Assembly (NCBI RefSeq): GCF_019891175.1 | Contig: NZ_CP072600.1 | Coordinates: 5,704,001 to 5,768,000 of the forward strand | DNA length: 64,000 nt | Direction: 5' to 3' | Origin: Leptothermofonsia sichuanensis E412 | GTDB lineage: Bacteria; Cyanobacteriota; Cyanobacteriia; Leptolyngbyales; Leptolyngbyaceae | Shown here: in pieces, positions 1 to 64,000 of the stretch | How the letters are laid out: each line of letters opens with the position of its first letter | How positions within the stretch are numbered: the stretch's first letter is position 1 | The notes under the pieces: model-generated | The model's database searches: none | Told to the model about the DNA's origin: nothing | The model's input: only the letters and a program-made list of their open reading frames with translations | Made by a program: the position numbers and the translations under genes

Positions 1-122
1 GGAAAGATTGTCTAATGGCGTAATATTTGTCGTGATTCGGCTTGAGCTTGTGTAGAATCAATCCTTGTCAGGTAAGGAGCCTCGTACTGACGGCTTCGAC
101 GTGTCCCAAAAAGAGGAACTGA

Positions 123-536
123 TTGATGGTACAGACAAACGGCACCATAACCAAACGGCCTATCAAAGAAATATCAGCGGCTGAAGATTTTGTGGATGAT
201 GAAGAACTGGATGATGAAGAACTGGATGATGAAATAACGGCAGAAAGCTCATCTGAATTGGTGGTGAACACCGAGGACATTGATCATTGTCTGAATGCAC
301 TCAAAACATTGTTGAGCACAGTAGAGAAACTTCAGAAAGTCCGTCAGGATGTGGGTGACATTAAACCGTTGCTGGTCAGAATGCTGGATGGTGAAGTGAT
401 CACTGGTGAGGAACTGGAACAACTCAAGACGGGAGTGGGGGGGCTGTTTCGTCTCGTCCGTGCCTATAGTGATCACCAATCAGCTCTGGTGAATGCCCAA
501 TCTGCCAGACATCTCTTAGATCAGGTATTGAAATAG
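123..536 (+). CDS. Hypothetical acidic protein with helical C-terminus
   Basis: 137 residues, starting at ATG 123. I do not recognise the family. Residues 20-45 form a strongly acidic low-complexity stretch built from repeats of D-D-E-E-L and D-D-E-I, encoded by a short imperfect 15-bp repeat (gatgatgaagaactg). The rest (about 50-137) looks entirely helical, with heptad-like leucines (LKTLLSTVEKLQKV), and may be a coiled coil. There is no signal peptide or membrane segment. It stands alone, with the following gene on the opposite strand. The amino-acid composition and clean start and stop suggest a real gene, but no function can be read from it. Confidence 0.6.
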   Translation: MMVQTNGTITKRPIKEISAAEDFVDDEELDDEELDDEITAESSSELVVNTEDIDHCLNALKTLLSTVEKLQKVRQDVGDIKPLLVRMLDGEVITGEELEQLKTGVGGLFRLVRAYSDHQSALVNAQSARHLLDQVLK

Positions 537-584
537 GACTGGACTTCGCTCAGCAAAACCAGCCCGCATCAAACCCGATCCTTA

Positions 585-1061
585 TCAAACTCTGAACGGA
601 ACAGGTAATACATCCCTTCTAAGATAGAGGGGATGTCTGGGTTGTCCGGTTTGGGTCACCCCCAGACAGTAGATGGGTTGATCTCTCAGGAGGGTGATGG
701 CAGCGCGATCGCGTCCTCCCAGGCTGCCCCAGTTTCCCCATGCCAGAACAATTTGTTCAACGTGTTCCTGCAAGGAAATTAGATAGAAGTCGTTCTCGGC
801 CCCAATTGGGTCCGCAACTTGCCCCAGTTCAGATGGCTGGGTAGAGCGATAGGCAAACAGGTTCACCACCTCCAACCCGCCAAATCCCCAGGTACGGGCA
901 AATCCGATGCACCGTCGAATGGTGGGGTCATCCACAGAATCATCTGCGCGGCTGGGATTCAGCATCACAAAACCAACTTTAGGCGCTTGCAAATCCCACT
1001 CGCGCCAGAGGGTATAACGATAACGTCCCGTTTTATCAAAGGTGGCACTCCGATTCAGCAT
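585..1061 (-). CDS. DUF1643 domain protein
   Basis: 158 residues. It matches the DUF1643 family pattern: an early F-V-M-L-N-P-S-x-A-D segment, then D-D-P-T-I-R-R-C with a following F-A-R-x-W-G-F-G, then V-N-L-F-A-Y-R-S-T, and later a W-G-x-x-G segment (A-W-G-N-W-G). Length is normal for the family (about 150-170 residues), so it looks intact. The family is common in bacteria and phages and has no established biochemical role. It is convergent with the upstream small gene, and the ATG at 1061 gives an ordinary start. No transmembrane segment is seen. Confidence 0.85.
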   Translation of the reverse strand: MLNRSATFDKTGRYRYTLWREWDLQAPKVGFVMLNPSRADDSVDDPTIRRCIGFARTWGFGGLEVVNLFAYRSTQPSELGQVADPIGAENDFYLISLQEHVEQIVLAWGNWGSLGGRDRAAITLLRDQPIYCLGVTQTGQPRHPLYLRRDVLPVPFRV

Positions 1062-1226
1062 GAGTTTGGGTATGAATTGGAATTTGTACGAATTGGGAGT
1101 GGTATGAATTGAGAGTGGTATGAACTGAAGACTTTCAATTCATCCGGCGATTCAGCACCATCCTTATTAAACAGCTTGAGGGACTCGTGTCAGAATAGAG
1201 AGGCACTGCGCTGCATGGGGACGGGA

Positions 1227-2030
1227 ATGATGAATGACACCAGGCTGGCGCTGGACTCAGTGTTTTACCCGGAGTCTGACGGTCAACCAATGACTGAAAG
1301 TGATGCCACTCGTGATTATTTGCTGTACTGTGTTGAAGTGCTTCAGCTCTACTTTCAGAGTCGGCAAAATGTCTATGTTTCCGGCAATTTGTTCATTTAC
1401 TACCAGGAAGGTAATCCCCAGGCCGTGATTGCGCCTGATGTGTTCGTGATCTTTGGGGTCAGTCACCGCAAGCGGCGCAGCTACAAAGTCTGGCAGGAAA
1501 ACGGTAAGTTACCTTCTTTCATTCTGGAGATCACCTCTTACAGCACGCGACGGCAAGATGAAGTGGAAAAACCTCAACGATATGCCAGTCTGGGGGTGCA
1601 GGAATACTTTCAATACGACCCAACCGCAGATTATTTAAATCCCCAACTGAAGGGCTTTCATCTGGTGGAGGGGCGCTATGAACCCCTACCGCTGGAATCG
1701 ACGAGTGAGGGCATCTTATACATTCATAGCCCGGTGCTGAGGCTAGATCTGCAATTACAAATGCCTGTGCAGCAGAAATTAGGAATTGTTCCTCTGCCCC
1801 GGGAACTGCGGTTTTATGACCCCCAGACCGGCTTAAAGTTGCTGACCCGGCAGGAGGTGGAGCAGGTACGTGAGCAAATCGAGCGAGAGCGTGACTTGGC
1901 CCAACAGGAACGTGACCTGGCCCAACAGGAACGTGACCTGGCCCAACAGGAACGTGACCTGGCACAGCAACGAGCAGAGCGATTGGCAACCCGGTTAAAA
2001 GAGATGGGTCTCAATCCGGACGAGATTTGA
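1227..2030 (+). CDS. Uma2 family (DUF820) endonuclease-fold protein with C-terminal coiled coil
   Basis: A member of the Uma2/DUF820 family of restriction-endonuclease-fold proteins, greatly expanded in cyanobacteria; the true cellular role is unknown. Visible marks: an I-A-P-D-V-F-V segment (the Asp of the PD-(D/E)xK core), P-S-F-I-L-E-I-T-S (the E-x-K region, here lacking a clear Lys) and K-x-x-x-Y-A-S-L-G-V-Q-E-Y-F, which is highly typical. The C-terminal about 50 residues are a charged coiled coil made of a 7-residue unit R-D-L-A-Q-Q-E repeated four times. The reading frame is open from TTG 1176, but the ATG at 1227 (alternatives 1215 and 1230), preceded by a purine-rich ggggacggga, fits the family start better. 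Alone on its strand here. Confidence 0.85.
   Translation: MMNDTRLALDSVFYPESDGQPMTESDATRDYLLYCVEVLQLYFQSRQNVYVSGNLFIYYQEGNPQAVIAPDVFVIFGVSHRKRRSYKVWQENGKLPSFILEITSYSTRRQDEVEKPQRYASLGVQEYFQYDPTADYLNPQLKGFHLVEGRYEPLPLESTSEGILYIHSPVLRLDLQLQMPVQQKLGIVPLPRELRFYDPQTGLKLLTRQEVEQVREQIERERDLAQQERDLAQQERDLAQQERDLAQQRAERLATRLKEMGLNPDEI
1890..1973 (+). repeat. 21-bp in-frame tandem repeat, four units
   Basis: Four units of 21 bp starting cgtgacctggcccaacagga occur at 1890, 1911, 1932 and 1953; the last is diverged. They lie in frame in the Uma2 gene, each encoding one turn of a coiled-coil heptad (RDLAQQE). The middle two units are identical in DNA, which points to recent slippage or unequal crossing-over. 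Confidence 0.9.
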
Positions 2031-2168
2031 CCAGACGAGATTTGAGTGGTAAATGTTCCTGCAAAGTTAGAAGTTAAAGAAAGCAGCAAGATAAGAAGAC
2101 ACACTCCGGGTTTCCATTCTGTTCGATGTCTTGTGTATTATGGTCATCCGTTGAAGAGAGTGTGAGTC

Positions 2169-3176
2169 ATGCAAATACTGGTCACTGGAGTTGCCGGATT
2201 TATTGGATTCTTCCTGGCAAAACGGTTGCTTGAGGATGGATTTGAGGTGTACGGCATCGATAATTTGAATGACTACTATGATGTCAATCTGAAGAAGGCC
2301 CGGCTGCAACATCTGACTGCACATGCTCGATTTACATTTCAGTTTGCTGATTTGAGCGATCGCCCCACCATTACCCAACTCTTTCAGACACAGAAGTTTG
2401 ACTATGTGGTAAACCTGGCTGCCCAGGCAGGGGTGCGCTATTCCTTGATCAACCCTTCCGCGTATACAGACAGCAACCTGACAGGGTTTGTCAATCTTCT
2501 GGAAGGGTGTCGTCATCATGGAGTCAGGCATTTAGTCTTTGCCTCTTCCAGTTCAGTCTATGGCAACAGCACCAAAGTTCCATTTTCGACCCGGGACAAT
2601 GTGGATCGTCCCATTTCCCTGTACGCAGCCACCAAAAAAGCAAATGAGCTAATTGCTCATACCTACAGCCATCTCTATAGCATTCCGACCACGGGACTGC
2701 GCTTTTTTACGGTTTACGGTCCCTGGGGGCGCCCAGACATGGCCTATTTCAAGTTTGTGCAGGCAATTGAGGCAGGCAACCCAATTGATGTGTATAACTA
2801 TGGCAAACTCCAGCGGGACTTCACCTATATCGATGATGTGATTGAGGGAATTGTTCGTGTCATGCATCATATTCCCCAACCGGGTACAGGGGAGGATATT
2901 GAGACGGCGATCGCCCCGGCTCCTTACAGGCTCTACAACATAGGCAACCATCGCCCGGTGGAACTCCTCTATTTCATTCAGGTACTGGAACAACTTTTGG
3001 GTAAGGAAGCCCAAAAAAATATGCTACCCATGCAACCAGGAGATGTGCTGACCACCTATGCAGACGTGGAAGACCTGAAGCGAGAGGTGGGGTTTGCCCC
3101 CCAGACTTCAATTGAAACCGGTCTGAAGCGATTTGTGGACTGGTACCGGGACTATTACGGCGAAGGTAAAGCTTAA
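2169..3176 (+). CDS. UDP-glucuronate 4-epimerase-type NAD-dependent epimerase
   Basis: 335 residues, a short-chain dehydrogenase/reductase of the extended type. It probably interconverts UDP-glucuronate and UDP-galacturonate for cell-surface polysaccharide in the cytoplasm. Residues 6-13 (TGVAGFIG) form the NAD-binding G-x-x-G-x-x-G loop. D31-N-L-N-D-Y-Y-D-V-N-L-K is a hallmark of the UDP-glucuronate 4-epimerase group. S127-S-S-V-Y-G and Y152-x-x-x-K156 supply the catalytic Ser/Tyr/Lys. Full length for the family (about 330-350). ATG 2169 is preceded by gaagagagtg. It lies about 5 kb upstream of the polysaccharide cluster and separated from it by mobile elements, so co-operation with that cluster is inferred. 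A dTDP-glucose dehydratase is less likely given the motifs. Confidence 0.9.
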   Translation: MQILVTGVAGFIGFFLAKRLLEDGFEVYGIDNLNDYYDVNLKKARLQHLTAHARFTFQFADLSDRPTITQLFQTQKFDYVVNLAAQAGVRYSLINPSAYTDSNLTGFVNLLEGCRHHGVRHLVFASSSSVYGNSTKVPFSTRDNVDRPISLYAATKKANELIAHTYSHLYSIPTTGLRFFTVYGPWGRPDMAYFKFVQAIEAGNPIDVYNYGKLQRDFTYIDDVIEGIVRVMHHIPQPGTGEDIETAIAPAPYRLYNIGNHRPVELLYFIQVLEQLLGKEAQKNMLPMQPGDVLTTYADVEDLKREVGFAPQTSIETGLKRFVDWYRDYYGEGKA

Positions 3177-3204
3177 GAAAAAGTGGAAGTCGCTTTCTGA
3201 GCTA

Positions 3205-3307
3205 GTGGTCTGTCAAATTAAATTTGACAGGTAACTGAATACTGAAAGGCTGATTGAAGTTAAATTTTGAGGGTCTGCGACCCGTCAAAATTTTCCTGAC
3301 GGAACAC
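3205..3307. mobile_element. MITE family 1, copy 1 (103 bp)
   Basis: A 103-bp non-coding element flanked by TA on both sides (3203-3204 and 3308-3309). Its ends are imperfect inverted repeats (GTGGTCTGTCA left; the right end reads GTGTTCCGTCA in reverse complement). Internally it carries a palindrome, AAATTTGACAG near the left and CAAAATTTTCCTGACGG near the right. It is identical base for base to 13740-13842, so movement is recent. TA duplication and end sequence match the IS630/Tc1 type; the next-door IS630 begins GTAGTCTGTCAA and may supply transposase. Confidence 0.88.
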
Positions 3308-3309
3308 TA

Positions 3310-4524
3310 GTAGTCTGTCAACTTTGTTTTGATGGATAGATTAGGGGAGAATGGAGAGGCAGATACCTCTTACCAACCATGCCCCAAAAGAGATACATCG
3401 TAGCCCTTAGCTGTGAAGAGCGGGAGACTTTAGAAAGTCTGACAACAACCGGAAAAACATCCGTTTATAAACTCAATCATGCTCGAATTTTGCTGAAAGC
3501 TGACATCAACCAGGAAGGCGGCGGTTGGCGGGATCAAGATATCAGTGATGCACTCGATATTAGCGTATCTACGATTGAACGAGTCCGGCAACGCTTTGTT
3601 GCACAGAGTTTAGAGGCTGCCTTAGGGCGTCAAACTCCAAGTCGAACCAAGCCCCGCTTACTCGATGGCGAACAAGAAGCGCATTTGATTGCGCTGGCGT
3701 GTGCCGAGACTCCTGAAGGACAAGGGAAATGGAGCGTTCGCCTGTTAGCAGACCAACTGGTTGAGTTGGGATATGTAGAGAGCATTTCGCATGAAACCGT
3801 GCGGCAAACGCTGAAAAAAACGAACTCAAACCCTGGTTGCAGGAATGCTGGGTAATTCCGCCGAAGTCCAATGGCGAGTTTGTTTACTACATGGAAGATG
3901 TTTTGAGCGTTTATACACGCCCTTATGACCCGCGCTACCCGGTCGTTTGTTTCGATGAAACCAGCAAACAATTAGTCCTCGAAACGCAAGTTCCCCTCCC
4001 CCCCAACCCGGTCAACCGAAGCGCTATGACTATGAATATGAACGCAATGGGGTCTGTAATCTCTTCATGATTTCTGAACCCTTAGCTGGATGGCGGCATG
4101 TAGAAGTCACTGAACGGCGCACCAAACAAGACTATGCCAAACAAATGAAATATCTGGTGGATGTGCGTTACCCCGATGCCGAATGGATTACCATCGTGCA
4201 TGACCAACTCAATATTCATGACCCATCTGCCTTGTATGAGACGTTTGCACCTCAAGAAGCCAAGCGGATTCTAGACAAATTAGAGATTCATTACACACCA
4301 AAACATGGCAGTTGGCTTAACATGGCAGAAATTGAACTCAGTGTTTTAGCCCGTCAGTGCTTGGATCGTCGCATCCCAGATCAAGATACGTTGAAACGGG
4401 AAATTGCTGCTTGGGAAGAACGCAGAAATGATCAATCTCGCACCATTGATTGGCAATTTACGACTGAAGATGCTCGCATCAAACTTAAGCGACTCTATCC
4501 CTCAATTCTTTCTTGACAAGCTAC
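3310..4524 (+). mobile_element. IS630-family insertion sequence, copy 1 (1215 bp)
   Basis: Bounded by TA on both sides (3308-3309 shared with the MITE, and 4525-4526). Ends are imperfect inverted repeats: left GTAGTCTGTCAA, right ending TTGACAAGCTAC. The second copy (19638-20851) gives the same boundaries, verified there by the uninterrupted paralogous sequence. This copy sits directly against MITE copy 1, and together they break the 3' end of the MntA-HepT fusion gene. It is 1 bp longer than copy 2 because of one more C in a C-run near 4000. Confidence 0.93.
3379..4516 (+). pseudogene. IS630 transposase in three reading frames
   Basis: The first frame (3379-3855) has the helix-turn-helix region (D-I-S-D-A-L-D-I-S-V-S-T-I-E-R-V). 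A -1 shift at the A7 run near 3820 leads into the second frame with C-F-D-E-T-S-K, the first catalytic Asp. A second shift at the C-run near 4000 leads into the third frame with V-H-D-Q-L-N-I-H (second Asp) and H-G-S-W-L-N-M-A-E-I-E (catalytic Glu). The A7 shift could be programmed, as in related IS630 elements. The C-run here has 7 Cs; 5 would give one continuous frame. So this copy is either inactive, relies on slippage, or carries a homopolymer sequencing error. Confidence 0.85.
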
Positions 4525-5337
4525 TAGCCAGTTGCTGAAGGTTGTGAGAGCCTGCCGGACTTTGACCAGAACCGCAGGTGCCAATTCCGCCAGCGCAATC
4601 ACATAGTCCGCTCGCAGTTCATCTCCATATTTGTGATGGACAATATGGCGAAACTTGCGGTACTCATTCAGGTCGAGCAGGAGGGAACCACTCCACAGGG
4701 GAGGACGCTCATTGCCGCCTGGATCTGCAACCTGGGACAGGAGAGCCTGGTGCCAGTTCTCACCCTGAGGCAGCCCCCCATCCAGGGAAACCGCGACTCG
4801 TTCGCTCATCCGTTCACATCGACGGTAAAAGTCATTGATGTAACTGGCTAAAGCGCGGATATCGTATTCATCTAAATTGGCTCTAGCTCTTTCCAGGGCT
4901 GTTTCCAGGGCTACCGCATTTCGCTCTAACGCGACTAGCTCATCTTGCAAATGTTCCTTTAACGCTAAGTAGGAGTTTCTCGGCATTGGCTTCTCCTGCA
5001 AAACACGGGCACGGACTTCTGGATACAGGCTTTCCAGGCGGACCAGGTCTATTTTGAGCCAGTCCGGGGCGATCGCCTCCAGCTCGTCGTATGCCCGCAA
5101 CCAATCTGCCTGGGACAATCCTGCCACTGCCAGATCCAGGTCTGAATTCTGGTGCCACAGACTCTCGCCCGCCAGGGAACCGAATAGAATGACCTGTTCT
5201 GCGTGAAAGCGATCGCGCAGAATTGCCTCGCACTGTTTCGCAACCGCCAAAGCCTCTTGCTTTCGCTGTTCCAGAACTTGGGAGAGCGCAGGAGAGTTGG
5301 CTGAAAGCCCTGCCGCCGGGTTGGGATAAGCTGTCAT
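4495..5337 (-). CDS. MntA nucleotidyltransferase fused to HepT-like HEPN domain, 3' end replaced by IS630
   Basis: 280 residues. Residues about 25-115 are a minimal nucleotidyltransferase with G53-S-L-A-G and S65-D-L-D-L-A-V (metal-binding D66 and D68). From M118 onwards comes a HepT-like HEPN domain with R230-x4-H235 (RHIVHH), the ribonuclease motif. In the MntA/HepT type VII toxin-antitoxin system MntA AMPylates and silences HepT; usually these are two genes. Here they are joined in frame at a Met that looks like the old hepT start. Native sequence ends at about 4527; the last residues (CQERIEG) come from the IS end. Rejoining across the mobile elements gives the ancestral tail AQKATSTFS and a stop at 3173-3175. 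The HEPN motif precedes the break, so the protein may still work. Confidence 0.85.
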   Translation of the reverse strand: MTAYPNPAAGLSANSPALSQVLEQRKQEALAVAKQCEAILRDRFHAEQVILFGSLAGESLWHQNSDLDLAVAGLSQADWLRAYDELEAIAPDWLKIDLVRLESLYPEVRARVLQEKPMPRNSYLALKEHLQDELVALERNAVALETALERARANLDEYDIRALASYINDFYRRCERMSERVAVSLDGGLPQGENWHQALLSQVADPGGNERPPLWSGSLLLDLNEYRKFRHIVHHKYGDELRADYVIALAELAPAVLVKVRQALTTFSNWLVACQERIEG

Positions 5338-5935
5338 GGGTTACAGGGTGAGAAGCGATGATGACATGATATAGCAGGGGACAGGGCTTAGGGGACGGGA
5401 AACCGTTGAACCACAACAGCTCGTTTATTCCGGATATGGTTCTTAACAGCCGTAAAAATGTAGTGGATTGGTTCACCCATTCGGTTCCTGTCAATGGGGT
5501 GACTCATTGAACAGCATAATTTACAGGCACAATTTCAGGCACAATTTACAAATTTACACCGGGTGTCCGGTGATAAAGAACAGTGTCGAAGAACTTTAGT
5601 TCTGGATGTTGTTCCTGGTCTTCAGGCTGTCACTTTATAGCGCTAGCCATCCAGGTCAGGACAACGTAGAACGCTCAACCCCTGATCCCTTTATCCTCCT
5701 TTCCCTGTCCCCTTTCCCCTGCTATGAATGGCAACGCTTAAATAGCAACCAAAGCATAGCAGCCTGCCAGGCAGATTTTGAAGGGTTGCTAACCCTTCAA
5801 AACCCCGCAAATTGGTTTTTCCAGGTTTAGACAACCGGCAACGTTCCTTTTGGTAAACCAGCAGGAGTGGGCTTTGATGGTCACGCGATCTCAGTCCCTC
5901 CAACGTAACCTTCTTCGGTCTGATGCCGTTTAATC
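5338..5935. other. 598-bp intergenic stretch with one perfect hairpin
   Basis: No convincing gene is seen. A perfect 12-bp inverted repeat with a 3-nt loop occurs at 5776-5802 (TTTTGAAGGGTT, loop GCT). It has no strong T-run, so it resembles a dispersed palindromic repeat as much as a terminator. A small direct repeat (caggcacaatttacaaattta-like) lies around 5525-5560. Part of the region must carry the promoter of the minus-strand MntA-HepT gene. Confidence 0.5.
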
Positions 5936-6415
5936 ATGGGGGAGGTCGTATTGCAGAAGCCGTGTACCCGAAATCGTAAGCGCTCAAAACGACGGGCGAT
6001 CGCCTGTCCAATTCATGGTTGCTATCTGGACAGTGTCAGCCAGAAGTATGCTTTATTTGCTGATCAGGCTGGACAACTGCAACAGCGGGGGATAAACCGG
6101 CGTACTGCTCTGATGCTGGTGCAGTCTAAAACAGCCATACCGCTGGTGGGTGAGTGGCTGGAAGCATTCTGGTGCGCCGAGTGCCAGACAACGATATGGT
6201 ATCACATTCGCAAACAGGAGAGCCATCACCCATCTCAAGCCGCGAGCTATCAGGTGGCGATCGCCCCGCCTGAACTCTGGCAACAGGCAACGGGGTTAAT
6301 TCACCCTAACGGCAACCCTTCTGTAGGGGAGTTTACCCGCCGCCAGGCTCGTATGGTTGGATATCAGGGGATTCGCGGGGTTGGGGGGGGTAGAAGGAGG
6401 AAAGATGAGGGATGA
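5936..6415 (+). CDS. Conserved cyanobacterial hypothetical protein, possible zinc-binding
   Basis: 159 residues. I recognise the general type (a basic N-terminus followed by C-P-I-H-G-C-Y-L-D-S-V-S-Q-K-Y) as a conserved cyanobacterial protein without known function. Two Cys pairs, C-P-I-H-G-C near residue 24 and C-A-E-C near residue 82, could together bind zinc. The last dozen residues are a low-complexity G/R/K tail that may result from a mutated stop, since the DNA there (gggttggggggggtagaagg) is a G-run. Start ATG 5936. No neighbours on the same strand within 400 bp. Function unknown. Confidence 0.7.
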   Translation: MGEVVLQKPCTRNRKRSKRRAIACPIHGCYLDSVSQKYALFADQAGQLQQRGINRRTALMLVQSKTAIPLVGEWLEAFWCAECQTTIWYHIRKQESHHPSQAASYQVAIAPPELWQQATGLIHPNGNPSVGEFTRRQARMVGYQGIRGVGGGRRRKDEG

Positions 6416-6840
6416 AGTTGAAAGTTGAAAGTAACCAATGACCAATGACTAATGACTAAGTAACTAATGACTAATAACTAATGACACGATGGGCAACTTA
6501 CTGGCTGAAACCCCTAATTTCTCCTTCAGGAAAGCCCGATTTTGGCGCTTTCCCTCGTTACGAGGTCCTGCTTTGTAACGAAGACAGGAGGCTCCGCCTC
6601 CAGGTTTACCATGAGGCAGAGCCTCACCATTAGGCATTCCCAGGCAGAGCCTGGGAACGAGTCCTCTCGTTCCAAAAAAAAGTTGCACATCACGTCAATT
6701 ACCGATTACCAGTTACCAATTACCCCAAATTCCTGGTGGCTTGCCGTTTACAAAGGGTAGGATGAAGGATGAAATACCACACTCGATACCCGGTACCCAA
6801 AATCGTGGTTAAATCGTAGTCACGGTTCAATACCTGAGCT
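6416..6840. repeat. Intergenic cluster of short repeats and hairpins
   Basis: 425 bp without a gene. At 6434-6484 a degenerate short tandem repeat of the type aatgactaatgacta runs for about 50 bp. At about 6556-6662 four small palindromes lie in tandem: CGTTAC...GTAACG, GGAGGCTCCGCCTCC, GAGGCAGAGCCTC and CCAGGCAGAGCCTGG. This block is a repeat type I know from many cyanobacterial intergenic regions. A degenerate trace of it (ccaggcagaaccctgg) recurs near 31319. It could fold into a multi-hairpin RNA. Confidence 0.7.
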
Positions 6841-7764
6841 ATGTACCAGAGCAACCCACCACGCCCGCCCCAGGAAACTCTCCCAACCATGTATGATCTT
6901 CCCAGCGAAGATCCGGAGGAGCCTGGGTTGCCTGACGAGTTTCATCTGATTCAGCCTCGTCTGCTGGACGAAACCTGCCGTCCACCGAACTTTGCACCGG
7001 ATGCCATCTTCACAGCCAGTGATCTGAACCTCTACTACGACAGCCGCCATACCCTGTGGTACAAGCGCCCCGACTGGTTTTTAGTACTGGGAGTTGCTCG
7101 TGCTCAACAGCAGCAGGAGATGCGCCTGAGCTATCTGATCTGGCAGGAAGGAGTTGCCCCCTTTCTGGTGGTTGAGCTGCTATCACCCGGCACTGAATCG
7201 GAGGATCTGGGAAGAAATCTGCGAGAAGTGAACCAGCCCCCGACCAAATGGCAGGTATACGAGCAGATTTTGCGAGTTCCCTATTACGTGGTGTTTGATC
7301 GGTATGCGAATCAGTTGCAAGTGTTTCAACTGGTTGCCACCCGTTACCAGGAAATTACGCTGTCTGAGCAGCGGTTCTGGTTTGAGGAGATTGAATTAGG
7401 ACTGGGGGTATGGCAGGGGCGCTATCAGAATGCAAATGGGCTATGGTTGCGCTGGTATGATGCGGAGGGCAACTGGCTCCCCACAGCAGAGGAGCGATCG
7501 CAGCAGGAACGCCAGCGGGCTGAACAGGAACGCCAGCGGGCTGAACAGGAACAGCAACGGGCTGAACAGGAACGCCAGCGGGCTGAGCAAGAACAGCAAC
7601 GGGCTGAGCAGGAACGCCAGCGGGCCGAGCAGGAACAGCAACGGGCTGAACAGGAACGCCAGCGAGCTGAACAGGCTGAGGAGTTACTACAGCAGGAACG
7701 CCAGCGGGCAGAAAAGTTGGCTGCCCGCCTGCGAGCGTTGGGGCTTGACCCGGAGCAGTTGTAG
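6841..7764 (+). CDS. Uma2 family (DUF820) protein with long repeat-coded coiled coil
   Basis: 307 residues from ATG 6841; the ATG at 6889 is an alternative. The Uma2 domain covers about residues 20-215: L-N-L-Y-Y-D near residue 60, R-P-D-W-F-L-V-L-G-V (core Asp), F-L-V-V-E-L-L-S-P-G-T-E (core Glu) and V-P-Y-Y-V-V-F-D-R. The C-terminal about 85 residues are a charged coiled coil of 7-residue units QERQRAE and QEQQRAE, ending with a conserved K-L-A-A-R-L-R-A-L-G-L-D-P-E-Q-L tail shared with the first Uma2 gene (LATRLKEMGLNPDEI). The shared tail suggests a common ancestor with an independently expanded repeat. The Uma2 fold is a nuclease fold; the role is not established. Confidence 0.87.
   Translation: MYQSNPPRPPQETLPTMYDLPSEDPEEPGLPDEFHLIQPRLLDETCRPPNFAPDAIFTASDLNLYYDSRHTLWYKRPDWFLVLGVARAQQQQEMRLSYLIWQEGVAPFLVVELLSPGTESEDLGRNLREVNQPPTKWQVYEQILRVPYYVVFDRYANQLQVFQLVATRYQEITLSEQRFWFEEIELGLGVWQGRYQNANGLWLRWYDAEGNWLPTAEERSQQERQRAEQERQRAEQEQQRAEQERQRAEQEQQRAEQERQRAEQEQQRAEQERQRAEQAEELLQQERQRAEKLAARLRALGLDPEQL
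7504..7671 (+). repeat. Alternating 21-bp in-frame repeats
   Basis: About eight 21-bp units alternate between caggaacgccagcgggctga and caggaacagcaacgggctga types, in frame in the Uma2 gene, each coding one coiled-coil heptad. The near-identity of units is typical of replication slippage and makes the length likely to vary between strains. Confidence 0.85.
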
Positions 7765-7813
7765 TTATCTTTTTACACTCGTTATAGCGTTTCTCAATTG
7801 AGTGAGGTGCGGG

Positions 7814-7862
7814 GGTGTGAGGCACAGTGAGGGTGGGGAGCACCCTCACTGTGCCTCACACC
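7814..7862. terminator. Perfect 22-bp inverted repeat downstream of Uma2
   Basis: Arms 7814-7835 and 7841-7862 are perfect reverse complements with a 5-nt loop (gggag). The stem (ggtgtgaggcacagtgaggg...) is very stable. It lies about 50 bp after the Uma2 stop. The following T-run is weak (tttg), so it may be a terminator or a dispersed palindrome. Confidence 0.6.
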
Positions 7863-7888
7863 TTTGAAAAGGGCTATATCCTTCAGAC

Positions 7889-7922
7889 AGATCTCGGACT
7901 TTTTTGAAAAAGTCCGAGATCT
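7889..7922. terminator. Strong hairpin with T-run, likely bidirectional terminator
   Basis: AGATCTCGGACTTTTT pairs with AAAAAGTCCGAGATCT over 16 bp around a tiny loop, followed by tttt. It separates the Uma2 gene from the exporter operon. A hairpin of the same design is at 12934-12966. Confidence 0.75.
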
Positions 7923-8057
7923 TTTCCCATTTTGAAGAATCTAAAAAGAAGCTGAATTTATATCAAGCTTCTCTCCTGATCGCAGGTTTGAGGGCTGTAT
8001 AGGTTTAGAGAAATGGCATGTGCATTTTCTGGAAACGTTACGGCTCAGGGGTAATTG

Positions 8058-8972
8058 ATGAACCATCGCAAACCGCAGGGCACCGCTTCATCGGTGGCCC
8101 ATTCCCTCAAAGCTCCACCCCAACCCCCTAAGCGAGTTATCCATACTTCTGCAAGCTGGTTTCGCCAACCAGGACCCCCCATCTGGAAAAAGATGGGGCG
8201 AGACTTGCTGGCATCACGGGAACTGGCCTGGCGCTTGATGGTGAAGGATCTGAGTGCCCAGTACCGCCAGTCTCTTTTGGGGATTGCCTGGGCGTTTATT
8301 CCACCGATTATTCTGGCAGCCGGGTTTACCTTTGCGGCAAACTCACGGGTGATTAACATTGGTGAAACAGACATTCCCTATCCCGCTTACGTGATGTTGA
8401 GTACGATGCTGTGGCAAACGTTTGTGGAGGCGTTAAATGGGCCGATTCAGGCGGTGACAGGTGCCAAAACATTGATGGCAAAGATCAACTTCCCCCGTGA
8501 GGCAATCGTATTGTCAAAATTGGGTCAGGTGTTTGTCAATTTTGGCATCAAGTTGATTTTAGTCATTGGTGTGTTTCTCTGGTTTCGCCTGTCGGTGCCC
8601 TGGACGGTGTTAATTGCTCCTGTTGCATTGATTCACCTGATTGTATTTGGCACATTTTTAGGATTGTTGCTGGCACCCCTGGCAGGGCTATATACGGATG
8701 TGACGAAGGCGTTGCCTTTAATTATGAGTCCCTGGTTGTTACTCACACCTGTAGTCTATCCAGTACCGCAGGGGGGACGGTTTGCGACGATCGTCCATTT
8801 GAATCCGGTGACGCCGCTGTTGGTGACAACGCGAGAGCTGGCAACTACAGGCACCATTTCTGAACCCCAGGGGTTCTGGATTGTGAGTGGCATTGCCTTT
8901 GTGGGTTTGCTGGTTGCCTGGGTTCTTTACCGGGTTGCCATGCCTTACGTGATTGAAAGAGTTAGTTCTTAA
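8058..8972 (+). CDS. ABC-2 type polysaccharide export permease (Wzm-like)
   Basis: About 304 residues from ATG 8058; a TTG lies one codon earlier. This is the membrane half of the ABC exporter that moves lipid-linked polysaccharide across the cytoplasmic membrane. After a cytosolic N-terminus (about 60 residues, including the typical R-E-L-A-W-R-L-x-x-K-D-L-S-A-Q-Y-R-Q-S-L-L-G motif of this family) come about six hydrophobic segments, from I-A-W-A-F-I-P-P-I-I-L onwards to W-V-L-Y-R-V-A-M-P-Y. Length is slightly above Wzm/KpsM because of the N-terminal extension. The next gene is its ATPase, starting 2 bp after this stop, so the two are certainly co-transcribed. This pair heads the polysaccharide cluster. 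Confidence 0.92.
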   Translation: MNHRKPQGTASSVAHSLKAPPQPPKRVIHTSASWFRQPGPPIWKKMGRDLLASRELAWRLMVKDLSAQYRQSLLGIAWAFIPPIILAAGFTFAANSRVINIGETDIPYPAYVMLSTMLWQTFVEALNGPIQAVTGAKTLMAKINFPREAIVLSKLGQVFVNFGIKLILVIGVFLWFRLSVPWTVLIAPVALIHLIVFGTFLGLLLAPLAGLYTDVTKALPLIMSPWLLLTPVVYPVPQGGRFATIVHLNPVTPLLVTTRELATTGTISEPQGFWIVSGIAFVGLLVAWVLYRVAMPYVIERVSS

Positions 8973-8974
8973 AC

Positions 8975-10270
8975 ATGGTTGAAGCACTAAACCAGAATTA
9001 TGAGGAGATGACCCATTCCAATTCTGAGGAAGTCATCCTTTCGGTGAATGGGGTTTCTAAGAAGTTTTGTCGGGATTTGAAGCGATCGCTACTGTATGGG
9101 GTTCAGGATATTGCTTCTGACCTGGTTGGACTGCGGCAGGAAAGCAACAAACTGCGCCCGAAGGAATTCTGGGCTTTGCAGGATGTAAGTTTCCAACTCC
9201 GCCGGGGAGAAGCCTTGGGGTTGGTTGGTAAGAATGGCAGCGGCAAATCAACGCTATTGAGGATTATTGCCGGGTTGATTAAACCCGATGCCGGATCAGT
9301 GGAAGCGAAAGGACGAGTTGCGCCTCTGATTGCGTTAAGTGCAGGCTTTAACCCTATCCTGACCGGGCGAGAAAATATTTATGCCAATATGTCGATTCTA
9401 GGACTGTCAAAAAAGGAAATTGATGATCGCTTTGATCAGGTCGTGGAGTTTGCTGAGATTGGAGATGCAATAGAGTCACCACTACAAACCTATAGCTCTG
9501 GCATGGCAGCACGCCTCGGGTTCGCATCAGCAATTCATACTGATCCAGATATTCTTCTAATCGACGAAGTATTAGCAGTAGGAGACATTAAATTCCGGGC
9601 AAAATGTTACCGAAAACTTGCCTCATTACTGAAATTAGGGACAAGTTTTATCATGGTTTCCCACGATCCACAATCAATTCTTCAAATGTGTAATTCTGCA
9701 ATTTATCTATCTAAAGGAGAATTAATTTGCGCAGATATAACATTTAATGTCATGCAAAGGTATGAACAGGACTTATTTTTAGGTGATAAGAAGACTAATC
9801 TTCCAGGTTTTTTAGAACTCGATGGAAAACCTTCGCAGGAAAGCCAGGGCTTAGATATTCAATCCATTTATTTCAGTGGCTCTCAGGATGGCTTACTTCA
9901 ACAGCCACTCAGAAGCGGATTTCCAACAAAGCTTCATATTGTTTGTAAAGCAAGGGAATCTCTCAAAAATGTGAATGTCTATTTGAAGATATCTCAAATA
10001 GGAAGTGGTGAGGGTACAGTTTTGCAAATAGATACAGCTAATGATGGGAATTCATTTGAAGTTGAACCAGGCATTTACGTCATGAGTTTAGAGATGCCTT
10101 ACCTCGGTTTACCATCAGGTGTTTATTCAATGAGCATAAAGCTCAAACAAGAGAGGATTTACACACTTGATTTCGTAGAATCCTTCCAATTTACTGTGGA
10201 ATCATCCGGAACTATGCATAACTGCCGATTCTACCAACCAAGAAGTTGGAATATTACTAAAAAACAGTAA
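8975..10270 (+). CDS. ABC exporter ATPase with C-terminal carbohydrate-recognition domain (Wzt-like)
   Basis: 431 residues. The N-terminal ATPase has Walker A G85-K-N-G-S-G-K-S-T, signature Y173-S-S-G-M-A-A-R-L, Walker B I193-L-L-I-D-E and switch His 220. Residues about 260-431 form an extra beta-rich domain, as in Wzt proteins that bind the modified end of the O-polysaccharide before export. The extra domain implies that the exported glycan carries a non-reducing terminal modification; methyltransferases in the cluster are candidates. The start ATG 8975 is 2 bp after the permease stop. From about position 9600 the DNA is more AT-rich than the first half of the gene, so the C-terminal domain may have been exchanged separately. 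Confidence 0.92.
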   Translation: MVEALNQNYEEMTHSNSEEVILSVNGVSKKFCRDLKRSLLYGVQDIASDLVGLRQESNKLRPKEFWALQDVSFQLRRGEALGLVGKNGSGKSTLLRIIAGLIKPDAGSVEAKGRVAPLIALSAGFNPILTGRENIYANMSILGLSKKEIDDRFDQVVEFAEIGDAIESPLQTYSSGMAARLGFASAIHTDPDILLIDEVLAVGDIKFRAKCYRKLASLLKLGTSFIMVSHDPQSILQMCNSAIYLSKGELICADITFNVMQRYEQDLFLGDKKTNLPGFLELDGKPSQESQGLDIQSIYFSGSQDGLLQQPLRSGFPTKLHIVCKARESLKNVNVYLKISQIGSGEGTVLQIDTANDGNSFEVEPGIYVMSLEMPYLGLPSGVYSMSIKLKQERIYTLDFVESFQFTVESSGTMHNCRFYQPRSWNITKKQ

Positions 10271-10407
10271 GTAAGAAAGTGTCAGTCTTTAGCATGCCAT
10301 ACTATCAGTCCATTGCTACAGGCTTTACCAGCCTACGTTCAATTCAATAATTCAACTCAGCTACCTGGAACTTCTGACAGTCCTGAAACTTGGAGCGAGA
10401 AACGAGT

Positions 10408-11124
10408 ATGTTGTACCCTAAGCTAGAACGCCAGCATCGCCTGGTAAGAGTCTGGTCCAATCGTGAACTTAAAAAATTATCAGGTCTATTTACTGGCACA
10501 GTCATTAATGTCTCTGCGGCAGATGATCAAGATAAAGAAGGGGGGGTTTATAGTGATTATTTCCTTAATAAATCCGCATATTTTATAACAAATTATGCTG
10601 GAGATGATGGTTACCAATCACGGGAAAATGAAATTTTACTCGATATGTCAGTGAATTTACCTGATGAGTTAAAGCATCGCTTTGACGTGGTATTTAATCA
10701 TACTATGCTCGAACATGTTTTCGATATTTTTACAGCCTTTAGAAATCTATGTCAGCTCTCTAAGGATATTGTTATCGTCGTCGTTCCTTTTTCCCAGGTT
10801 CAACATGCTGTTAATAGATCCTATGGTGACTACTGGAGGTTTACACCATTGGCTCTTAGAAAACTATTTGAGGAAAATGGACTAAAGGTTATTTACGAGG
10901 CAGAAAGCCCATTTCAAGACTCCTCAGTTTATTTATTTTTCGTCGGATCGCGTCATCCTGAAAAATGGGAAGGTTTTGTTCCAGACTTCACCCCTATTAA
11001 GCAGTCCGGTAAATGGATTGGAACCACTACGACTACTGCTGATGGTGTACATTCTACATTCAATTACTCGCGTTTGAAAAAGCTAATTAGAAATCTATTC
11101 CAAAGAGTACATCTCTCATCCTAA
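10408..11124 (+). CDS. SAM-dependent methyltransferase-like protein
   Basis: About 238 residues from ATG 10408; the frame is open from TTG 10390. It resembles class I methyltransferases of the methyltransferase-11 type. R-F-D-V-V-F-N-H-T-M-L-E-H-V-F-D (about residue 90) fits motif IV and its following helix, and D-Y-W-R-F-T-P-L-A-L-R-K-L-F-E-E-N-G-L fits the typical C-terminal region. The glycine-rich motif I is poorly conserved (G-T-V-I-N-V-S-A-A-D-D), so cofactor binding is uncertain. AT-rich, unlike the exporter's first half. Directly after the Wzm/Wzt pair it may cap or modify the polysaccharide; that role is an inference. Confidence 0.7.
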   Translation: MLYPKLERQHRLVRVWSNRELKKLSGLFTGTVINVSAADDQDKEGGVYSDYFLNKSAYFITNYAGDDGYQSRENEILLDMSVNLPDELKHRFDVVFNHTMLEHVFDIFTAFRNLCQLSKDIVIVVVPFSQVQHAVNRSYGDYWRFTPLALRKLFEENGLKVIYEAESPFQDSSVYLFFVGSRHPEKWEGFVPDFTPIKQSGKWIGTTTTTADGVHSTFNYSRLKKLIRNLFQRVHLSS

Positions 11125-11180
11125 TCGTTAGCATTTATTAGTGTTTGAAATGACTGAAATTTGAGTCTTTTCTTGTTTTT

Positions 11181-12098
11181 ATGCTTAGCCAAACTCTAAA
11201 ACCAACCAACATTACAGCCATAGTTCGTTCTGCTGGAGAAAGAACAGAGTCCGTTTGCCATGCCCTCATATCGCAACAGGTTCCTCAAGAAAACATTGTG
11301 ATTATTCATGAAGTCCCTTTTGCTGCCGCCGTTGCCAAAACCTTTGAAGTTGGAATTGAACGAGGATTACCCTGGACTCTGTGTATTGATGCAGATGTTC
11401 TGCTGCGGGAAAATGCAATCCTTGATCTCCTTAAAATTGCAGAAAAGGCAGAGGAAAATGTTTTTGAAATTCAAGCAAGTGTCTTGTGTAAATTCTTTGG
11501 AGGCCATCGACCTGCGGGCAATCACCTCTATCGCACATCACTGCTAGAAAAGGGGCTGTCCTGTGTTGCTGACGCTAGTTTCATTAGACCAGAAACAGAA
11601 ACGATTAATCGAATGAAGGAGCAAGGTCATCCCTTTATTGAAGTTGGAATGATTGTTGGGCTTCATGACTATGAGCAGTTTTACAAGGATATTTACCGGA
11701 AGTGTTTTATCCAGGCTCGTAAGCATGGAGAACTGAGCCAAAAATTGTTTCAGCCAATGTGGTCAAGGCTTGTAGCCGAAGATCCTGATTTCGAAGTTGC
11801 CCTTTGGGGGTTAAAAGATGGTCAGACGTTTACTGGAGAAGTACAAATCGATGTGAAACGGTTTCCAGAACAAATTAATGGGCGATTGTCGCAGCGAGGT
11901 TGGCAGGAGAAAGAAAGTCTAAACACCACCAATTACTTAAACGAAAATATTTCTAATATTATTAATCATTTTGTACCTGCACCTGAGTTTGCTTTAGTAT
12001 ACCCGCAACGGGTCGCTGTCTCAGCTACTAAAAATATAGGAAACAGGGCAAGAATTAAGTCATTATATAGGTACTTTCAGAAACTATTTTCAGCTTAA
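11181..12098 (+). CDS. Glycosyltransferase-like (GT-A fold) protein
   Basis: 305 residues. The N-terminal half looks like a nucleotide-sugar transferase of GT-A fold: I-T-A-I-V-R-S-A-G-E-R at the start, and W-T-L-C-I-D-A-D-V-L-L near residue 70, which holds a D-x-D metal motif. The rest does not match a family I can name. ATG 11181 follows the methyltransferase gene by 56 bp. The role in the glycan assembly line is inferred from context. AT-rich like its neighbours. Confidence 0.65.
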   Translation: MLSQTLKPTNITAIVRSAGERTESVCHALISQQVPQENIVIIHEVPFAAAVAKTFEVGIERGLPWTLCIDADVLLRENAILDLLKIAEKAEENVFEIQASVLCKFFGGHRPAGNHLYRTSLLEKGLSCVADASFIRPETETINRMKEQGHPFIEVGMIVGLHDYEQFYKDIYRKCFIQARKHGELSQKLFQPMWSRLVAEDPDFEVALWGLKDGQTFTGEVQIDVKRFPEQINGRLSQRGWQEKESLNTTNYLNENISNIINHFVPAPEFALVYPQRVAVSATKNIGNRARIKSLYRYFQKLFSA

Positions 12099-12105
12099 TA
12101 CATGT

Positions 12106-12935
12106 ATGAATACCATTAAATTCCTTCAAAAATCAATTTTATATTCTATCAGGCATGTCAGGGCATATAAAAATAATTGCTACTTAAATTCGAGAGGCGC
12201 TAAAAATACTAAAAACCTGACCTATTTTGGTCCAGTTAAATTTGCTATAGATAAATCCTCCAAGATTCATATTGGAGGAAAAGTTATTTTTGATAATTGT
12301 GAAATCCATTTAGAAAGACATTCAGAATCTCTATTGCTGATGGAACGGTTATTAAAGGCGTAAGGATCAGCCTGACGAAAGGAGCAACCTTAAAGATTGG
12401 CGATCATGTTTTGATCGAAAGAATTGAACCTTACCCCCAGGCGATTAATTTGTCAAATGCTACCTGCTCGATTGGTCATGGTTCCAGGATTCGAGCTTCT
12501 ATTAAAGGCAGTGGCGGGGCTGAAATAAAGATTGGTCAGAAGACTTTCATTAATCAAGGTACGGAATTACGATGCCGCACTTCCCTGTCAATCGGTGATT
12601 ATGTGTTGATTTCCTATGAGGTTGACATTTTTGATAATAATACTCACTCTACCGATTGGCAGGAAAGACGCAATATGATTCTATCGAGTCCGATGAACAC
12701 CTTAATCGATAAAACAACCCCAAAAGCAAAGCCAATTGTGATTGGGAATGACTGCTGGATTGGCAAAAGAGCCACCGTCCTGAAAGGAGTTACTTTGGGC
12801 GATCGCTCAATCGTTGCTCTGGGAGCCATTGTGACCTCTTCTATTCCAGAAGATTGCGTGGCTTATGGCAATCCTGCCCGGTGGAAGCCGATTGAATTGT
12901 CGAAATCGGATGGGGCTGAGATAAGCGCAAATTAG
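12106..12935 (+). pseudogene. Left-handed beta-helix acetyltransferase with a frameshift
   Basis: Two frames add up to one hexapeptide-repeat acyltransferase. The first (12106-12363) ends shortly after C-E-I-H-L-E-R-H; the second, one base back, continues as S-I-A-D-G-T-V-I-K-G from about 12327. It then gives several hexapeptide turns, D-N-N-T-H-S-T-D-W, P-I-V-I-G-N-D-C-W-I-G and the closing V-A-Y-G-N-P-A-R-W-K typical of maltose/galactoside-type O-acetyltransferases. A one-base deletion near 12325-12335 explains it. The second part could still be translated from TTG 12411 and contains the active-site His region. If intact, it would O-acetylate a cluster sugar. A sequencing error is possible. 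Confidence 0.8.
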
Positions 12936-12966
12936 ACCTCCGATTTTTTGAAAAAATCGGAGGTCT
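12934..12966. terminator. Hairpin terminator after acetyltransferase
   Basis: AGACCTCCGATTTTTT and AAAAAATCGGAGGTCT are perfect complements over 16 bp around one G. It lies on the stop of the acetyltransferase, before the FkbM gene. Its T/A-rich inner stem matches that of the hairpin at 7889. Confidence 0.7.
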
Positions 12967-13003
12967 GGCCAACTTAATGATTACTCATAATTTCTGATTC
13001 TTT

Positions 13004-13711
13004 ATGACCAAAGCTCGTTTATTCACTGCGTTAAATACCCGGTATCAGAATTTAAGGCGTTATGTTTTAGAGCATTTGGGAATTGATTGGTATTCAAGAC
13101 CTGCGTTCAACGACCTGGATCGTAAATTAGCCCATTACCTGCCCGCCAAAGGAGTGTTTATTGAAGCCGGAGCACACGATGGATTTACAGAAAGCAATAC
13201 CTATTACCTGGAAAAAATCAAAGGCTGGAAGGGGGTGTTAGTCGAACCTATCGAAGGCAACTTCAAAGCTTGTGTGAAAACCCGCCCGAACTCAAAGGTT
13301 TATCACTGCGGGCTGGTTTCCCCAAGCTATCCTGAAAAGACAATTCGCCTTTGCTATGGCGGGCTGATGTCCTTTGTCACAGACATTTACACAGATCCAC
13401 AAACGAAGCAGGAACAAATCAACCGAATCAAAAAATACCTCCAGCCCGTTGAGGTTGAAGTGAAAGCAAGAACTCTGACTTCTATTCTGGATGGCAGCGG
13501 TTTCACTAATTTTGACTTTTTATCGTTAGACGTTGAGGGCTATGAACTGGAAGTTCTCAAAGGACTGGATCTGAGAAAATACCGCCCTACCTTTATGTTA
13601 GTTGAATGCCGTGATCCAGACAGCAAAGCTGCGATCTCCTCTTACCTGTCTGGGCATTACTCTTTAGTCGCCCAGCTCACCCATCGAGATTTTCTATTTC
13701 AGGCTATCTAG
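13004..13711 (+). CDS. FkbM family methyltransferase
   Basis: 235 residues. The FkbM-type domain is clear: F-I-E-A-G-A-H-D-G (about residue 50, motif I), V-L-V-E-P-I-E-G-N-F, and F-D-F-L-S-L-D-V-E-G-Y-E-L-E-V-L-K-G-L (about residue 165), the family signature, followed by E-C-R-D. Such enzymes O-methylate sugars or other small molecules; in polysaccharide clusters they usually methylate a glycan. The ATG 13004 start lies just after the terminator hairpin, so transcription may start afresh here or read through. Confidence 0.88.
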   Translation: MTKARLFTALNTRYQNLRRYVLEHLGIDWYSRPAFNDLDRKLAHYLPAKGVFIEAGAHDGFTESNTYYLEKIKGWKGVLVEPIEGNFKACVKTRPNSKVYHCGLVSPSYPEKTIRLCYGGLMSFVTDIYTDPQTKQEQINRIKKYLQPVEVEVKARTLTSILDGSGFTNFDFLSLDVEGYELEVLKGLDLRKYRPTFMLVECRDPDSKAAISSYLSGHYSLVAQLTHRDFLFQAI

Positions 13712-13727
13712 CTGACCCTGGATTCCT

Positions 13728-13982
13728 ATGAAACCTCTAGTGGTCTGTCAAATTAAATTTGACAGGTAACTGAATACTGAAAGGCTGATTGAAGTTAAAT
13801 TTTGAGGGTCTGCGACCCGTCAAAATTTTCCTGACGGAACACTAGTAAACATCATCATTCCCTGCTACAACGCAGAAAAGTTTGTGGAAGAGGCGATTAC
13901 CAGTGCCCTGTCCCAGACCTACCCCAATATTGAAGTCATTGTGGTGGATGATGGATCGAGCCATCGTTCCCATTGCTCTTAA
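13728..13982 (+). pseudogene. Family 2 glycosyltransferase remnant, broken by a MITE
   Basis: The start M-K-P-L-V lies before the 103-bp MITE (13740-13842). After removing the MITE and one TA, the frame continues as [13 protein letters not shown] and through V-V-D-D-G-S-S, then runs to a stop at 13980. The first about 125 coding bases closely match the start of the intact family 2 gene at 14853, so it is the remnant of a duplicate. After about 13968 the similarity stops abruptly. The stretch from 13970 to 14155 contains nothing I can identify. Confidence 0.88.
13740..13842. mobile_element. MITE family 1, copy 2 (103 bp)
   Basis: Identical to 3205-3307. Flanked by TA at 13738-13739 and 13843-13844. 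Comparing the host sequence with its paralogue at 14853 shows the pre-insertion site (cctcTAgtaaac), which fixes the element's ends and proves a TA target duplication. Confidence 0.93.
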
Positions 13983-14155
13983 AGCAGGCTATCAGGTTCA
14001 CATCTTTGTCCCTCGAATGCCATCCGTGCCGATGCCCTTACCCTCTTCAGTCTACTTATGGTTGGTGAAGGCGACCAGCATTCCTAGTGAAGTTGGAGTA
14101 CCATTTAAACAGTAAACTGAACCCAGAACGCAATCCTGACAGCCCTTCAACGTTT

Positions 14156-14392
14156 ATGACAAGAGCCTACGAAGAAATCATTGATTTTATTGCTGCTGGC
14201 ACTACACCCGAAAGTTTAATCAATTTTCAACCTTCAGAGAGTGCAAAAGAGCGCGTTGCTGATTTGATTTTTCGAGAAAAGAATGGAACCCTTTCAGAAA
14301 CTGAAAGGGCGGAGCTGGATAATTATATGGTGCTTGAACACCTTTTGAGGTTAGCTAAGGCTCGCGCTCATCAGTATGTTTCTACCTCTTGA
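14156..14392 (+). CDS. Small protein preceding an HNH endonuclease
   Basis: 78 residues from ATG 14156 (M-T-R-A-Y-E-E-I-I-D-F-I-A-A-G); the frame is open further upstream to GTG 14087. It is all-helical, with A-K-E-R-V-A-D-L-I-F-R-E-K and a C-terminal L-A-K-A-R-A. I know this type as a common small cyanobacterial protein encoded directly before an HNH gene, where it could be an antitoxin-like or accessory partner; no biochemical role is established. The HNH gene starts 8 bp after its stop. Confidence 0.7.
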   Translation: MTRAYEEIIDFIAAGTTPESLINFQPSESAKERVADLIFREKNGTLSETERAELDNYMVLEHLLRLAKARAHQYVSTS

Positions 14393-14400
14393 ACTTGCAG

Positions 14401-14856
14401 ATGGAACGCCCTTACCTGAGTACGGAACTGCGTAGATTGGTAGCTGGTCGAGCCGATTTTTTATGCGAATATTGCTTAATTCACGAAAAAGACACTGCAT
14501 TTGGATGCGCGGTTGACCACATTATCAGCATCAAACATGGTGGCTTAAGTGATGCCAGTAATCTCGCTTATGCCTGTGTGTTTTGCAATCGCTTTAAGGG
14601 TAGTGATATTGGTTCAATTATTTGGCGAACGCGAGAGTTCACTCGTTTCTATAATCCTCGTCTTGATCGCTGGCCTCAACATTTCCGTTTGCAAGGTTCA
14701 TCTTTGCAACCACTAACGGAAATTGGAGAAGTAACTGCCAGAATTTTGGGTTTAAACGATAGCGATCGCCTTCTGGAACGTGAGATCCTGATAAATCAGA
14801 ACAAATACCCACATCCAGATGCATGGAAACGCATGGATGACAATCAGAACCTATGA
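14401..14856 (+). CDS. HNH endonuclease family protein
   Basis: 151 residues from ATG 14401; a TTG start at 14389 is possible but overlaps the upstream stop. C-E-Y-C near residue 22, then V-D-H-I-I-S-I-K-H-G-G (the HNH core His) and C-V-F-C-N-R-F-K-G-S-D form the usual zinc-braced HNH nuclease, with the final conserved N...K. The C-terminal half (F-Y-N-P-R-x-D-x-W-x-x-H-F) is shared by a large cyanobacterial subgroup. It overlaps the next glycosyltransferase by 4 bp (ATGA), so it is translationally coupled to it. It sits with its small partner between a glycosyltransferase remnant and the intact paralogue, suggesting that the pair arrived as a unit. Confidence 0.85.
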   Translation: MERPYLSTELRRLVAGRADFLCEYCLIHEKDTAFGCAVDHIISIKHGGLSDASNLAYACVFCNRFKGSDIGSIIWRTREFTRFYNPRLDRWPQHFRLQGSSLQPLTEIGEVTARILGLNDSDRLLEREILINQNKYPHPDAWKRMDDNQNL

Positions 14857-15806
14857 AACCCTTAGTAAGCATCATCATTCCCTGCTACAACGCAGAAAAG
14901 TTTGTGGGAGAGGCAATTACCAGTGCCCTGTCCCAGACCTACCCGAATGTTGAAGTGATTGTAGTGGATGATGGATCGAGCGATCGCAGTGTTGAAATTA
15001 TCCAATCCTTCAAAGACAGGATTCGCTATGAAGTAACTCCTAATCGGGGAGCCTGTGCTGCCCGTAACCTGGGACTGAAACTGAGCCAGGGCGAGTATAT
15101 TCAATTTCTGGATGCTGATCATGTTCTGGTATCAACTAAACTTGAGCGACAGGTTCCACGACTGATTTCTGGTGAAGCAGATCTTGTGTTTTGCAAAGGC
15201 TACATTTTTGGTGATGGTCGTGCCAAACGTCCTAAAAAGAGCGCTATCAAATCGCCTGTAGGAATTGACCCATTTATTTACTGCTTGAACCAGGGGTTAA
15301 GCACAGAAGGTCCCTTACATCGAAGAACCTGCCTTGAAAAAGTCGGTGGCTTTACTGAAGGTTTACCCCGTGCCCAGGAGTATGATTTACATCTCCGGCT
15401 TGCTGCCACCAATATCAAAATACATTTGCTCGATGAGCATCTGTATGAACATCGTCACCATGATGATCCTGCCAGAATCACGCGATCGCAATTGCCACCA
15501 GATCATCTGCTCCAGATGTTTCTGAACCTCGAAACGACCCTTATGCAGGGAGAACCCTATGAGATGACAGAAGAACGGATTCAAGCACTGGCAAGTCAGA
15601 TTTTTCAACTCTCAATCCATGCTTTTCGCAATGGCTGTGAACAAACTGCATCGGAAGGGTTTGACAGGGCAAGGAAACGATCTAACCAGCTTGTTTATAC
15701 GGAGCGGTCCTGGTACAAACTCTTAGCTAAACAGATCAACCCCTTGTATATTGAACGAATTCTAAAACAAGGACGAATGTATCGAAAGTATTTGTTGAAT
15801 CGCTGA
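14853..15806 (+). CDS. Family 2 glycosyltransferase
   Basis: 317 residues. Standard GT2 N-terminal fold: [11 protein letters not shown] at residue 4, [11 protein letters not shown] near 38 and F-L-D-A-D-H near 88 (the D-x-D metal site). H-R-R-T-C-L-E-K-V-G-G-F and A-Q-E-Y-D-L-H-L-R-L in the second half correspond to acceptor-site regions of this family. Length is typical. Transfers a sugar from a nucleotide donor onto a lipid-linked glycan at the cytoplasmic face; the specific sugar cannot be told. Its start overlaps the HNH stop by 4 bp. Confidence 0.9.
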   Translation: MKPLVSIIIPCYNAEKFVGEAITSALSQTYPNVEVIVVDDGSSDRSVEIIQSFKDRIRYEVTPNRGACAARNLGLKLSQGEYIQFLDADHVLVSTKLERQVPRLISGEADLVFCKGYIFGDGRAKRPKKSAIKSPVGIDPFIYCLNQGLSTEGPLHRRTCLEKVGGFTEGLPRAQEYDLHLRLAATNIKIHLLDEHLYEHRHHDDPARITRSQLPPDHLLQMFLNLETTLMQGEPYEMTEERIQALASQIFQLSIHAFRNGCEQTASEGFDRARKRSNQLVYTERSWYKLLAKQINPLYIERILKQGRMYRKYLLNR

Positions 15807-15844
15807 AGTTTGGAATTAATTAGTGGAATAGGCAAGCAAAGATA

Positions 15845-16846
15845 ATGACTTTACGTGGCGCTGTTTTTGGCTGGTATCACAATCGCAATGCTGGAGACGA
15901 TCGCATTGCCCAGTGTATTGAGATGTGGTTACATGATCATCAGCTAACATTTCTACCTCATACTGAAACCCCTCCCCTTGAAATACTGGAGAGAAGCGAT
16001 TATGTCATCCTGGGGGGTGGGAGTATTGCCAACCAGGTTTATGGCGTGTTTAAGAACATGCGCCAGTGGACATCGCGAGTAGAACTCCCAGTGTTTGGAG
16101 TGAGCTTAACGGTTAGCCAACACGATGCTTTCAGGTACGAACTGAGATCCATTCCGCAATCTGGTGGCGCAATCTGGGCAAGGGATTTGAAGACCCTGGA
16201 ATGGTTAGATTTTGGTGATGAAGAAGCTATTTTCGGGCCTGATATTTCCTGGCTATATCCACGGCACTTTCCCTACGAAGAGCGTAGCGACCTGATTGGA
16301 GTAAACTTTCGCCCTTGGAGTAAAGTCTCTTGGGAACCCCAGGCATGGAAGGTAACTATTAAGGAACACTTAGGGGATGCTTCTGTTCCCTGGCCTCTTT
16401 GCTTTGGGAAGGATGCAGATTTGAGTGTTTTACAAGGGATCGTTGATTTAAACAGTTCTCCTACTGAGTTTGATCCAACCCTACCTAGCCGTAGTCAGTT
16501 GATTGTTGCGATGCGCTATCACGCCATTATTTTTGCGATTCAGGCGGGTACTCCATTTATTGCCGTTGACAATACCCGTAAGGTTAGAGATTTACTTGAA
16601 CAAGTTAAATTACAAAACGTTTCAGTGCCGTTAGATGATCCTGGTCAATTTGGAGCAGTCCTGGATCATGTTAAAACCGTTGATACTTCACTGCTAAATC
16701 AAATTACAAAGGAAATGTCAGTGCAAACCTGGAAGGTTGCAGATCTCATGAAGCGAAGAATTGAGGAGTCTGCCCATATTTACCGGGAACGTAAGAAAAG
16801 ATTGATTTTTAGAATTGGCCAAAAGTTAAACAAACTAAGCTTTTGA
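15845..16846 (+). CDS. Polysaccharide pyruvyltransferase family protein
   Basis: 333 residues. The start G-A-V-F-G-W-Y-H-N-R-N-A-G-D-D fits the family's opening (G-x-x-G-x-x-N-x-G-D). It is followed by V-I-L-G-G-G-S-I near residue 58, and near 220-240 by R-S-Q-L-I-V-A-M-R-Y-H-A-I-I-F-A-I-Q-A-G-T-P, the conserved R-x-H region. These enzymes add ketal-pyruvate from phosphoenolpyruvate to sugars, giving acidic polysaccharide (CsaB/WcaK type). Length is normal. Inferred to act on the exported glycan. 38 bp downstream of the preceding gene. Confidence 0.85.
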   Translation: MTLRGAVFGWYHNRNAGDDRIAQCIEMWLHDHQLTFLPHTETPPLEILERSDYVILGGGSIANQVYGVFKNMRQWTSRVELPVFGVSLTVSQHDAFRYELRSIPQSGGAIWARDLKTLEWLDFGDEEAIFGPDISWLYPRHFPYEERSDLIGVNFRPWSKVSWEPQAWKVTIKEHLGDASVPWPLCFGKDADLSVLQGIVDLNSSPTEFDPTLPSRSQLIVAMRYHAIIFAIQAGTPFIAVDNTRKVRDLLEQVKLQNVSVPLDDPGQFGAVLDHVKTVDTSLLNQITKEMSVQTWKVADLMKRRIEESAHIYRERKKRLIFRIGQKLNKLSF

Positions 16847-16876
16847 GTGAATAGAGATTGATAAGAACGCATAGCC

Positions 16877-17734
16877 ATGGCAATTAAGTTACAACGAAAA
16901 GTGAATACAGCGGCATCGTATCTGCTTCGTCCTAACACTTATCCATTTTTGATGCGTCTGATCAAAACAAAGATTGTGGGAGGCTCCATGTCTTTGGAGC
17001 AAACCCAGGAAAAAGCCAGTGATTGGTGCCAGCGACAGGCAATTACCACAGAAGAAGCCATTCAGCGAATTACGGGAAAGAAATGCATCACCCCCATTCG
17101 GTCTATTTTTGAATCTGTTTTTGAGCAGGCAGAAGCCAGAGTAGCCCAGTGCCCCCAAAAAATGGGAGGTGCAGGTAACCTGGATTTAATTTACACGATC
17201 GCCCGCCATCTTAATGCGACCCAGATAATTGAGACCGGTGTTGCCTATGGTTGGTCATCCCTGGCAATCTTACTGGCAATTTCCCAACAGGCAGCCTCAC
17301 AACAAGTAACCTCACAAGAAGCCTCTGCTCACTTAGTAAGCACCAACTTACATTACTCCCGCTATGGGGATGATAGCTATGTTGGTTGTGCCATTCCAGC
17401 TGACTTAAAACCATTCTGGACTCTTTTGAAGGAAGGCGATCGCACAGCCTTACCAAAAGCTCTATCAATCCTTTCTGAATATGACCTGTGCCACTATGAC
17501 AGTGACAAAACCTATGAAGGCAGAATGTACGCCTATCCCTTGTTATGGCAGGGGTTAAAGATTGGGAGCTGTTTCATCTCAGATGATATTGGTGATAACC
17601 TCGCCTTTGCCCATTTCTGCCAGATGGTGAAAACCAGACCAATTATCGTAAAAATGCCCAGTTCAATGGGCGAAAAGTATGTGGGAATTCTTTTTAAGGC
17701 CGATAATACCCCACCCCGTCCAATTATGTTTTGA
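16877..17734 (+). CDS. Class I SAM-dependent methyltransferase
   Basis: 285 residues. A helical N-terminal part of about 95 residues precedes a Rossmann-type methyltransferase: I-I-E-T-G-V-A-Y-G-W-S-S-L-A (about residue 115, motif I), Y-D-L-C-H-Y-D-S-D-K-T-Y-E-G (about 205, motif IV-like) and F-I-S-D-D-I-G-D-N (about 235). The layout resembles O-methyltransferase/CmcI-like enzymes. Residues about 137-148 are a Gln/Ser/Thr-rich loop. In the cluster it likely methylates a sugar hydroxyl. Start ATG 16877 follows the upstream gene by 30 bp. Confidence 0.8.
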   Translation: MAIKLQRKVNTAASYLLRPNTYPFLMRLIKTKIVGGSMSLEQTQEKASDWCQRQAITTEEAIQRITGKKCITPIRSIFESVFEQAEARVAQCPQKMGGAGNLDLIYTIARHLNATQIIETGVAYGWSSLAILLAISQQAASQQVTSQEASAHLVSTNLHYSRYGDDSYVGCAIPADLKPFWTLLKEGDRTALPKALSILSEYDLCHYDSDKTYEGRMYAYPLLWQGLKIGSCFISDDIGDNLAFAHFCQMVKTRPIIVKMPSSMGEKYVGILFKADNTPPRPIMF

Positions 17735-17771
17735 GCAACTGTTCAATCACCCACTGGCAGCTTAAATCATC

Positions 17772-18983
17772 ATGCGAATTGCATTTGTCACCCCAGAGTA
17801 TGTTACCGAACCCTCCTACTCTGGCGGTTTAGCCAACTACCTGGGGCGAATCACCGTTGCCCTGGTCGAGCAGGGGCATGAAATTCATGTCTTTACCCGC
17901 TCCCAGCAAAACGAAACCATCGAGTTTCAGGGTGTCACCGTTCATCGCGTCGTTCCCCTCTGGGATCGCAGAATGATTCTGGATCACATCGATCCCCTCA
18001 TTCCCAAAATCTTTTACAACCCCTACCAGGACTTCAAAGCCGCCTGGTGCCTGTGGCGAAGCTGGGCACACATTCATCAAAGCACTCCCTTTGACATTGT
18101 TCAGGTTTCCAATGTCATGGCAGTCGGACTGTTCTTTCGCTGGGTGCGGCACACCCCAGTCATTACCCGCATGTCCAGCTATCGCCCATTCTGGGACACC
18201 GCCGCCGGAATTACCCTCACCGAGGGGGTCAAACTGCGCTGGTGGATGGAACGAGTCGCTGTCACCGGTACCCGCCACATCTACGCACCGACCTACTTCG
18301 TTGCCGGACAGGTGCAAAAAGGATATTCCATTCCTCAGGTGGATGTGCTGGAAACTCCCTTTTTCGTGGAACAGCCCACCTATGACACCAACCTATTTGA
18401 GCAGGTGGCAGCGGGAAAACCTTACCTGCTTTACTTCGGCAGAATGACCCAGATGAAAGGGGTTCATATCCTTACAGAAGCCCTGCCAGAGTTATTGAAC
18501 CGCTTTCCAGAGATGCACGCCTTTTTTATTGGGGGCAGTGGTCCCGCCCCGGATGGCAAACCGATGGCAGACTATATTCGCGATCGCCTGCAACCCTTTC
18601 AGGAGCGGGTTCACGTCCTGGATTCCATGCGGCATGACAAACTCTATCCCTTCATCCTCCATGCCCGAACCATTGTGCTGCCATCCCTGATGGATAACCT
18701 GCCAAACACCTGCCTGGAGGCAATGGGGCTGGGTAAACTGGTGGTTGCCACTACCGGAACCTGTTTTGAGCAGGTGATTGAAAATGGGGTTTCAGGCATT
18801 CTGGTAACCCCTGGAGATGCCAGAGCTTTGATGGAGGGAATTAGCCAGGCCTGGGAGATGGAGGAAACTGCCCGCAACCAGATGCAGGAACAGGCGATTC
18901 AAAGTATTAATCGATTACATCCTGTTCAGGCAATTCCCCGGCTGATTGAATATTACGAGTCCATTCTGGCAAAGCAAAAGTAA
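17772..18983 (+). CDS. Family 4 glycosyltransferase (GT-B fold)
   Basis: 403 residues. N-terminal acceptor domain: F-V-T-P-E-Y-V-T-E-P-S-Y-S-G-G-L-A-N-Y-L-G at the start. C-terminal donor domain: L-L-Y-F-G-R-M-T-Q-M-K-G-V near 222, F-I-G-G-S-G-P-A-P near 256, then V-L-P-S-L-M-D-N-L-P-N-T-C-L-E-A-M-G-L-G near 300, containing the E-x7-E signature. Complete. Retaining transferase that extends the glycan in the cytoplasm; sugar unknown. GC-rich like the core genome, in contrast with the genes around 25 kb. Ends just before the convergent Rpn pseudogene. Confidence 0.92.
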   Translation: MRIAFVTPEYVTEPSYSGGLANYLGRITVALVEQGHEIHVFTRSQQNETIEFQGVTVHRVVPLWDRRMILDHIDPLIPKIFYNPYQDFKAAWCLWRSWAHIHQSTPFDIVQVSNVMAVGLFFRWVRHTPVITRMSSYRPFWDTAAGITLTEGVKLRWWMERVAVTGTRHIYAPTYFVAGQVQKGYSIPQVDVLETPFFVEQPTYDTNLFEQVAAGKPYLLYFGRMTQMKGVHILTEALPELLNRFPEMHAFFIGGSGPAPDGKPMADYIRDRLQPFQERVHVLDSMRHDKLYPFILHARTIVLPSLMDNLPNTCLEAMGLGKLVVATTGTCFEQVIENGVSGILVTPGDARALMEGISQAWEMEETARNQMQEQAIQSINRLHPVQAIPRLIEYYESILAKQK

Positions 18984-19637
18984 GGCAGCAAATCAATCCC
19001 AACTATTGCTCTGCCAGCCACCCTTCCAGATCCGACAGGCTGGAAAAATCCAGCAGAGCTTCGCCTAACGCTTCCAGTTGGGGCAGGGATAGCTGGTCAA
19101 TTTGCGATCGCGCGGCTTCAGGTACCTCTCCAATCTGTCGAGTCAGTAAGCGCAGGACAAGCTTTTTTTCTCCCTGCTGAATCCCTTCTTCTTTTGTCCT
19201 GTGCTCCCACTCCAGGTAAGCCTGAGATAAACTTGCCATCAGGTCGCCCTCCGTTGCATCAATGACATCGCTGAGTTCCAGGGTAACTCGCCAGTTCACC
19301 AATAATTGTAGAACTCGATTCCGTCTGGGGTCATCCTTTGGCAGTGCAATCACTTCTGTAATGGCCTGCTGTTGGGTGGCATCCCGTCCCAGAATCCGCA
19401 GCCACAGGGTTGCTTCAGTTTGGGGCAACTCGTCAATCGCAACCACAGCGGTTTTCAATCCTTCTGCCACAAAGTAAACTCCGGGTAGCCAATCGGGTCG
19501 AAACTGTCCGCCAAAGTCAGCTATAACAGGCTGATTCACAGTTGCAGCCAGGATCCACAACCAGGGTAAGTCTGCTTCAGATTGGGTTGCTCCCCGTCGT
19601 TCCATCTGGCGACGCTGGTCTTCCTGAATCCAGAGTA

Positions 19638-20851
19638 GTAGTCTGTCAACTTTGTTTTGATGGATAGATTAGGGGAGAATGGAGAGGCAGATACCTCTTA
19701 CCAACCATGCCCCAAAAGAGATACATCGTAGCCCTTAGCTGTGAAGAGCGGGAGACTTTAGAAAGTCTGACAACAACCGGAAAAACATCCGTTTATAAAC
19801 TCAATCATGCTCGAATTTTGCTGAAAGCTGACATCAACCAGGAAGGCGGCGGTTGGCGGGATCAAGATATCAGTGATGCACTCGATATTAGCGTATCTAC
19901 GATTGAACGAGTCCGGCAACGCTTTGTTGCACAGAGTTTAGAGGCTGCCTTAGGGCGTCAAACTCCAAGTCGAACCAAGCCCCGCTTACTCGATGGCGAA
20001 CAAGAAGCGCATTTGATTGCGCTGGCGTGTGCCGAGACTCCTGAAGGACAAGGGAAATGGAGCGTTCGCCTGTTAGCAGACCAACTGGTTAAGTTGGGAT
20101 ATGTAGAGAGCATTTCGCATGAAACCGTGCGGCAAACGCTGAAAAAAACGAACTCAAACCCTGGTTGCAGGAATGCTGGGTAATTCCGCCGAAGTCCAAT
20201 GGCGAGTTTGTTTACTACATGGAAGATGTTTTGAGCGTTTATACACGCCCTTATGACCCGCGCTACCCGGTCGTTTGTTTCGATGAAACCAGCAAACAAT
20301 TAGTCCTCGAAACGCAAGTTCCCCTCCCCCCAACCCGGTCAACCGAAGCGCTATGACTATGAATATGAACGCAATGGGGTCTGTAATCTCTTCATGATTT
20401 CTGAACCCTTAGCTGGATGGCGGCATGTAGAAGTCACTGAACGGCGCACCAAACAAGACTATGCCAAACAAATGAAATATCTGGTGGATGTGCGTTACCC
20501 CGATGCCGAATGGATTACCATCGTGCATGACCAACTCAATATTCATGACCCATCTGCCTTGTATGAGACGTTTGCACCTCAAGAAGCCAAGCGGATTCTA
20601 GACAAATTAGAGATTCATTACACACCAAAACATGGCAGTTGGCTTAACATGGCAGAAATTGAACTCAGTGTTTTAGCCCGTCAGTGCTTGGATCGTCGCA
20701 TCCCAGATCAAGATACGTTGAAACGGGAAATTGCTGCTTGGGAAGAACGCAGAAATGATCAATCTCGCACCATTGATTGGCAATTTACGACTGAAGATGC
20801 TCGCATCAAACTTAAGCGACTCTATCCCTCAATTCTTTCTTGACAAGCTAG
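19638..20851 (+). mobile_element. IS630-family insertion sequence, copy 2 (1214 bp)
   Basis: Flanked by TA at 19636-19637 and 20852-20853. The uninterrupted paralogue at about 21790 reads ccagagTAgtttgag, which proves the target duplication and the exact ends. Nearly identical to copy 1; one base differs in length (a C6 versus C7 run), and I noted one G/A change near 20091. Confidence 0.95.
19707..20843 (+). pseudogene. IS630 transposase, copy 2, in three frames
   Basis: Same organisation as copy 1: HTH frame (19707-20183), -1 shift at an A7 run, frame with the first catalytic Asp (C-F-D-E-T-S-K), then a second shift at the C-run near 20335, and the frame with V-H-D-Q-L-N and N-M-A-E-I-E. 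The run here has 6 Cs, which puts a stop at 20356; 5 Cs would be continuous. Different run lengths in two otherwise near-identical copies suggest a slippery hotspot or sequencing uncertainty. Confidence 0.85.
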
Positions 20852-21136
20852 TAGTTTGAGCAAACAACTTCTGACCTGTTGACGAGTCGGAGCATTCCGA
20901 AAGGGTTCTAGCAAACAGGGGGTAACGACGATGCGGCTGAGTAAACCCAGGTCAAGTGGCGGTGCGGGGGCAACTGAGGTGGGGGTAAACCAGACATCGA
21001 CAAACTTGGATTCTCCAGGCACTTCCAGGTTGCGCTGAACGGTGCCTAGCGGTTCTAAAAAGCCTTCCAGGTATTGCTTTGCCAGTTGGTCAAACGGGAT
21101 GCGAGTCATGGGCAGAGCTACCCAAACAATACCCGG

Positions 21137-22048
21137 TCATCCTATCATTTGCGCGGCCAACCACCCTTCCAGATCCGACAGGCTGGAAAAATCCAGCAGA
21201 GCTTCGCCTAACGCTTCCAGTTGGGGCAGGGATAGCTGGTCAATTTGCGATCGCACCCCCTCAGGCAACTCTCCAACCCGTCGGGTCAACAGGCGCAGGA
21301 CAAGCTTTTTTTCCCCCTGCCGGATTCCTTCTTCTCTTCCTTCTTCTTTTGTCCTGTGCTCCCACTCCAGGTAAGCCTGAGATAAACTTGCCATCAGGTC
21401 GCCCTCCGTTGCATCAATGACATCGCTGAGTTCCAGGGTAACTCGCCAGTTCACCAATAATTGTAGAACTCGATTCCGTCTGGGGTCATCCTTTGGCAGT
21501 GCAATCACTTCTGTAATGGCCTGCTGTTGGGTGGCATCCCGTCCCAGAATCCGCAGCCACAGGGTTGCTTCAGTTTGGGGCAACTCGTCAATCGCAACCA
21601 CAGCGGTTTTCAATCCTTCTGCCACAAAGTAAACTCCGGGTAGCCAATCGGGTCGAAACTGTCCGCCAAAGTCAGCTATAACAGGCTGATTCACAGTTGC
21701 AGCCAGGATCCACAACCAGGGTAAGTCTGCTTCAGATTGGGTTGCTCCCCGTCGTTCCATCTGGCGACGCTGGTCTTCCTGAATCCAGAGTAGTTTGAGC
21801 AAACAACTTCTGACCTGTTGACGAGTCGGAGCATTCCGAAAGGGTTCTAGCAAACAGGGGGTAACGACGATGCGGCTGAGTAAACCCAGGTCAAGTGGCG
21901 GTGCGGGGGCAACTGAGGTGGGGGTAAACCAGACATCGACAAACTTGGATTCCCCAGGTACTTCCAGGCTGCGTTGGACAGTACCCAGGGGTTCTAAAAA
22001 GCCTTCCAGGTATTGCTTTGCCAGTTGGTCGAACGGGATGCGAGTCAT
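21137..22048 (-). CDS. Rpn family recombination-promoting nuclease / DUF4351 protein
   Basis: 303 residues from ATG 22048; a further 4 residues upstream are open (MSCC). N-terminus M-T-R-I-P-F-D-Q-L-A-K-Q-Y-L-E-G-F-L is typical of the cyanobacterial group. A core region V-D-V-W-F-T-P follows near residue 38, and the C-terminal DUF4351 domain covers about 240-300. Rpn proteins are PD-(D/E)xK nuclease-fold proteins related to transposases and linked to recombination; cyanobacteria carry dozens. Intact copy of a tandem pair. The residues G-R-E-E-G-I-R-Q-G between the domains form a small expandable repeat. Confidence 0.85.
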   Translation of the reverse strand: MTRIPFDQLAKQYLEGFLEPLGTVQRSLEVPGESKFVDVWFTPTSVAPAPPLDLGLLSRIVVTPCLLEPFRNAPTRQQVRSCLLKLLWIQEDQRRQMERRGATQSEADLPWLWILAATVNQPVIADFGGQFRPDWLPGVYFVAEGLKTAVVAIDELPQTEATLWLRILGRDATQQQAITEVIALPKDDPRRNRVLQLLVNWRVTLELSDVIDATEGDLMASLSQAYLEWEHRTKEEGREEGIRQGEKKLVLRLLTRRVGELPEGVRSQIDQLSLPQLEALGEALLDFSSLSDLEGWLAAQMIG

Positions 22049-22281
22049 GCAGCAAGACACCCAGATAATATCTGGTCATCCTATCACTGGTACAGAGAAC
22101 ACGGGGCATTCCTCTGTGCCCTCTGTGTCTCTGTGGTAGGGTTCTCAGATTTAATCCAGGCCTCTTAGAAAGGGTGGCACTGAGAAGCTAGAAATTTCTG
22201 GTATCTATCCTGAAAGGGATCGGTGAAACCAGAAGAGAGGGATAGCAGGACTCCCCAAGCGACCCATTCAGGATTAATGTA

Positions 22282-23187
22282 ATGTCTCTAGGTTCTCTTG
22301 TCTTAAAGGTTCGCCAAAAGTATCAGTATGGGTTGGGTACTGCCTACTACCGGGATACGGTGAGGCCGCGTATCCTGAATACCCGACCAATCGCCCACAC
22401 CACCGATCGCACCTGTGAAATTCACGTCCTCACCTATGAAAAAGACTGGTTGAATTTGATCTGGGCATTGAAGACCTTCTATCACTATTCTGGTCGTCGT
22501 TATGCCCTCTGCATCCATGATGATGGAACCCTCACGGCGGATCATCGAGCAACCCTGCAATCCCATTTTCCCGCAGCCCGAATCATTGACCGGGCCAGTG
22601 CCGATCGCCGGGTTTTAGCAACACTCCAATCCTATCCCCGCTGTCTGGAGTTTCGCAAAGCCAATCACCTGTCACCCAAAGTGTTTGACTTTCGGGAGTA
22701 TCTGGAGAGCAATCGGATGTTGTTACTGGATAGCGATGTGCTGTTTTATGAGGAACCGGTTGCTTTACTGAAGCGGATTGAGGATAACACCTATCAACTC
22801 AATACAGTCAATGGAGATGTTGACAGTGCTTATACTGTAGAGCCTGAAGTGGTGCAGGCTCAGTTGGGATTCGAATTGATTGATCGATTCAATTCTGGTT
22901 TGGGACTGATTCACAAACAGTCGATGAATCTGGATTGGATTGAGGAGTTTTTGGGATTACCGGATATCCTGGGACATTTCTGGCGAATTGAGCAGACGCT
23001 CTATGCCCTGTTTAGTTCTCGCTATGGGGCGGAGTTATTACCCTCAGAATACGATGTGCATCTGGAAGGAGATATCAACGATTCTCCCTGCCGCCATTAT
23101 GTGGGCAAAATTCGCCATCTGATGTACAGCGAGGGTCTGCGGCATCTGGTGCAAAACGGTTTTCTGCGAGAGTTAGGACTGGTATGA
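22282..23187 (+). CDS. GT-A fold glycosyltransferase-like protein
   Basis: 301 residues. C-E-I-H-V-L-T-Y at about residue 48 starts a nucleotide-binding fold, and L-L-L-D-S-D-V-L-F-Y near 155 provides a D-x-D motif. N-S-G-L-G-L-I near 212 fits the conserved N-x-G region of GT8-like or nucleotide-diphospho-sugar transferases. Not assignable to a specific family by eye. Overlaps the next gene by 4 bp (ATGA), so the two are translationally coupled and probably work in the same glycan pathway. Confidence 0.7.
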   Translation: MSLGSLVLKVRQKYQYGLGTAYYRDTVRPRILNTRPIAHTTDRTCEIHVLTYEKDWLNLIWALKTFYHYSGRRYALCIHDDGTLTADHRATLQSHFPAARIIDRASADRRVLATLQSYPRCLEFRKANHLSPKVFDFREYLESNRMLLLDSDVLFYEEPVALLKRIEDNTYQLNTVNGDVDSAYTVEPEVVQAQLGFELIDRFNSGLGLIHKQSMNLDWIEEFLGLPDILGHFWRIEQTLYALFSSRYGAELLPSEYDVHLEGDINDSPCRHYVGKIRHLMYSEGLRHLVQNGFLRELGLV

Positions 23188-24260
23188 ATGTCATGATGAT
23201 GCCCGACTACCGGATGGACAACCCCTATCAAACCCTGCTGGCAAATGCCTTACAGGCAGAAGGGGTGGCGGTTTACTTTCCCCAGGGCTACAGGCGAGTG
23301 TTACCCATCTGGCGGGCCGTTCGGCAACAGCCTGTAGCGATCGCCGTGTTACATTTGCACTGGGTGAATCCCTATCTCAAGGGAAGTGACTGGCTAACCC
23401 GGCTGGTTTATTCGATCAAGTTTTTGCTGGATGTCCTGATGGTTCGCCTCAGCGGTGTAAGAGTGGTGTGGACAGTTCACAATCGGATTGCCCACGAAAC
23501 GCACTTTCCCCGACTGGAACGATGGACACAACAAATGCTGGCTCACCTGGTCGATCGACTAATTGTTCACCACCAGTCTGCCTTAAATGAGCTTGTCCAG
23601 AGTTATCGCCTGGATCAGTTCAGGGTTGAAGTGATTCCTCATGGACACTATCGGGAAGCTTATGGGGCAGCAATCAATGCACTGGAGGCACGCAGACTAC
23701 TCAACTTGCCCCTGACCGGACGGCTTTACCTCCACCTGGGAATGTTACGCCCTTATAAGGGGATTGAGCACTTGTTACAGGTGTGGCAGGAGCAAAAGTC
23801 CATTCTGGAAGGGAATACGCTGGTGATTGCTGGGAAACCTCTGGATGCAGGTTATGGGGAGAAATTAGAAAGACTGGCAGCACTCGCAGGAGCCATTTTA
23901 CATTCGGGATTTATAGAGGGCGATCGCATTCCCCTTTATTTCAGTGCCGCGGATGTGGTGGTGTTACCGTTCAAAGCAATTCTGACTTCGGGCAGTCTGA
24001 TTCTGGCCATGTCCTATGGCAAGCCTGTGATTGCACCCCGGACTGACACCATTGTTGAAACACTGGGGGCAGCAGACTGGTTGTTGTATGACCCGCAGGA
24101 CGAGCAGGGTTTACTGTATGCGTTGAAGGACAGTACCCAGGTCGATTTGGATGGATTGAGTCGGTTGATGATGCAGGAATGCGATCGACTGGATTGGAGA
24201 TATATTGCAAAAGAAACTCAACAGACATACCGCGCCAGATTTAAGAGGTATTTCAGATGA
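23184..24260 (+). CDS. GT-B fold glycosyltransferase (GT4-like)
   Basis: 358 residues. Acceptor domain with V-V-W-T-V-H-N near residue 93 and D-R-L-I-V-H-H near 127. Donor domain with Y-L-H-L-G-M-L-R-P-Y-K-G-I near 182, I-A-G-K-P near 214 and V-L-P-F-K-A-I-L-T-S-G-S-L-I-L-A-M-S-Y-G-K-P-V near 265, the usual sugar-nucleotide site. The E-x7-E first Glu is replaced (T-S-G-S-L-I-L-A), as in some GT4 enzymes related to GumK-like proteins. Coupled by 4-bp overlaps to both the previous and the next gene. Confidence 0.85.
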   Translation: MNVMMMPDYRMDNPYQTLLANALQAEGVAVYFPQGYRRVLPIWRAVRQQPVAIAVLHLHWVNPYLKGSDWLTRLVYSIKFLLDVLMVRLSGVRVVWTVHNRIAHETHFPRLERWTQQMLAHLVDRLIVHHQSALNELVQSYRLDQFRVEVIPHGHYREAYGAAINALEARRLLNLPLTGRLYLHLGMLRPYKGIEHLLQVWQEQKSILEGNTLVIAGKPLDAGYGEKLERLAALAGAILHSGFIEGDRIPLYFSAADVVVLPFKAILTSGSLILAMSYGKPVIAPRTDTIVETLGAADWLLYDPQDEQGLLYALKDSTQVDLDGLSRLMMQECDRLDWRYIAKETQQTYRARFKRYFR

Positions 24261-25231
24261 AACCGGAGCTATCTGTTATTATTTGCACCTTTAACAATAG
24301 CAGTTTTCTAAAAGGCTGTTTAAGTTGTTTTGTAGAGCAAACGCTTGATTTCGAGTCCTGTTATGAGTTACTAGTGATTGACAATAATTCAACTGATGAT
24401 ACGAAAGATATTGTAGATAAGTTTCTACAAAGTGAACGAATACCGAACTTAAAGTATATTTTTGAACCTCAACCCGGTTTAACAAATGCACGTTTAGCTG
24501 GCGTAAAACATGCAAGTTGTAACTGGATTGCATTTATTGATGATGATGTGCGAGTTCAAACAGACTGGATACAGTCAGCAATCACATTTGGACAGAGTCA
24601 TCCAAAAGCAGGTGCAGTCAGTGGTAGAATCCGGCTTCGGTATCTGGAACCACCATCTACAGCAGCACTGATGTGTGAAAGTGCTTTATGTAAAGTTGAT
24701 TATGGAACAGAAGAGTTTCATTTTCAATCAGAGGAACCCGCCATTCGTTTAGCTGGAGCTGCAATTCTTTTCCAGAAAAAAGCACTAGAAGAGTCAGGCT
24801 GGCTTGAGAAGCGTTATTTAACCGACAGAACTGGAAAATCCCTTAGTTCTGGAGGAGACACAGAAATGATCATGCGAGTTAAAAATGCTGGATGGGAGAT
24901 TTGGTACACACCCACTCTCCAAGCAGAACATCTTATTCCTCCTCATCGCACCACTGTTCCTTATTTATGTCGTTTACATCGAGGACTTGCCCGTACTAGT
25001 GCACAACTGAGAGCAATCTCTTTAGGAGGAAAAGTTCCATTCAGTTTTCAGCTAGGGCACTTATTTAAGGATTTATCTTTTACTACGAGACGTATTCTTG
25101 CCTGGATTTTTCATGACTTAATAAAAGGTCAATCAACTGATGGCAAACGCTTTATTCAGATTCATGAGGGACTAGGAAGAATCGAAAGCTGTATAACCTT
25201 TCTACTCGCACCAATCAAATTTAGTGAATAA
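24257..25231 (+). CDS. Family 2 glycosyltransferase
   Basis: 324 residues. L-S-V-I-I-C-T-F-N-N-S at the start, L-L-V-I-D-N-N-S-T-D-D-T near 40, A-F-I-D-D-D-V-R near 92 (D-D-D metal site) and G-G-D-T-E-M-I-M-R near 198 (catalytic region). Complete. Overlaps the preceding gene by 4 bp but is visibly more AT-rich than it, so this boundary looks like a junction between DNA of different origin. Confidence 0.9.
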   Translation: MKPELSVIICTFNNSSFLKGCLSCFVEQTLDFESCYELLVIDNNSTDDTKDIVDKFLQSERIPNLKYIFEPQPGLTNARLAGVKHASCNWIAFIDDDVRVQTDWIQSAITFGQSHPKAGAVSGRIRLRYLEPPSTAALMCESALCKVDYGTEEFHFQSEEPAIRLAGAAILFQKKALEESGWLEKRYLTDRTGKSLSSGGDTEMIMRVKNAGWEIWYTPTLQAEHLIPPHRTTVPYLCRLHRGLARTSAQLRAISLGGKVPFSFQLGHLFKDLSFTTRRILAWIFHDLIKGQSTDGKRFIQIHEGLGRIESCITFLLAPIKFSE

Positions 25232-25282
25232 TCTTACACGAAGCTCCTAGTTGTCAAATACTAGTCCTGATTCAGTGAGTAA

Positions 25283-26011
25283 ATGAACTTAAAGAAGAGT
25301 GATAAAGAAATGAATTCACAACTAAAAAATGTGTATAGTTCTAAAAATTTCAGCTCATATTATGGAGCAAAACGTAGTGAGATGTTGGACTATGTCCCCC
25401 TTGAAGCTACTACTATTCTTGACGTTGGATGTGCTAGTGGAGAGTTTGGACAACTCATAAAAGAGAGGAATGCCACTGAGGTTTGGGGAGTTGAACTAAA
25501 TGAAAAGGCTGCTCAGGTAGCTTCTCAAAAATTAGATAAAGTGATTTGTGATTCTTTTAGTTACCATCTTGATCTCCCTAATAAGTACTTTGATTGTGTT
25601 ATTTTCAATGATGTATTAGAACACCTGGTTGACCCTTATAGTGCCTTGACTTATGCAAAAGAATTATTAAATTATCGGGGAATTATCATAGCTTCTATTC
25701 CTAATGTTCGCTACTTTGACAATATTTGGAAACTTTTAGTACACAAGGATTGGGACTATGGTGATTGGGGTATTTTAGATAAAACTCACTTAAGATTTTT
25801 CACTCAAAAAAGTATAATTAAAACTTTTAGTTCACTGGGATATGAAATAAGTTTAATTGAGGGAATAAATTTACTTGAAAAGTTTCACCCTCATCAGGTT
25901 AAGCGGCTTAATATCCTCAATTTTATTTTTCTAAATAATCTTGAGGATATGCGTTACTTACAATTCGCTGTCATAGCCAAACCCCGTAATCAAGAACCTT
26001 CGATTGCTTAA
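25283..26011 (+). CDS. Class I SAM-dependent methyltransferase
   Basis: 242 residues from ATG 25283 (ATG 25310 is an alternative). I-L-D-V-G-C-A-S-G-E-F-G near 46 is motif I, Y-F-D-C-V-I-F-N-D-V-L-E-H-L near 105 is motif IV, and D-K-T-H-L-R-F-F-T near 170 is the hallmark of the methyltransferase-11/23 group found in glycan clusters. Very AT-rich. Likely methylates a sugar or glycan terminus, which would suit the Wzt terminal-recognition domain; that link is inference. Confidence 0.88.
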   Translation: MNLKKSDKEMNSQLKNVYSSKNFSSYYGAKRSEMLDYVPLEATTILDVGCASGEFGQLIKERNATEVWGVELNEKAAQVASQKLDKVICDSFSYHLDLPNKYFDCVIFNDVLEHLVDPYSALTYAKELLNYRGIIIASIPNVRYFDNIWKLLVHKDWDYGDWGILDKTHLRFFTQKSIIKTFSSLGYEISLIEGINLLEKFHPHQVKRLNILNFIFLNNLEDMRYLQFAVIAKPRNQEPSIA

Positions 26012-26030
26012 GTTGATAGTTGATCAATAA

Positions 26031-27131
26031 ATGCTGAATTTTCACTCTAAAACTTCTCTCATAGCTTTCTATCTTCCCCAGTACCATCCAATTCCTGAGA
26101 ATGATGCCTGGTGGGGAAAGGGCTTCACTGAGTGGACAAATGTTACTAAAGCAAGACCATTATTTTCAGGCCATTATCAACCACATCTTCCGACAGATTT
26201 GGGTTTTTATGATTTACGTGTTCCCGAAGTTAGGGAAATGCAAGCGGAATTAGCAAAAGCATATGGCATTTATGGGTTTTGCTATTATCATTATTGGTTT
26301 CACGGGAAAAGATTATTGGAACGACCATTGGATGAGGTTTTAGCATCCGGAAAACCAGATTTTCCTTTCTGTCTTTGCTGGGCAAACGAAAGTTGGTCTA
26401 GAAACTGGGATGGATTAGACAGAGAGGTTTTAATTCGGCAAGAATATAGCGAAGAAGATAATAAGCAACATATACGATGGCTTGCAAATGTCTTCAATGA
26501 CTCTAGATATATTCGGATAAATGGAAAACCATTATTTTTAGTATATAGAGCATCAAAAGTTAAAGATGCACTTAAGATGACTCAGACTTGGCGTGAAGAA
26601 CTTCCTAAGTATGGCATAAATGACATTTTTCTTTGCAGAGTTGAGAGCCGTTCTGATGAAAAGGAAGACCCAACATTGATTGGTTTCGATGCTTCTGTTG
26701 AGTTTCAACCGGATTGGGAGAACTTAGGTAGACCACTACAGACAGGAAAACATTGGGAATTAGCCCGGAGGATAGGGTTGGCAAATTCATCATATAAGCA
26801 GAATAGAATTTACAACTACTCTGATATTGTTCAGAAAATGTTGGCCAAGCCAGAGCCTTCCTACAGGCAGTTTTATTGTGTAACACCAGCATGGGATAAT
26901 ACACCGCGCCGAAAGTCGGGTGCAATTATTTTGAAAGACTCTACGCCTCAACTTTATGAACATTGGCTTAAAACAGCTATTGATAAAACTTTAAGCAAAG
27001 GCACTGAAGAGAATTTAGTCTTTATAAATGCTTGGAACGAATGGGCAGAAGGTAGCCATTTAGAGCCCTGTCAAAAATGGGAAAAAGCTTATCTTGAAGC
27101 AACGTTACGGGCTTTATGGGCTGAACATTGA
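26031..27131 (+). CDS. WbsX-like glycan protein (GH99-like domain)
   Basis: 366 residues. The WbsX family is clear from I-A-F-Y-L-P-Q-Y-H-P-I-P-E-N-D near 11, G-F-T-E-W-T-N-V near 31, Y-G-F-C-Y-Y-H-Y-W-F near 83, W-A-N-E-S-W near 116 and N-A-W-N-E-W-A-E-G near 335. These proteins occur in O-antigen and rhamnan clusters and have a GH99-like TIM-barrel. They may act as glycosyltransferases or glycosidases on the glycan; the function is not settled. AT-rich. Starts 19 bp after the methyltransferase. Confidence 0.9.
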   Translation: MLNFHSKTSLIAFYLPQYHPIPENDAWWGKGFTEWTNVTKARPLFSGHYQPHLPTDLGFYDLRVPEVREMQAELAKAYGIYGFCYYHYWFHGKRLLERPLDEVLASGKPDFPFCLCWANESWSRNWDGLDREVLIRQEYSEEDNKQHIRWLANVFNDSRYIRINGKPLFLVYRASKVKDALKMTQTWREELPKYGINDIFLCRVESRSDEKEDPTLIGFDASVEFQPDWENLGRPLQTGKHWELARRIGLANSSYKQNRIYNYSDIVQKMLAKPEPSYRQFYCVTPAWDNTPRRKSGAIILKDSTPQLYEHWLKTAIDKTLSKGTEENLVFINAWNEWAEGSHLEPCQKWEKAYLEATLRALWAEH

Positions 27132-27153
27132 GTAATTTCAAAAGACTATCTGT

Positions 27154-28152
27154 ATGAAACTGAAATCCATTCACTATCCTCACATAAGTTCTGTCCCAGA
27201 AGGAATTAAAAGACCTTTATGGTCTGTGATGATTCCAACCTATAACGGTGCGATGTATTTGGAGCAAACGCTAAAGAGTGTACTGGCTCAAGCCCCTGGT
27301 CCTGAACAGATGCAGATTGAGGTGATTGATGATTGCTCAACAGAAGGTGATATAGAAGAGATTGTCAATTTTGTTGGCCAAGGACGAGTAACATTTTCGC
27401 GTAACACTCAAAATCTGGGCTTGATTGGAAACTGGAATGCTTGTATCCGTCATTCGATAGGACACTGGATTCATATACTCCATCAGGATGATATTGTCTT
27501 ACCTGGTTTTTATCAATCTCTTCAAAAAGGGATAGATTCAGAATCTTCGATAGGAGCGGCATTCAGCCGTCATGCATTTATAGATGAAGATGGGCACTGG
27601 AAAACTCTGTCCGCACTCGAAAGTAAAACTTCTGGAGTTCTAACGGATTGGCTAGACCGAATTGCTATTAGTCAGCGATTACAGTTTCCATCTATTGTTG
27701 TCAAGCGCAGCACCTACGAAAGGGTAGGTGGATTCTGTGCTGAAGTTCACTATGCAGCCGATTGGGAAATGTGGAAGCGAATTGCTGCTCACTTTCCAGT
27801 CTGGTATGACCCACAAATTCTTGCCTGCTATCGAATGCATTCCAAATCAGAATCTTCAAAGCTCGTCTGTTCTGGTTCTGATATTGCTGATCTTCGTAAG
27901 GCAATTGAACTGGCTGAGGTGTATCTGCCTCCCGCCAACGCCAAAAAGCTATCTCGTCAGGCTAGGGAATATTATGCCCGCTTTGCCCTGAATGCTGTTT
28001 ACAGAATGATTATGGTAAATGAATTTTCAGCAGCAACAGTTCAGATCCGAGAAGCACTGACTTGTAGTACTTCTGCAAAAGTACTTTATGATATTCTTCC
28101 TTTGCTTTGGATATTTGGAAAACGCTGGTTGACTCATAAATCAGGAATATGA
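27154..28152 (+). CDS. Family 2 glycosyltransferase
   Basis: 332 residues. W-S-V-M-I-P-T-Y-N-G-A near 24, E-V-I-D-D-C-S-T near 57, H-I-L-H-Q-D-D-I-V-L near 108 (the D-D metal site) and A-D-W-E-M-W-K-R near 205. Complete. Overlaps the following gene by 4 bp (ATGA). Probably one of the chain-extending enzymes; donor and linkage cannot be read from sequence. Confidence 0.9.
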   Translation: MKLKSIHYPHISSVPEGIKRPLWSVMIPTYNGAMYLEQTLKSVLAQAPGPEQMQIEVIDDCSTEGDIEEIVNFVGQGRVTFSRNTQNLGLIGNWNACIRHSIGHWIHILHQDDIVLPGFYQSLQKGIDSESSIGAAFSRHAFIDEDGHWKTLSALESKTSGVLTDWLDRIAISQRLQFPSIVVKRSTYERVGGFCAEVHYAADWEMWKRIAAHFPVWYDPQILACYRMHSKSESSKLVCSGSDIADLRKAIELAEVYLPPANAKKLSRQAREYYARFALNAVYRMIMVNEFSAATVQIREALTCSTSAKVLYDILPLLWIFGKRWLTHKSGI

Positions 28153-29102
28153 ATCTTAAAGTTAGCATCCTGATTCCCTGCTACAACACCGATCGCTGGA
28201 TTGCTCAGGCGATTGAAAGTGCGCTGAGGCAGACCTATCCCCACAAAGAAGTAATCGTAGTCGATGATGGTTCTACCGACAGTAGTCTGGAAATTATCAA
28301 GGGGTTTAGCGACAAAATTCGATGGGAAACTGGACCTAACCGGGGTGGCAATGTTGCCAGAAATCGACTGCTAGAACTGAGTACTGGGGAATGGTTGCAA
28401 TATCTGGATGCTGATGACTACTTATTGCCCGACAAACTCGACAAACAGATTCAGTTCCTCAGACATCATCCCAATGTTGATGTCATTTACAGTCCCCACA
28501 TTACAGAAGAATTGAGTGAAGATGGAATACGCCACACTCCTCCTGCCCTTTCCGATCTTCCTCCCCCTCATGATCTCTGGCTTCTTGCCATCCAGTGGCG
28601 CTTGCCTCAAACCGGAGGTTTGCTCTTTCGCAAACAGGCACTCGTAGATATCAACGGCTGGCGTGAAGATTTGAAGCATTGCCAGGATTATGATTTGTAT
28701 GTGCGTCTTTTAAGGGCAAATAAGCGATTTGCTTATTTCAATCAAGCGGGCGCTGTTTATCGCTGGTGGTGTAGTGGAACGGTGACCCGCAGAAAGATTG
28801 CAGAAATTTACCGCGATCGCCTGAGCATTCAGGATGCGATCGAAGCTCACTTATCTGCCAGCGGACAACTAACTCCCATTAGAAAAGACGCCCTTAACCA
28901 GGCTCGCTTTGAATATGCCCGCCGTATTTATTCCTGGGATAAGCAATGGGCTGCTCAGGTAGCCTCAGCGGTTAAACAGAAAGATCCTCATTTCGAACCT
29001 TCTAATCAAATTGCCCCTGGCTTTTACCGCCAACTTTATAAAACAATTGGTTTCTCCGGAGCTGAATACGTTGCTGAAGTAAAACGTAAAGTCTGGAAGT
29101 AA
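28149..29102 (+). CDS. Family 2 glycosyltransferase
   Basis: 317 residues. V-S-I-L-I-P-C-Y-N-T-D at the start, [11 protein letters not shown] near 34, Y-L-D-A-D-D-Y near 85 (D-x-D) and H-C-Q-D-Y-D-L-Y-V-R near 177. It belongs to the same subgroup as the gene at 14853, sharing N-R-G-(G/A) with A-R-N at the same place, so the two may be old paralogues. Coupled to the upstream gene. Contains GCGATCGC sites, unlike the AT-rich genes before it. Confidence 0.9.
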   Translation: MNLKVSILIPCYNTDRWIAQAIESALRQTYPHKEVIVVDDGSTDSSLEIIKGFSDKIRWETGPNRGGNVARNRLLELSTGEWLQYLDADDYLLPDKLDKQIQFLRHHPNVDVIYSPHITEELSEDGIRHTPPALSDLPPPHDLWLLAIQWRLPQTGGLLFRKQALVDINGWREDLKHCQDYDLYVRLLRANKRFAYFNQAGAVYRWWCSGTVTRRKIAEIYRDRLSIQDAIEAHLSASGQLTPIRKDALNQARFEYARRIYSWDKQWAAQVASAVKQKDPHFEPSNQIAPGFYRQLYKTIGFSGAEYVAEVKRKVWK

Positions 29103-29125
29103 CCACTTGCGGGAAGCTCCAATTT

Positions 29126-30073
29126 ATGGAACTGTGCGAAGTCAGAGTACCCACTTATAAACGTCCCCGATTACTGGAACGTGCTCTCAAGAGCCTGATC
29201 GCCCAGGATTACTGTTGTTGGAAGGCAATTGTCATGGATGATTCTCCAGCACAGGAAGCAAAGCTCATTGTGGACTCACTGGCAGACGATCGCATTATTT
29301 ACAGCCCCAATTCTCAAAATCTTGGTGGTGCAGGCAACCTGGATCGAGCTTTTGCCTCCCACAGTCTTGTTGATGGGACATATGCCTGCGTTTTGGAAGA
29401 CGACAACTGGTTATTACCCAATTACCTCTCAGAAAATATTTCTTCTTTAAAGAGAAGAAATGTCACGCTACTACTGCGGAACCAGCAAATCTGGACTCAG
29501 ACTGAACATACCTCTGAACCGACTGGAAGAACCACTCGCGGTGACTGGTTTGCTTCAAAAATCTACGATCCTTTTGAGCTTCATGCCCATCTCTTCTTTT
29601 TTGAAACAATCTCAAACGGAGGACTTTTTTGGAAAACTTCTATAAAAACTCAGCTTCAGGTTGGTATTCAAGTTTCTGATGCTGGTCTACAGGAATATTG
29701 TCGAGCGCTACAGATTCAAGACCACTTACTGTTTGAGCCAGAACCCCTATGCTGTTGGGCAGAAATGCCATCTAACCTTTCCTTGAGAAATCCTGCTGCT
29801 AATCGAGTATTTGGGCGTGGAGTGCAGGCAATCAAGATGAAATTGATTCAAACATCAGGGTCTGCCATCATTCAGCAAGCAGAAGAAATTGCTCGTGATC
29901 TGAATAAGCTACCTGAGTTTGAGCAGTCTCTAGTCGATGCTTTGTATATAAGTTACTCATTCAAGTGCATTAACAAAGTCAATGCACTTAAGCAATACTG
30001 CAAATCCTATGCCAGATACCTCTTTGTTAAGAACCCACTTCAGGCACATTTTGAGGCGAAATATACTACTTGA
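29126..30073 (+). CDS. Family 2 glycosyltransferase-like protein
   Basis: 315 residues. V-P-T-Y-K-R-P-R-L-L near 9, I-V-M-D-D-S-P near 35 and V-L-E-D-D-N-W near 90 (E-D-D in place of D-x-D) define a GT2-type N-terminal domain. The C-terminal half is unusual for the family and unassigned. ATG 29126. The gene is followed by 90 bp without coding. Confidence 0.82.
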   Translation: MELCEVRVPTYKRPRLLERALKSLIAQDYCCWKAIVMDDSPAQEAKLIVDSLADDRIIYSPNSQNLGGAGNLDRAFASHSLVDGTYACVLEDDNWLLPNYLSENISSLKRRNVTLLLRNQQIWTQTEHTSEPTGRTTRGDWFASKIYDPFELHAHLFFFETISNGGLFWKTSIKTQLQVGIQVSDAGLQEYCRALQIQDHLLFEPEPLCCWAEMPSNLSLRNPAANRVFGRGVQAIKMKLIQTSGSAIIQQAEEIARDLNKLPEFEQSLVDALYISYSFKCINKVNALKQYCKSYARYLFVKNPLQAHFEAKYTT

Positions 30074-30163
30074 GTTTCCCAAAATAAGCGATAGGAATTT
30101 TGTAGGAACATTCCATAAAGTGTTCTTATCCATGAAAATGATCAACGTGGAATACGCTCCCCA

Positions 30164-31114
30164 ATGGCCATGCTACTCCCCATTTCTGCCCTGGTTCCCA
30201 CTCGTCACCGTCCGGTAGCCTTTGCCCGGACACTGCACAGCCTTGCCCAACAATCGGTTCAACCGATTGAAATGATTGTTATCGATGGTTCTGAGGATGA
30301 TCAGACTGAGAAACTTTGCCAGAGTCAGATTTCTGGGCTGGTCACCCAGATTCAATACCATCGGGCAACCGAAATTGGGGCCGCCACTCAGCGCAACCAG
30401 GCGATCGCCCATGCTACCCAGGATGTGATCTGGCTGATGGATGACGATATTTTACTGGAACCAGATTGTCTGAAATGCCTCTGGGAAACCTTGCAGAGCG
30501 ATCCACAACTGGGTGGGGTCAATGCCATGATTACCAATCAACGCTACCTGCCTCCCGGACGCATCAGCCGTGCTCTATTCCGGTTTTTACATGGTCAATC
30601 AGAAACCAGTTACGCTGGGAAATGTATTGGTCCTGCTCTGAATCTACTACCGGAAGATGACCCTGATTTACCAGAAGTGGTGCCTGTGGAATGGCTGAAT
30701 ACAACCTGCACCCTCTATCGTCGGGAAGCATTGCCGCAGCCACTCTTTGCCTCCCACTTTACAGGCTATTCCCTGATGGAAGATGTAACTCTATCTCTCA
30801 CCGTTGGCAGGCAGTGGAAACTGGCAAATGCGCGCACCGCCAGAATCTTTCATGACAGCCAACCGGGAGATCATAAGAATAATTCTGGGGTTCTGGCGGC
30901 GATGAGTCTGGTCAATCGCCACTATGTCATGACTCAAATTTTGGAAAGGCGATCGCTCAACGATTACATTAAACTCATCATATTGCAACTGTTTGAAGTA
31001 GCAGCATTGCTGCAATCTATCCAGGGATGGCGATCGCTACCTGCTGTCATTGCTGGAAAAATACGGGCGATCGCCCAGATTATGGCTTCAAAGTCACTCA
31101 GCAGTAATACTTAA
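30164..31114 (+). CDS. Family 2 glycosyltransferase
   Basis: 316 residues from ATG 30164 (ATG 30170 possible). I-S-A-L-V-P-T-R-H-R-P near 5, M-I-V-I-D-G-S-E-D-D near 36, W-L-M-D-D-D-I-L near 90 and M-E-D-V-T-L-S-L near 205. Complete. Last gene of the polysaccharide run. It is GC-rich with several HIP1 octamers, like the core genome. 3' of it lie two MITE-like elements and then the end of rpoC2 on the opposite strand. Confidence 0.9.
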   Translation: MAMLLPISALVPTRHRPVAFARTLHSLAQQSVQPIEMIVIDGSEDDQTEKLCQSQISGLVTQIQYHRATEIGAATQRNQAIAHATQDVIWLMDDDILLEPDCLKCLWETLQSDPQLGGVNAMITNQRYLPPGRISRALFRFLHGQSETSYAGKCIGPALNLLPEDDPDLPEVVPVEWLNTTCTLYRREALPQPLFASHFTGYSLMEDVTLSLTVGRQWKLANARTARIFHDSQPGDHKNNSGVLAAMSLVNRHYVMTQILERRSLNDYIKLIILQLFEVAALLQSIQGWRSLPAVIAGKIRAIAQIMASKSLSSNT

Positions 31115-31158
31115 TCTTGCTTGGCCAACCAGACTCAGTAGATCGCAAATCCATTCCA

Positions 31159-31251
31159 GTGGTTTGTCAACAATTATTTTGTAGGCTGAAAACCCCAAAA
31201 TAATAACCCTTTCCTTATCCCAGACTCACAAATACAAAATTGACAAACCAC
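31159..31251. mobile_element. MITE family 2, copy 1 (93 bp)
   Basis: Perfect 12-bp terminal inverted repeats GTGGTTTGTCAA around an AT-rich, non-coding core (ttttggggttttcagcctac in reverse complement). A diverged copy lies reversed at 53795-53883. The ends resemble those of the 103-bp MITE and of IS630 (GTRGTCTGTCAA), so the same transposase may move all three. The flanking dinucleotide here is CA rather than TA. Confidence 0.78.
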
Positions 31252-31356
31252 CAGTGCAGGTTACCGAAAATAACCCGCCAGTTTTTAGGTTGAACTACAA
31301 AGACACAAATGATTTTCCCAGGCAGAACCCTGGAAACGAGAAGCTCTCAGAATTGA

Positions 31357-31447
31357 TATAGCAATCCTATCTGGATTGTGAGAAAGGATTCCCCAAATCC
31401 TCTCTCACAAAGCCTCTCACTCTCACAACTGATTTAGGATTGCTATA
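31357..31447. mobile_element. MITE-like palindromic element family 3, copy 1 (91 bp)
   Basis: Perfect 13-bp terminal inverted repeats TATAGCAATCCTA, with an inner palindrome (TTGTGAGA...TCTCACAA). A second, reversed and slightly diverged copy lies at 44340-44444. It sits just 3' of rpoC2, where it could also serve as a transcription terminator. Between 31252 and 31356 is only a degenerate trace of the hairpin repeat seen near 6650. Confidence 0.78.
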
Positions 31448-31516
31448 TGGTTCGAGTGTGATTAAAGGGGCTACAGTCAAACAGTTACAAGCAAGCTTTG
31501 GCAACTGAATCTGGCT

Positions 31517-34500
31517 CTACAGATCATCGTCATCGTCATCATCGTCATCATCTCCGTCATCGCTTATATCATCGCTAATCAAGTCATCATCTTCCAGGAT
31601 GGGAGAAAATGCAGGACTTTCAGCCGTCATGCCAAAGTTGTCAAAGGTGAAGTTGGGGCGATCTTCAAAGCTGTCTAATCCATAGGCACGGGCGGTGCGA
31701 TCGTCCAGCACAACATCCCTCAGATCCGTATCATCATCGAACATATTGATACCTTCATAGGTCAGATCAATATCCGGGCTGCCCACCTCTTCATAGGCAT
31801 TAAAGCCCGTACCTGCCGGAATCAGGCGTCCGATAATGACGTTTTCCTTCAAACCCCGCAACCAGTCAGACTTCCCTTCGATCGCAGCCTCTGTCAGAAC
31901 CCGCGTAGTTTCCTGGAAACTGGCCGCCGAGATAAAGCTATCTGTATTCAGCGATGCCTTGGTAATACCCAGCAGTACGGGCGTATATTCCGCTGGAGCA
32001 CCACCAGTAATGGACATTGCCTCATTCACCTGCTCGACCTGGTACAGTTCAACCAGTTCACCGGGCAACATGGTCGTATCACCGCCATCATCTATCCGGG
32101 CCTTAGATGTCATCTGGCGCACCACGACCTCAATATGCTTATCGGAAATATCAATCCCCTGGGACTGATACACTGACTGAACCTCATTTACCAGAAACAT
32201 CTGGACTTCTCGCAAACTGAGCAGGGCAGCATCATGGATCCCTGCCGATTCCCGATTTGCTTTGAACAAGATCTCCAGCAATTCATGGGGGTTAGCCGGA
32301 CCATCCGTGAGCCGTTCCCCGGCACTCACTTCTTGTCCGTCGCTGACAATCACATTTTGTCCAGGATTAAGGTTGTATTCTGTCACCACTCCATCGGTTT
32401 CAATCACCTTGACTTCCACTGAATCGTCTTCCCCATAGGTTACCTGAGCAGTACCAGCCCGTTCCACCAGTATGCAGGCTTCCTTGGGTTTGCGAGCTTC
32501 CAGCAATTCCTCAATTCTGGGAAGACCCTGAATAATGTCCCCGGTCTTGGTGCGTTCAAACACCAGCAACACCAGATTGTCACCCCGCTGTACCAGGTCG
32601 CCATCATCAATGTGAAGCACCGCTCCAGGAGATACCCGATAGGGACGGGCAGACCGCAGTTTGATGTAGCCATCTCCCACTTCAACGACCTGACCGGATT
32701 CTTCCAGGACAATTCCAGCCGCAATCTCAGACCCCGCCACCAGCAAATCGCCTGCTTTTACGGTGGCAGGTTTCCCTGGAATTTCAATGGTCACCTGGTC
32801 GGCATCTCGAACCACCAGAATCCGACGGATAGCTTCGGCACCCTGGCGAATCCCGCGGACTTCCCCGGCTTCCTTACATTGGATCTCGGTACGGGCAACC
32901 ACCGCTCCAGGGGCAATCAGGTCGCCATCTTTAACCAGAATGCGGGTCAGCGTGCTGCCCTGGGTCGGGTCAGCGGCAATATCTCGTCGCACCACCAGAG
33001 ACTCCAGAATGACGAGCTGGAGGCGCAGGGTATCCGGTTCGGTTTCATCGGGTACCAGCTCAATGTCGGCTGCCAGTTGAGGCGCATCCTTATCAATCTC
33101 CAGCACCAGTTGAATTTTGAGCAGTTCCAGCCCTTCTACGGATTTGACCCGCTCGCCATCCTTATAGGGCATCCGCTGCACAGCCCGCAGACGAATGGAC
33201 CGCCCCGACTCTTCACTGGTGGATTCCTGGCTGGGAACGGAAGGCTCATCGGGTACGGCAAACTCTGTGACCGGACGTAGCAGCATGGCTGGTCCTTCTG
33301 GGGTTTCCACATACTCGGCGTAGCGTAATTCCTCGGCAACCAGCCCTGGCATGATCTGTTGACCAGGATTAACCAGGGTGCTCTCACGGGTAATGATGTC
33401 ATCCAGGTTATCGATCATATGCAGATCGCCGGGTTTGATCACGATTTCCCGCAAAATGTCATTTTTCTGGGTTACTTCAACAACACCGCTGCTCTGGCAG
33501 AAGATGTCTTTGACGACTTCGGTGCCTGCTTCCACATACTGACCATCTTCCACCATCAGGAGGGAAATGTCCTTATTGACTTCGTGAGCCTCCTCCGGAA
33601 TCCATAGCAGGGTACCTCCTTTGACCACTTCGTATCCCTGTTTGGCCTTGCCCCGTTTGGCAACTTCCACGCCGGAATATTTGATAATGCCACCCGTTTG
33701 AGTACGGTAGTGGTCATCGATCAGTTCAGCGACCACCTGGTTATTGGTCACTTTGGTTCCGGGAGTCGCTTTCAGGGAAAAAAGCTGATTGTGATTCGTT
33801 TCAATCAGGTAGTGATCCCGTCCCTGATAGCTTTCTACCCGCACGCGGGCCTGATCCAGCAGTACAGAGGCGGTGATGATTTCAACTTCCCGGCCACCTT
33901 TGCCTTCCGTTTCTTGCGGCAGGCGAACCGTACCTCCGTGTTCAGTGATGAGTTTGGTTTCAGCGATCACTCCGCCTGTTTCGACGCGATCGCCATTATT
34001 GACAATAGGTTCTGCACCCGGCGGTAAGTTATAAACCTCCCCAGAGAGAATCCAGAGCAGACCGCCCCGCTGAGCAATACGGGTCGTATTGCCCTGCCGG
34101 TCTTTCTTTTCCTCCGGCACCAGATCGGCAAATTTGACCTCGCCAGCCATGTCAGACGCTACGTCCTTAGCCGCTTTTTCAGTGGTTTTGCGCGATCGCC
34201 CGGTCAGAGGCACTTCTGCCAGAATTTGTCCTGGCTTCACCGTTTCCCCATCCCGGACCAGGACAGTCGCCCCCTGGGCAACGGAAAAGGATTGTTGCTG
34301 ACCATTTTTCCCTTCCAGCGTGATCTGGGACTTGGCATCGGCTGACTCTACCACCAGCGCATCTTCTCCGTGGCGAGTCCGATACGGACGGGTCCGTAAC
34401 TTTTTCGGAAACCGAATGGTGCCTTCAAAGCTGGCCCGTTCCTGGCGGGCCATTTCCCCGGTAAACACGCCGCCAGTGTGGAAGGTCCGCATCGTCAACT

Positions 34501-35506
34501 GGGTTCCCGGCTCTCCAATCGATTGAGCCGCGATAATCCCTACGGCTTCGCCAATATCGACCGTCTTGGCATGAGCCAGACTCCAGCCATAGCAGGACTG
34601 ACACACGGAACGGGTGGCTTCACAGGTGAGGGGCGATCGCACCATCACCTCTTCCACGCCTGCCTTTTCAATCTGTTCAGCCAGGGTTTCTGAAATATCC
34701 TGGTTGCGGGTTGCCAGCACTTCTCCAGTGACCGGATGGAGCACATCCCGGGCAAAAACACGGCCCAGCAGGCGGGTTTTGAGCGGAATTAGCGTGCGAT
34801 CGCCATCCTTCATGCTGCGCAGTACAATCCCCCGCTGGGTACCGCAATCCACCTCCCGAATGATCACATCCTGGGAAACGTCTACCAGGCGACGGGTCAA
34901 ATAACCGGAGTCCGCTGTTCTCAACGCTGTATCTACCAGACCTTTACGGGCACCGTAAGAGGAAATAATATACTCCGTGACGGTTAATCCTTCCCGGAAA
35001 TTCGTCTTAATCGGCAGGTCAATAATTTCCCCCTGAGGATTTGCCATCAATCCCCGCATTCCCACCAACTGACGAACCTGGGAGATATTTCCTCGCGCTC
35101 CAGAGAACGCCATCATGTAGACGGAATTGAGCGGACTGTTGGTCTTAAAGTTACGAACAACTTCGTTTTTTAAGTCCTCATTGGTGCTGTTCCAGGTATC
35201 GATGACCTTCTGGAATCGCTCAACTTCTGTAATTTCACCGCGAGTATAGCGATCCTCCGTTTCCCGAATCGTCTCCTCAGCAGAGTCAAGCAACTGCCGT
35301 TTACTGGCAGGCACCTGAAGGTCATCCACACTGATTGAAACCCCTGCCTTGGTGGCATAACGGAAGCCCAGATCCTTCAGGAGGTCAGCCATCTGAGCAG
35401 TCCGGGCGGTGCCATAATTTGTAAATGCCCAAGAGATCAGCCGGGTTAACTGCCCCTTATTGATAACCCGGTTGCGAAAAATTGGTTGATTGTTCTGCTC
35501 TGCCAT
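31517..35506 (-). CDS. rpoC2: RNA polymerase subunit beta-prime (C-terminal piece, RpoC2)
   Basis: 1329 residues. In cyanobacteria and plastids the bacterial beta-prime subunit is split, and this is the downstream part. It holds the trigger loop ([11 protein letters not shown] near 335) and, inside it, the very large SI3 insertion with repeated sandwich-barrel motifs, from about 345 to beyond 1050. The trigger-loop helix resumes before [15 protein letters not shown] (near 1170). Four Cys near 210-310 belong to the zinc site. The C-terminus is a run of about ten Asp coded by a gat/gac microsatellite at 31519-31545. Third gene of rpoB-rpoC1-rpoC2. Confidence 0.98.
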
Positions 35507-35545
35507 CGGTTACCCCGCCTCTACCGTGAATAAGTGTTGGATTTT

Positions 35546-35582
35546 GGATTTTGGATTCACCTTCGTCTGAAATCCAAAATCC
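35546..35582. other. Hairpin between rpoC1 and rpoC2
   Basis: A 12-bp inverted repeat (ggattttggatt and aatccaaaatcc) with a 13-nt loop in the 95-bp rpoC1-rpoC2 gap. The left arm is itself duplicated with overlap (35539-35557). It could act as an RNA stability or processing element in the rpo transcript. It has no T-run on the minus strand, so it is not an obvious terminator. Confidence 0.6.
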
Positions 35583-35601
35583 TGATCGAAATTGTCCTGC
35601 T

Positions 35602-37476
35602 CTACACTGCGAGAGCATCATGAATGGTTTTGTTGTAGATAATCCGTCCCGGTGTTGTGCGGATGTACTGGGAAATCACATTGCCTTCCGCGTCTTCCCG
35701 TACCCGACGGAACTTATAGAGCTTGGTGACAGTACCATCCTCGGCCCGGTGCTCCTCCAAAACTTCGGTATCCGGTTCATCGGTTTCAACCACACCCTCA
35801 AACCGCACCCAGACATAGGCATGGAGATCCACTTCCTGTTGCTCGTAGGCAATGATGGCATCGCTCAGATTAGCGAAGTAAGTCCCTGCTCCTTTGCTGG
35901 CACTTGGATTTTCTGCGGTCAGATAGTAGCACCCCAAAACCATATCCTGACTGGGAGTAATAATCGGACGCCCGGTTGCGGGAGACAGAATATTATTAGA
36001 GGCCAGCATCAACAACCGTGCTTCTGCCTGGGCTTCCAGGGAAAGGGGAACGTGCACTGCCATCTGGTCACCGTCAAAGTCTGCGTTAAATGCAGGACAA
36101 ACCAGCGGATGGAGTTGAATCGCCCGTCCTTCCACCAGAATCGGTTCAAATGCCTGAATCCCCAGACGGTGCAGGGTGGGTGCCCGGTTCAGCATGACCG
36201 GATGCCCATCAATGACTTCCTCCAACACATCCCATACTGTTGGGTCATTACGCTGAATCAGCTTTTTCGCCGCCTTGATGTTATTCACCAGCCCCTGGCG
36301 AATCAAGCGATGAATCACGAACGGTTGGAACAGCTCGATCGCCATTTCCCGCGGCAATCCGCACTGGTGAATCTTTAGTTTTGGACCAACCACAATTACA
36401 GAACGACCAGAATAGTCCACCCGCTTACCCAACAGGTTTTGACGGAAACGCCCCTGTTTACCCTCGATGATGTCCGATAGGGACTTGAGGGGACGGTTAT
36501 TAGCCCCCACAACGGTGCGACCACGCCGTCCGTTATCAATCAGAGCATCAACGGCTTCCTGAAGCATCCGCTTCTCATTGCGGACGATAATTTCAGGAGC
36601 CAGAATCTCCTGTAACCGTGCCAGGCGGTTATTGCGGTTAATCACCCGGCGATACAAATCATTCAAGTCAGAGGTGGCAAACCGCCCCCCGTCCAACTGC
36701 ACCATTGGGCGCAGATCAGGCGGGATGACCGGAATCACTGAAAGTACCATCCAGTCAGGCTGCGACCCTGTAGCAATGAAGTTGTCAATCACTCGCAGAC
36801 GCTTGATCAGCTTTGCCCGCTTCTGCCCTTTAGAAGTCGCAATCTCTTCCCGCAGTTGTTCGGCTTCCTTCTCCAGATCAATATCCTGGAGCAGGCGTTG
36901 TAAAGCCTCTGCGCCAATCCCGACTTCCACTCCAGTCAGTTTGGAATCTTCACTGTAGAGTTCGTCTTCAATTTCAATCCACTGGTCTTCCGTCAGCAGT
37001 TGCTTATAGGTTAGATTCTCAGCATTGCCTGGATTCAGCACCACATAGGCGTTAAAATAAACAATCTGCTCCACATCCCGCAGTGCCATGTCCAGCAGAA
37101 TTGCCATGTAACTGGGGATACCCTTGAGGTACCAGACATGGGCAACAGGGGCAGCCAGTTTGATATACCCCATGCGGTGCCGCCGCACCCGGGACTCCGT
37201 GACTTCAACTCCGCAACGCTCACAAACAATACCCCGGTGTCGCACCCGCTTATACTTGCCACAGTGGCATTCCCAGTCCTTTGCCGGACCAAAAATCCGT
37301 TCGCAGAACAGCCCATCCATCTCCGGCTTCAATGTCCGGTAGTTAATGGTTTCCGGCTTCGTCACCTCACCAACTACCTGCCCATTCGGCAGAGTACGCT
37401 CTCCCCACTGGCGAATTCGTTCGGGAGACGCCAGACCAATCTTGACATAGTCGAACCGCTGCTCTAGCTTTGGCAT
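35602..37476 (-). CDS. rpoC1: RNA polymerase subunit gamma (N-terminal beta-prime piece, RpoC1)
   Basis: 624 residues, the usual cyanobacterial length. Zinc ribbon C70-x-C72-x12-C85-x2-C88 near the start, and the catalytic magnesium motif [10 protein letters not shown] near 464 binding the active-site metal. Also R-P-P-D-L-R-P-M-V-type region near 250 (here [16 protein letters not shown]). Start M-P-K-L-E-Q-R-F at 37476. It lies 122 bp after rpoB and 95 bp before rpoC2 on the same strand. Confidence 0.98.
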
Positions 37477-37598
37477 CGCTTCTACTTCCTTTTGCGTTAG
37501 GGCGGAAAAATCAGGCAGAGTATCGGGGGCAGGGCATCGGAGGCAGGGTCAAGATTTCAACCAATCTGCCCTCTACCCCATACCCTTTACCCCGTACC

Positions 37599-40500
37599 CT
37601 ATTCGTCGCTTTCGTCCATCTCGTCTCTGGAAATGGACTCATAGGTGGGTCTTGAGGGAGCACGTCGGCTGCTGACATCCGCCATTAGATCCACTTCCGT
37701 ATCACGGCTGGTGCCATCTTCGCGGGTATCTAGCTTGTGAACCGCCACATCCAGACAGAGGGACTGAAGTTCGCGCATGAGTACCTTGAAAGACTCTGGT
37801 GTTCCAGGTCTGGGAATTGCCTTCCCCTTGACGATCGCGTTTAATGCTTCGTTTCGACCCTGCATGTCATCGGACTTCACCGTCAGTAACTCTTGCAGCG
37901 TGTAAGCTGCACCAAAGGCTTCCAGTGCCCACACCTCCATCTCTCCAAAACGCTGACCGCCCTGTTGGGCTTTACCGCCCAGGGGTTGCTGCGTCACCAG
38001 AGAGTAAGGACCCGTGGAACGGGCATGAATCTTGTCATCAACCAGGTGAACCAGCTTCAGCATATAGGCTTTACCGACGGTCACAGGGCGATCAAAAGGT
38101 TCACCCGTCCGACCATCAAACACCTGAATCTTGCCAGGATTTTGCTCATTAAACAGCCAATCTCCCCGGGCTCCATTGGTCGCTTCCAGGGTTTCCTCGC
38201 GAGCTTCCTTCAGCTTGCCATGCACGGTTTCACGGGACTTTTCCTCCCCGTGCATTTCGTCAAATGGAATCACCTTAAAGCGGACACCCAGATTTTCGGC
38301 TGCCCATGCCAGCAGGCATTCATAGACCTGTCCTACATTCATCCGGGATGGTACCCCCAGTGGGTTCAACACAATGTCCACCGGAGAACCATCGGGCAGA
38401 TAGGGCATGTCTTCAATCGGCAAAATGCGGGAGATAATCCCCTTGTTACCGTGTCGTCCTGCCATTTTGTCGCCCACCTGAATCTTCCGCTTCTGAGCCA
38501 CATAAACACGGACGACCATATTGGCACCCGGCGGCAATTCATCCCCCTGTTCGCGGGTGAAAACTCGCACGTCCACAACCCGCCCTTTCTCACCGTTGGG
38601 AACGCGCAGGGAGTTATCGCGCACATCCCGTGCCTTTTCACCGAAAATGGCACGCAGCAGCTTTTCTTCCGGGGGTTGATCCGACTCCCCTTTAGGAGTG
38701 ACCTTACCCACCAGAATGTCACCGGCTTCAACCCAGGCTCCAATCCGAATAATGCCAGTTTCATCGAGCTGACGCAGGGCATCTTCACCAACGTTGGGAA
38801 TTTCGCGGGTGATTTCCTCAGGACCCAGCTTGGTCTGACGGGCTTCAATCTCGTATTTTTCAACGTGGATGGACGTATAAACATCGTCATACACCAGGCG
38901 TTCACTGATGAGAATCGCATCCTCGTAGTTGTAACCTTCCCAGGGCATGTAAGCTACGACAATATTTTGCCCCAGTGCCAGTTCGCCCTGCTCCGTTGCC
39001 GAACCATCCGCCAGGATCTGTCCAGCCGCCACCTTATCACCTGTAAACACGATGGGTCGCTGGTTCAAACAGGTGTCCTGGTTAGACCGCTGATACTTTT
39101 GCAACTGGTATTCAATCTCGCGCCCATTGGTATCCCGCACCCGAATCCGGTCGGCTGACACAAAGGTGACTTCCCCATCGGTACGACTCACAATCACCAT
39201 GCCGGAGTCACGCGCTGCCTGGGCTTCCAGGCCAGTCCCCACCAGCGGACGTTCTGGACGTAAGAGGGGAACAGCCTGTCGCTGCATGTTGGAACCCATG
39301 AGGGCACGGTTCGCGTCATCGTGTTCCAGGAATGGGATCAGGGATGTGGCAACCGAAATGATCTGCACGGGGGAGACGGCGACATAGTCCACCTCGCTGG
39401 GGGTGGTGGTGGTAAAGTCCTGACGGTAGCGCACAGGCACCTGCTCACCCAGAATCCGTCCTTCTTCGTCCATTGGGATGTCCCCCGGAGCGACGCGCAG
39501 ATCATCTTCCTCATCAGCCGTCATATAGACCGGAGGAATGTCTTTGCGCACACGCCCATTTTCAACCTTATAGAAGGGCGTCTCAATGAAACCATAGGCA
39601 TTGACGCGAGCATGGGTGGCCAGCGAACCAATCAGACCCGCATTAGGACCTTCAGGGGTTTCAATTGGGCAAATCCGCCCGTAGTGAGAAGGGTGAATAT
39701 CCCGCACGGCAAACCCCGCCCGTTCCCGCGTCAAACCACCGGGACCGAGGGCACTGAGACGACGCTTGTGGGTCAATTCTGCCAGCGGGTTGGTCTGATC
39801 CATGAACTGGGAGAGCTGAGAGGAGCCAAAAAACTCCTTGATGGCAGCAACCAGGGGTTTGGGGTTGACCAGGGAAGCGGGGGTTAAAGAATCGGCATCA
39901 GAAACCGTCATCCGTTCCCGAATAATCCGCTCCAGTCGGTTTAAGCCAACCCGCACCTGGTTTTGCAGCAATTCACCCACTGAGCGGACTCGACGGTTGC
40001 CCAGGTGGTCAATATCGTCGATATTGCCAATGTCAAATTCGAGGTTAATCAGATAGTCGATCGCCGCCAGAATGTCCTGGGGAGTCAGTACCCGCACGCC
40101 CTCAGGTACGTTCAACCGCAGCTTCCGGTTGAGCTTATAGCGACCAACCTTACCGAGGTCATACCGTTTGGGATCGAAGAAGCGAGAATCCAGCAACTGT
40201 TGGCCACCGGAAACGGTGGGAGGTTCCCCAGGGCGTAACTTGCGGTAAAGCTCCATCAGGGCTTCTTCTTCACCAAACTGCCCTTCCTTCTCAATCGTTT
40301 TCTGGAAGTATTCTGGGTGGCGGAGGGCATCAAAGATCTCACCATCGCTCAAACCCAATGCCTTCAAAAGAACCTGAGCCGACAGCTTACGGGTTTTGTC
40401 GATGCGAACCCAGACCAGATCATTCTTGTCCGTTTCAAATTTAAGCCATGCGCCCCGGTTGGGGATCAGACTAGCGTTGTAGGTACGCCGCCCATTTTTG

Positions 40501-40919
40501 TCCGTTTCTGACTTGTAATACACGCCAGGGCTGCGGACAATCTGGTTGACAATGACGCGCTCGGCTCCATTGATGATGAATGTTCCGCGATCGGTCATTA
40601 ATGGCAAATCACCAATAAAAACTTCCTGCTCCTTAATTTCGCCCGTCTCTTTATTGACCAGGCGAGTGGGAACATACATCTGCACGGCATAGGTGCTATC
40701 TCGCCGCTTGGCTTCATCCACGTCATACTTGGGACGTTTCAACTTAAAATCCTTGCCGAGGAAGTGAAGCTCCAGCTTGCCGGTGTAGTCTGTAATCGGC
40801 GAAAAGCTATCAAGTTCCTCAATCAGCCCCTCTTCAAGAAACCAACGGAAGCTTGCCCGCTGAATCTCGACCAGGTCTGGTAAAGTAAAGGCGGGTGTAT
40901 TGTAAGTCTGCTCAGTCAT
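37599..40919 (-). CDS. rpoB: RNA polymerase subunit beta
   Basis: 1106 residues, normal for cyanobacteria. Conserved blocks: rifampicin-pocket region [16 protein letters not shown] near 375, [10 protein letters not shown] near 425, G-Y-N-Y-E-D-A-I-L near 660, [10 protein letters not shown] near 815 and the C-terminal clamp [12 protein letters not shown] near 1015. In the rifampicin pocket the family's usual R-R-L/I-S follows ([12 protein letters not shown]). ATG 40919 follows a clear ggaga ribosome-binding site and a good promoter at 40960-40988. Confidence 0.99.
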
Positions 40920-40959
40920 GCGTCTCCTTCGGAAGGTTCACGCCCAGCGCGAATCCCAG

Positions 40960-40988
40960 ATTTTACAGAGTTTGTACCAATAAGTCAA
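40960..40988 (-). promoter_or_regulatory. rpoB operon promoter
   Basis: On the minus strand TTGACT (40988-40983), exactly 17 bp, then TAAAAT (40965-40960): a good sigma-70-type -35/-10 pair. The predicted start lies about 30 nt before the rpoB ATG, leaving a short leader with gaaggagacgc just before the ATG. Confidence 0.75.
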
Positions 40989-41326
40989 TACAAAATTCCT
41001 GGATTCCAATGGGAACCCAAGTTGCGTTTTATTCAGTTAATCAAGGGGTTGACGGTTCAGGGTAAGCTCCAATCATTGACTTTGCGATTTGTGGTGGGTT
41101 AGCAGATAACCCTGGAAGTGAGTCTAAAGATAAAGCAAATTAGACAAGCTTCAGCCAAAATTTTTAGGCAAATTAATCTTCAACGAAAAGCTTTGGCGGA
41201 ATTAAGGATGCATTTTTCTAGGATTAAGGCGAATCAGGTTTAAGCGTGTGCTCATCTGTAAAGATACTCCCATCCATTATGACGTAAGAATTCTTAATTC
41301 GATGCCATCTAGCAAAATTTTTGGGT
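40989..41326. other. Intergenic region between tatD and rpoB
   Basis: 338 bp, AT-rich, without an ORF I trust. It separates rpoB from the tatD stop on the same strand, so it should hold the tatD-side transcription end and possibly extra rpoB control sequences. I see no strong hairpin with a T-run. Confidence 0.5.
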
Positions 41327-42163
41327 TCAGTCAACAGTACTACAGGTTAATGATGACAGAGGCGACTCCAGTGCTTGAATAGAGGGAAGGTTGAACAGCG
41401 TGCAGGCGTTTCGTGTCGTTTGTTCAGCCAGCTCTTCCAGGGGGATATCCCGCAGCCGGGCAACCTGTTGAGCAACATACTGCACGTAGGATGGCTCATT
41501 CCGCCGTTCGCCCCGCTTAGGAACAGGTGACAGAAATGGGCAGTCTGTTTCAATCAACAGGCGATCGCTCGGCACCATTTTGGCTGATTCCTGCACCTGG
41601 GTGGCACTTTTAAACGTCACGATGCCGCTGAAACTGATGTAAAATCCCAGTTCCAGAAACCACCTGGTTTCTTCTGGAGTGCCACTCCAGCAGTGCATGA
41701 CACCAGCAACAGGTCCCTGTTGCTGCCAGATAGAGCGTAACCATTCCGCCATTGGAGCCGCTGCGTCGCGGCAGTGAATGATCACGGGTAACCTCAGTTG
41801 GCGAGCAATGGCCAACTGGGACTCGAATGCCTGCCTTTGCTGCTCGTGGTTGCTGGCTTTGAAAAAGTCCAGCCCCGTCTCACCAATGGCCACCACCCGT
41901 TGATCGGATTGTGCCAGTCGCAAAATTTCCTGAGGCGACTCTGCCGTCCACCGCTCTTCCACATCCAGGGGATGCAGCCCGACTGCAAAAGACAATTCCG
42001 GGTAGCGATCCGCGATCGCCCGAATCCCGGCAAATTCAGCAGGCTCCACGCAGGAATGGACAAGGCGCACTACTCCGGCTTTACGCCAGCGAAATGCCAC
42101 CTCATCCAGATCTGCCTGGAAGGTATCAAGGTTGATATGAACGTGGGTATCAATCAACTGCAT
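41327..42163 (-). CDS. tatD: TatD family metal-dependent DNase/hydrolase
   Basis: 278 residues. TIM-barrel hydrolase with the family's metal ligands: H7 and H9 (D-T-H-V-H), E95 (G-E-T-G-L-D-F), H130 (I-I-H-C-R), H157 (M-H-C-W-S-G) and D207 (E-T-D-C-P-F-L). Homologues are 3'-5' exonucleases and deoxyribonucleases involved in DNA repair or turnover. The C-terminal last about 15 residues extend past the usual end. It lies downstream of rpsT on the same strand (68-bp gap) and upstream of rpoB; rpsT-tatD-rpoB is an order I recall from other cyanobacteria. Confidence 0.93.
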
Positions 42164-42231
42164 GGGATCGGGGGGCGACGGGTTAAAAGCCAGGGATGGA
42201 AGTTGGGGCCAACAACCTGAAACCTTACACC

Positions 42232-42537
42232 CTAAGAAGCCACCGATTGAGAAGCTTCATGCTGTTTCAACGCCCGAGCCAGACGAGACTTTTTGCGCGC
42301 GCCCGTATTGGGGTGGAGCGCCCCACGTTTGACTGCCTTGTCAATCTTGCTGTAGGCAGACGCCATACTCTGTTGCACTTCTTGCATCAGCTCAGGGCTG
42401 GGGTCGGCAGCATAGTTGTTAACGGCCGTAAAGCATTTCTTCATCAGGGTCTTGACCGCTGATTTGTAACTCTTGTTCCTTAGACGATTGCGCTCAGCAA
42501 TCTGAACCCGCTTGATGGCAGACTTAATATTAGCCAC
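42232..42537 (-). CDS. rpsT: 30S ribosomal protein S20
   Basis: 101 residues. [21 protein letters not shown] at the start and [16 protein letters not shown] at the end are diagnostic. It binds 16S rRNA in the small-subunit body. Length fits cyanobacterial S20, which carries a slightly longer tail. Upstream (42538-42640) an AT-rich stretch with tagtatgat about 85 bp before the start may carry its promoter. Confidence 0.97.
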
Positions 42538-42767
42538 AGTAAATCCTGAAGACTCTATCGATTGAACTCTGATCTATTGAACTCTGTTGGACAGACATCC
42601 ATCATACTAGATAAATTAATATAGCATCTCCTAAAAGTGATTCGTGATCCCCTGAAATTACAGGTTAAGCTAGAGTAACGAGTACAGGTGCATCGACATC
42701 ATCCTGTCGAAATCGTTAAAATCTGTTCTCGACCGGGCAACTCCTTAAGACTGGCATTCCTAATTCC

Positions 42768-44069
42768 ATGTTGCGAATTATTACTCAGCGATCTGAGGCG
42801 CGAATCGAACTGCTACGGATCTGTGAGCGCACCCATGACGATCAGGTCGTCCACAAGGAGGCAACGGTGCGGGAGGTGCTTCAAACTGTGAAGCGCCAGG
42901 GAGACAAGGCATTATTGCATTACACTTCAGAATTTGATCGGGTTGATCTGGCGCTTGAACATTTGCGTGTCAGTGGTTCAGAACTGGATGCGGCCTATCA
43001 GCAGGTTCCCAAGGATCTGTTGAATGCGATTCAGTTTGCCTGCCGCCAAATTGAGGCGTTCCATCGGCAACGGGTTCCCAAGAGCTGGGTTCATTTTGGG
43101 GAAGACGAGGTTGTCCTGGGTAAACGGTATACACCTGTGGATCGGGCGGGTCTTTATGTTCCTGGTGGGCAGGCATCCTACCCCAGTACGGTGCTGATGA
43201 ATGCCGTTCCGGCAAAAGTAGCAGGAGTGCCTCGCATTGTGATGGTGACACCACCGGGAGGGGAAGCGGGTATCAATCCGGCGGTGCTGGTGGCGGCTCA
43301 AGAGGCAGGAATCCAGGAAATTTATCGGGTGGGTGGGGCACAGGCGATCGCGGCGCTTGCCTACGGGACAGAGACCATCCCAAAGGTGGATGTGATTACA
43401 GGACCTGGCAACATCTACGTCACCCTGGCCAAGAAACTGGTCTTTGGGACAGTGGGGATCGACTCCCTGGCAGGTCCCTCTGAAGTCCTGATCATTGCGG
43501 ACAAAACCGCCAATCCTGCTTTTGTTGCAGCAGATATGCTGGCCCAGGCAGAGCACGATCAGTTGGCAGCCGCCATTTTGTTGACGGATGACTCGGTACT
43601 GGCACGAAAAGTGGTGGAAGAGGTGGAACGCCAGTTAGTGGACCACCCCCGTCGGCTGCTGACAGAAAAGGCGATCGCCCACTATGGGCTGGTTGTCGTG
43701 GTTGAATCCCTTGAGGTTGCTGCCGAACTGTCGAATGATTTTGCTCCAGAGCACCTGGAACTGGAAATTGAAGATCCCTGGGCACTCCTGGAAAAAATTC
43801 GCCATGCTGGAGCTATTTTCCTGGGACGCTCCACGCCAGAAGCCGTAGGCGATTACCTGGCTGGACCTAACCACACCCTGCCAACCTCCGGGGCTGCTCG
43901 CTATGCTTCTGCCTTGAGCGTTGAAACATTTTTGAAGCATTCCAGCCTGATTCAATATTCTCCGACGGCCTTGCAGAAAGTGGCTGGGGCGATCGATGTG
44001 CTTGCCAGGGCAGAGGGTCTTCATTCCCACGCTGAATCGGTTCGGTTAAGGGTTGAGCGCGATGATTGA
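42768..44069 (+). CDS. hisD: Histidinol dehydrogenase
   Basis: 433 residues. Catalyses the last two steps of histidine synthesis, histidinol to histidine, with NAD and zinc. Conserved: [16 protein letters not shown] near 125, T-G-P-G-N-I-Y-V near 210, [11 protein letters not shown] near 240, A-Q-A-E-H-D near 262 (zinc Gln/His), N-D-F-A-P-E-H-L near 325 (catalytic Glu/His) and [14 protein letters not shown] near 366. Single, divergent from rpsT. Full length; ATG 42768. Confidence 0.98.
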
Positions 44070-44088
44070 AGCTAGAACACCAGTACAG

Positions 44089-44150
44089 AAATCGGATTTC
44101 TTCTACCAGATACCCAGATTTCGTTGAATTTCTCACCAGAAATCCGATTT
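44089..44150 (+). terminator. hisD terminator hairpin
   Basis: AAATCGGATTTCT (44089-44101) and AGAAATCCGATTT (44138-44150) are perfect 13-bp complements with a 36-nt loop, and TTTTTT follows immediately. It starts 19 bp after the hisD stop. The stem shares ATCGGA with the hairpin at 12934. Confidence 0.7.
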
Positions 44151-44339
44151 TTTGGAATTTTGAACCGATGCTCTAGAAGTTAATCCCCTGTTAATCTTCA
44201 GGTTGGAGATAGGGAAGTTCCAGTCACTGATCTGACAGGTCCTACTCTAACCTCTACCACCTGACCCCTGGTTCCTGCTGTGAGCGTGGTGTCGTCCTGT
44301 GCTCTATCGCCAGGGTTATTGCCATCATAAAGCCTTTGC

Positions 44340-44444
44340 TATAGCAGTCCTAAAAGCAGTCCTAAAGCAGTTGTGAGAGTGAGAGGTTTTGTGAGAAAGC
44401 ATTCCTGGGGAATCCTTTCTCACAATCCAGATAGGAACGCTATG
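44340..44444. mobile_element. MITE-like palindromic element family 3, copy 2
   Basis: Reversed, diverged copy of 31357-31447. Ends TATAGCAGTCCTA and (reverse) CATAGCGTTCCTA. A perfect inner 11-bp stem TTGTGAGAAAG...CTTTCTCACAA lies at about 44389-44425. It ends about 30 bp before the first gene of the HerA/NurA operon and so occupies that operon's presumed promoter region. The rest of 44151-44339 holds nothing recognisable. Confidence 0.75.
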
Positions 44445-44474
44445 TTATGACCCAGGGATGTTCTGGATAAAGCT

Positions 44475-45209
44475 TTGTTTAAGCAGAGGCTGTTACTTTT
44501 AGCCTGTTCTCAGCGTAAGCGGTTGGATGCAGGACTGATGCCAGCGATCGATCGCTACGATGGTCCTGCCTTTCGATTACTGCGCCGATTTCTAAAGCAG
44601 GGTGCTGTTCAACCACCTGTAGTAAAAATTATTTCTGCAGAGTATGGCTTAATCTCCCTCGACTATCCATTGCCTTATTACGATCGCCGAATGACAAAAG
44701 AGCGAGCAAAAGTTCTTCAACCGGGAATCATTGCTGAGTTAAAGACCACTTTAAGTTACAAAACTTACACAAATCTTTTAATTTGGTTAGGACGAGATTA
44801 TTTTGAGGCAATCTATGGCTATGAGGCTATTATTCCGGACACATTGAACGTCCAGATTGCTCTGGGTGGAACAGGCAGAAAGTTGTCTATCTTGCATGAC
44901 TGGCTTTATGGGGATTCGTCCAATTTACGCAATGATCCAAATTTTGCATCCACTGGAGGCAAAGTTCGCATTCGAGGGGTTGAAGTGAATTTAACATCAG
45001 AACAAGTGCTTGATCTTGCAAGACGGGCGATCGTCGCAGGTGAGCGGGGAGTAAGCCGGTATCAATCCTGGTATGTACCCATCGATGATCAGCGAGTTGC
45101 CCCTAAATGGTTGGTGAGTCAAATTACGGGGTTACCTGTCAGCAGTTTTGTGACGGATGAAGCCCGAAGAGTCCTGGCTAAATTAGGAATCCTGGTAAAA
45201 CGTGTATGA
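44475..45209 (+). CDS. DUF6884 / YaaA-like protein, first gene of HerA-NurA operon
   Basis: 244 residues with a TTG start at 44475; a TGA at 44448 bounds the frame and no in-frame ATG precedes. The N-terminal about 140 residues match the DUF6884/YaaA-like superfamily: L-L-L-A-C-S-Q-R-K-R at the start (C11-S-x-R-K) and I-I-S-A-E-Y-G-L-I near 55, followed by P-Y-Y-D-R-R-M. Members include DNA-binding YaaA and proteins of 7-deazaguanine pathways. The C-terminal 100 residues hold a helical region with repeated V-L-D-L-A-R-R-A and R-R-V-L-A-K-L-G, possibly DNA-binding. It overlaps the NurA gene by 4 bp (ATGA). Likely works with the three genes after it; its precise role is unknown. Confidence 0.75.
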   Translation: MFKQRLLLLACSQRKRLDAGLMPAIDRYDGPAFRLLRRFLKQGAVQPPVVKIISAEYGLISLDYPLPYYDRRMTKERAKVLQPGIIAELKTTLSYKTYTNLLIWLGRDYFEAIYGYEAIIPDTLNVQIALGGTGRKLSILHDWLYGDSSNLRNDPNFASTGGKVRIRGVEVNLTSEQVLDLARRAIVAGERGVSRYQSWYVPIDDQRVAPKWLVSQITGLPVSSFVTDEARRVLAKLGILVKRV

Positions 45210-46708
45210 ACCAGCAGAATGGGCAAAAGCGCCGCTTCACAGAAGAGGGAATTCGTCAGGAAATCCAACAGCAACCTCATCTGTTTGCAAAGCTGGCTGA
45301 AAATGCTCTGACTGTTGCTGAGAGCCTGCGGAATAACTACTTCAAAAATACGGCTCAATTCGTAAAGGCTTTGCGACTGGCAATCCATCAATTTGAAGCA
45401 GGAGAACGCACCGATCCAATTCTCAAAATTGAAGCCGTAAAAGATATAAGCTGGTCAGATGTTAAAGATGAAGTTGTTACGTTTATTGATGGGGGGGTGG
45501 GGCAAGTACAGATTTCCAGCCAGATTCCTATTCTTTTGAGAGTTGGCTCTTACTCCGTAAAAACAGGAGAGCGCCAACTGGCCAAACGGGAGGAGTTTGG
45601 ATATTACCCAATTATTTTGGGCGACTTAGAAGGAGGTAGTAAAGACCGAAAAGATTTTACGGACATTGTTAGAATCACAGCAGAGCTATTAGGGGGCTTA
45701 TCGGCGTTAGAACGCACGCCAGATCTCAAATTGCTGATGTTTCATGGTCCCCTAGTGTACACAGTCTGGCATTACATGGGGCACACTCCTTTTACTGAAA
45801 AAGATATCGATCTCTTTCTCAACCAGTATGCAGAGAATCCCCAACTGGCTCAGCAATTGAAAGAAGACTTCCTGGAAGAAGCAAAAATAGACATCTATCC
45901 CAAAATGGCTCCGGATCGATCCGATGAGTGGATCAGGCAAAGAGTCTTTGAGCCATTAGCCTGGATGTCATTTTTGTTGCGAGAACTGATCAAAAGAGCA
46001 AAGATACGTTCTCCCAGTCCCATGATTGTTGGTGTTGTGGAAAGGAGCACCATTTTTCGAGAGTTCAGCGAAACGATCTTACTTGAGCGCGTTTTTCAAG
46101 GACTTCGAAGAAAGAATAAAGAGGATTACTTTAATCGTATTTATGGCTGGTCTGATTTAAGCTCTCCACGTGCCCTCTTGGAAAAATTGGGCTATACCGA
46201 CACCCTGTTACTTGCGATGCTCCTCCAGCCAGGGCAGTTTTCTGAATCGTGGGTCATTAACAAATATGGAGGATTCAGCAGAAGTGAAATATCTTTGCCT
46301 GGAGAATCTTTCTTCAGCGTAGCTAACTGGAATTGCCTCAGACCCGATAACACGATGGGATTTCCCAGAGTTCGTGGTTTGTATGTTCATGTTTCTGATA
46401 CAACGGATCCTTTGCGGGTTGAAGTATTTGATGAATTGGCAACGGATCAACACATTCAAGACATTACTCAGCGAGTCTATCTTTATGCTCGACTTTTGCC
46501 GGGTTATGGATTCCCAGTGGGGTTAGATATTGTTGATAAGTATGCTCATGTGCCGAACTGGATGACGGATGCATACAGCAAAATTATTAAATATCAATTG
46601 AGCAGTAGCTTACAACGTGGGGAAATTAATGATGCAGAAATGCGTCAAATTTTGATTCAAGCAATCTATATGACAAAGCGAGACTGGTTGTTCCGTCCCC
46701 AATATTAG
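45206..46708 (+). CDS. NurA-domain nuclease
   Basis: 500 residues. The NurA fold is suggested by V-T-F-I-D95-G-G (metal-binding Asp), F-H-G-P-L-V-Y near 178, G-V-V-E-R-S near 274 and the family's terminal region G-Y-G-F-P-V-G-L-D-I-V-D-K-Y-A-H-V near 432-448. NurA is a 5'-3' exonuclease and single-strand endonuclease that works with the hexameric HerA ATPase to resect DNA ends in archaea. In bacteria NurA-HerA pairs are mostly found in accessory or defence loci. The insertion between the first two motifs is longer than in archaeal NurA (about 340 residues). Starts inside the stop of the DUF6884 gene; HerA follows after 12 bp. Confidence 0.83.
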   Translation: MNQQNGQKRRFTEEGIRQEIQQQPHLFAKLAENALTVAESLRNNYFKNTAQFVKALRLAIHQFEAGERTDPILKIEAVKDISWSDVKDEVVTFIDGGVGQVQISSQIPILLRVGSYSVKTGERQLAKREEFGYYPIILGDLEGGSKDRKDFTDIVRITAELLGGLSALERTPDLKLLMFHGPLVYTVWHYMGHTPFTEKDIDLFLNQYAENPQLAQQLKEDFLEEAKIDIYPKMAPDRSDEWIRQRVFEPLAWMSFLLRELIKRAKIRSPSPMIVGVVERSTIFREFSETILLERVFQGLRRKNKEDYFNRIYGWSDLSSPRALLEKLGYTDTLLLAMLLQPGQFSESWVINKYGGFSRSEISLPGESFFSVANWNCLRPDNTMGFPRVRGLYVHVSDTTDPLRVEVFDELATDQHIQDITQRVYLYARLLPGYGFPVGLDIVDKYAHVPNWMTDAYSKIIKYQLSSSLQRGEINDAEMRQILIQAIYMTKRDWLFRPQY

Positions 46709-46720
46709 CGGAGAAAACAT

Positions 46721-48511
46721 ATGGTTGAATCGATTAAGAACCAGAGGGCTGCTCAAACGGCACCCTCTCAAACCCAGCAAATAACCCGATATGTTGGAAC
46801 GCTAGTTGGTGAAAGTACCAGTCGGGAGTTTCGTCTGGCCGTTGCCCATGAGGAAATTCGTGAGCAGGATATTATCGCCGTTGACGCTGAATTACGGAAA
46901 CCCGGCAGTGATTCAGAACTGGAACACATTGGAGTTTGGGCGAAGGTTCAGCGGATTGAACGAATCAATCCGCTGTTTCCATCGGAAGCCGGACACGAAC
47001 TGGCTGCAACCCGCACAACTCCATTTGATACTGTCCTGTCATTAAGTCGCGAAATGGTTACGGCGGTTTGCCAGATTTTGGGTTCTGAACCTCTGAATGG
47101 TAGTTCAGGCGGCAAGCTGGATCACCTGCGCTATCCTCCCCAACCTGCTTCCAGTGCTTATCGTCCTGATTCTAAGGATATTGCTCGTGTTGTGCTGGGA
47201 GAACTGGAACAGAAACAGAACCGCGCTCTAGATATTGCGACTCTCTCAAATCGCCCTGAAGTGGATGTCAAAGTGAATGGTCACGCGATCGTCAGTCGCC
47301 ATTTAGCGATTTTGGCGATGACTGGTGCTGGAAAAAGCTGGACAGCACGACGGATCATTGAAGAATTAGCCCACAAAAATTATCCAATTGTTATTTTTGA
47401 TCCCCATGGTGACTATACAGGACTAACAGATGTTCCAGGCTTAAACGTATCACGCTACTATGCTCAGTTTCCTGTTTTTGATGAAGATAGTGAAACAATT
47501 GCTGAAATTGTAAGTGCACTTGGCTACTCTCTATCCGATACTATGCGGAGTCGTTTTCCCGATGTAGCACGGGCGGCCAAGTCTTTTTATATTGGTGATC
47601 TACAAGATAGAGAAATGATAGATAGAGTGAACTGGTTAGCTGACTGCATCAATAGAGAGTGGTTAAAACAACGTGGAGTTGAGCCAAATCTATGGCTAGT
47701 TGGTAATCTTGCAGAAGCTGGTGAAATTGTCATACGTGAGGGGAATAACGAAGGCAAAAAACTTCTAAGTGATTGGGGTTGGAATAATATTGATAACTAT
47801 TCAAGAACTGACATACGCACACTTGAAGCAATCAAAAAGCGTACCTATCGCGCTGCTGCGACATTACAGCGAATGGAGCAAATCAACCAAAAGATTGCCC
47901 GTACTGCCAATCCTCTTCCAACCGATCGAACGGAATTAGTTAAATATGGACAAGTAAGTGTTGTATCACTAGCTGGCTATACCAGTGATTTTCAGGCTAC
48001 GATTTATAGTCTGGTTGCAAATGATATTTTTAATGCCCGTGTTCAAGATACCTTGAAGCTTCCAGTTCTTTTTTTGCTAGAAGAGGCCCATAACTTTGTT
48101 CCAGGTCGAGCAAACACTACTGCTGAACAAAATTCAATTGCTACAACTAAACAAATTGCTCAGGAAGGTCGTAAGTTTGGGGTAGGTCTGATTCTAATTA
48201 GCCAGCGCCCTTCACGATTGGATGAGACAACTCTAGCGATGTGCAACTCTTATATCATCATGCGGATGGTCAACCCGGCGGATCAGAACTTTGTTCGGAA
48301 GGTGATTGAAAGTTTGGGAGAAGATGAAGCTAAGATGCTGCCAGATCTGGATGTTGGTGAAGCGGTTTTATCTGGACAGTTGATCAACTTTCCGGTGCTG
48401 GTTCGAATTAAGAAGCCGCAATCTAGCGGTGAGCGTGAAGAAAAAGATGCGTTTGAGGCGCTTGAAGAAGCTCATCGTGCTAGCATTTCCTCCAGTGATG
48501 TGAGGAGATAG
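46721..48511 (+). CDS. HerA-family DNA-translocating ATPase
   Basis: 596 residues. An N-terminal HAS-barrel-like region (about 20-130, beginning R-Y-V-G-T-L-V-G-E-S) precedes a FtsK/HerA-type RecA core: Walker A M200-T-G-A-G-K-S-W-T, F-D-P-H-G-D-Y near 226, Walker B V-L-F-L-L-E-E-A-H-N-F near 447 and Q-R-P-S-R-L-D near 500. HerA forms hexameric rings that pump DNA into NurA. The core is complete. The middle third (nt 47460-48200) is more AT-rich than either end. Middle gene of the four-gene operon; 5 bp separate it from the next gene. Confidence 0.92.
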   Translation: MVESIKNQRAAQTAPSQTQQITRYVGTLVGESTSREFRLAVAHEEIREQDIIAVDAELRKPGSDSELEHIGVWAKVQRIERINPLFPSEAGHELAATRTTPFDTVLSLSREMVTAVCQILGSEPLNGSSGGKLDHLRYPPQPASSAYRPDSKDIARVVLGELEQKQNRALDIATLSNRPEVDVKVNGHAIVSRHLAILAMTGAGKSWTARRIIEELAHKNYPIVIFDPHGDYTGLTDVPGLNVSRYYAQFPVFDEDSETIAEIVSALGYSLSDTMRSRFPDVARAAKSFYIGDLQDREMIDRVNWLADCINREWLKQRGVEPNLWLVGNLAEAGEIVIREGNNEGKKLLSDWGWNNIDNYSRTDIRTLEAIKKRTYRAAATLQRMEQINQKIARTANPLPTDRTELVKYGQVSVVSLAGYTSDFQATIYSLVANDIFNARVQDTLKLPVLFLLEEAHNFVPGRANTTAEQNSIATTKQIAQEGRKFGVGLILISQRPSRLDETTLAMCNSYIIMRMVNPADQNFVRKVIESLGEDEAKMLPDLDVGEAVLSGQLINFPVLVRIKKPQSSGEREEKDAFEALEEAHRASISSSDVRR

Positions 48512-48516
48512 AGGGT

Positions 48517-49542
48517 TTGGAAATCGTTGCTGGAACCACGTTGAGTGCGCTCAAGCCGCACGTTTGGGACCCTGAATCTAAGCATTATCTGCCTGAATTG
48601 CGGGCAATCATGGTGTCCTATGCTGACTTTCATAAAATGCCTGCTCGCAGGCGTAAAGCAATGGAGCAGGGGCTTCATTGTTACTTAGGTGTTCCCAGCC
48701 ACATCAAAATCTATCTGGACAATGGAGCGTTCTACTTCATTAGCCATGGAGGAGAAACGCCTATCAAGGAATATGTTGAATTTGTCAAACATGCTCAGCC
48801 TGATTGGTTCCCAATTCCGCAGGATTTTATTCCCACCCCTAAGATGGCTCTTGAAGAGCAACGGGAGTGTCTTAATCTCACGATGGATATGAACCGTCGC
48901 TTCAGACAGGGTGATTATATACCGGTTATCCATATCAGCACATTACTGGAGGAGTATGTTGATTGTTTGAAGTCATATAAGCCCCTCATGCAGAAGGATG
49001 CGATCGCCCTTGGAGGAATTGTCCCTAACCTGCTGAAAGCTCCCAAAGCAATGCATCCGCAAAAAGTTTTGGAAAGTCTTATCCATGTCCGCCAACAGTT
49101 TCGAGATAAGAAACTGCATGTCTTTGGCATTGGAGGAACCATTACTCTTCATATCGCAGCCTTGTTAGGCATCAATTCAGTTGACTCCAGTGGCTGGCGC
49201 AATCGAGCAGCGCGGGGTATTGTGCAATTGCCCGGAACGGGCGATCGCATGGTTGCCAATTTGGGTAGCTGGCGCGGTCGAGAACCTGATGCCAGTGAAT
49301 GGAAAATACTGGCTGAGTGTCAGTGCCCAGCCTGTAAACAGTATGGACTTGAAGGCTTAAAAGCAAATTTGGTTCAAGGTTTTCGTAATCGAGCGACCCA
49401 TAATCTTTGGGTTCTTCTAGAGGAAGCCCGGCTGATTCAGCAGAATCGAGTGGATGGTACTTATGAAGACTGGTATGTCACTCATTTAGATAACACAAAT
49501 TATCGCTCATTGATTGATCAAATTATCGCTTCAGAGAGATAA
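48517..49542 (+). CDS. tRNA-guanine transglycosylase-like (DpdA-like) protein
   Basis: 341 residues from a TTG at 48517, 5 bp after the HerA stop and behind gagatagaggg; the next Met is residue 32. TGT superfamily marks: L67-D-N-G-A-F (equivalent to the S-D-S-G-G-F substrate Asp), I-A-L-G-G-I-V near 163 (L-G-G-L-A-V in TGT), N220-S-V-D223-S-S-G (the nucleophilic Asp position) and a zinc site C268-x-C270-x2-C273-x21-H295. It diverges strongly from housekeeping queuosine TGT and is shorter. That fits DpdA-type enzymes, which exchange guanine for a 7-deazaguanine in DNA. Its substrate here, DNA or tRNA, is not proven. Last gene of the operon. Confidence 0.82.
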   Translation: MEIVAGTTLSALKPHVWDPESKHYLPELRAIMVSYADFHKMPARRRKAMEQGLHCYLGVPSHIKIYLDNGAFYFISHGGETPIKEYVEFVKHAQPDWFPIPQDFIPTPKMALEEQRECLNLTMDMNRRFRQGDYIPVIHISTLLEEYVDCLKSYKPLMQKDAIALGGIVPNLLKAPKAMHPQKVLESLIHVRQQFRDKKLHVFGIGGTITLHIAALLGINSVDSSGWRNRAARGIVQLPGTGDRMVANLGSWRGREPDASEWKILAECQCPACKQYGLEGLKANLVQGFRNRATHNLWVLLEEARLIQQNRVDGTYEDWYVTHLDNTNYRSLIDQIIASER

Positions 49543-49622
49543 GAATACCGGGCAACGATGGGCGCGACTCAAACAGAGCCTCTGAGTCGCACCCCCATGG
49601 ATATTTGGGTCTTGAATACGTC

Positions 49623-50138
49623 TTATTGCCTGCGCCAATAATGAGCGGTCATGAACTGCTGCCACTGTCCGTCATCTCTCAGCATGTGGGAGGTTAAGAC
49701 TCGATGATTGTCGCTCTTGAACTCGATCACGTCTTTGTATTTTCCCAGTTTCTCCTCACCTGTCATAACAGGTCCATCCGAGTTAAGCGTCAGCACTGTT
49801 TCAGAAGCATCCAGTTCACCGTCGTATATCCAGAGATAGGTCATCATTGAGCCAACCCAGGTGCCCACATATCGCTGCTTCTGGGGGTCGTAGCCAAGGG
49901 TCATCAGCGTTGTTGCAGGACCAGTGCAGGGCATCTCACCCTGTCCTTCTGCCAAAATCCACAGGCCACCCAGCGATCGCACGGTCTCAGTTCCCGTGGT
50001 TTTTACAGGGGGTTGATCAGGTCCCATTAGAGCTTCAGTTTCATAGGTCCACTCACCAACAAGTTTTTGGAGCCATTGATGTTCTTTTTGCGGTTGAGCA
50101 GGCATGGGTGAGGTTTGTTCGGTTTGAGTGGTTTCCAT
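49623..50138 (-). CDS. DUF1579 domain protein
   Basis: 171 residues from ATG 50138, chosen because aaggagat lies 7 bp upstream; the open frame continues to 50255. After a low-complexity Thr/Gln/Pro start comes the DUF1579 pattern: H-Q-W-L-Q-K-L-V-G-E-W-T-Y-E, then R-S-L-G-G-L-W-I-L-A-E-G, M-T-L-G-Y-D-P-Q-K-Q-R-Y-V-G-T-W-V-G-S-M-M, and S-H-M-L-R-D-D-G-Q-W. It is a lipocalin-like barrel of unknown function. Its orientation and neighbours (VOC, YCII, SnoaL remnants) suggest it belongs to the group controlled by the ECF42 sigma factor at 52440. Confidence 0.85.
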   Translation of the reverse strand: METTQTEQTSPMPAQPQKEHQWLQKLVGEWTYETEALMGPDQPPVKTTGTETVRSLGGLWILAEGQGEMPCTGPATTLMTLGYDPQKQRYVGTWVGSMMTYLWIYDGELDASETVLTLNSDGPVMTGEEKLGKYKDVIEFKSDNHRVLTSHMLRDDGQWQQFMTAHYWRRQ

Positions 50139-50359
50139 TGTGGATCTCCTTGTGATGAATGATTGAGAAGTGCGATCGCAATCGAGTTGACTTAAAAGTG
50201 TTGAATCTTTACCCGTAGGTCGGCTTTTGCGGATACCCAGGCGGTGAGTCTTCAAAGTCTTCTTGCCGTCAGTAGGGGGTCATATCCAGCAGTGGTGCTG
50301 AATAGCAGTATGAATTGGAACGCAGTTTCAATTTATACAACACTCAATCCATACCGAAA

Positions 50360-50485
50360 TCAGCAATCCCTATCCAGCAGGCTGTAGGAGTCGGTGAGGG
50401 ATTCAACGCCACGGGCATAGGTTGAGTATGTGTGGAAAACATCTTTTGCAACAACTTTTGGATGGGCAGTTGCATTCTGAATCAT
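50360..50485 (-). pseudogene. DUF899 (thioredoxin-like) gene with internal deletion
   Basis: A 41-codon frame with a good ribosome-binding site (tatggagattcac before ATG 50485). The first about 12 residues ([12 protein letters not shown]) look like a DUF899 N-terminus. They run directly into [15 protein letters not shown], which is the diagnostic C-terminal segment of that family, followed by T-D-S-Y-S-L-L-D. Normal members have about 230-260 residues, so some 190-200 codons have been removed while start and end remain in frame. Confidence 0.75.
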
Positions 50486-50512
50486 TGTGAATCTCCATAA
50501 ATAGTAAAAAGC

Positions 50513-50923
50513 TCAAGCGACTTGCTCACAGTTGACCATCCAGGGTGTCCCGAACCGATCAATCAACATGCCAAAACGAACTGACCAGAAGGTTTGAGCG
50601 ATCGCCATTTTCACGTTGCCGTTTTCTGCCAGAGCATGAAAAATTCGTTCGGCTTCGGCGGGTTCAGGTACACTCACCTGCACGTAGAAGCCCTGAGGGG
50701 GTTCAAAATATCCCGGTGGGCAGTCAGAACCCATCAGGAGGCGATCTTCCAGTTCAAGACAGGCATGCATGATTTTGTCATGCCACTCCGGTGGAATATT
50801 TTCTGCCGAAGGTGCTTCTTTGTGCGTCATCATCATAGTGATTTTGCCGCCAAGACAGTGCTCGTAGAACTTGAACGCGGCCTCACAATTCCCGTTGAAC
50901 ATGAGATAAGAATTGATTTTCAT
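50513..50923 (-). CDS. VOC family protein (PhnB/glyoxalase-like)
   Basis: 136 residues. Opening M-K-I-N-S-Y-L-M-F-N-G-N-C-E-A-A-F-K-F-Y, then L-L-M-G-S-D near 65 and the final F-G-M-L-I-D-R-F-G-T-P-W-M-V-N-C are typical of PhnB/3-demethylubiquinone-methyltransferase-like VOC proteins. These are small dimeric barrels of mostly unknown activity, very often linked to ECF sigma factors and YCII proteins as here. Complete. ATG 50923 behind a weak gga. Confidence 0.9.
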   Translation of the reverse strand: MKINSYLMFNGNCEAAFKFYEHCLGGKITMMMTHKEAPSAENIPPEWHDKIMHACLELEDRLLMGSDCPPGYFEPPQGFYVQVSVPEPAEAERIFHALAENGNVKMAIAQTFWSVRFGMLIDRFGTPWMVNCEQVA

Positions 50924-51008
50924 GATGGATTCCTTTGGTGATTTGTTTTTCCAGGAGCGGGTTTATGTCATCGCTTTAGGGGTTGCAATCGGTCTATCAA
51001 ACCCACCC

Positions 51009-51242
51009 TTACAGACAGGTTGGTTCGAGCGTGAATACAGCTTGAGAAGTCGCTGGATTAAAGGGCACCGAAATGTGTTCACTTTGAAACGGTGGTTTGA
51101 CATCAAAAATTACAATTTCATCCGCATAGCGAGACAGGATTTGCTCTATATCTCTGGTACAAATTGATCGTTGTTGAGCTGCAACTAGCTGGCGGATTTC
51201 AGCTTCCTGGGTTGGGATTGTCCTGGCAGTGGTCATGACCAT
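51009..51242 (-). pseudogene. SnoaL/NTF2-like protein with probable internal deletion
   Basis: 77 codons from ATG 51242 (aagggagaa before it). The first 55 or so residues (E-A-E-I-R-Q-L-V-A-A-Q..I-L-S-R-Y-A-D-E-I-V-I-F-D-V-K-P-P-F) are the start of a SnoaL-like polyketide-cyclase-fold protein. The next residues (H-I-S-V-P-F-N-P-A-T-S-Q-A-V-F-T-L-E-P) look like the family's C-terminal strand. Family length is about 130-150, so roughly 60 central residues are missing. It lies between VOC and YCII genes of the same strand. Confidence 0.7.
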
Positions 51243-51363
51243 TTCTCCCTTAAATGAATTGTCTGGGTATGGATTGCATACCGACATCAAGATTCTGGAA
51301 GTCCTACGGATTCCCTTTGGTGTTCGATTTCCTGTTGTGATGGTGGGTCGTTTGAAGATGACG

Positions 51364-51795
51364 TTACTTTTGCTGTCGCGTTTCAAGCTGGACGCGAATG
51401 CGGTCTTCCTGCTCCCTTAATTCGGGTGTCAGGGCTTCACCAAAATCCTCTGCCTCGAATATGGGTCGGATCTCAATCTCGGAGTCTCCTGGCATAGGGT
51501 TGGGACAACGCTTCACCCAGGCGATCGCCTCCTCAATAGAGTCCACCTGCCACAGCCAGTACCCTGCCACTAGCTCCTGCGCTGGAGTGAAAGGTCCCTG
51601 AGTGACGGTGCGTTCTGTGCCTGAAAATTTTACCCGCGCCCCTTTTGAACTGGGATGAAGCCCCTCACCAGCGAGCAAGATACCTGCCCTGGCTAATTCT
51701 TCGTTGTACTGCCCCATTTCAGTCAAAAGCTGTTCGCCTGGCATAATCCCAGTTTCGGAGTCCTGGGTTGCTTTGACAAAGACCATAACTTTCAT
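51364..51795 (-). CDS. YCII-related (DGPF) protein
   Basis: 143 residues from ATG 51795 (gaaatttcacaggag-type leader: caggagatttcaca precedes it); the frame is open to 51834. M-K-V-M-V-F-V-K-A at the start, V-T-Q-G-P-F near 70 (the DGPF motif position, here QGPF), Y-W-L-W-Q-V, and E-I-E-I-R-P-I-F. YCII-fold ferredoxin-like protein of unknown activity. This group is the standard genomic partner of ECF42 sigma factors. Confidence 0.9.
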   Translation of the reverse strand: MKVMVFVKATQDSETGIMPGEQLLTEMGQYNEELARAGILLAGEGLHPSSKGARVKFSGTERTVTQGPFTPAQELVAGYWLWQVDSIEEAIAWVKRCPNPMPGDSEIEIRPIFEAEDFGEALTPELREQEDRIRVQLETRQQK

Positions 51796-51830
51796 TGTGA
51801 AATCTCCTGTTGAAAAGTTTTTCCTCACGT

Positions 51831-52187
51831 TCAATGAGCTGGTAATCCCGCAATTTCAAGGACAGGGCGAACTTCGACCGTGCCGACTCGCGCTCCTGGA
51901 ATACGGGTGGCGATCGCAATGGCTTCATCCAGATCCTGGGCATTCACCAGATAGAACCCGCCCAATTGCTCACGGGTTTCAGCAAACGGTCCATTCGTCA
52001 CCAGGGATTTACCGTCACGGACACGAACACTGGTAGCTGTTGCAACAGGATGGAGGGGAGCAGATGCCACAAATTGTCCCTTTGTATGAAGATCCTGGGC
52101 GAGTTGGATGGATTCTACGTAGCAATGCTCCCGCTCAGTGTCGCTCATGGCGTTTTCGTTCATGTAGATCAGCAGTAGATATTTCAT
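51831..52187 (-). CDS. YCII-related (DGPF) protein, first gene after the triple promoter
   Basis: 118 residues. M-K-Y-L-L-L-I-Y start, V-T-N-G-P-F-A-E-T-R-E-Q-L-G-G-F-Y near 64 (NGPF at the DGPF position) and V-E-V-R-P-V near 106 define the family. Full length. The start has a strong aaggaggctattga ribosome-binding site. It lies directly behind three promoter-like repeats (52209-52412) and next to the ECF42 sigma factor gene on the other strand, so it is the most likely direct target of that sigma factor. Confidence 0.93.
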   Translation of the reverse strand: MKYLLLIYMNENAMSDTEREHCYVESIQLAQDLHTKGQFVASAPLHPVATATSVRVRDGKSLVTNGPFAETREQLGGFYLVNAQDLDEAIAIATRIPGARVGTVEVRPVLEIAGLPAH

Positions 52188-52208
52188 TCAATAGCCTCCT
52201 TTGTCATT

Positions 52209-52237
52209 CAGTCGAATGGGAATTACTCAAATCGACA
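52209..52237 (-). promoter_or_regulatory. ECF42-type promoter repeat 1
   Basis: On the minus strand TGTCGA (52237-52232), 17 bp, then CGACTG (52214-52209). This agrees with the ECF42 consensus as I recall it (TGTCGA at -35 and CGA-T/C at -10). About 20 bp separate the -10 from the YCII start codon at 52187. Confidence 0.75.
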
Positions 52238-52290
52238 TCTCGTTGGAAATTTTTTATTCAGCACGATCGAGCTTTGCCTGCTTTGTCAGT

Positions 52291-52319
52291 CAGTCGAACG
52301 GCAACTGCCCAAATCGACA
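52291..52319 (-). promoter_or_regulatory. ECF42-type promoter repeat 2
   Basis: Same motif and spacing: TGTCGA, 17 bp, CGACTG on the minus strand, 82 bp upstream of repeat 1. The spacer also keeps the pattern tttgggcagttgccgtt, so the units are copies of one ancestral segment. Confidence 0.72.
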
Positions 52320-52383
52320 CCTGTCAAAAACTTAATTTTATAGTACAATTGTACTTTAGTGCCATTGTATTCCTTTTGTAAGC

Positions 52384-52412
52384 CAGTCAAATGGGAAATC
52401 CTCAAATCGACA
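52384..52412 (-). promoter_or_regulatory. ECF42-type promoter repeat 3
   Basis: TGTCGA, 17 bp, TGACTG on the minus strand, 93 bp upstream of repeat 2. The -10 has one change from repeats 1 and 2. It lies 28 bp before the sigma factor start on the other strand, so sigma and target promoters overlap in one control region. Confidence 0.68.
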
Positions 52413-52439
52413 CCTTTCCAAAAAACTTTGTGTCTTTTT

Positions 52440-53708
52440 ATGACAGGTATGGCTTCAACCTCAAAATCAGATGTAGCTCAAGCAATTTCCGATCTCCATC
52501 GCACCGAATGGGGACGTATTGTCGCCATCCTGATTCGTCTGCTGGGAGATTTTGACCTGGCTGAAGAAACCGCACAGGAAGCGTTTGCAGCCGCAATCAA
52601 TCAGTGGTCAACCAAGGGTATTCCCGATCGTCCCCGTGCCTGGATCATCCGAACTGCAAGGTATAAAGCAATCGATCACCTGCGACGGCGAACCCGACTG
52701 ACGGAAAAATTGGAGTGGTATGCGGCGTCGGGGCTGATTCCATCGAGCGAGGAACCCACCTACGACAGTGATGAAATTTCAGACGATCGCTTGCGCCTGA
52801 TCTTTACTTGCTGCCATCCCGCACTGGCGATCGAAACCCAGGTAGCATTGACCCTGCGGATGCTGGGTGGACTGGAAACCGACGAAATCGCCCGCGCCTT
52901 TCTGGTTCCCACAGCGACAATGGCGCAACGACTGGTCCGTGCCAAACGCAAAATTCGGGATGCAGGTATTTCCTATAAAGTGCCAGAAACAACCAATCTC
53001 GCTCCTCGGATAGAGGCCGTATTGGCAGTTATCTATCTCATCTTTAACGAAGGCTATGCTGCCACAAAAGGGGATTTAATGGTGCGGGCAGACCTCTGCA
53101 CCGAAGCAATTCGACTGGGGCAACTGCTGCGACAATTGATGGCACCCCACCCCCCATCAGAAGTCACAGCACTGGTGGCATTGATGTTGCTGCATGACTC
53201 ACGTCGCGATGCCCGTCTGGATGAAGCAGGCGATCTGGTTTTGCTGGAAGATCAGGATCGAAATCGCTGGAACTACCCGCAGATTGCTGAAGCGTTACCC
53301 CTGGTGGAAGAAGCATTGCGTGGCGGAACAGGAGTTTATGCCCTGCAAGCCGCGATTGCTGCCCTCCATTGTCAGGCAGCCCGTGCCGAAGAAACCGACT
53401 GGGCACAAATTGTGCAACTCTATGAGGTGTTGGAACGTCTACAGCCTTCACCTATCGTGACTTTGAATCGAGCGGTGGCGATCGCGATGGCGGACAGTCC
53501 TCAAGCCGCATTTGGACTGATTGATCAACTGACTCCAGAACTGGACAGCTATCATCTATTTCACGCCAGCCGTGCAGATTTATTCCGGCGTGTCGGAGCA
53601 TTAGAGGAAGCAACCCAGAGCTACAGACGAGCACTGGAATTGGTGACAAATGATAGTGAGCGTCGCTTCCTGAAACGTCGGCTACATGAAGTTCAGTTTG
53701 GTTCGTAG
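52440..53708 (+). CDS. ECF42-type sigma factor with C-terminal extension (DUF6596)
   Basis: 423 residues from ATG 52440 (ATG 52449 also possible); the frame is open to 52359. Region 2: [24 protein letters not shown] near 25-48 and [14 protein letters not shown] near 70. Region 4: F-T-C-C-H-P-A-L-A near 120 and [14 protein letters not shown] near 158. The long C-terminal domain opens with [10 protein letters not shown] near 200, a hallmark of ECF42, and carries TPR-like helices needed for activity in that group. No anti-sigma gene is present, as is usual. It should drive the YCII genes divergent from it. Confidence 0.92.
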
Positions 53709-53794
53709 CTCTGTAGCGATCAGGCAGATCGGGCCAGGGTGCGTCTGTGCGAAGAGTCTACGGGATGCCATTGATCACTGTGCGGTGGTCGTTG

Positions 53795-53883
53795 GTGGGT
53801 CGTCCACCCTTTGGACTGGATTTGGGTAAGAGAGGTTATGATTTTGGAGTTTTCAACCCGCAAAATAATTCTTGACAGACCAC
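53795..53883. mobile_element. MITE family 2, copy 2 (about 89 bp, diverged)
   Basis: Reversed relative to 31159-31251. Shared core gattttggagttttcaaccc and end TTCTTGACAGACCAC. The left end (gtgggtcgtccac) is decayed. It lies just upstream of the 5' fragment of a TIR-domain gene. The remaining bases from 53709 to 53915 hold no gene. Confidence 0.7.
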
Positions 53884-53915
53884 CAGTTTCCTCTTTTGCC
53901 CTGAAGGAAGGTTTT

Positions 53916-53941
53916 ATGTCAGAGGTGTTTATCTCCTACTC
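53916..53941 (+). pseudogene. 5' end of a TIR-domain gene, cut by IS982
   Basis: ATG 53916, behind gaaggaag, codes M-S-E-V-F-I-S-Y-S-R, the standard first strand of bacterial TIR domains, and then runs into IS982 copy A. The same stretch (one T/C difference) precedes IS982 copy B at 59247-59271, where the rest of the TIR gene follows. The remainder of this copy is missing. Confidence 0.8.
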
Positions 53942-54619
53942 ACGCGATGTGCAACTAATCGCAAAGAAAAGGTTTCATCTCCAGGCACTAGAGCTATCAA
54001 GGATTCTAGTGTTTTAGGAGGATGAAACCATGTTTGACATCGAAGAGTTTATCATTGCCGTCTATCTGTGCGTTGAGCATCATCTCGAATCGTTACTGAG
54101 CCTGTATCCTCCGCGCTCACGCGGCTTCGCGCCGGGCTTGAGCGACCGCGAAGTGCTGACCCTGGAAATCGTCGGTGAGGTTTTAGGCTATCACCACGAT
54201 AGCGAGATTTGGAAATATTTCCGGCGGCACTGGCGCGCCTGGTTTCCCAAGTTGGGGCATCGCAGTACCTTTGTCCGACAAGCGGCTAATCTTTGGCAGT
54301 ACAAACAGTTGCTGCATCAGCGCCTGATTGAGTCCCTGGAAGCAGACCAGCAAACCCTCTATCTCGTTGATGGGTTTCCCATGCCGGTGTGCGGCTTTCA
54401 GCGGGCACCCCAAGCCCGTGTCTTTCAAGGATTCGCCAGCTTTGGTCGCTCTGCTACCAAACGTGGCACCTTCTATGGCTTTCGTGGGCATCTGTTGAAC
54501 AATGCCCAGGGAGTGGTCCTGGGTTTAGCCCTCACCGCCGCCAACGTCGATGAGCGAGACGTGGTGCCGGAGTTGACCATCGGACTTGAGGGACTCTTGC
54601 TGGGCGATAAAGGCTATAT

Positions 54620-55477
54620 GGTAATGTTCTAGGTTTGTTGTTTTCCTTACGAAGAACTGGTTAGATGGAGAAGTCAGTAGTTGCGGGAACTCAAGTTATG
54701 GTATTAGAACCAATTCACTGCCCTGTGTGTGATGGGATTGAGGTGATCAAACACGGCACAACACCAGACGGCAAACAGCGCTACTTTTGTCAAAACTCAG
54801 GATGCCATCGGCGCACCTTTATTTTGCAATACACCTATCAAGGGTATCTGCCTGAAGTCAAGCAACAAATCAGCGATATGGCAATGAATGGGAGTGGGAT
54901 TCGAGACACTGCCCGTGTCCTTCACATTAGTCCAACGACGGTGATTGAGGAATTAAAAAAAAAGATCGTCAACTCAAAGCCGTGAATGAACTCAAACTGG
55001 CTGAGTTGGAACCCGCTCAAAGCATCGTAAAGCTTTGCCAGGGGGAAGATACAGAGGCAGAAGCCGATGAAATGTGGAGTTTTGTCCAGTCTAAAGCCCA
55101 GCAACGTTGGTTATGGCATGCAATTGACCATCACAGTGGAAAAATATTAGCTTATGTGTTGGCGACGCATCAAGATGAAGCATTCCTCCAACTCAAAGCG
55201 TTATTAGAACCGTTTGGAATTATGCAGTTTTACACAAATGGTTGGGGAACCTATGAGCGGCAGCTTGACCCAAGTCTTCATACCGTTGGCAAACAGAACA
55301 CGCAGAAGATTGAGCGTAAGCATTTGACTTTACGCACGCGCTTGAAGCGATTAGCTCGCAAAACTATTTGCTTTTCTAAGTCCATTCTGATGCATGACAT
55401 TGTGATTGGGCTATTTATTAACCGTTATGAGTTTGGTTTTGCTATCTAACCTAAAACAACAAGTCTAGAACACGACC
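54620..55477 (+). mobile_element. IS1-family insertion sequence (858 bp)
   Basis: Imperfect terminal repeats GGTAATGTTCTAGGTTTGTTGT and (reverse) GGTCGTGTTCTAGACTTGTTGT. Two overlapping frames as usual for IS1. Inserted in IS982 copy A, which makes it the younger of the two insertions. Confidence 0.85.
54665..55449 (+). CDS. IS1 InsA/InsB' transposase (frameshift gene)
   Basis: InsA (54665-54985) has the zinc finger C-P-V-C...Y-F-C-Q-N-S-G-C and the following helix-turn-helix G-S-G-I-R-D-T-A-R-V-L-H-I-S. InsB (54982-55449) has E-A-D-E-M-W-S-F-V (first catalytic acid), the second acid region Y-T-N-G-W-G-T-Y and I-E-R-K-H-L-T-L-R-T-R. An A9 run at 54955-54963 just before the overlap is the expected -1 slippery site that fuses the two. 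Looks potentially active. Confidence 0.87.
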
Positions 55478-55815
55478 CTTAACAGCCGAGTTAGCCCAGC
55501 AGGGCTTAATGCTCCTAACCCCCCGGCGCAAAACCATGCAAGACTATGACCCCGTCTTTAACCAAATTCTGAGTCATCATCGCCAGATGGTGGAGACCGC
55601 TATCGGTCATCTCTGCCACGGGTTCGATATTGAACGGGTCTTAGCCCGCGATATGTGGCATTTAACCAGTCGCTTGGCTCGTAAACTCTTAGCCCACCCC
55701 CTCATGGTCTGGCTCAATCACCAGCAATCCCGTCCGTGGCTACAGTTCGAGAGTATTATTACTCAGTGATGTCAAACATTTAAGTTGCACATCACGTTAG
55801 TACCCTATTTATTTG

Positions 55816-56085
55816 CTAGTCTCTTAAGTCGAAGGTGGGATAGCATTTGCAGTACAACAAAATGTAAAACAACTTGTCGCGACTGGTGCGTAGGGTTGCT
55901 TTTCGTCCTCCTCCAGGGTCCCGTTGACGCACGACATCGGGTTTATTCCGACTCTGCTGATAAGCCTCACTAGAACTGGGTAGGAGTTTCTCAAATACTT
56001 GACGATTGAGTCCTGTCATTGCCCGCAACAGACGGTCATCTCGGAAAATGCGTTTTAACTTCAGTATTGGTAGAGCATCGTTCAA
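55816..56085 (-). pseudogene. IS5-type transposase N-terminal remnant
   Basis: 89 codons. L-T-x-L-N-R-Q-V-F-E-K-L-L-P near the start, G-G-G-R-K-A-T-L and K-L-F-Y-I-L-L-Y-C-K-C-Y-P-T-F-D-L are typical of the N-terminal helix-turn-helix domain of cyanobacterial IS5-like transposases. It stops where IS982 copy A ends, so the catalytic domain is missing. Confidence 0.8.
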
Positions 56086-56102
56086 CTGCCAACTATTATC
56101 CC

Positions 56103-56306
56103 TTATTTCCCAACAGATCTAATTTCTAATTCTCGGGCGATCTCATGATGATTGCGACTCTCATCGGCTAGCATCACAATCCTTGCCCTCAAGGCTACTT
56201 GCTGAGGGGTGCTATGACGATTGAGCAACGTTTGCAACTGCTGCCACTCCTCTGGCTCTAACTTTAGAGGTTTTGGCTTTAGTCCTGGCAACTTTCCTTC
56301 CTCCAC
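56103..56306 (-). pseudogene. IS630-type transposase N-terminal remnant
   Basis: 67 codons from a GTG. L-E-P-E-E-W-Q-Q-L-Q-T-L-L-N-R-H-S-T-P-Q-Q-V-A-L-R-A-R-I-V and H-H-E-I-A-R-E-L-E-I are the opening helices of an IS630 transposase different from the two full copies in this window. It is truncated 17 bp before the IS5 remnant, giving nested insertions. Confidence 0.75.
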
Positions 56307-56391
56307 TTACTGTACCCTTAAATGGTACCTCCACTTCCGCCCTTGATGTACTAGCAGCCTTAAAGCCACGCCCCAATGTGGGAACGAAGCA

Positions 56392-56463
56392 GGCTAACGG
56401 CTCGCGCTTCACCTGCGCCGCAAAGCGTAGCGGCGCGGCGTCAGGTGGATGTGCGTGTTGGGC
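56392..56463 (-). repeat. attC site 1 (integron cassette recombination site)
   Basis: On the minus strand it starts GCCCAAC (R-Y-Y-Y-A-A-C) and ends GTTAGCC (one base off G-T-T-R-R-R-Y). The arms between are a long imperfect palindrome (acctgcgccgc and gcggcgcggcgtcaggt). About 72 bp. It lies 3' of the SMI1/KNR4 gene, as attC must. Confidence 0.72.
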
Positions 56464-56487
56464 GTTGTTTGTAACAGCTTCTACTCC

Positions 56488-57021
56488 CTAACGATAAAAC
56501 TCAATCTGCTTTTGAATAAACTCTGCTAAGGATTCCGCTCGAGTGAATTTCCCGACCTGCCATTCGGCAGGATTGAAGGGGTCTGCATGCTCTGTCCATA
56601 TCAGACTTACAACGTCCGTTGAACGATTGAGGCAGAATGCTTCCCTATACCCTGTTGGACTTCCAGCAACGGCAAAAGGAATTTCACTAACACCAAATTC
56701 AGACCGTAAAACGCTGTCATCAATGAAAGTCCTATATGCAGTTTCAATGTCCTGAATGCCGAGAAAAGTATGTCTTTCGTAAACATCCCAACCTGAAACG
56801 CTCTTGAAAATTCCTTTCTTGGCTCCATTATTGTGAACGCGCTGGCCATTGTTTATTGCCAAAAGAACTTTCAAGGAAGAAGGAAGCTCAAAGCCAAGTC
56901 GTGTCTCTAGTGCATGAATTTGCTCAGTAGAACACGGTGGATTTAGAATCAGGTGTACCTCACCATACAATTCCAGAACTTGCTGAAATTGTTCCCAAGA
57001 TTCAGCTATATCTGGCACCAT
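56488..57021 (-). CDS. SMI1/KNR4 family protein, cassette gene
   Basis: 177 residues. The SUKH/SMI1-KNR4 fold shows in P-C-S-T-E-Q-I-H-A-L-E-T-R-L-G-F-E-L-P-S-S-L-K-V-L-L-A-I-N-N-G-Q near 28-60, then W-D-V-Y-E-R-H-T-F-L-G and F-A-V-A-G-S-P-T-G near 118. In bacteria such proteins are mostly immunity proteins against contact-dependent or polymorphic toxins. No toxin gene is adjacent. It is bounded by attC sites 1 and 2 and has almost no promoter space, as expected of an integron cassette. Complete. Confidence 0.87.
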   Translation of the reverse strand: MVPDIAESWEQFQQVLELYGEVHLILNPPCSTEQIHALETRLGFELPSSLKVLLAINNGQRVHNNGAKKGIFKSVSGWDVYERHTFLGIQDIETAYRTFIDDSVLRSEFGVSEIPFAVAGSPTGYREAFCLNRSTDVVSLIWTEHADPFNPAEWQVGKFTRAESLAEFIQKQIEFYR

Positions 57022-57059
57022 AGTTTCTTGTTTACCTTATTATTTTAAGGAGTTCAAAT

Positions 57060-57189
57060 GTCTAACGGGGAACGTTACCCGCGGCTGGGCGGGGCAGGAG
57101 AACGCCGTTTTGCCGGAACCGACTTGAAGCCACGCAAACTGCTTAGAAATGCGGCGGCTCCCACGTGTCGGGTGCACGCTGTGTTAGGT
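57060..57189 (-). repeat. attC site 2
   Basis: Minus strand: ACCTAAC at the start and GTTAGAC at the end, both perfect core sites, enclosing a 130-bp imperfect palindrome (agcgtgcacccgacacgtgg and further arms). This length is typical of long chromosomal-integron sites. It follows the 57216-57593 gene and precedes the SMI1 gene. Confidence 0.8.
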
Positions 57190-57215
57190 GCTTCTTGATA
57201 TTTCTTCTATCGGAT

Positions 57216-57593
57216 TTACTTTCCTCGATTCGCTTTAACCACCCATTTCGGGTCATCGGGCTTTTTAGCATCCAATGGAAAATTTCTACGAATACTTGTA
57301 AAACTCAGTAATTCTATAGGTGATAACTGACTGATTTCATCGGCAGTTTCAACGTTCTGCACTGGTATCCAGGTTGTGTACTGTGGGTCCTTTCCGTCCT
57401 GCCAATCTATCCGCTCATAAAACTCATAAAAGTATAGTTGCCCACAATCCTTACATTTCTTCAGTTGCCGAATAAGGTGATAATCATCTTCATACACTTT
57501 AATAGTGATCAGGTCATTGATGAGTTGATCCATTGATGGATTTCCGTTTTTCCAAAGATGACATTCTGTGGGTAAAAAATTATAAATTACCAC
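57216..57593 (-). CDS. Hypothetical cassette protein, possible immunity-type
   Basis: 125 residues. C-K-D-C near residue 47 followed by G-Q-L-Y-F-Y-E-F-Y-E-R-I-D-W-Q-D-G-K-D-P-Q-Y, a pattern I associate with small bacterial proteins found among toxin-immunity gene sets, but I cannot name a family. A second zinc pair is not visible. Intact, with attC sites on both sides. The coding sequence ends 27 bp before attC 2, so gene and site form one cassette. Confidence 0.7.
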   Translation of the reverse strand: MVIYNFLPTECHLWKNGNPSMDQLINDLITIKVYEDDYHLIRQLKKCKDCGQLYFYEFYERIDWQDGKDPQYTTWIPVQNVETADEISQLSPIELLSFTSIRRNFPLDAKKPDDPKWVVKANRGK

Positions 57594-57625
57594 GGTTATT
57601 TTACCTTAAGAGTTACACTTTGAGC

Positions 57626-57712
57626 GCCTAACGACTCGGTTGAGCGGCGACCAATCAACCTGAACGACAGGCGAAGAGCCTTTTCACGTCCGCTCCAACT
57701 GGATTGTTAGAC
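57626..57712 (-). repeat. attC site 3
   Basis: Minus strand: GTCTAAC at the start and GTTAGGC at the end, perfect core sites. Inner arms AATCCAGTTGGAGCGG and CCGCTCAACCGAGT pair imperfectly, with the usual spacer bulges. 87 bp. It is the clearest of the three. Confidence 0.85.
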
Positions 57713-57727
57713 CGTTGTCCAACACGA

Positions 57728-58030
57728 CTAACTTTCAAGTAACCACTTTTCGTAATCGCAGTAAATCAGTTTCTGCTTAACGCTGTCTAAAACTTCTTCG
57801 ACCACAGATGAAAGTACCCCTGCGGCTCCAACTCGATACACGTCGTTCAAAAAAGTAGGGTACTCTTTTCCTGTAAATTCAGCGATTACTTGAGCTAGAC
57901 TCCGATCCGACATCTGTTCATACAGAATCGGCAGCAGGGGAAAATACTCTTGCTCTTCGATACCCTCTGGAGAAGCGCATTGAAGCAGTTGGTAGTTACT
58001 GACGAGATGGGCTGAAATTGTCTTTTGCAT
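57728..58030 (-). CDS. DUF3349-like small protein, cassette gene
   Basis: 100 residues. P-E-G-I-E-E-Q-E-Y-F-P-L-L-P-I-L near 20-35 and the helical remainder resemble DUF3349 proteins (P-x-G-V-P-x-x-D-Y-x-P-L-L). Function unknown. It ends 16 bp before attC 3, fitting an integron cassette. Upstream (58031-58179) another minus-strand frame is open (to 58232), with P-P-N-D-I-I-I-L-G-T-G-D near its start. It may be the 3' end of another gene cut by the IS5 element, but I cannot support it. Confidence 0.65.
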   Translation of the reverse strand: MQKTISAHLVSNYQLLQCASPEGIEEQEYFPLLPILYEQMSDRSLAQVIAEFTGKEYPTFLNDVYRVGAAGVLSSVVEEVLDSVKQKLIYCDYEKWLLES

Positions 58031-58179
58031 GACAGCTCCCTGTCAATGGATAGGAAGAATGACGGTAGACGTTGAAATTAATGCCTTGGAAACTGGCAGC
58101 TTGAACTGCTTTTGAATCAGCAATCATGGTGACAATTCCCATTTGATCGCCTGTTCCCAAAATAATTATATCGTTTGGG

Positions 58180-59246
58180 GGCGTTGTTGCATGAAGAGGG
58201 GTTGCGGAGGGTAGAGCCATGGTAAGTTTCAATTACCACACAAAGACCACGCCATGAAACCTCAATACCGCATCCGCAATTGGTCTGAGTATAATGCCGG
58301 ATTGAAACAGAGGGGAAGCCTCACTTTCTGAGTCGAGGAATCTGTTCTGGAGCAGTGGGTGGTTGAAGATTTGAGTGGTAAACCCGGTGGGTCCATCCTC
58401 TACAGTGACCTTGCCATTGAAACAATGGCGACTGTCAAAGCTGTCTATCGTCTGGCGGGACGGCAATACCAAGGACTTCTCGAATCGATTTTCGAGTTGA
58501 TGGGGATTGACTTGCCCGTACCAGATCACAGTACCCTCTCGCGTAGAGTCGGGAAACTTTCCATCCCCTGGCCCGTGATGCCGAAGCACGGTGCTCGTCA
58601 TGTCGTGGTGGATTCAACTGGGGTGAAAAGTCTGTGGGGCAGGGGAGTGGAAAACTCGTCAACAAGGGGGTGAGCCAACGCCGCACTTGGCCCAAGGTGC
58701 ACTTAGGGGTGGATGAAGCCACAGGTAAGATTGTGGCAATGGTCGTGACGACCCATAATGTGGCAGATGGTGAAGTGCTTGCAGATATCCTGGAGCAGAT
58801 TGAGGATGAGATTGAACAGGTTTCAACCGATGGTACTGATGACCATCAGTATTGCTATGACGAGATTGATGCCAGAGGAGCCAAAGCCGTAATCCCCCCA
58901 AGAAAGGATATCAAAATCTGGCAGCATGGCAATCGTCAACGCAGAGCACTATCAACGCGACGAGAACCTGCGCTCGATTCGTAAGCATGGACGCAAGTGT
59001 TGGCAGCGTGACTCTGGTTATCATCGTCGCTCGATTGCGGAAACCACCATGTCTCGTTTCAAAACGATCTTTGGCGGCAATTTCAGTGCCCATAAATTTG
59101 ACCATCAAGCAGTGGAACTATTCATCAAATGGGCTGCGCTCAATCGGATGATGCAGATTGCTAAACCCGATAGCTACAAGGTTGAAGCTTAATACTAAAA
59201 CGACCTTAAGTGGATCTGACCATTTTCCTAATCATGCAACAAAGCC
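58180..59246 (+). mobile_element. IS5-family insertion sequence (1067 bp), inactive
   Basis: Ends GGCGTTGTTGCATGAAGAG and (reverse) GGCTTTGTTGCATGATTAGG form terminal inverted repeats. It carries one broken transposase gene. The right end abuts the TIR-gene 5' sequence exactly. No clear target duplication is seen, which suggests later rearrangement. Confidence 0.82.
58254..59192 (+). pseudogene. IS5-type transposase with nonsense and frameshift mutations
   Basis: M-K-P-Q-Y-R-I-R-N-W-S-E-Y-N at 58254 starts the protein. A TGA at 58326-58332 stands where a Trp is expected (S-L-T-F, then V-E-E-S). After H-V-V-V-D-S-T-G-V (first catalytic Asp) the frame shifts near 58630, continuing W-P-K-V-H-L-G-V-D-E-A-T-G. 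It shifts again near 58930 into R-D-E-N-L-R-S-I-R...G-Y-H-R-R-S-I-A-E-T-T-M-S-R-F-K (catalytic Glu). At least three lesions, so clearly dead. Confidence 0.87.
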
Positions 59247-59271
59247 TGTCAGAGGTGTTCATCTCCTACTC

Positions 59272-60278
59272 ACGCGATGTGCAACTAATCGCAAAGAAAA
59301 GGTTTCATCTCCAGGCACTAGAGCTATCAAGGATTCTAGTGTTTTAGGAGGATGAAACCATGTTTGACATCGAAGAGTTTATCATTGCCGTCTATCTGTG
59401 CGTTGAGCATCATCTCGAATCGTTACTGAGCCTGTATCCTCCGCGCTCACGCGGCTTCGCGCCGGGCTTGAGCGACCGCGAAGTGCTGACCCTGGAAATC
59501 GTCGGTGAGGTTTTAGGCTATCACCACGATAGCGAGATTTGGAAATATTTCCGGCGGCACTGGCGCGCCTGGTTTCCCAAGTTGGGGCATCGCAGTACCT
59601 TTGTCCGACAAGCGGCTAATCTTTGGCAGTACAAACAGTTGCTGCATCAGCGCCTGATTGAGTCCCTGGAAGCAGACCAGCAAACCCTCTATCTCGTTGA
59701 TGGGTTTCCCATGCCGGTGTGCGGCTTTCAGCGGGCACCCCAAGCCCGTGTCTTTCAAGGATTCGCCAGCTTTGGTCGCTCTGCTACCAAACGTGGCACC
59801 TTCTATGGCTTTCGTGGGCATCTGTTGAACAATGCCCAGGGAGTGGTCCTGGGTTTAGCCCTCACCGCCGCCAACGTCGATGAGCGAGACGTGGTGCCGG
59901 AGTTGACCATCGGACTTGAGGGACTCTTGCTGGGCGATAAAGGCTATATTCGTCAGTCCTTAACAGCCGAGTTAGCCCAGCAGGGCTTAATGCTCCTAAC
60001 CCCCCGGCGCAAAACCATGCAAGACTATGACCCCGTCTTTAACCAAATTCTGAGTCATCATCGCCAGATGGTGGAGACCGCTATCGGTCATCTCTGCCAC
60101 GGGTTCGATATTGAACGGGTCTTAGCCCGCGATATGTGGCATTTAACCAGTCGCTTGGCTCGTAAACTCTTAGCCCACCCCCTCATGGTCTGGCTCAATC
60201 ACCAGCAATCCCGTCCGTGGCTACAGTTCGAGAGTATTATTACTCAGTGATGTCAAACATTTAAGTTGCACATCACGT
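59272..60278 (+). mobile_element. IS982-family insertion sequence, copy B (1007 bp)
   Basis: Uninterrupted copy with ends ACGCGATGTGCAAC and (reverse) ACGTGATGTGCAAC. It splits the TIR-WD40 gene after codon 10; TIR coding sequence resumes at about 60289. Confidence 0.87.
59360..60250 (+). CDS. IS982 family transposase
   Basis: 296 residues, complete. L-S-D-R-E-V-L-T-L-E-I-V-G near 38 (N-terminal helical region), L-V-D-G-F-P-M-P-V-C near 112 (first catalytic Asp), F-Y-G-F-R-G-H-L near 150, L-L-L-G-D-K-G-Y near 188 (second Asp) and a C-terminal Glu region V-E-T-A-I-G-H-L near 235. A strong taggaggatgaaacc ribosome-binding site precedes ATG 59360. Probably the active source for this family here. 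Confidence 0.9.
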   Translation: MFDIEEFIIAVYLCVEHHLESLLSLYPPRSRGFAPGLSDREVLTLEIVGEVLGYHHDSEIWKYFRRHWRAWFPKLGHRSTFVRQAANLWQYKQLLHQRLIESLEADQQTLYLVDGFPMPVCGFQRAPQARVFQGFASFGRSATKRGTFYGFRGHLLNNAQGVVLGLALTAANVDERDVVPELTIGLEGLLLGDKGYIRQSLTAELAQQGLMLLTPRRKTMQDYDPVFNQILSHHRQMVETAIGHLCHGFDIERVLARDMWHLTSRLARKLLAHPLMVWLNHQQSRPWLQFESIITQ

Positions 60279-60288
60279 AACTAGTGTC

Positions 60289-60776
60289 GAGACAAAGATT
60301 TTGTTAAAGCGCTTCATGCAAAGCTGACCCATCAAAACCGGGATACCTGGGTTGACTGGGAGGACGTTCCGATTACATCGGATTGGTGGCAGGAAATTGA
60401 AGCGGGGATTGGGGGCACTGACACTTTTGTGTTTGTCATCAGCCCCGACTCTGTGGCCTCTGAGGTTTGCAATGATGAGCTGAGCCATGCTCTGAATAAC
60501 CACAAACGGTTAGTCCCCATTTTGCGGGGAGATGGGTTTGATCATAATCGGCTGCACCCGGATCTCAAGCGACATAACTGGCTGTTGTTCCAGGAAAGCG
60601 ATGACTTTGACCAGTCCTTTCAACTGCTGCTCAAGGTGATTGATACAGATCTGGATTACGTGCGCCAGCATACGCGGGTTCTGGTGAAGGCGATCGAGTG
60701 GCGCAACCGCGATCGCAACCCCGACCTTTTGCTGCGCGGCAGCGATCTGGAATCTGTTTTGCAATGGCTGACATAG
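60289..60776 (+). pseudogene. TIR domain part of a TIR-TM-WD40 gene
   Basis: After IS982 the frame reads C-R-D-K-D-F-V-K-A-L-H-A-K-L and continues through W-V-D-W-E-D-V-P, W-W-Q-E-I-E-A-G-I (the TIR catalytic Glu region), F-V-F-V-I-S-P-D-S-V-A-S-E-V-C and R-L-V-P-I-L-R-G. The spacer that follows matches the usual linker of cyanobacterial TIR-WD40 proteins (L-V-K-A-I-E-W, L-L-R-G-S-D-L-E). A TAG ends it at 60774-60776 where the family has a coding triplet. From 60784 to 60956 the linker goes on in another frame (P-N-P-E-R-Q-R-E-C-I-N, then a transmembrane stretch V-A-L-V-A-A-V-G-G-L-A-I-A). Confidence 0.85.
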
Positions 60777-60956
60777 AACACTGAAAAGGAACCCAAATCC
60801 AGAACGGCAACGGGAATGTATCAACGAGAGCTGCAAAGCGGAAGTTGAACGCCGTGAAGCCGAAATTCAGCGGGAGAAAACGGTTCGCAAGCGGATTACC
60901 GTTGCCCTGGTTGCCGCTGTTGGTGGCCTGGCGATCGCCACCGAGCTGGGTCTGGT

Positions 60957-62840
60957 GTGTTTAGCCAGTTTCAAGCAGCAGAAGCTCGTCGCAAACAGGC
61001 TGAGATGAATGAAATCAATGCCATCAGCCTTTCTTCAACGGTCAGACCCTGGAATCTTCAGGGTAAAGTGCTGCAAACTCTCCAGGGACACCAGAGCCGG
61101 GTTCTGGATATCAGCTTCAGCCCGGATGGACGATGGATTGCCACTGCTAGTGCCGATAAAACGGTTAAACTCTGGAACCGACAGGGCAAACTTCTAAAAA
61201 CCCTGAATGGGCATAGTAATAATGTGAACAGTGTCCGCTTCAGCCCAGATGGGCAGCGGTTCGCCACAGCTAGCAGCGATCGCACCGTCATCCTCTGGAA
61301 CCGGGATGGCAACCCCCTGCAAACCTTAAAGGGGCACGGCAATGAAGTCAAGCGAGCAGTCTTCAGTCCCAATGGGCAACTCATTGCCACCGCCAGTACC
61401 GACCAGACGGTGAAGCTCTGGACGCTCGATGGCAAACCCTCGACGACGCTAGCCGGTCATCAGCGAGGGGTGTGGGATGTTGTCTTCAGTCCCGATGGTA
61501 ACGGGCTGGCCACTGCCAGTGATGACAAAACTGCCCGCCTCTGGAAGTTGGATGGCACCCTGCTGCATACCCTGAGCGATCATACTGATGGTGTCCTGTG
61601 CGTCAGCTTCAGCCCCGATGGGCAGACCCTGGCCACTTCTGGCTATGACCAGACGGTAAAGCTCTGGAACCTGGACGGCATCTTGCTCAATACACTCAAG
61701 GGCCATGCGGATCTGGTATACAGTCTTCAGTTCAGCCCCGATGGAGAAACCCTGGCAACTGCCAGCTTTGATCAAACAGCCAAAATCTGGCAGGTTCGCA
61801 GCGATCGCCTCCATATCCTATCAGGACATCGCAACTGGGTGTTTGACGTTGCTTTCAGCCCGGATGGGCAGGCGATCGCCACCGCCAGCCGGGACAAAAC
61901 GGTCAAACTCTGGAATCGCTTTGGTAACTACCTGCGCACCTTTGACAATCAAGATGCCGTATTTAGTGTCAGCTTCAGCCCCGACAGCCAGACCATTGCC
62001 GCTGCCAGCAACGATTTCACCGTCAAACTCTGGAACCGGGACGGTCGGCTGATCAATACCTTAACCGGGCATCAAAGTGGAATCTGGTCTGTTGCCTTCA
62101 GTCCCGATAGCCAGCTCATTGCCACTGCCAGCGCCGACAAAACAGCCAAACTCTGGAAGGCCGATGGAACCTTTCTGAAAACGCTGAACGGGCACCAGGA
62201 TAACGTCAATAGTGTCAGCTTTAGCCCCGATGGCAACACCCTGGTCACCGCCAGTTCAGACAGTACCGTGAGACTCTGGAACCGGGATGGTCAGTTGCTC
62301 AAAACGATTAAGGGCCATGATGGAGGCATTTGGGATGTCAGTTTCAGCCCCGATGGCAACACCCTGGTCACCGCCAGTTCCGATAAAACCGTCAAGCTCT
62401 GGAGTCGAGACGGTAAACTGCTGCGCACCTTAAAAGGGCATCTCCAGGATGCCAGAAGTGTTCGCTTTAGCCCCAATGGTCAAACCCTGGCTTCTGCCAG
62501 TTTTGACAAAACTATCCGGCTGTGGAGCCTGGATGGCAGGTTGCTTAAAATTCTGCAAGGGCACACGGATTCGCTGGCCAATATTGCCTTCAGCCCCGAT
62601 GGAAAAACACTGGCATCGACGGGCACAGACAACACAGGGGTTCTCTGGAATCTGGAGTATCTGGGTAATCTGGACAGCCTGATTACCTATAGCTGTCACT
62701 GGTTGCAGAATTACCTGACCTACAATCCCAATGTGCAGGAAAGCGATCGCGCCATGTGCAGCGGGGTTGCCCACGACAGAGAGCCATCCAAATTGGGCGC
62801 GATCGCCCCAATATCCACTTTTATGAATTCTATAAATTAA
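60957..62840 (+). CDS. WD40-repeat part of the decayed TIR-WD40 gene (13 repeats)
   Basis: 627 codons from a GTG at 60957, in the same frame as the TIR part but cut off from it by two shifts. The first about 40 residues are the helical end of the linker (Q-F-Q-A-A-E-A-R-R-K-Q-A-E). Then come 13 WD40 repeats of about 41 residues, each with F-S-P-D-G and a closing T-V-K-L-W, enough for about two seven-bladed propellers. The tail (C-H-W-L-Q-N-Y-L-T-Y-N-P-N-V-Q-E-S-D-R) is the standard ending of cyanobacterial TIR- or NACHT-WD40 proteins. No good ribosome-binding site, so expression is doubtful although the frame is clean over 1.9 kb. Confidence 0.85.
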   Translation: MFSQFQAAEARRKQAEMNEINAISLSSTVRPWNLQGKVLQTLQGHQSRVLDISFSPDGRWIATASADKTVKLWNRQGKLLKTLNGHSNNVNSVRFSPDGQRFATASSDRTVILWNRDGNPLQTLKGHGNEVKRAVFSPNGQLIATASTDQTVKLWTLDGKPSTTLAGHQRGVWDVVFSPDGNGLATASDDKTARLWKLDGTLLHTLSDHTDGVLCVSFSPDGQTLATSGYDQTVKLWNLDGILLNTLKGHADLVYSLQFSPDGETLATASFDQTAKIWQVRSDRLHILSGHRNWVFDVAFSPDGQAIATASRDKTVKLWNRFGNYLRTFDNQDAVFSVSFSPDSQTIAAASNDFTVKLWNRDGRLINTLTGHQSGIWSVAFSPDSQLIATASADKTAKLWKADGTFLKTLNGHQDNVNSVSFSPDGNTLVTASSDSTVRLWNRDGQLLKTIKGHDGGIWDVSFSPDGNTLVTASSDKTVKLWSRDGKLLRTLKGHLQDARSVRFSPNGQTLASASFDKTIRLWSLDGRLLKILQGHTDSLANIAFSPDGKTLASTGTDNTGVLWNLEYLGNLDSLITYSCHWLQNYLTYNPNVQESDRAMCSGVAHDREPSKLGAIAPISTFMNSIN

Positions 62841-63235
62841 CGTCCTTCTTCCGCCTGATTCGTTGCCAGAAATTGCTTTAAGCGCAGCAAACTTAAAGTC
62901 TGACTCAAGTTCAGGGGCAATAAGGAAACCCCTTCCAACCTGGACTGAACCCAACCTTCACCCCACGACCATTCGTGATAGCCATCGATTCCCCCACTTA
63001 ACAGCAGGCGCAGGCAATTTTCCTCCAGCCGCTCGACATAATGCTGAATGGAAACAGGACCCACCCAACTGGTATAAGTCAATCCCGTTTTCAACAGCTC
63101 TGGCAAACCAGAATCGATCCGGGCGGGAGCTAACCACCGCTGAAGTTTAGTGGGCTGAGTCAGGCTTTCCCGCAAAGCCGCTTCAGACGCAGGGATTTCA
63201 ATTCGGAGGCTACTCTGCTGAAAAGTACCGAGCAT
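62837..63235 (-). CDS. Conserved hypothetical protein (possible SRPBCC-like fold)
   Basis: 132 residues from ATG 63235, chosen because M-L-G-T-F-Q-Q-S-S-L-R-I-E-I-P-A-S begins a natural first strand; the frame is open to 63295. L-R-E-S-L-T-Q-P-T-K-L-Q-R-W-L-A-P near 20-40 and alternating strand-like segments ending in G-W-V-Q-S-R-L-E-G recall START/SRPBCC proteins. I recognise it as conserved in cyanobacteria but cannot assign a function. Its stop overlaps the WD40 stop by 3 bases in convergent orientation. Divergent from hslO. Confidence 0.65.
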   Translation of the reverse strand: MLGTFQQSSLRIEIPASEAALRESLTQPTKLQRWLAPARIDSGLPELLKTGLTYTSWVGPVSIQHYVERLEENCLRLLLSGGIDGYHEWSWGEGWVQSRLEGVSLLPLNLSQTLSLLRLKQFLATNQAEEGR

Positions 63236-63359
63236 ACAGAATATTGCGAAATGACGTTCTCTCAGTATGGCAGAGCCGATCCGAATGCTCAACACTCAAC
63301 GCTCAGTTCCTTCCTCCCTCTACAATAGAGGTAGACTGTAAAGAAACGTAAGGCTTTTC

Positions 63360-64000
63360 ATGACTGACCAACTTGTTCGAGCAACGGCAGCCAGGGGTGG
63401 AATCCGGGCTGTAGGGGCGATTACAACTCAGTTGACTGAGGAAGCCAAGCAGCGTCACAGGCTTTCTTATGTCGCTACAGCCGCGCTGAGTCGAACAATG
63501 ACGGCGGGGCTACTGCTTGCTTCTGGAATGAAGCGCAGAGGCTCAAAGGTCACTATTCGGATTCAGGGTGATGGTCCCCTGGGTCGGGTGGTTGCGGATG
63601 CGGGACTGGATGGCACTGTACGTGGCTTTGTGGACTACCCGGAAGCAGAACTGCCCCCAACCGAGAGCGGAAAATTTGATGTGGGTACAGCCGTTGGGCG
63701 GTTGGGCTACGTTTACGTCCTGCGGGATGAAGGGCTGGATTATCCCTACACCAGTACCGTAGAACTGGTTTCTGGTGAGGTTGGGGAAGATGTGGCGAAC
63801 TACCTGGCGTACTCAGAACAGACGCCTTCAGCCCTGGTGCTGGGAGAGTCCTTTGATACCCAGGGAGTGCGAGCATCGGGAGGGCTGCTGATTCAGGTAT
63901 TGCCTAAAGCCGCCAATGATGAGGCACTGGTGGCAGAACTGGAGTCCAGGGTGACATCCCTGGCAGGCTTCACGCCACTGCTAAAAGAAGGGAAGACGCT
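63360..64000 (+). CDS. hslO: Redox-regulated chaperone Hsp33 (partial, runs off the window)
   Basis: First 213 codons from ATG 63360. M-T-D-Q-L-V-R-A-T-A-A-R-G-G-I-R opens the protein, followed by G-L-L-L-A-S-G-M-K (near 50), V-T-I-R-I-Q-G-D-G-P-L-G and S-G-E-V-G-E-D-V-A-N-Y-L-A-Y-S-E-Q-T-P-S, all diagnostic. Hsp33 binds unfolding proteins under oxidative stress; its zinc-binding Cys (C-x-C and C-x2-C) are near the C-terminus and outside the window. About 70-80 codons should follow. Confidence 0.96.
   Translation, partial: MTDQLVRATAARGGIRAVGAITTQLTEEAKQRHRLSYVATAALSRTMTAGLLLASGMKRRGSKVTIRIQGDGPLGRVVADAGLDGTVRGFVDYPEAELPPTESGKFDVGTAVGRLGYVYVLRDEGLDYPYTSTVELVSGEVGEDVANYLAYSEQTPSALVLGESFDTQGVRASGGLLIQVLPKAANDEALVAELESRVTSLAGFTPLLKEGKT

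Follow-up and report, generated by a model that had tools for sequence, protein, structure and literature searches.

The four-gene cassette

The window, by which we mean the whole 64,000-nucleotide stretch of DNA that was analysed, contains four co-directional genes, A to D (Table 1), whose spacings of -4, 12, and 5 bp over positions 44475-49542 were reproduced from the open reading frames. The motifs named in the initial annotation were found again, namely CSQRK and SAEYGL in A; FIDGG in B; MTGAGKS (Walker A) and LFLLEEAH (Walker B) in C; and CxCx2C...H in D. Its statement that the dpd helicase and PLD genes are absent from the cassette was also borne out, with Pfam placing only NurA and HerA between A and D. 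The dpdD-K restriction genes were thus not found between A and D, and the ORF list at 41000-54000 of the window includes no helicase-sized unassigned ORF. There is no tRNA gene in the window, and promoter and terminator counts fell below the shuffle means.

Table 1. Genes of the cassette, in window coordinates
Gene	Position	Strand	Product	Start codon	Assignment
A	44475..45209	+	244 aa	TTG	DUF6884 / DpdC-like, YaaA-type fold
B	45206..46708	+	500 aa		divergent NurA-family nuclease, FIDGG motif
C	46721..48511	+	596 aa		HerA/FtsK-type translocase ATPase
D	48517..49542	+	341 aa	TTG	TGT-fold transglycosylase, own clade nearest DpdA

Gene D is a TGT-superfamily protein nearest to DpdA

Gene D matches the Pfam TGT family (3.3e-10, 40.0 bits, cutoff 26.3), and it has the residues of the TGT superfamily, which align with those of archaeosine TGT. 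D68, D103, and D223, as well as C268/C270/C273/H295, are invariant in all 13 aligned rows, window included; we take D68 and D223 to be the catalytic aspartate pair, D103 the base-recognition aspartate, and CxCx2C-H the zinc site. By model-based fold comparison, D appears closest to archaeosine TGT (Z 22.8 over 300 residues, 3.3 Å), tied with human QTRT1 (Z 22.7); DpdA 7ui4 was not among the best 50 fold matches, an absence that is uninformative. The best PDB sequence match is likewise archaeosine TGT, a tRNA enzyme (6.4e-10), with the solved DpdA 7ui4 at 6.2e-4. D scores below the cutoffs of the NCBIfam DpdA model (31.4 bits, cutoff 200), the Tgt model (18.8 bits, 306.75 needed), and the TgtA model (45.8 bits, 350 needed).

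A profile of D matched six of six DpdA proteins and none of 13 tRNA Tgt proteins at E <=10, while the DpdA profile matched all 13 D proteins (5e-13 to 7.5e-7) and also 5/13 Tgt (3.7e-6 to 2.2e-4), and the Tgt profile matched no D. D and DpdA fell on one side of the tree when long-branch rows were kept (support 95/79), with D as a separate clade. They also stood together opposite the tRNA enzymes (support 99/95) in a reduced tree, which left out three long-branch rows (STSV1, L062, and L063) and seven near-duplicates (five Tgt and two D) and which rejected a D+Tgt clade (p 0.0125); for both trees, the program warned that long-branch joins may be false. The earlier view that D is closer to DpdA than to the tRNA enzymes is upheld by the D-side profile matches, the 99/95 branch, and the rejected D+Tgt clade. 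The 13 host Tgt proteins form a clade that excludes D, and neither the models nor the trees class D as a tRNA Tgt, a result still compatible with an RNA substrate. All 13 carriers searched (of 15) have a separate canonical Tgt.

Gene A is related to DpdC

Gene A matches Pfam DUF6884 (1.2e-9, 38.9 bits, cutoff 30) and contains CxxxK (CSQRK) and SAxxG (SAEYG) motifs, with an additional C-terminal portion starting at about residue 160. Its AlphaFold model (mean pLDDT 80.1) suggests a similarity to AF0587 (Z 10.5, 120 residues, 3.2 Å) and to E. coli YaaA (Z 9.8, 142 residues, 3.5 Å), the next match having Z 6.7. Foldseek also ranked AF0587 best (6.8e-4); YaaA was not among its best 50 matches, which is uninformative. 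A PDB sequence search with gene A returned only ferritins, at E >0.5.

DUF6884 is the dpdC domain according to a passage of PMC11888242. In cyanobacterial proteins that fuse DpdC to DpdA, the gene A profile matches the DpdC portion at full-sequence E values of 4.8e-10 to 7.4e-6, and in five genomes the A and D profiles match both parts of one fused DpdC-DpdA protein, in which DpdA lies above its model cutoff. With Pfam above cutoff and these profile matches, gene A is assigned as a DpdC-like (DUF6884) partner of Dpd type. The initial annotation had cast A as a base-processing partner, an idea that the dpdC domain and the profile matches favor, but it had overlooked the DpdC counterpart. Another DUF6884 protein, YfjM of B. 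subtilis, is listed among DNA-lesion binders in part of PMC11701544, where a model of it flips a nucleotide.

Genes B and C encode an additional NurA-HerA pair

Gene B contains a NurA domain (Pfam 9.4e-8, 32.3 bits, cutoff 21). Gene C is a HerA protein, as judged from its Walker motifs and a HerA central domain (DUF87) above the curated cutoff (1.2e-25, 91.4 bits, cutoff 23.2), and it matches PADLOC HerA at 2.8e-59. In a genome-wide NurA search, gene B scored 24.4 bits versus 154.7 and 151.9 for two other NurA genes; two other HerA-type genes are also present. Given these stronger NurA and other HerA genes, the cassette pair is distinct from the housekeeping pair of the host. A viral sequence scan with type I NurA (defined below) gave no relative. 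HerA-NurA acts on DNA ends, according to a passage of PMC9960219.

The ends of the cassette are constant and its middle is exchanged

Of 15 distinct cellular D loci (window included), all 11 with enough contig have a co-directional A gene upstream of D, a pairing beyond chance; in the other four, the contig ends inside the cluster. The expectation that the genes co-occur in other genomes thus held for A and D, joined at every sufficiently long locus, whereas that of a fixed four-gene set did not: the effector is exchanged, giving three or more architectures, of which NurA-HerA is one. A is always first and D always last. The middle consists of NurA-HerA in type I; of another HerA and a protein that we call X in type II; and of HerA-like, Mre11-like, and Rad50-like genes with a CapP-like peptidase in type III. 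Nodosilinea LEGE 07088 carries type I, and Calothrix PCC 7103 carries type III. The D phylogeny rejects a single clade for type I and for type II, in a test whose groups were set by architecture and for which the D branch had already been seen in an earlier tree. The cassette occurs in 5/386 genomes of the phylum (E 1e-8); in 8/8 same-family genomes examined it is not beside hisD, and one copy resides on a mobilizable plasmid.

Protein X is 539-554 aa long (longest ORF). The copy of locus L013 had no match in Pfam (E <=0.1) or in PADLOC or PHROGs (E <=1; best 0.29). A five-copy profile retrieved only arginine deiminase (0.76) from PDB sequences and nothing when compared with the type I NurA profile (probability 0.1), and a viral sequence scan with protein X gave no relative. 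Its SSDVSQHRS and RDGSL motifs look NurA-like by eye, a resemblance that we regard as tentative. In type III, a 352-aa protein contains FIDG and has no family match in Pfam, PADLOC, or PHROGs, and the HerA-like protein scores 21.0 bits in Pfam, below the 23.2 cutoff, and 2.3e-5 in PADLOC. A sigma-like gene also lies below its family cutoff.

Phage and plasmid settings, and supply of the base

A phage contig with a P22-type coat and terminase (L088) carries an intact D and just a scrap of HerA, as is expected if D protects DNA. In the residue alignment, this copy keeps the same catalytic, base-recognition, and zinc residues. Another phage contig, L102, encodes YhhQ-QueC-DUF6884-TGT in a row; its D-like TGT is not recognised by Pfam and has no zinc site in the alignment. 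Two haloarchaeal plasmids that were examined bring a DUF6884 gene and a D-like TGT together with either a gene annotated as a queuosine precursor transporter or one of the QueD family.

In the complete genome of the window, YhhQ is absent and QueC is represented by no more than a distant relative (102.7 bits) whose PP-loop is altered; preQ0 for the host's own DNA may therefore not be produced. QueC was found in 16/20 same-family genomes at 197-246 bits, and three others of the 20 are also without it; canonical QueC is present in 11/13 carriers searched (181-265 bits). The DndB/DpdB family PF14072 had no matches in the whole genome of the window or in three other carriers, so DpdB is absent from these; some DndB-family gene is present elsewhere in the genome in 9/13 carriers.

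Proposed function and alternatives

We read the cassette, with a probability of roughly 60%, as a DpdB-less Dpd-type 7-deazaguanine DNA-marking restriction system with interchangeable HerA-based translocase-nucleases, and it is probably a system of self/non-self defence. In the mechanism that we infer, the substrate of D would be DNA, with D replacing guanine in the host genome by preQ0 or a closely related 7-deazaguanine, and the DpdC-like A would act on the nitrile of that base through a C-x3-K active site, or would read the base. HerA, a putative dsDNA translocase, would load together with NurA on DNA without the mark, which would then be degraded. A and D would form the constant marking pair, and the translocase-nuclease would be the exchangeable part. 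If this reading is true, the 7-deazaguanine marking of DNA can move between systems as a unit and be coupled to degradation machineries that are unrelated to each other, and HerA-NurA gains a role in defence in which a marked base is the guide. More tentatively, and at somewhat less than even odds, D could be a further DNA-acting transglycosylase lineage beside DpdA and phage DpdA2, independent of DpdB, which with its DpdC-like partner would serve as a plug-in self-marking module that cells join to varied HerA-based degraders, including a Mre11-/Rad50-like set under a CapP-like switch. On this more tentative view, the base written in hosts without canonical QueC may be other than preQ0 or ADG, for example, 7-carboxy-7-deazaguanine or the product of the QueC-like paralogue.

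Some phages carry 7-deazaguanines in their DNA, and an unlikely alternative is a type IV-like system, in which A and D act on such foreign DNA (D exchanging or removing the base, or A flipping and reading it), HerA-NurA destroys it, and host DNA is unmodified. The possible inability of the window's genome to make preQ0, lacking canonical QueC and YhhQ, would suit this reading, as would the lesion-binding, nucleotide-flipping YfjM in part of PMC11701544. However, canonical QueC is present in 11/13 carriers, the intact lone D of phage contig L088 fits protection and not attack, and in L102 the DUF6884-TGT pair accompanies QueC and YhhQ.

More doubtful is a DNA-repair operon, in which HerA-NurA resects breaks, A binds lesions, and D serves as a transglycosylase that modifies tRNA or moonlights. 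In its favor, HerA-NurA and Mre11-Rad50 function in repair, Mre11-/Rad50-like genes are added in type III, and archaeosine TGT leads the PDB sequence matches of D. This reading is opposed by the two stronger NurA genes of the genome and its two further HerA-type genes, by the patchy occurrence of the cassette (5/386 genomes, with one copy on a plasmid), by the position of D outside the tRNA Tgt clade, and by the separate Tgt that all 13 searched carriers have. We know of no precedent for a transglycosylase that tags non-self DNA, which counts against the least probable reading. Here D would mark invading or damaged DNA with an odd base for degradation by HerA-NurA; the action of HerA-NurA on DNA ends (a passage of PMC9960219) and the retention of A and D with any effector accord with it, but a phage-borne D would harm its carrier.

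Relation to known systems

Dpd and HerA capture systems are already known kinds; what is newly seen here is a set of at least three architectures with constant A and D ends and an exchanged middle. Dpd islands (DpdA-DpdK) resemble the cassette in joining a TGT-fold enzyme and a DUF6884/DpdC partner to an adjoining nuclease and ATPase, and homology links A and D to the respective parts of fused cyanobacterial DpdC-DpdA. The cassette differs in that the genome of the window is without DndB/DpdB, there is no helicase or PLD gene, D forms a separate clade (31 bits versus the 200-bit DpdA cutoff), and the effector is HerA-NurA and exchangeable. If the proposed function holds, the four genes would offer a small system for studying how self is distinguished from non-self in TGT-based restriction, free of the eleven-gene dpd island and of DpdB.

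Passages of PMC12839542 describe BREX-related capture (BRC) systems, which comprise PglZ, DUF6079, STAND, DUF4007, HerA/FtsK, GNAT, and TGT. These share with the cassette a HerA/FtsK translocase and, in a subset, a TGT, with a proposed 7-deazaguanine self-marking. In Pfam searches of the cassette proteins alone, however, none of the four matched PglZ, DUF6079, STAND, DUF4007, or GNAT; BRC systems are without DpdB and DpdC in the same passages, whereas the window has a DpdC relative; and NurA, present in the cassette, has no occurrence in the text available from that paper. The earlier claim that no system of exactly this composition is described must be narrowed accordingly, the HerA and TGT association being already in print for BRC. 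In the open-licence literature, we found no report of DpdA with HerA and NurA or of NurA and HerA with tRNA-guanine transglycosylase; from 2015 onward, tRNA-guanine transglycosylase, HerA, and defense led only to PMC12839542. The QueC-family paper PMC13329287 yielded no passage on DpdA, HerA, NurA, TGT, DpdC, or cyanobacter, and an ArcS motif lead found no passage in the literature.

In HerA/FtsK capture and two-gene DUF4297-HerA defence, HerA likewise feeds a nuclease against invaders, according to passages of PMC10853773 and PMC11291478, but TGT, transglycosylase, deazaguanine, and NurA do not occur in the available text of PMC10853773, whereas the cassette has a TGT. HerA-NurA(-Mre11-Rad50) end resection, as presented in parts of PMC9960219 and PMC5715905, is echoed by the NurA-HerA middle of type I and by the Mre11-/Rad50-like genes that type III adds; the cassette differs in that A and D enclose this middle, its occurrence is patchy, and the same genome has separate, stronger NurA and HerA genes.

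Identity of the cassette genes

All four products of the cassette, namely A (a DUF6884/DpdC-like protein), B (a NurA nuclease), C (a HerA ATPase), and D (a TGT-fold transglycosylase), scored above curated Pfam cutoffs, and the co-directional arrangement described in the initial annotation was confirmed, with spacings of -4, 12, and 5 bp in the ORF call.

Coordinates of the cassette and of the other features discussed
Feature	Locus	Position	Strand	Remark
Cassette A-D	window	44475-49542	+
Gene A, DUF6884	window	44475-45209	+	above curated Pfam cutoff
C-terminal part of A (residues about 160-244)	window	44950-45206
Gene B, NurA	window	45206-46708	+	above curated Pfam cutoff
Gene C, HerA central domain	window	46721-48511	+	above curated Pfam cutoff; PADLOC HerA, 2.8e-59
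Gene D, TGT	window	48517-49542	+	above curated Pfam cutoff; PADLOC DpdA, weak, 4.6e-9
Small ORFs next to a sigma-factor-like ORF (named by eye)	window	49623-53708
Relative of small post-hisD ORF	window	62864-63235
QueC relative, window's genome	L054	6286-7041	-
Site of QueC relative, window's genome	G000:C1	3104375-3105019
Cassette remnant, Calothrix sp. FI2-JRJ7	L018	7137-7718, 8001-8336, 8367-9026
Haloarchaeal plasmid cluster	L010	4910-11701
Haloarchaeal plasmid cluster	L011	4907-11451
Repeated look-alike units, viral contig	L088	778-7323

DUF6884 is described as a distant YaaA relative with CxxxK and LSAxxG motifs (PMC11701544), and GATOR-GC equates the dpdC domain with it (PMC11888242). 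A contains CSQRK and SAEYG, and its model matched AF0587 at Z 10.5 and E. coli YaaA at Z 9.8, ahead of the remaining list (6.7 and lower). In PADLOC, A matched the candidate family PDC-M57A (1.3e-6); its DpdC match was not significant (0.023). The C-terminal part of A carries a conserved KWLVSQITGLPVSxF...ARRxLxxLG pattern and falls outside the alignments to DpdC parts; its best match, at only 0.15, was an uncharacterized 88-aa phage family, and this part of A is possibly DNA-binding.

The D model (mean pLDDT 68.8) aligned with archaeosine TGT over 300 residues (Z 22.8), tied with human QTRT1 (Z 22.7), and with bacterial Tgt at Z about 20. Seven residues, which line up with matching archaeosine TGT residues, are invariant in 13 rows, the window among them: Asp68 and Asp223, presumably the catalytic pair; Asp103, presumably for base recognition; and Cys268, Cys270, Cys273, and His295, which we take to be the zinc site. 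D reaches none of the three equivalog cutoffs tried (Tgt, TgtA, and DpdA). A separate canonical Tgt is present in all 13 carriers searched (of 15 genomes with D). In a 38-row tree that included 13 Tgt and 6 DpdA rows, D forms its own clade (100/99), distinct from both, and a branch (95/79) separates D and DpdA from Tgt, archaeosine TGT, and haloarchaeal TGTs. With three long-branch rows and seven near-duplicates left out, support for this branch rises to 99/95, and the reduced set rejects a D+Tgt clade (p 0.0125); both trees carry a long-branch warning. The D profile matches all six DpdA and none of the 13 Tgt sequences. D lies nearer to DpdA than to tRNA Tgt enzymes, in line with the DpdA-like label first proposed.

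Among 386 genomes of the phylum, six have a DpdA above its model cutoff, and in five of these DpdC and DpdA form a single protein about 700 aa long. In full-sequence scores, the A profile matches the front part of this fusion at 4.8e-10 to 7.4e-6 and the D profile matches the back part at 1.5e-10 to 1.6e-4 (best single stretch weaker, 9.9e-8 to 0.2), so that A and D are separate counterparts of the two fused parts. A DndB-family gene lies near the fusion in both of the loci examined (G185 and G101); in the former, a same-family genome (L072, G185:C125), the QueC matches come in three pieces, one carrying a stop. Two other genomes of the phylum contain orphan TGT-like genes that match DpdA weakly (L062 in G278, 79.7 bits; L063 in G035, 69.8 bits), the G035 gene adjoined by a QueD-like ORF (by eye).

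Constant ends and an exchanged middle

A search of 386 genomes of the phylum at E 1e-8 detected D in five, the window's genome counted. D also occurs in 10 loci of the genome_contigs collection and on a mobilizable 40-kb plasmid, plasmid6 of Aulosira laxa NIES-50. Since L021 and G203 are both 27,482 bases with equal D scores, they were counted once, giving 15 distinct cellular loci, the window among them; in four (L014, L016, L017, and G118) the contig ends within the cluster. In all 11 remaining loci, A is found upstream of D and in the same orientation. The four-gene set proposed initially proved only partly fixed: it recurs elsewhere, and its middle differs in at least two further architectures. 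Type I, A-NurA-HerA-D, is found in the window, L012, L015, and, up to its contig end, L014. Type II, A-another HerA-X-D, is found in L013, L020, L021, L022, and L024; its HerA (508-554 aa) matches the window's at E 2.4e-15 to 1.1e-19, and X (539-554 aa) has no family match. Type III, in L009 and L019/L055, comprises, in order, A, a sigma-like protein, an unknown protein, an M78 peptidase (CapP-like in L009, 3.2e-17), a 352-aa protein, a HerA-like protein, Mre11-like and Rad50-like proteins, and D; the sigma-like and HerA-like assignments are below Pfam cutoffs, the L009 Rad50-like protein resembles Lamassu LmuB (5e-37), and L016 shows only the Rad50-like end.

With 12 of its 13 rows labelled, the D tree requires four changes of architecture where two are the minimum, and single type I (p 1.0e-5) and type II (p 1.6e-6) clades are rejected; the A tree (10 rows) requires three changes. 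The cassette thus keeps A and D constant and exchanges its middle. One of the 11 loci, L018, holds a cassette remnant in which A is shortened, D is split over two frames, and the middle is absent; L055 (Calothrix PCC 7103) has a complete type III set. A polA-like ORF (our reading) lies upstream in both.

The window's genome (6.43 Mb, one contig) contains two other NurA genes (154.7 and 151.9 bits; B scores 24.4) and two other HerA-type genes, so the cassette pair is not the housekeeping one. Cassette GC is 43-47%, compared with 50-56% in hisD; as the other flanks reach 46-50%, this is weak evidence that the cassette was transferred. Around hisD, eight of eight same-family genomes, one of the same genus, had no A-D matches (two contigs end 0.6 and 2 kb past hisD); in all eight, hisD is followed by a small opposite-strand ORF, a relative of which lies in the window. 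In G399 (L110), the region downstream of hisD contains relatives of the window ORFs at 49623, 50513, and 52359 in inverted order; the cassette may therefore border a local inversion.

Proposed function and precursor supply

The gene parts and their conservation are observed directly. In the mechanism we propose, D would exchange guanine in DNA (the most confident step), A would convert or read the exchanged base (the second), and HerA-NurA would destroy unmarked DNA (the least confident). HerA-NurA translocates on DNA and resects its ends (PMC9960219), and a HerA-nuclease pair is described as an anti-phage complex (PMC11291478). Homology of A and D suggests that the cassette works like Dpd, the 7-deazaguanine modification-restriction islands, yet it falls outside the Dpd systems as defined, because DpdB and the neighboring dpdD-K genes are missing from it. 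TGT beside HerA has been published for BREX-related capture systems, which, as presented there, are without DpdC, the text leaving NurA unmentioned (PMC12839542); the cassette has both NurA and the DpdC relative A. In the open-licence literature, we found no publication with this composition.

The main result against a simple reading, in which own DNA is marked with 7-deazaguanine, is the missing QueC. QueF is strong in 13/13 carriers searched, a QueD-family (PTPS) domain occurs in 12/13, and canonical QueC in 11/13; among these 13, it was not found in the window's complete genome or in G118. The sole QueC relative in the window's genome (102.7 bits) has the PP-loop LDGGYLS, compared with SGGMDS in phage QueC. 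Canonical QueC is present in 16 of 20 same-family genomes, including one of the same genus (242 bits), and was not found in the other four, the window's among them. Though its QueC relative is only distant, the window's genome retains QueF and Tgt, and G407 has a 102-bit match beside canonical QueC. YhhQ occurs in 1/13 carriers, and DndB/DpdB relatives lie somewhere in the genomes of nine, with none in the window's genome and three others.

Phage and plasmid relatives

Viral contig L102 carries, directly behind QueC and YhhQ, a DUF6884 gene (71.6 bits) that overlaps a D-like TGT by 4 bp; a ParB-domain gene and a terminase follow. The TGT matches the D profile at 6.9e-9, with no Pfam match and no zinc site seen in the alignment. 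Viral contig L088 encodes a P22-type coat protein and a terminase. It also carries an intact, 81% identical D preceded by a type I HerA scrap in one frame; the 17 kb searched gave no further A, B, or C matches. A phage retaining the marker gene alone would be expected of a protective modification, with which this D is consistent. Beside D lie repeated look-alike protein units and two PAPS-reductase-domain genes, which to us recall type IV-B CRISPR with cysH; CRISPR families gave no match there.

Of eight haloarchaeal plasmids matched, two were examined. Their DUF6884 matches straddle the cutoff of 30 (30.3 bits in L010, 28.7 in L011), and DUF6884 and TGTs lie beside an annotated queuosine precursor transporter in L010 and a 6-pyruvoyl-tetrahydropterin-synthase-family gene in L011. 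Both clusters, which look like a further TGT-based system, contain a degenerate TGT, DUF6884 (separate or fused), a second TGT, an unknown protein, and a BrxC/D-type ATPase.
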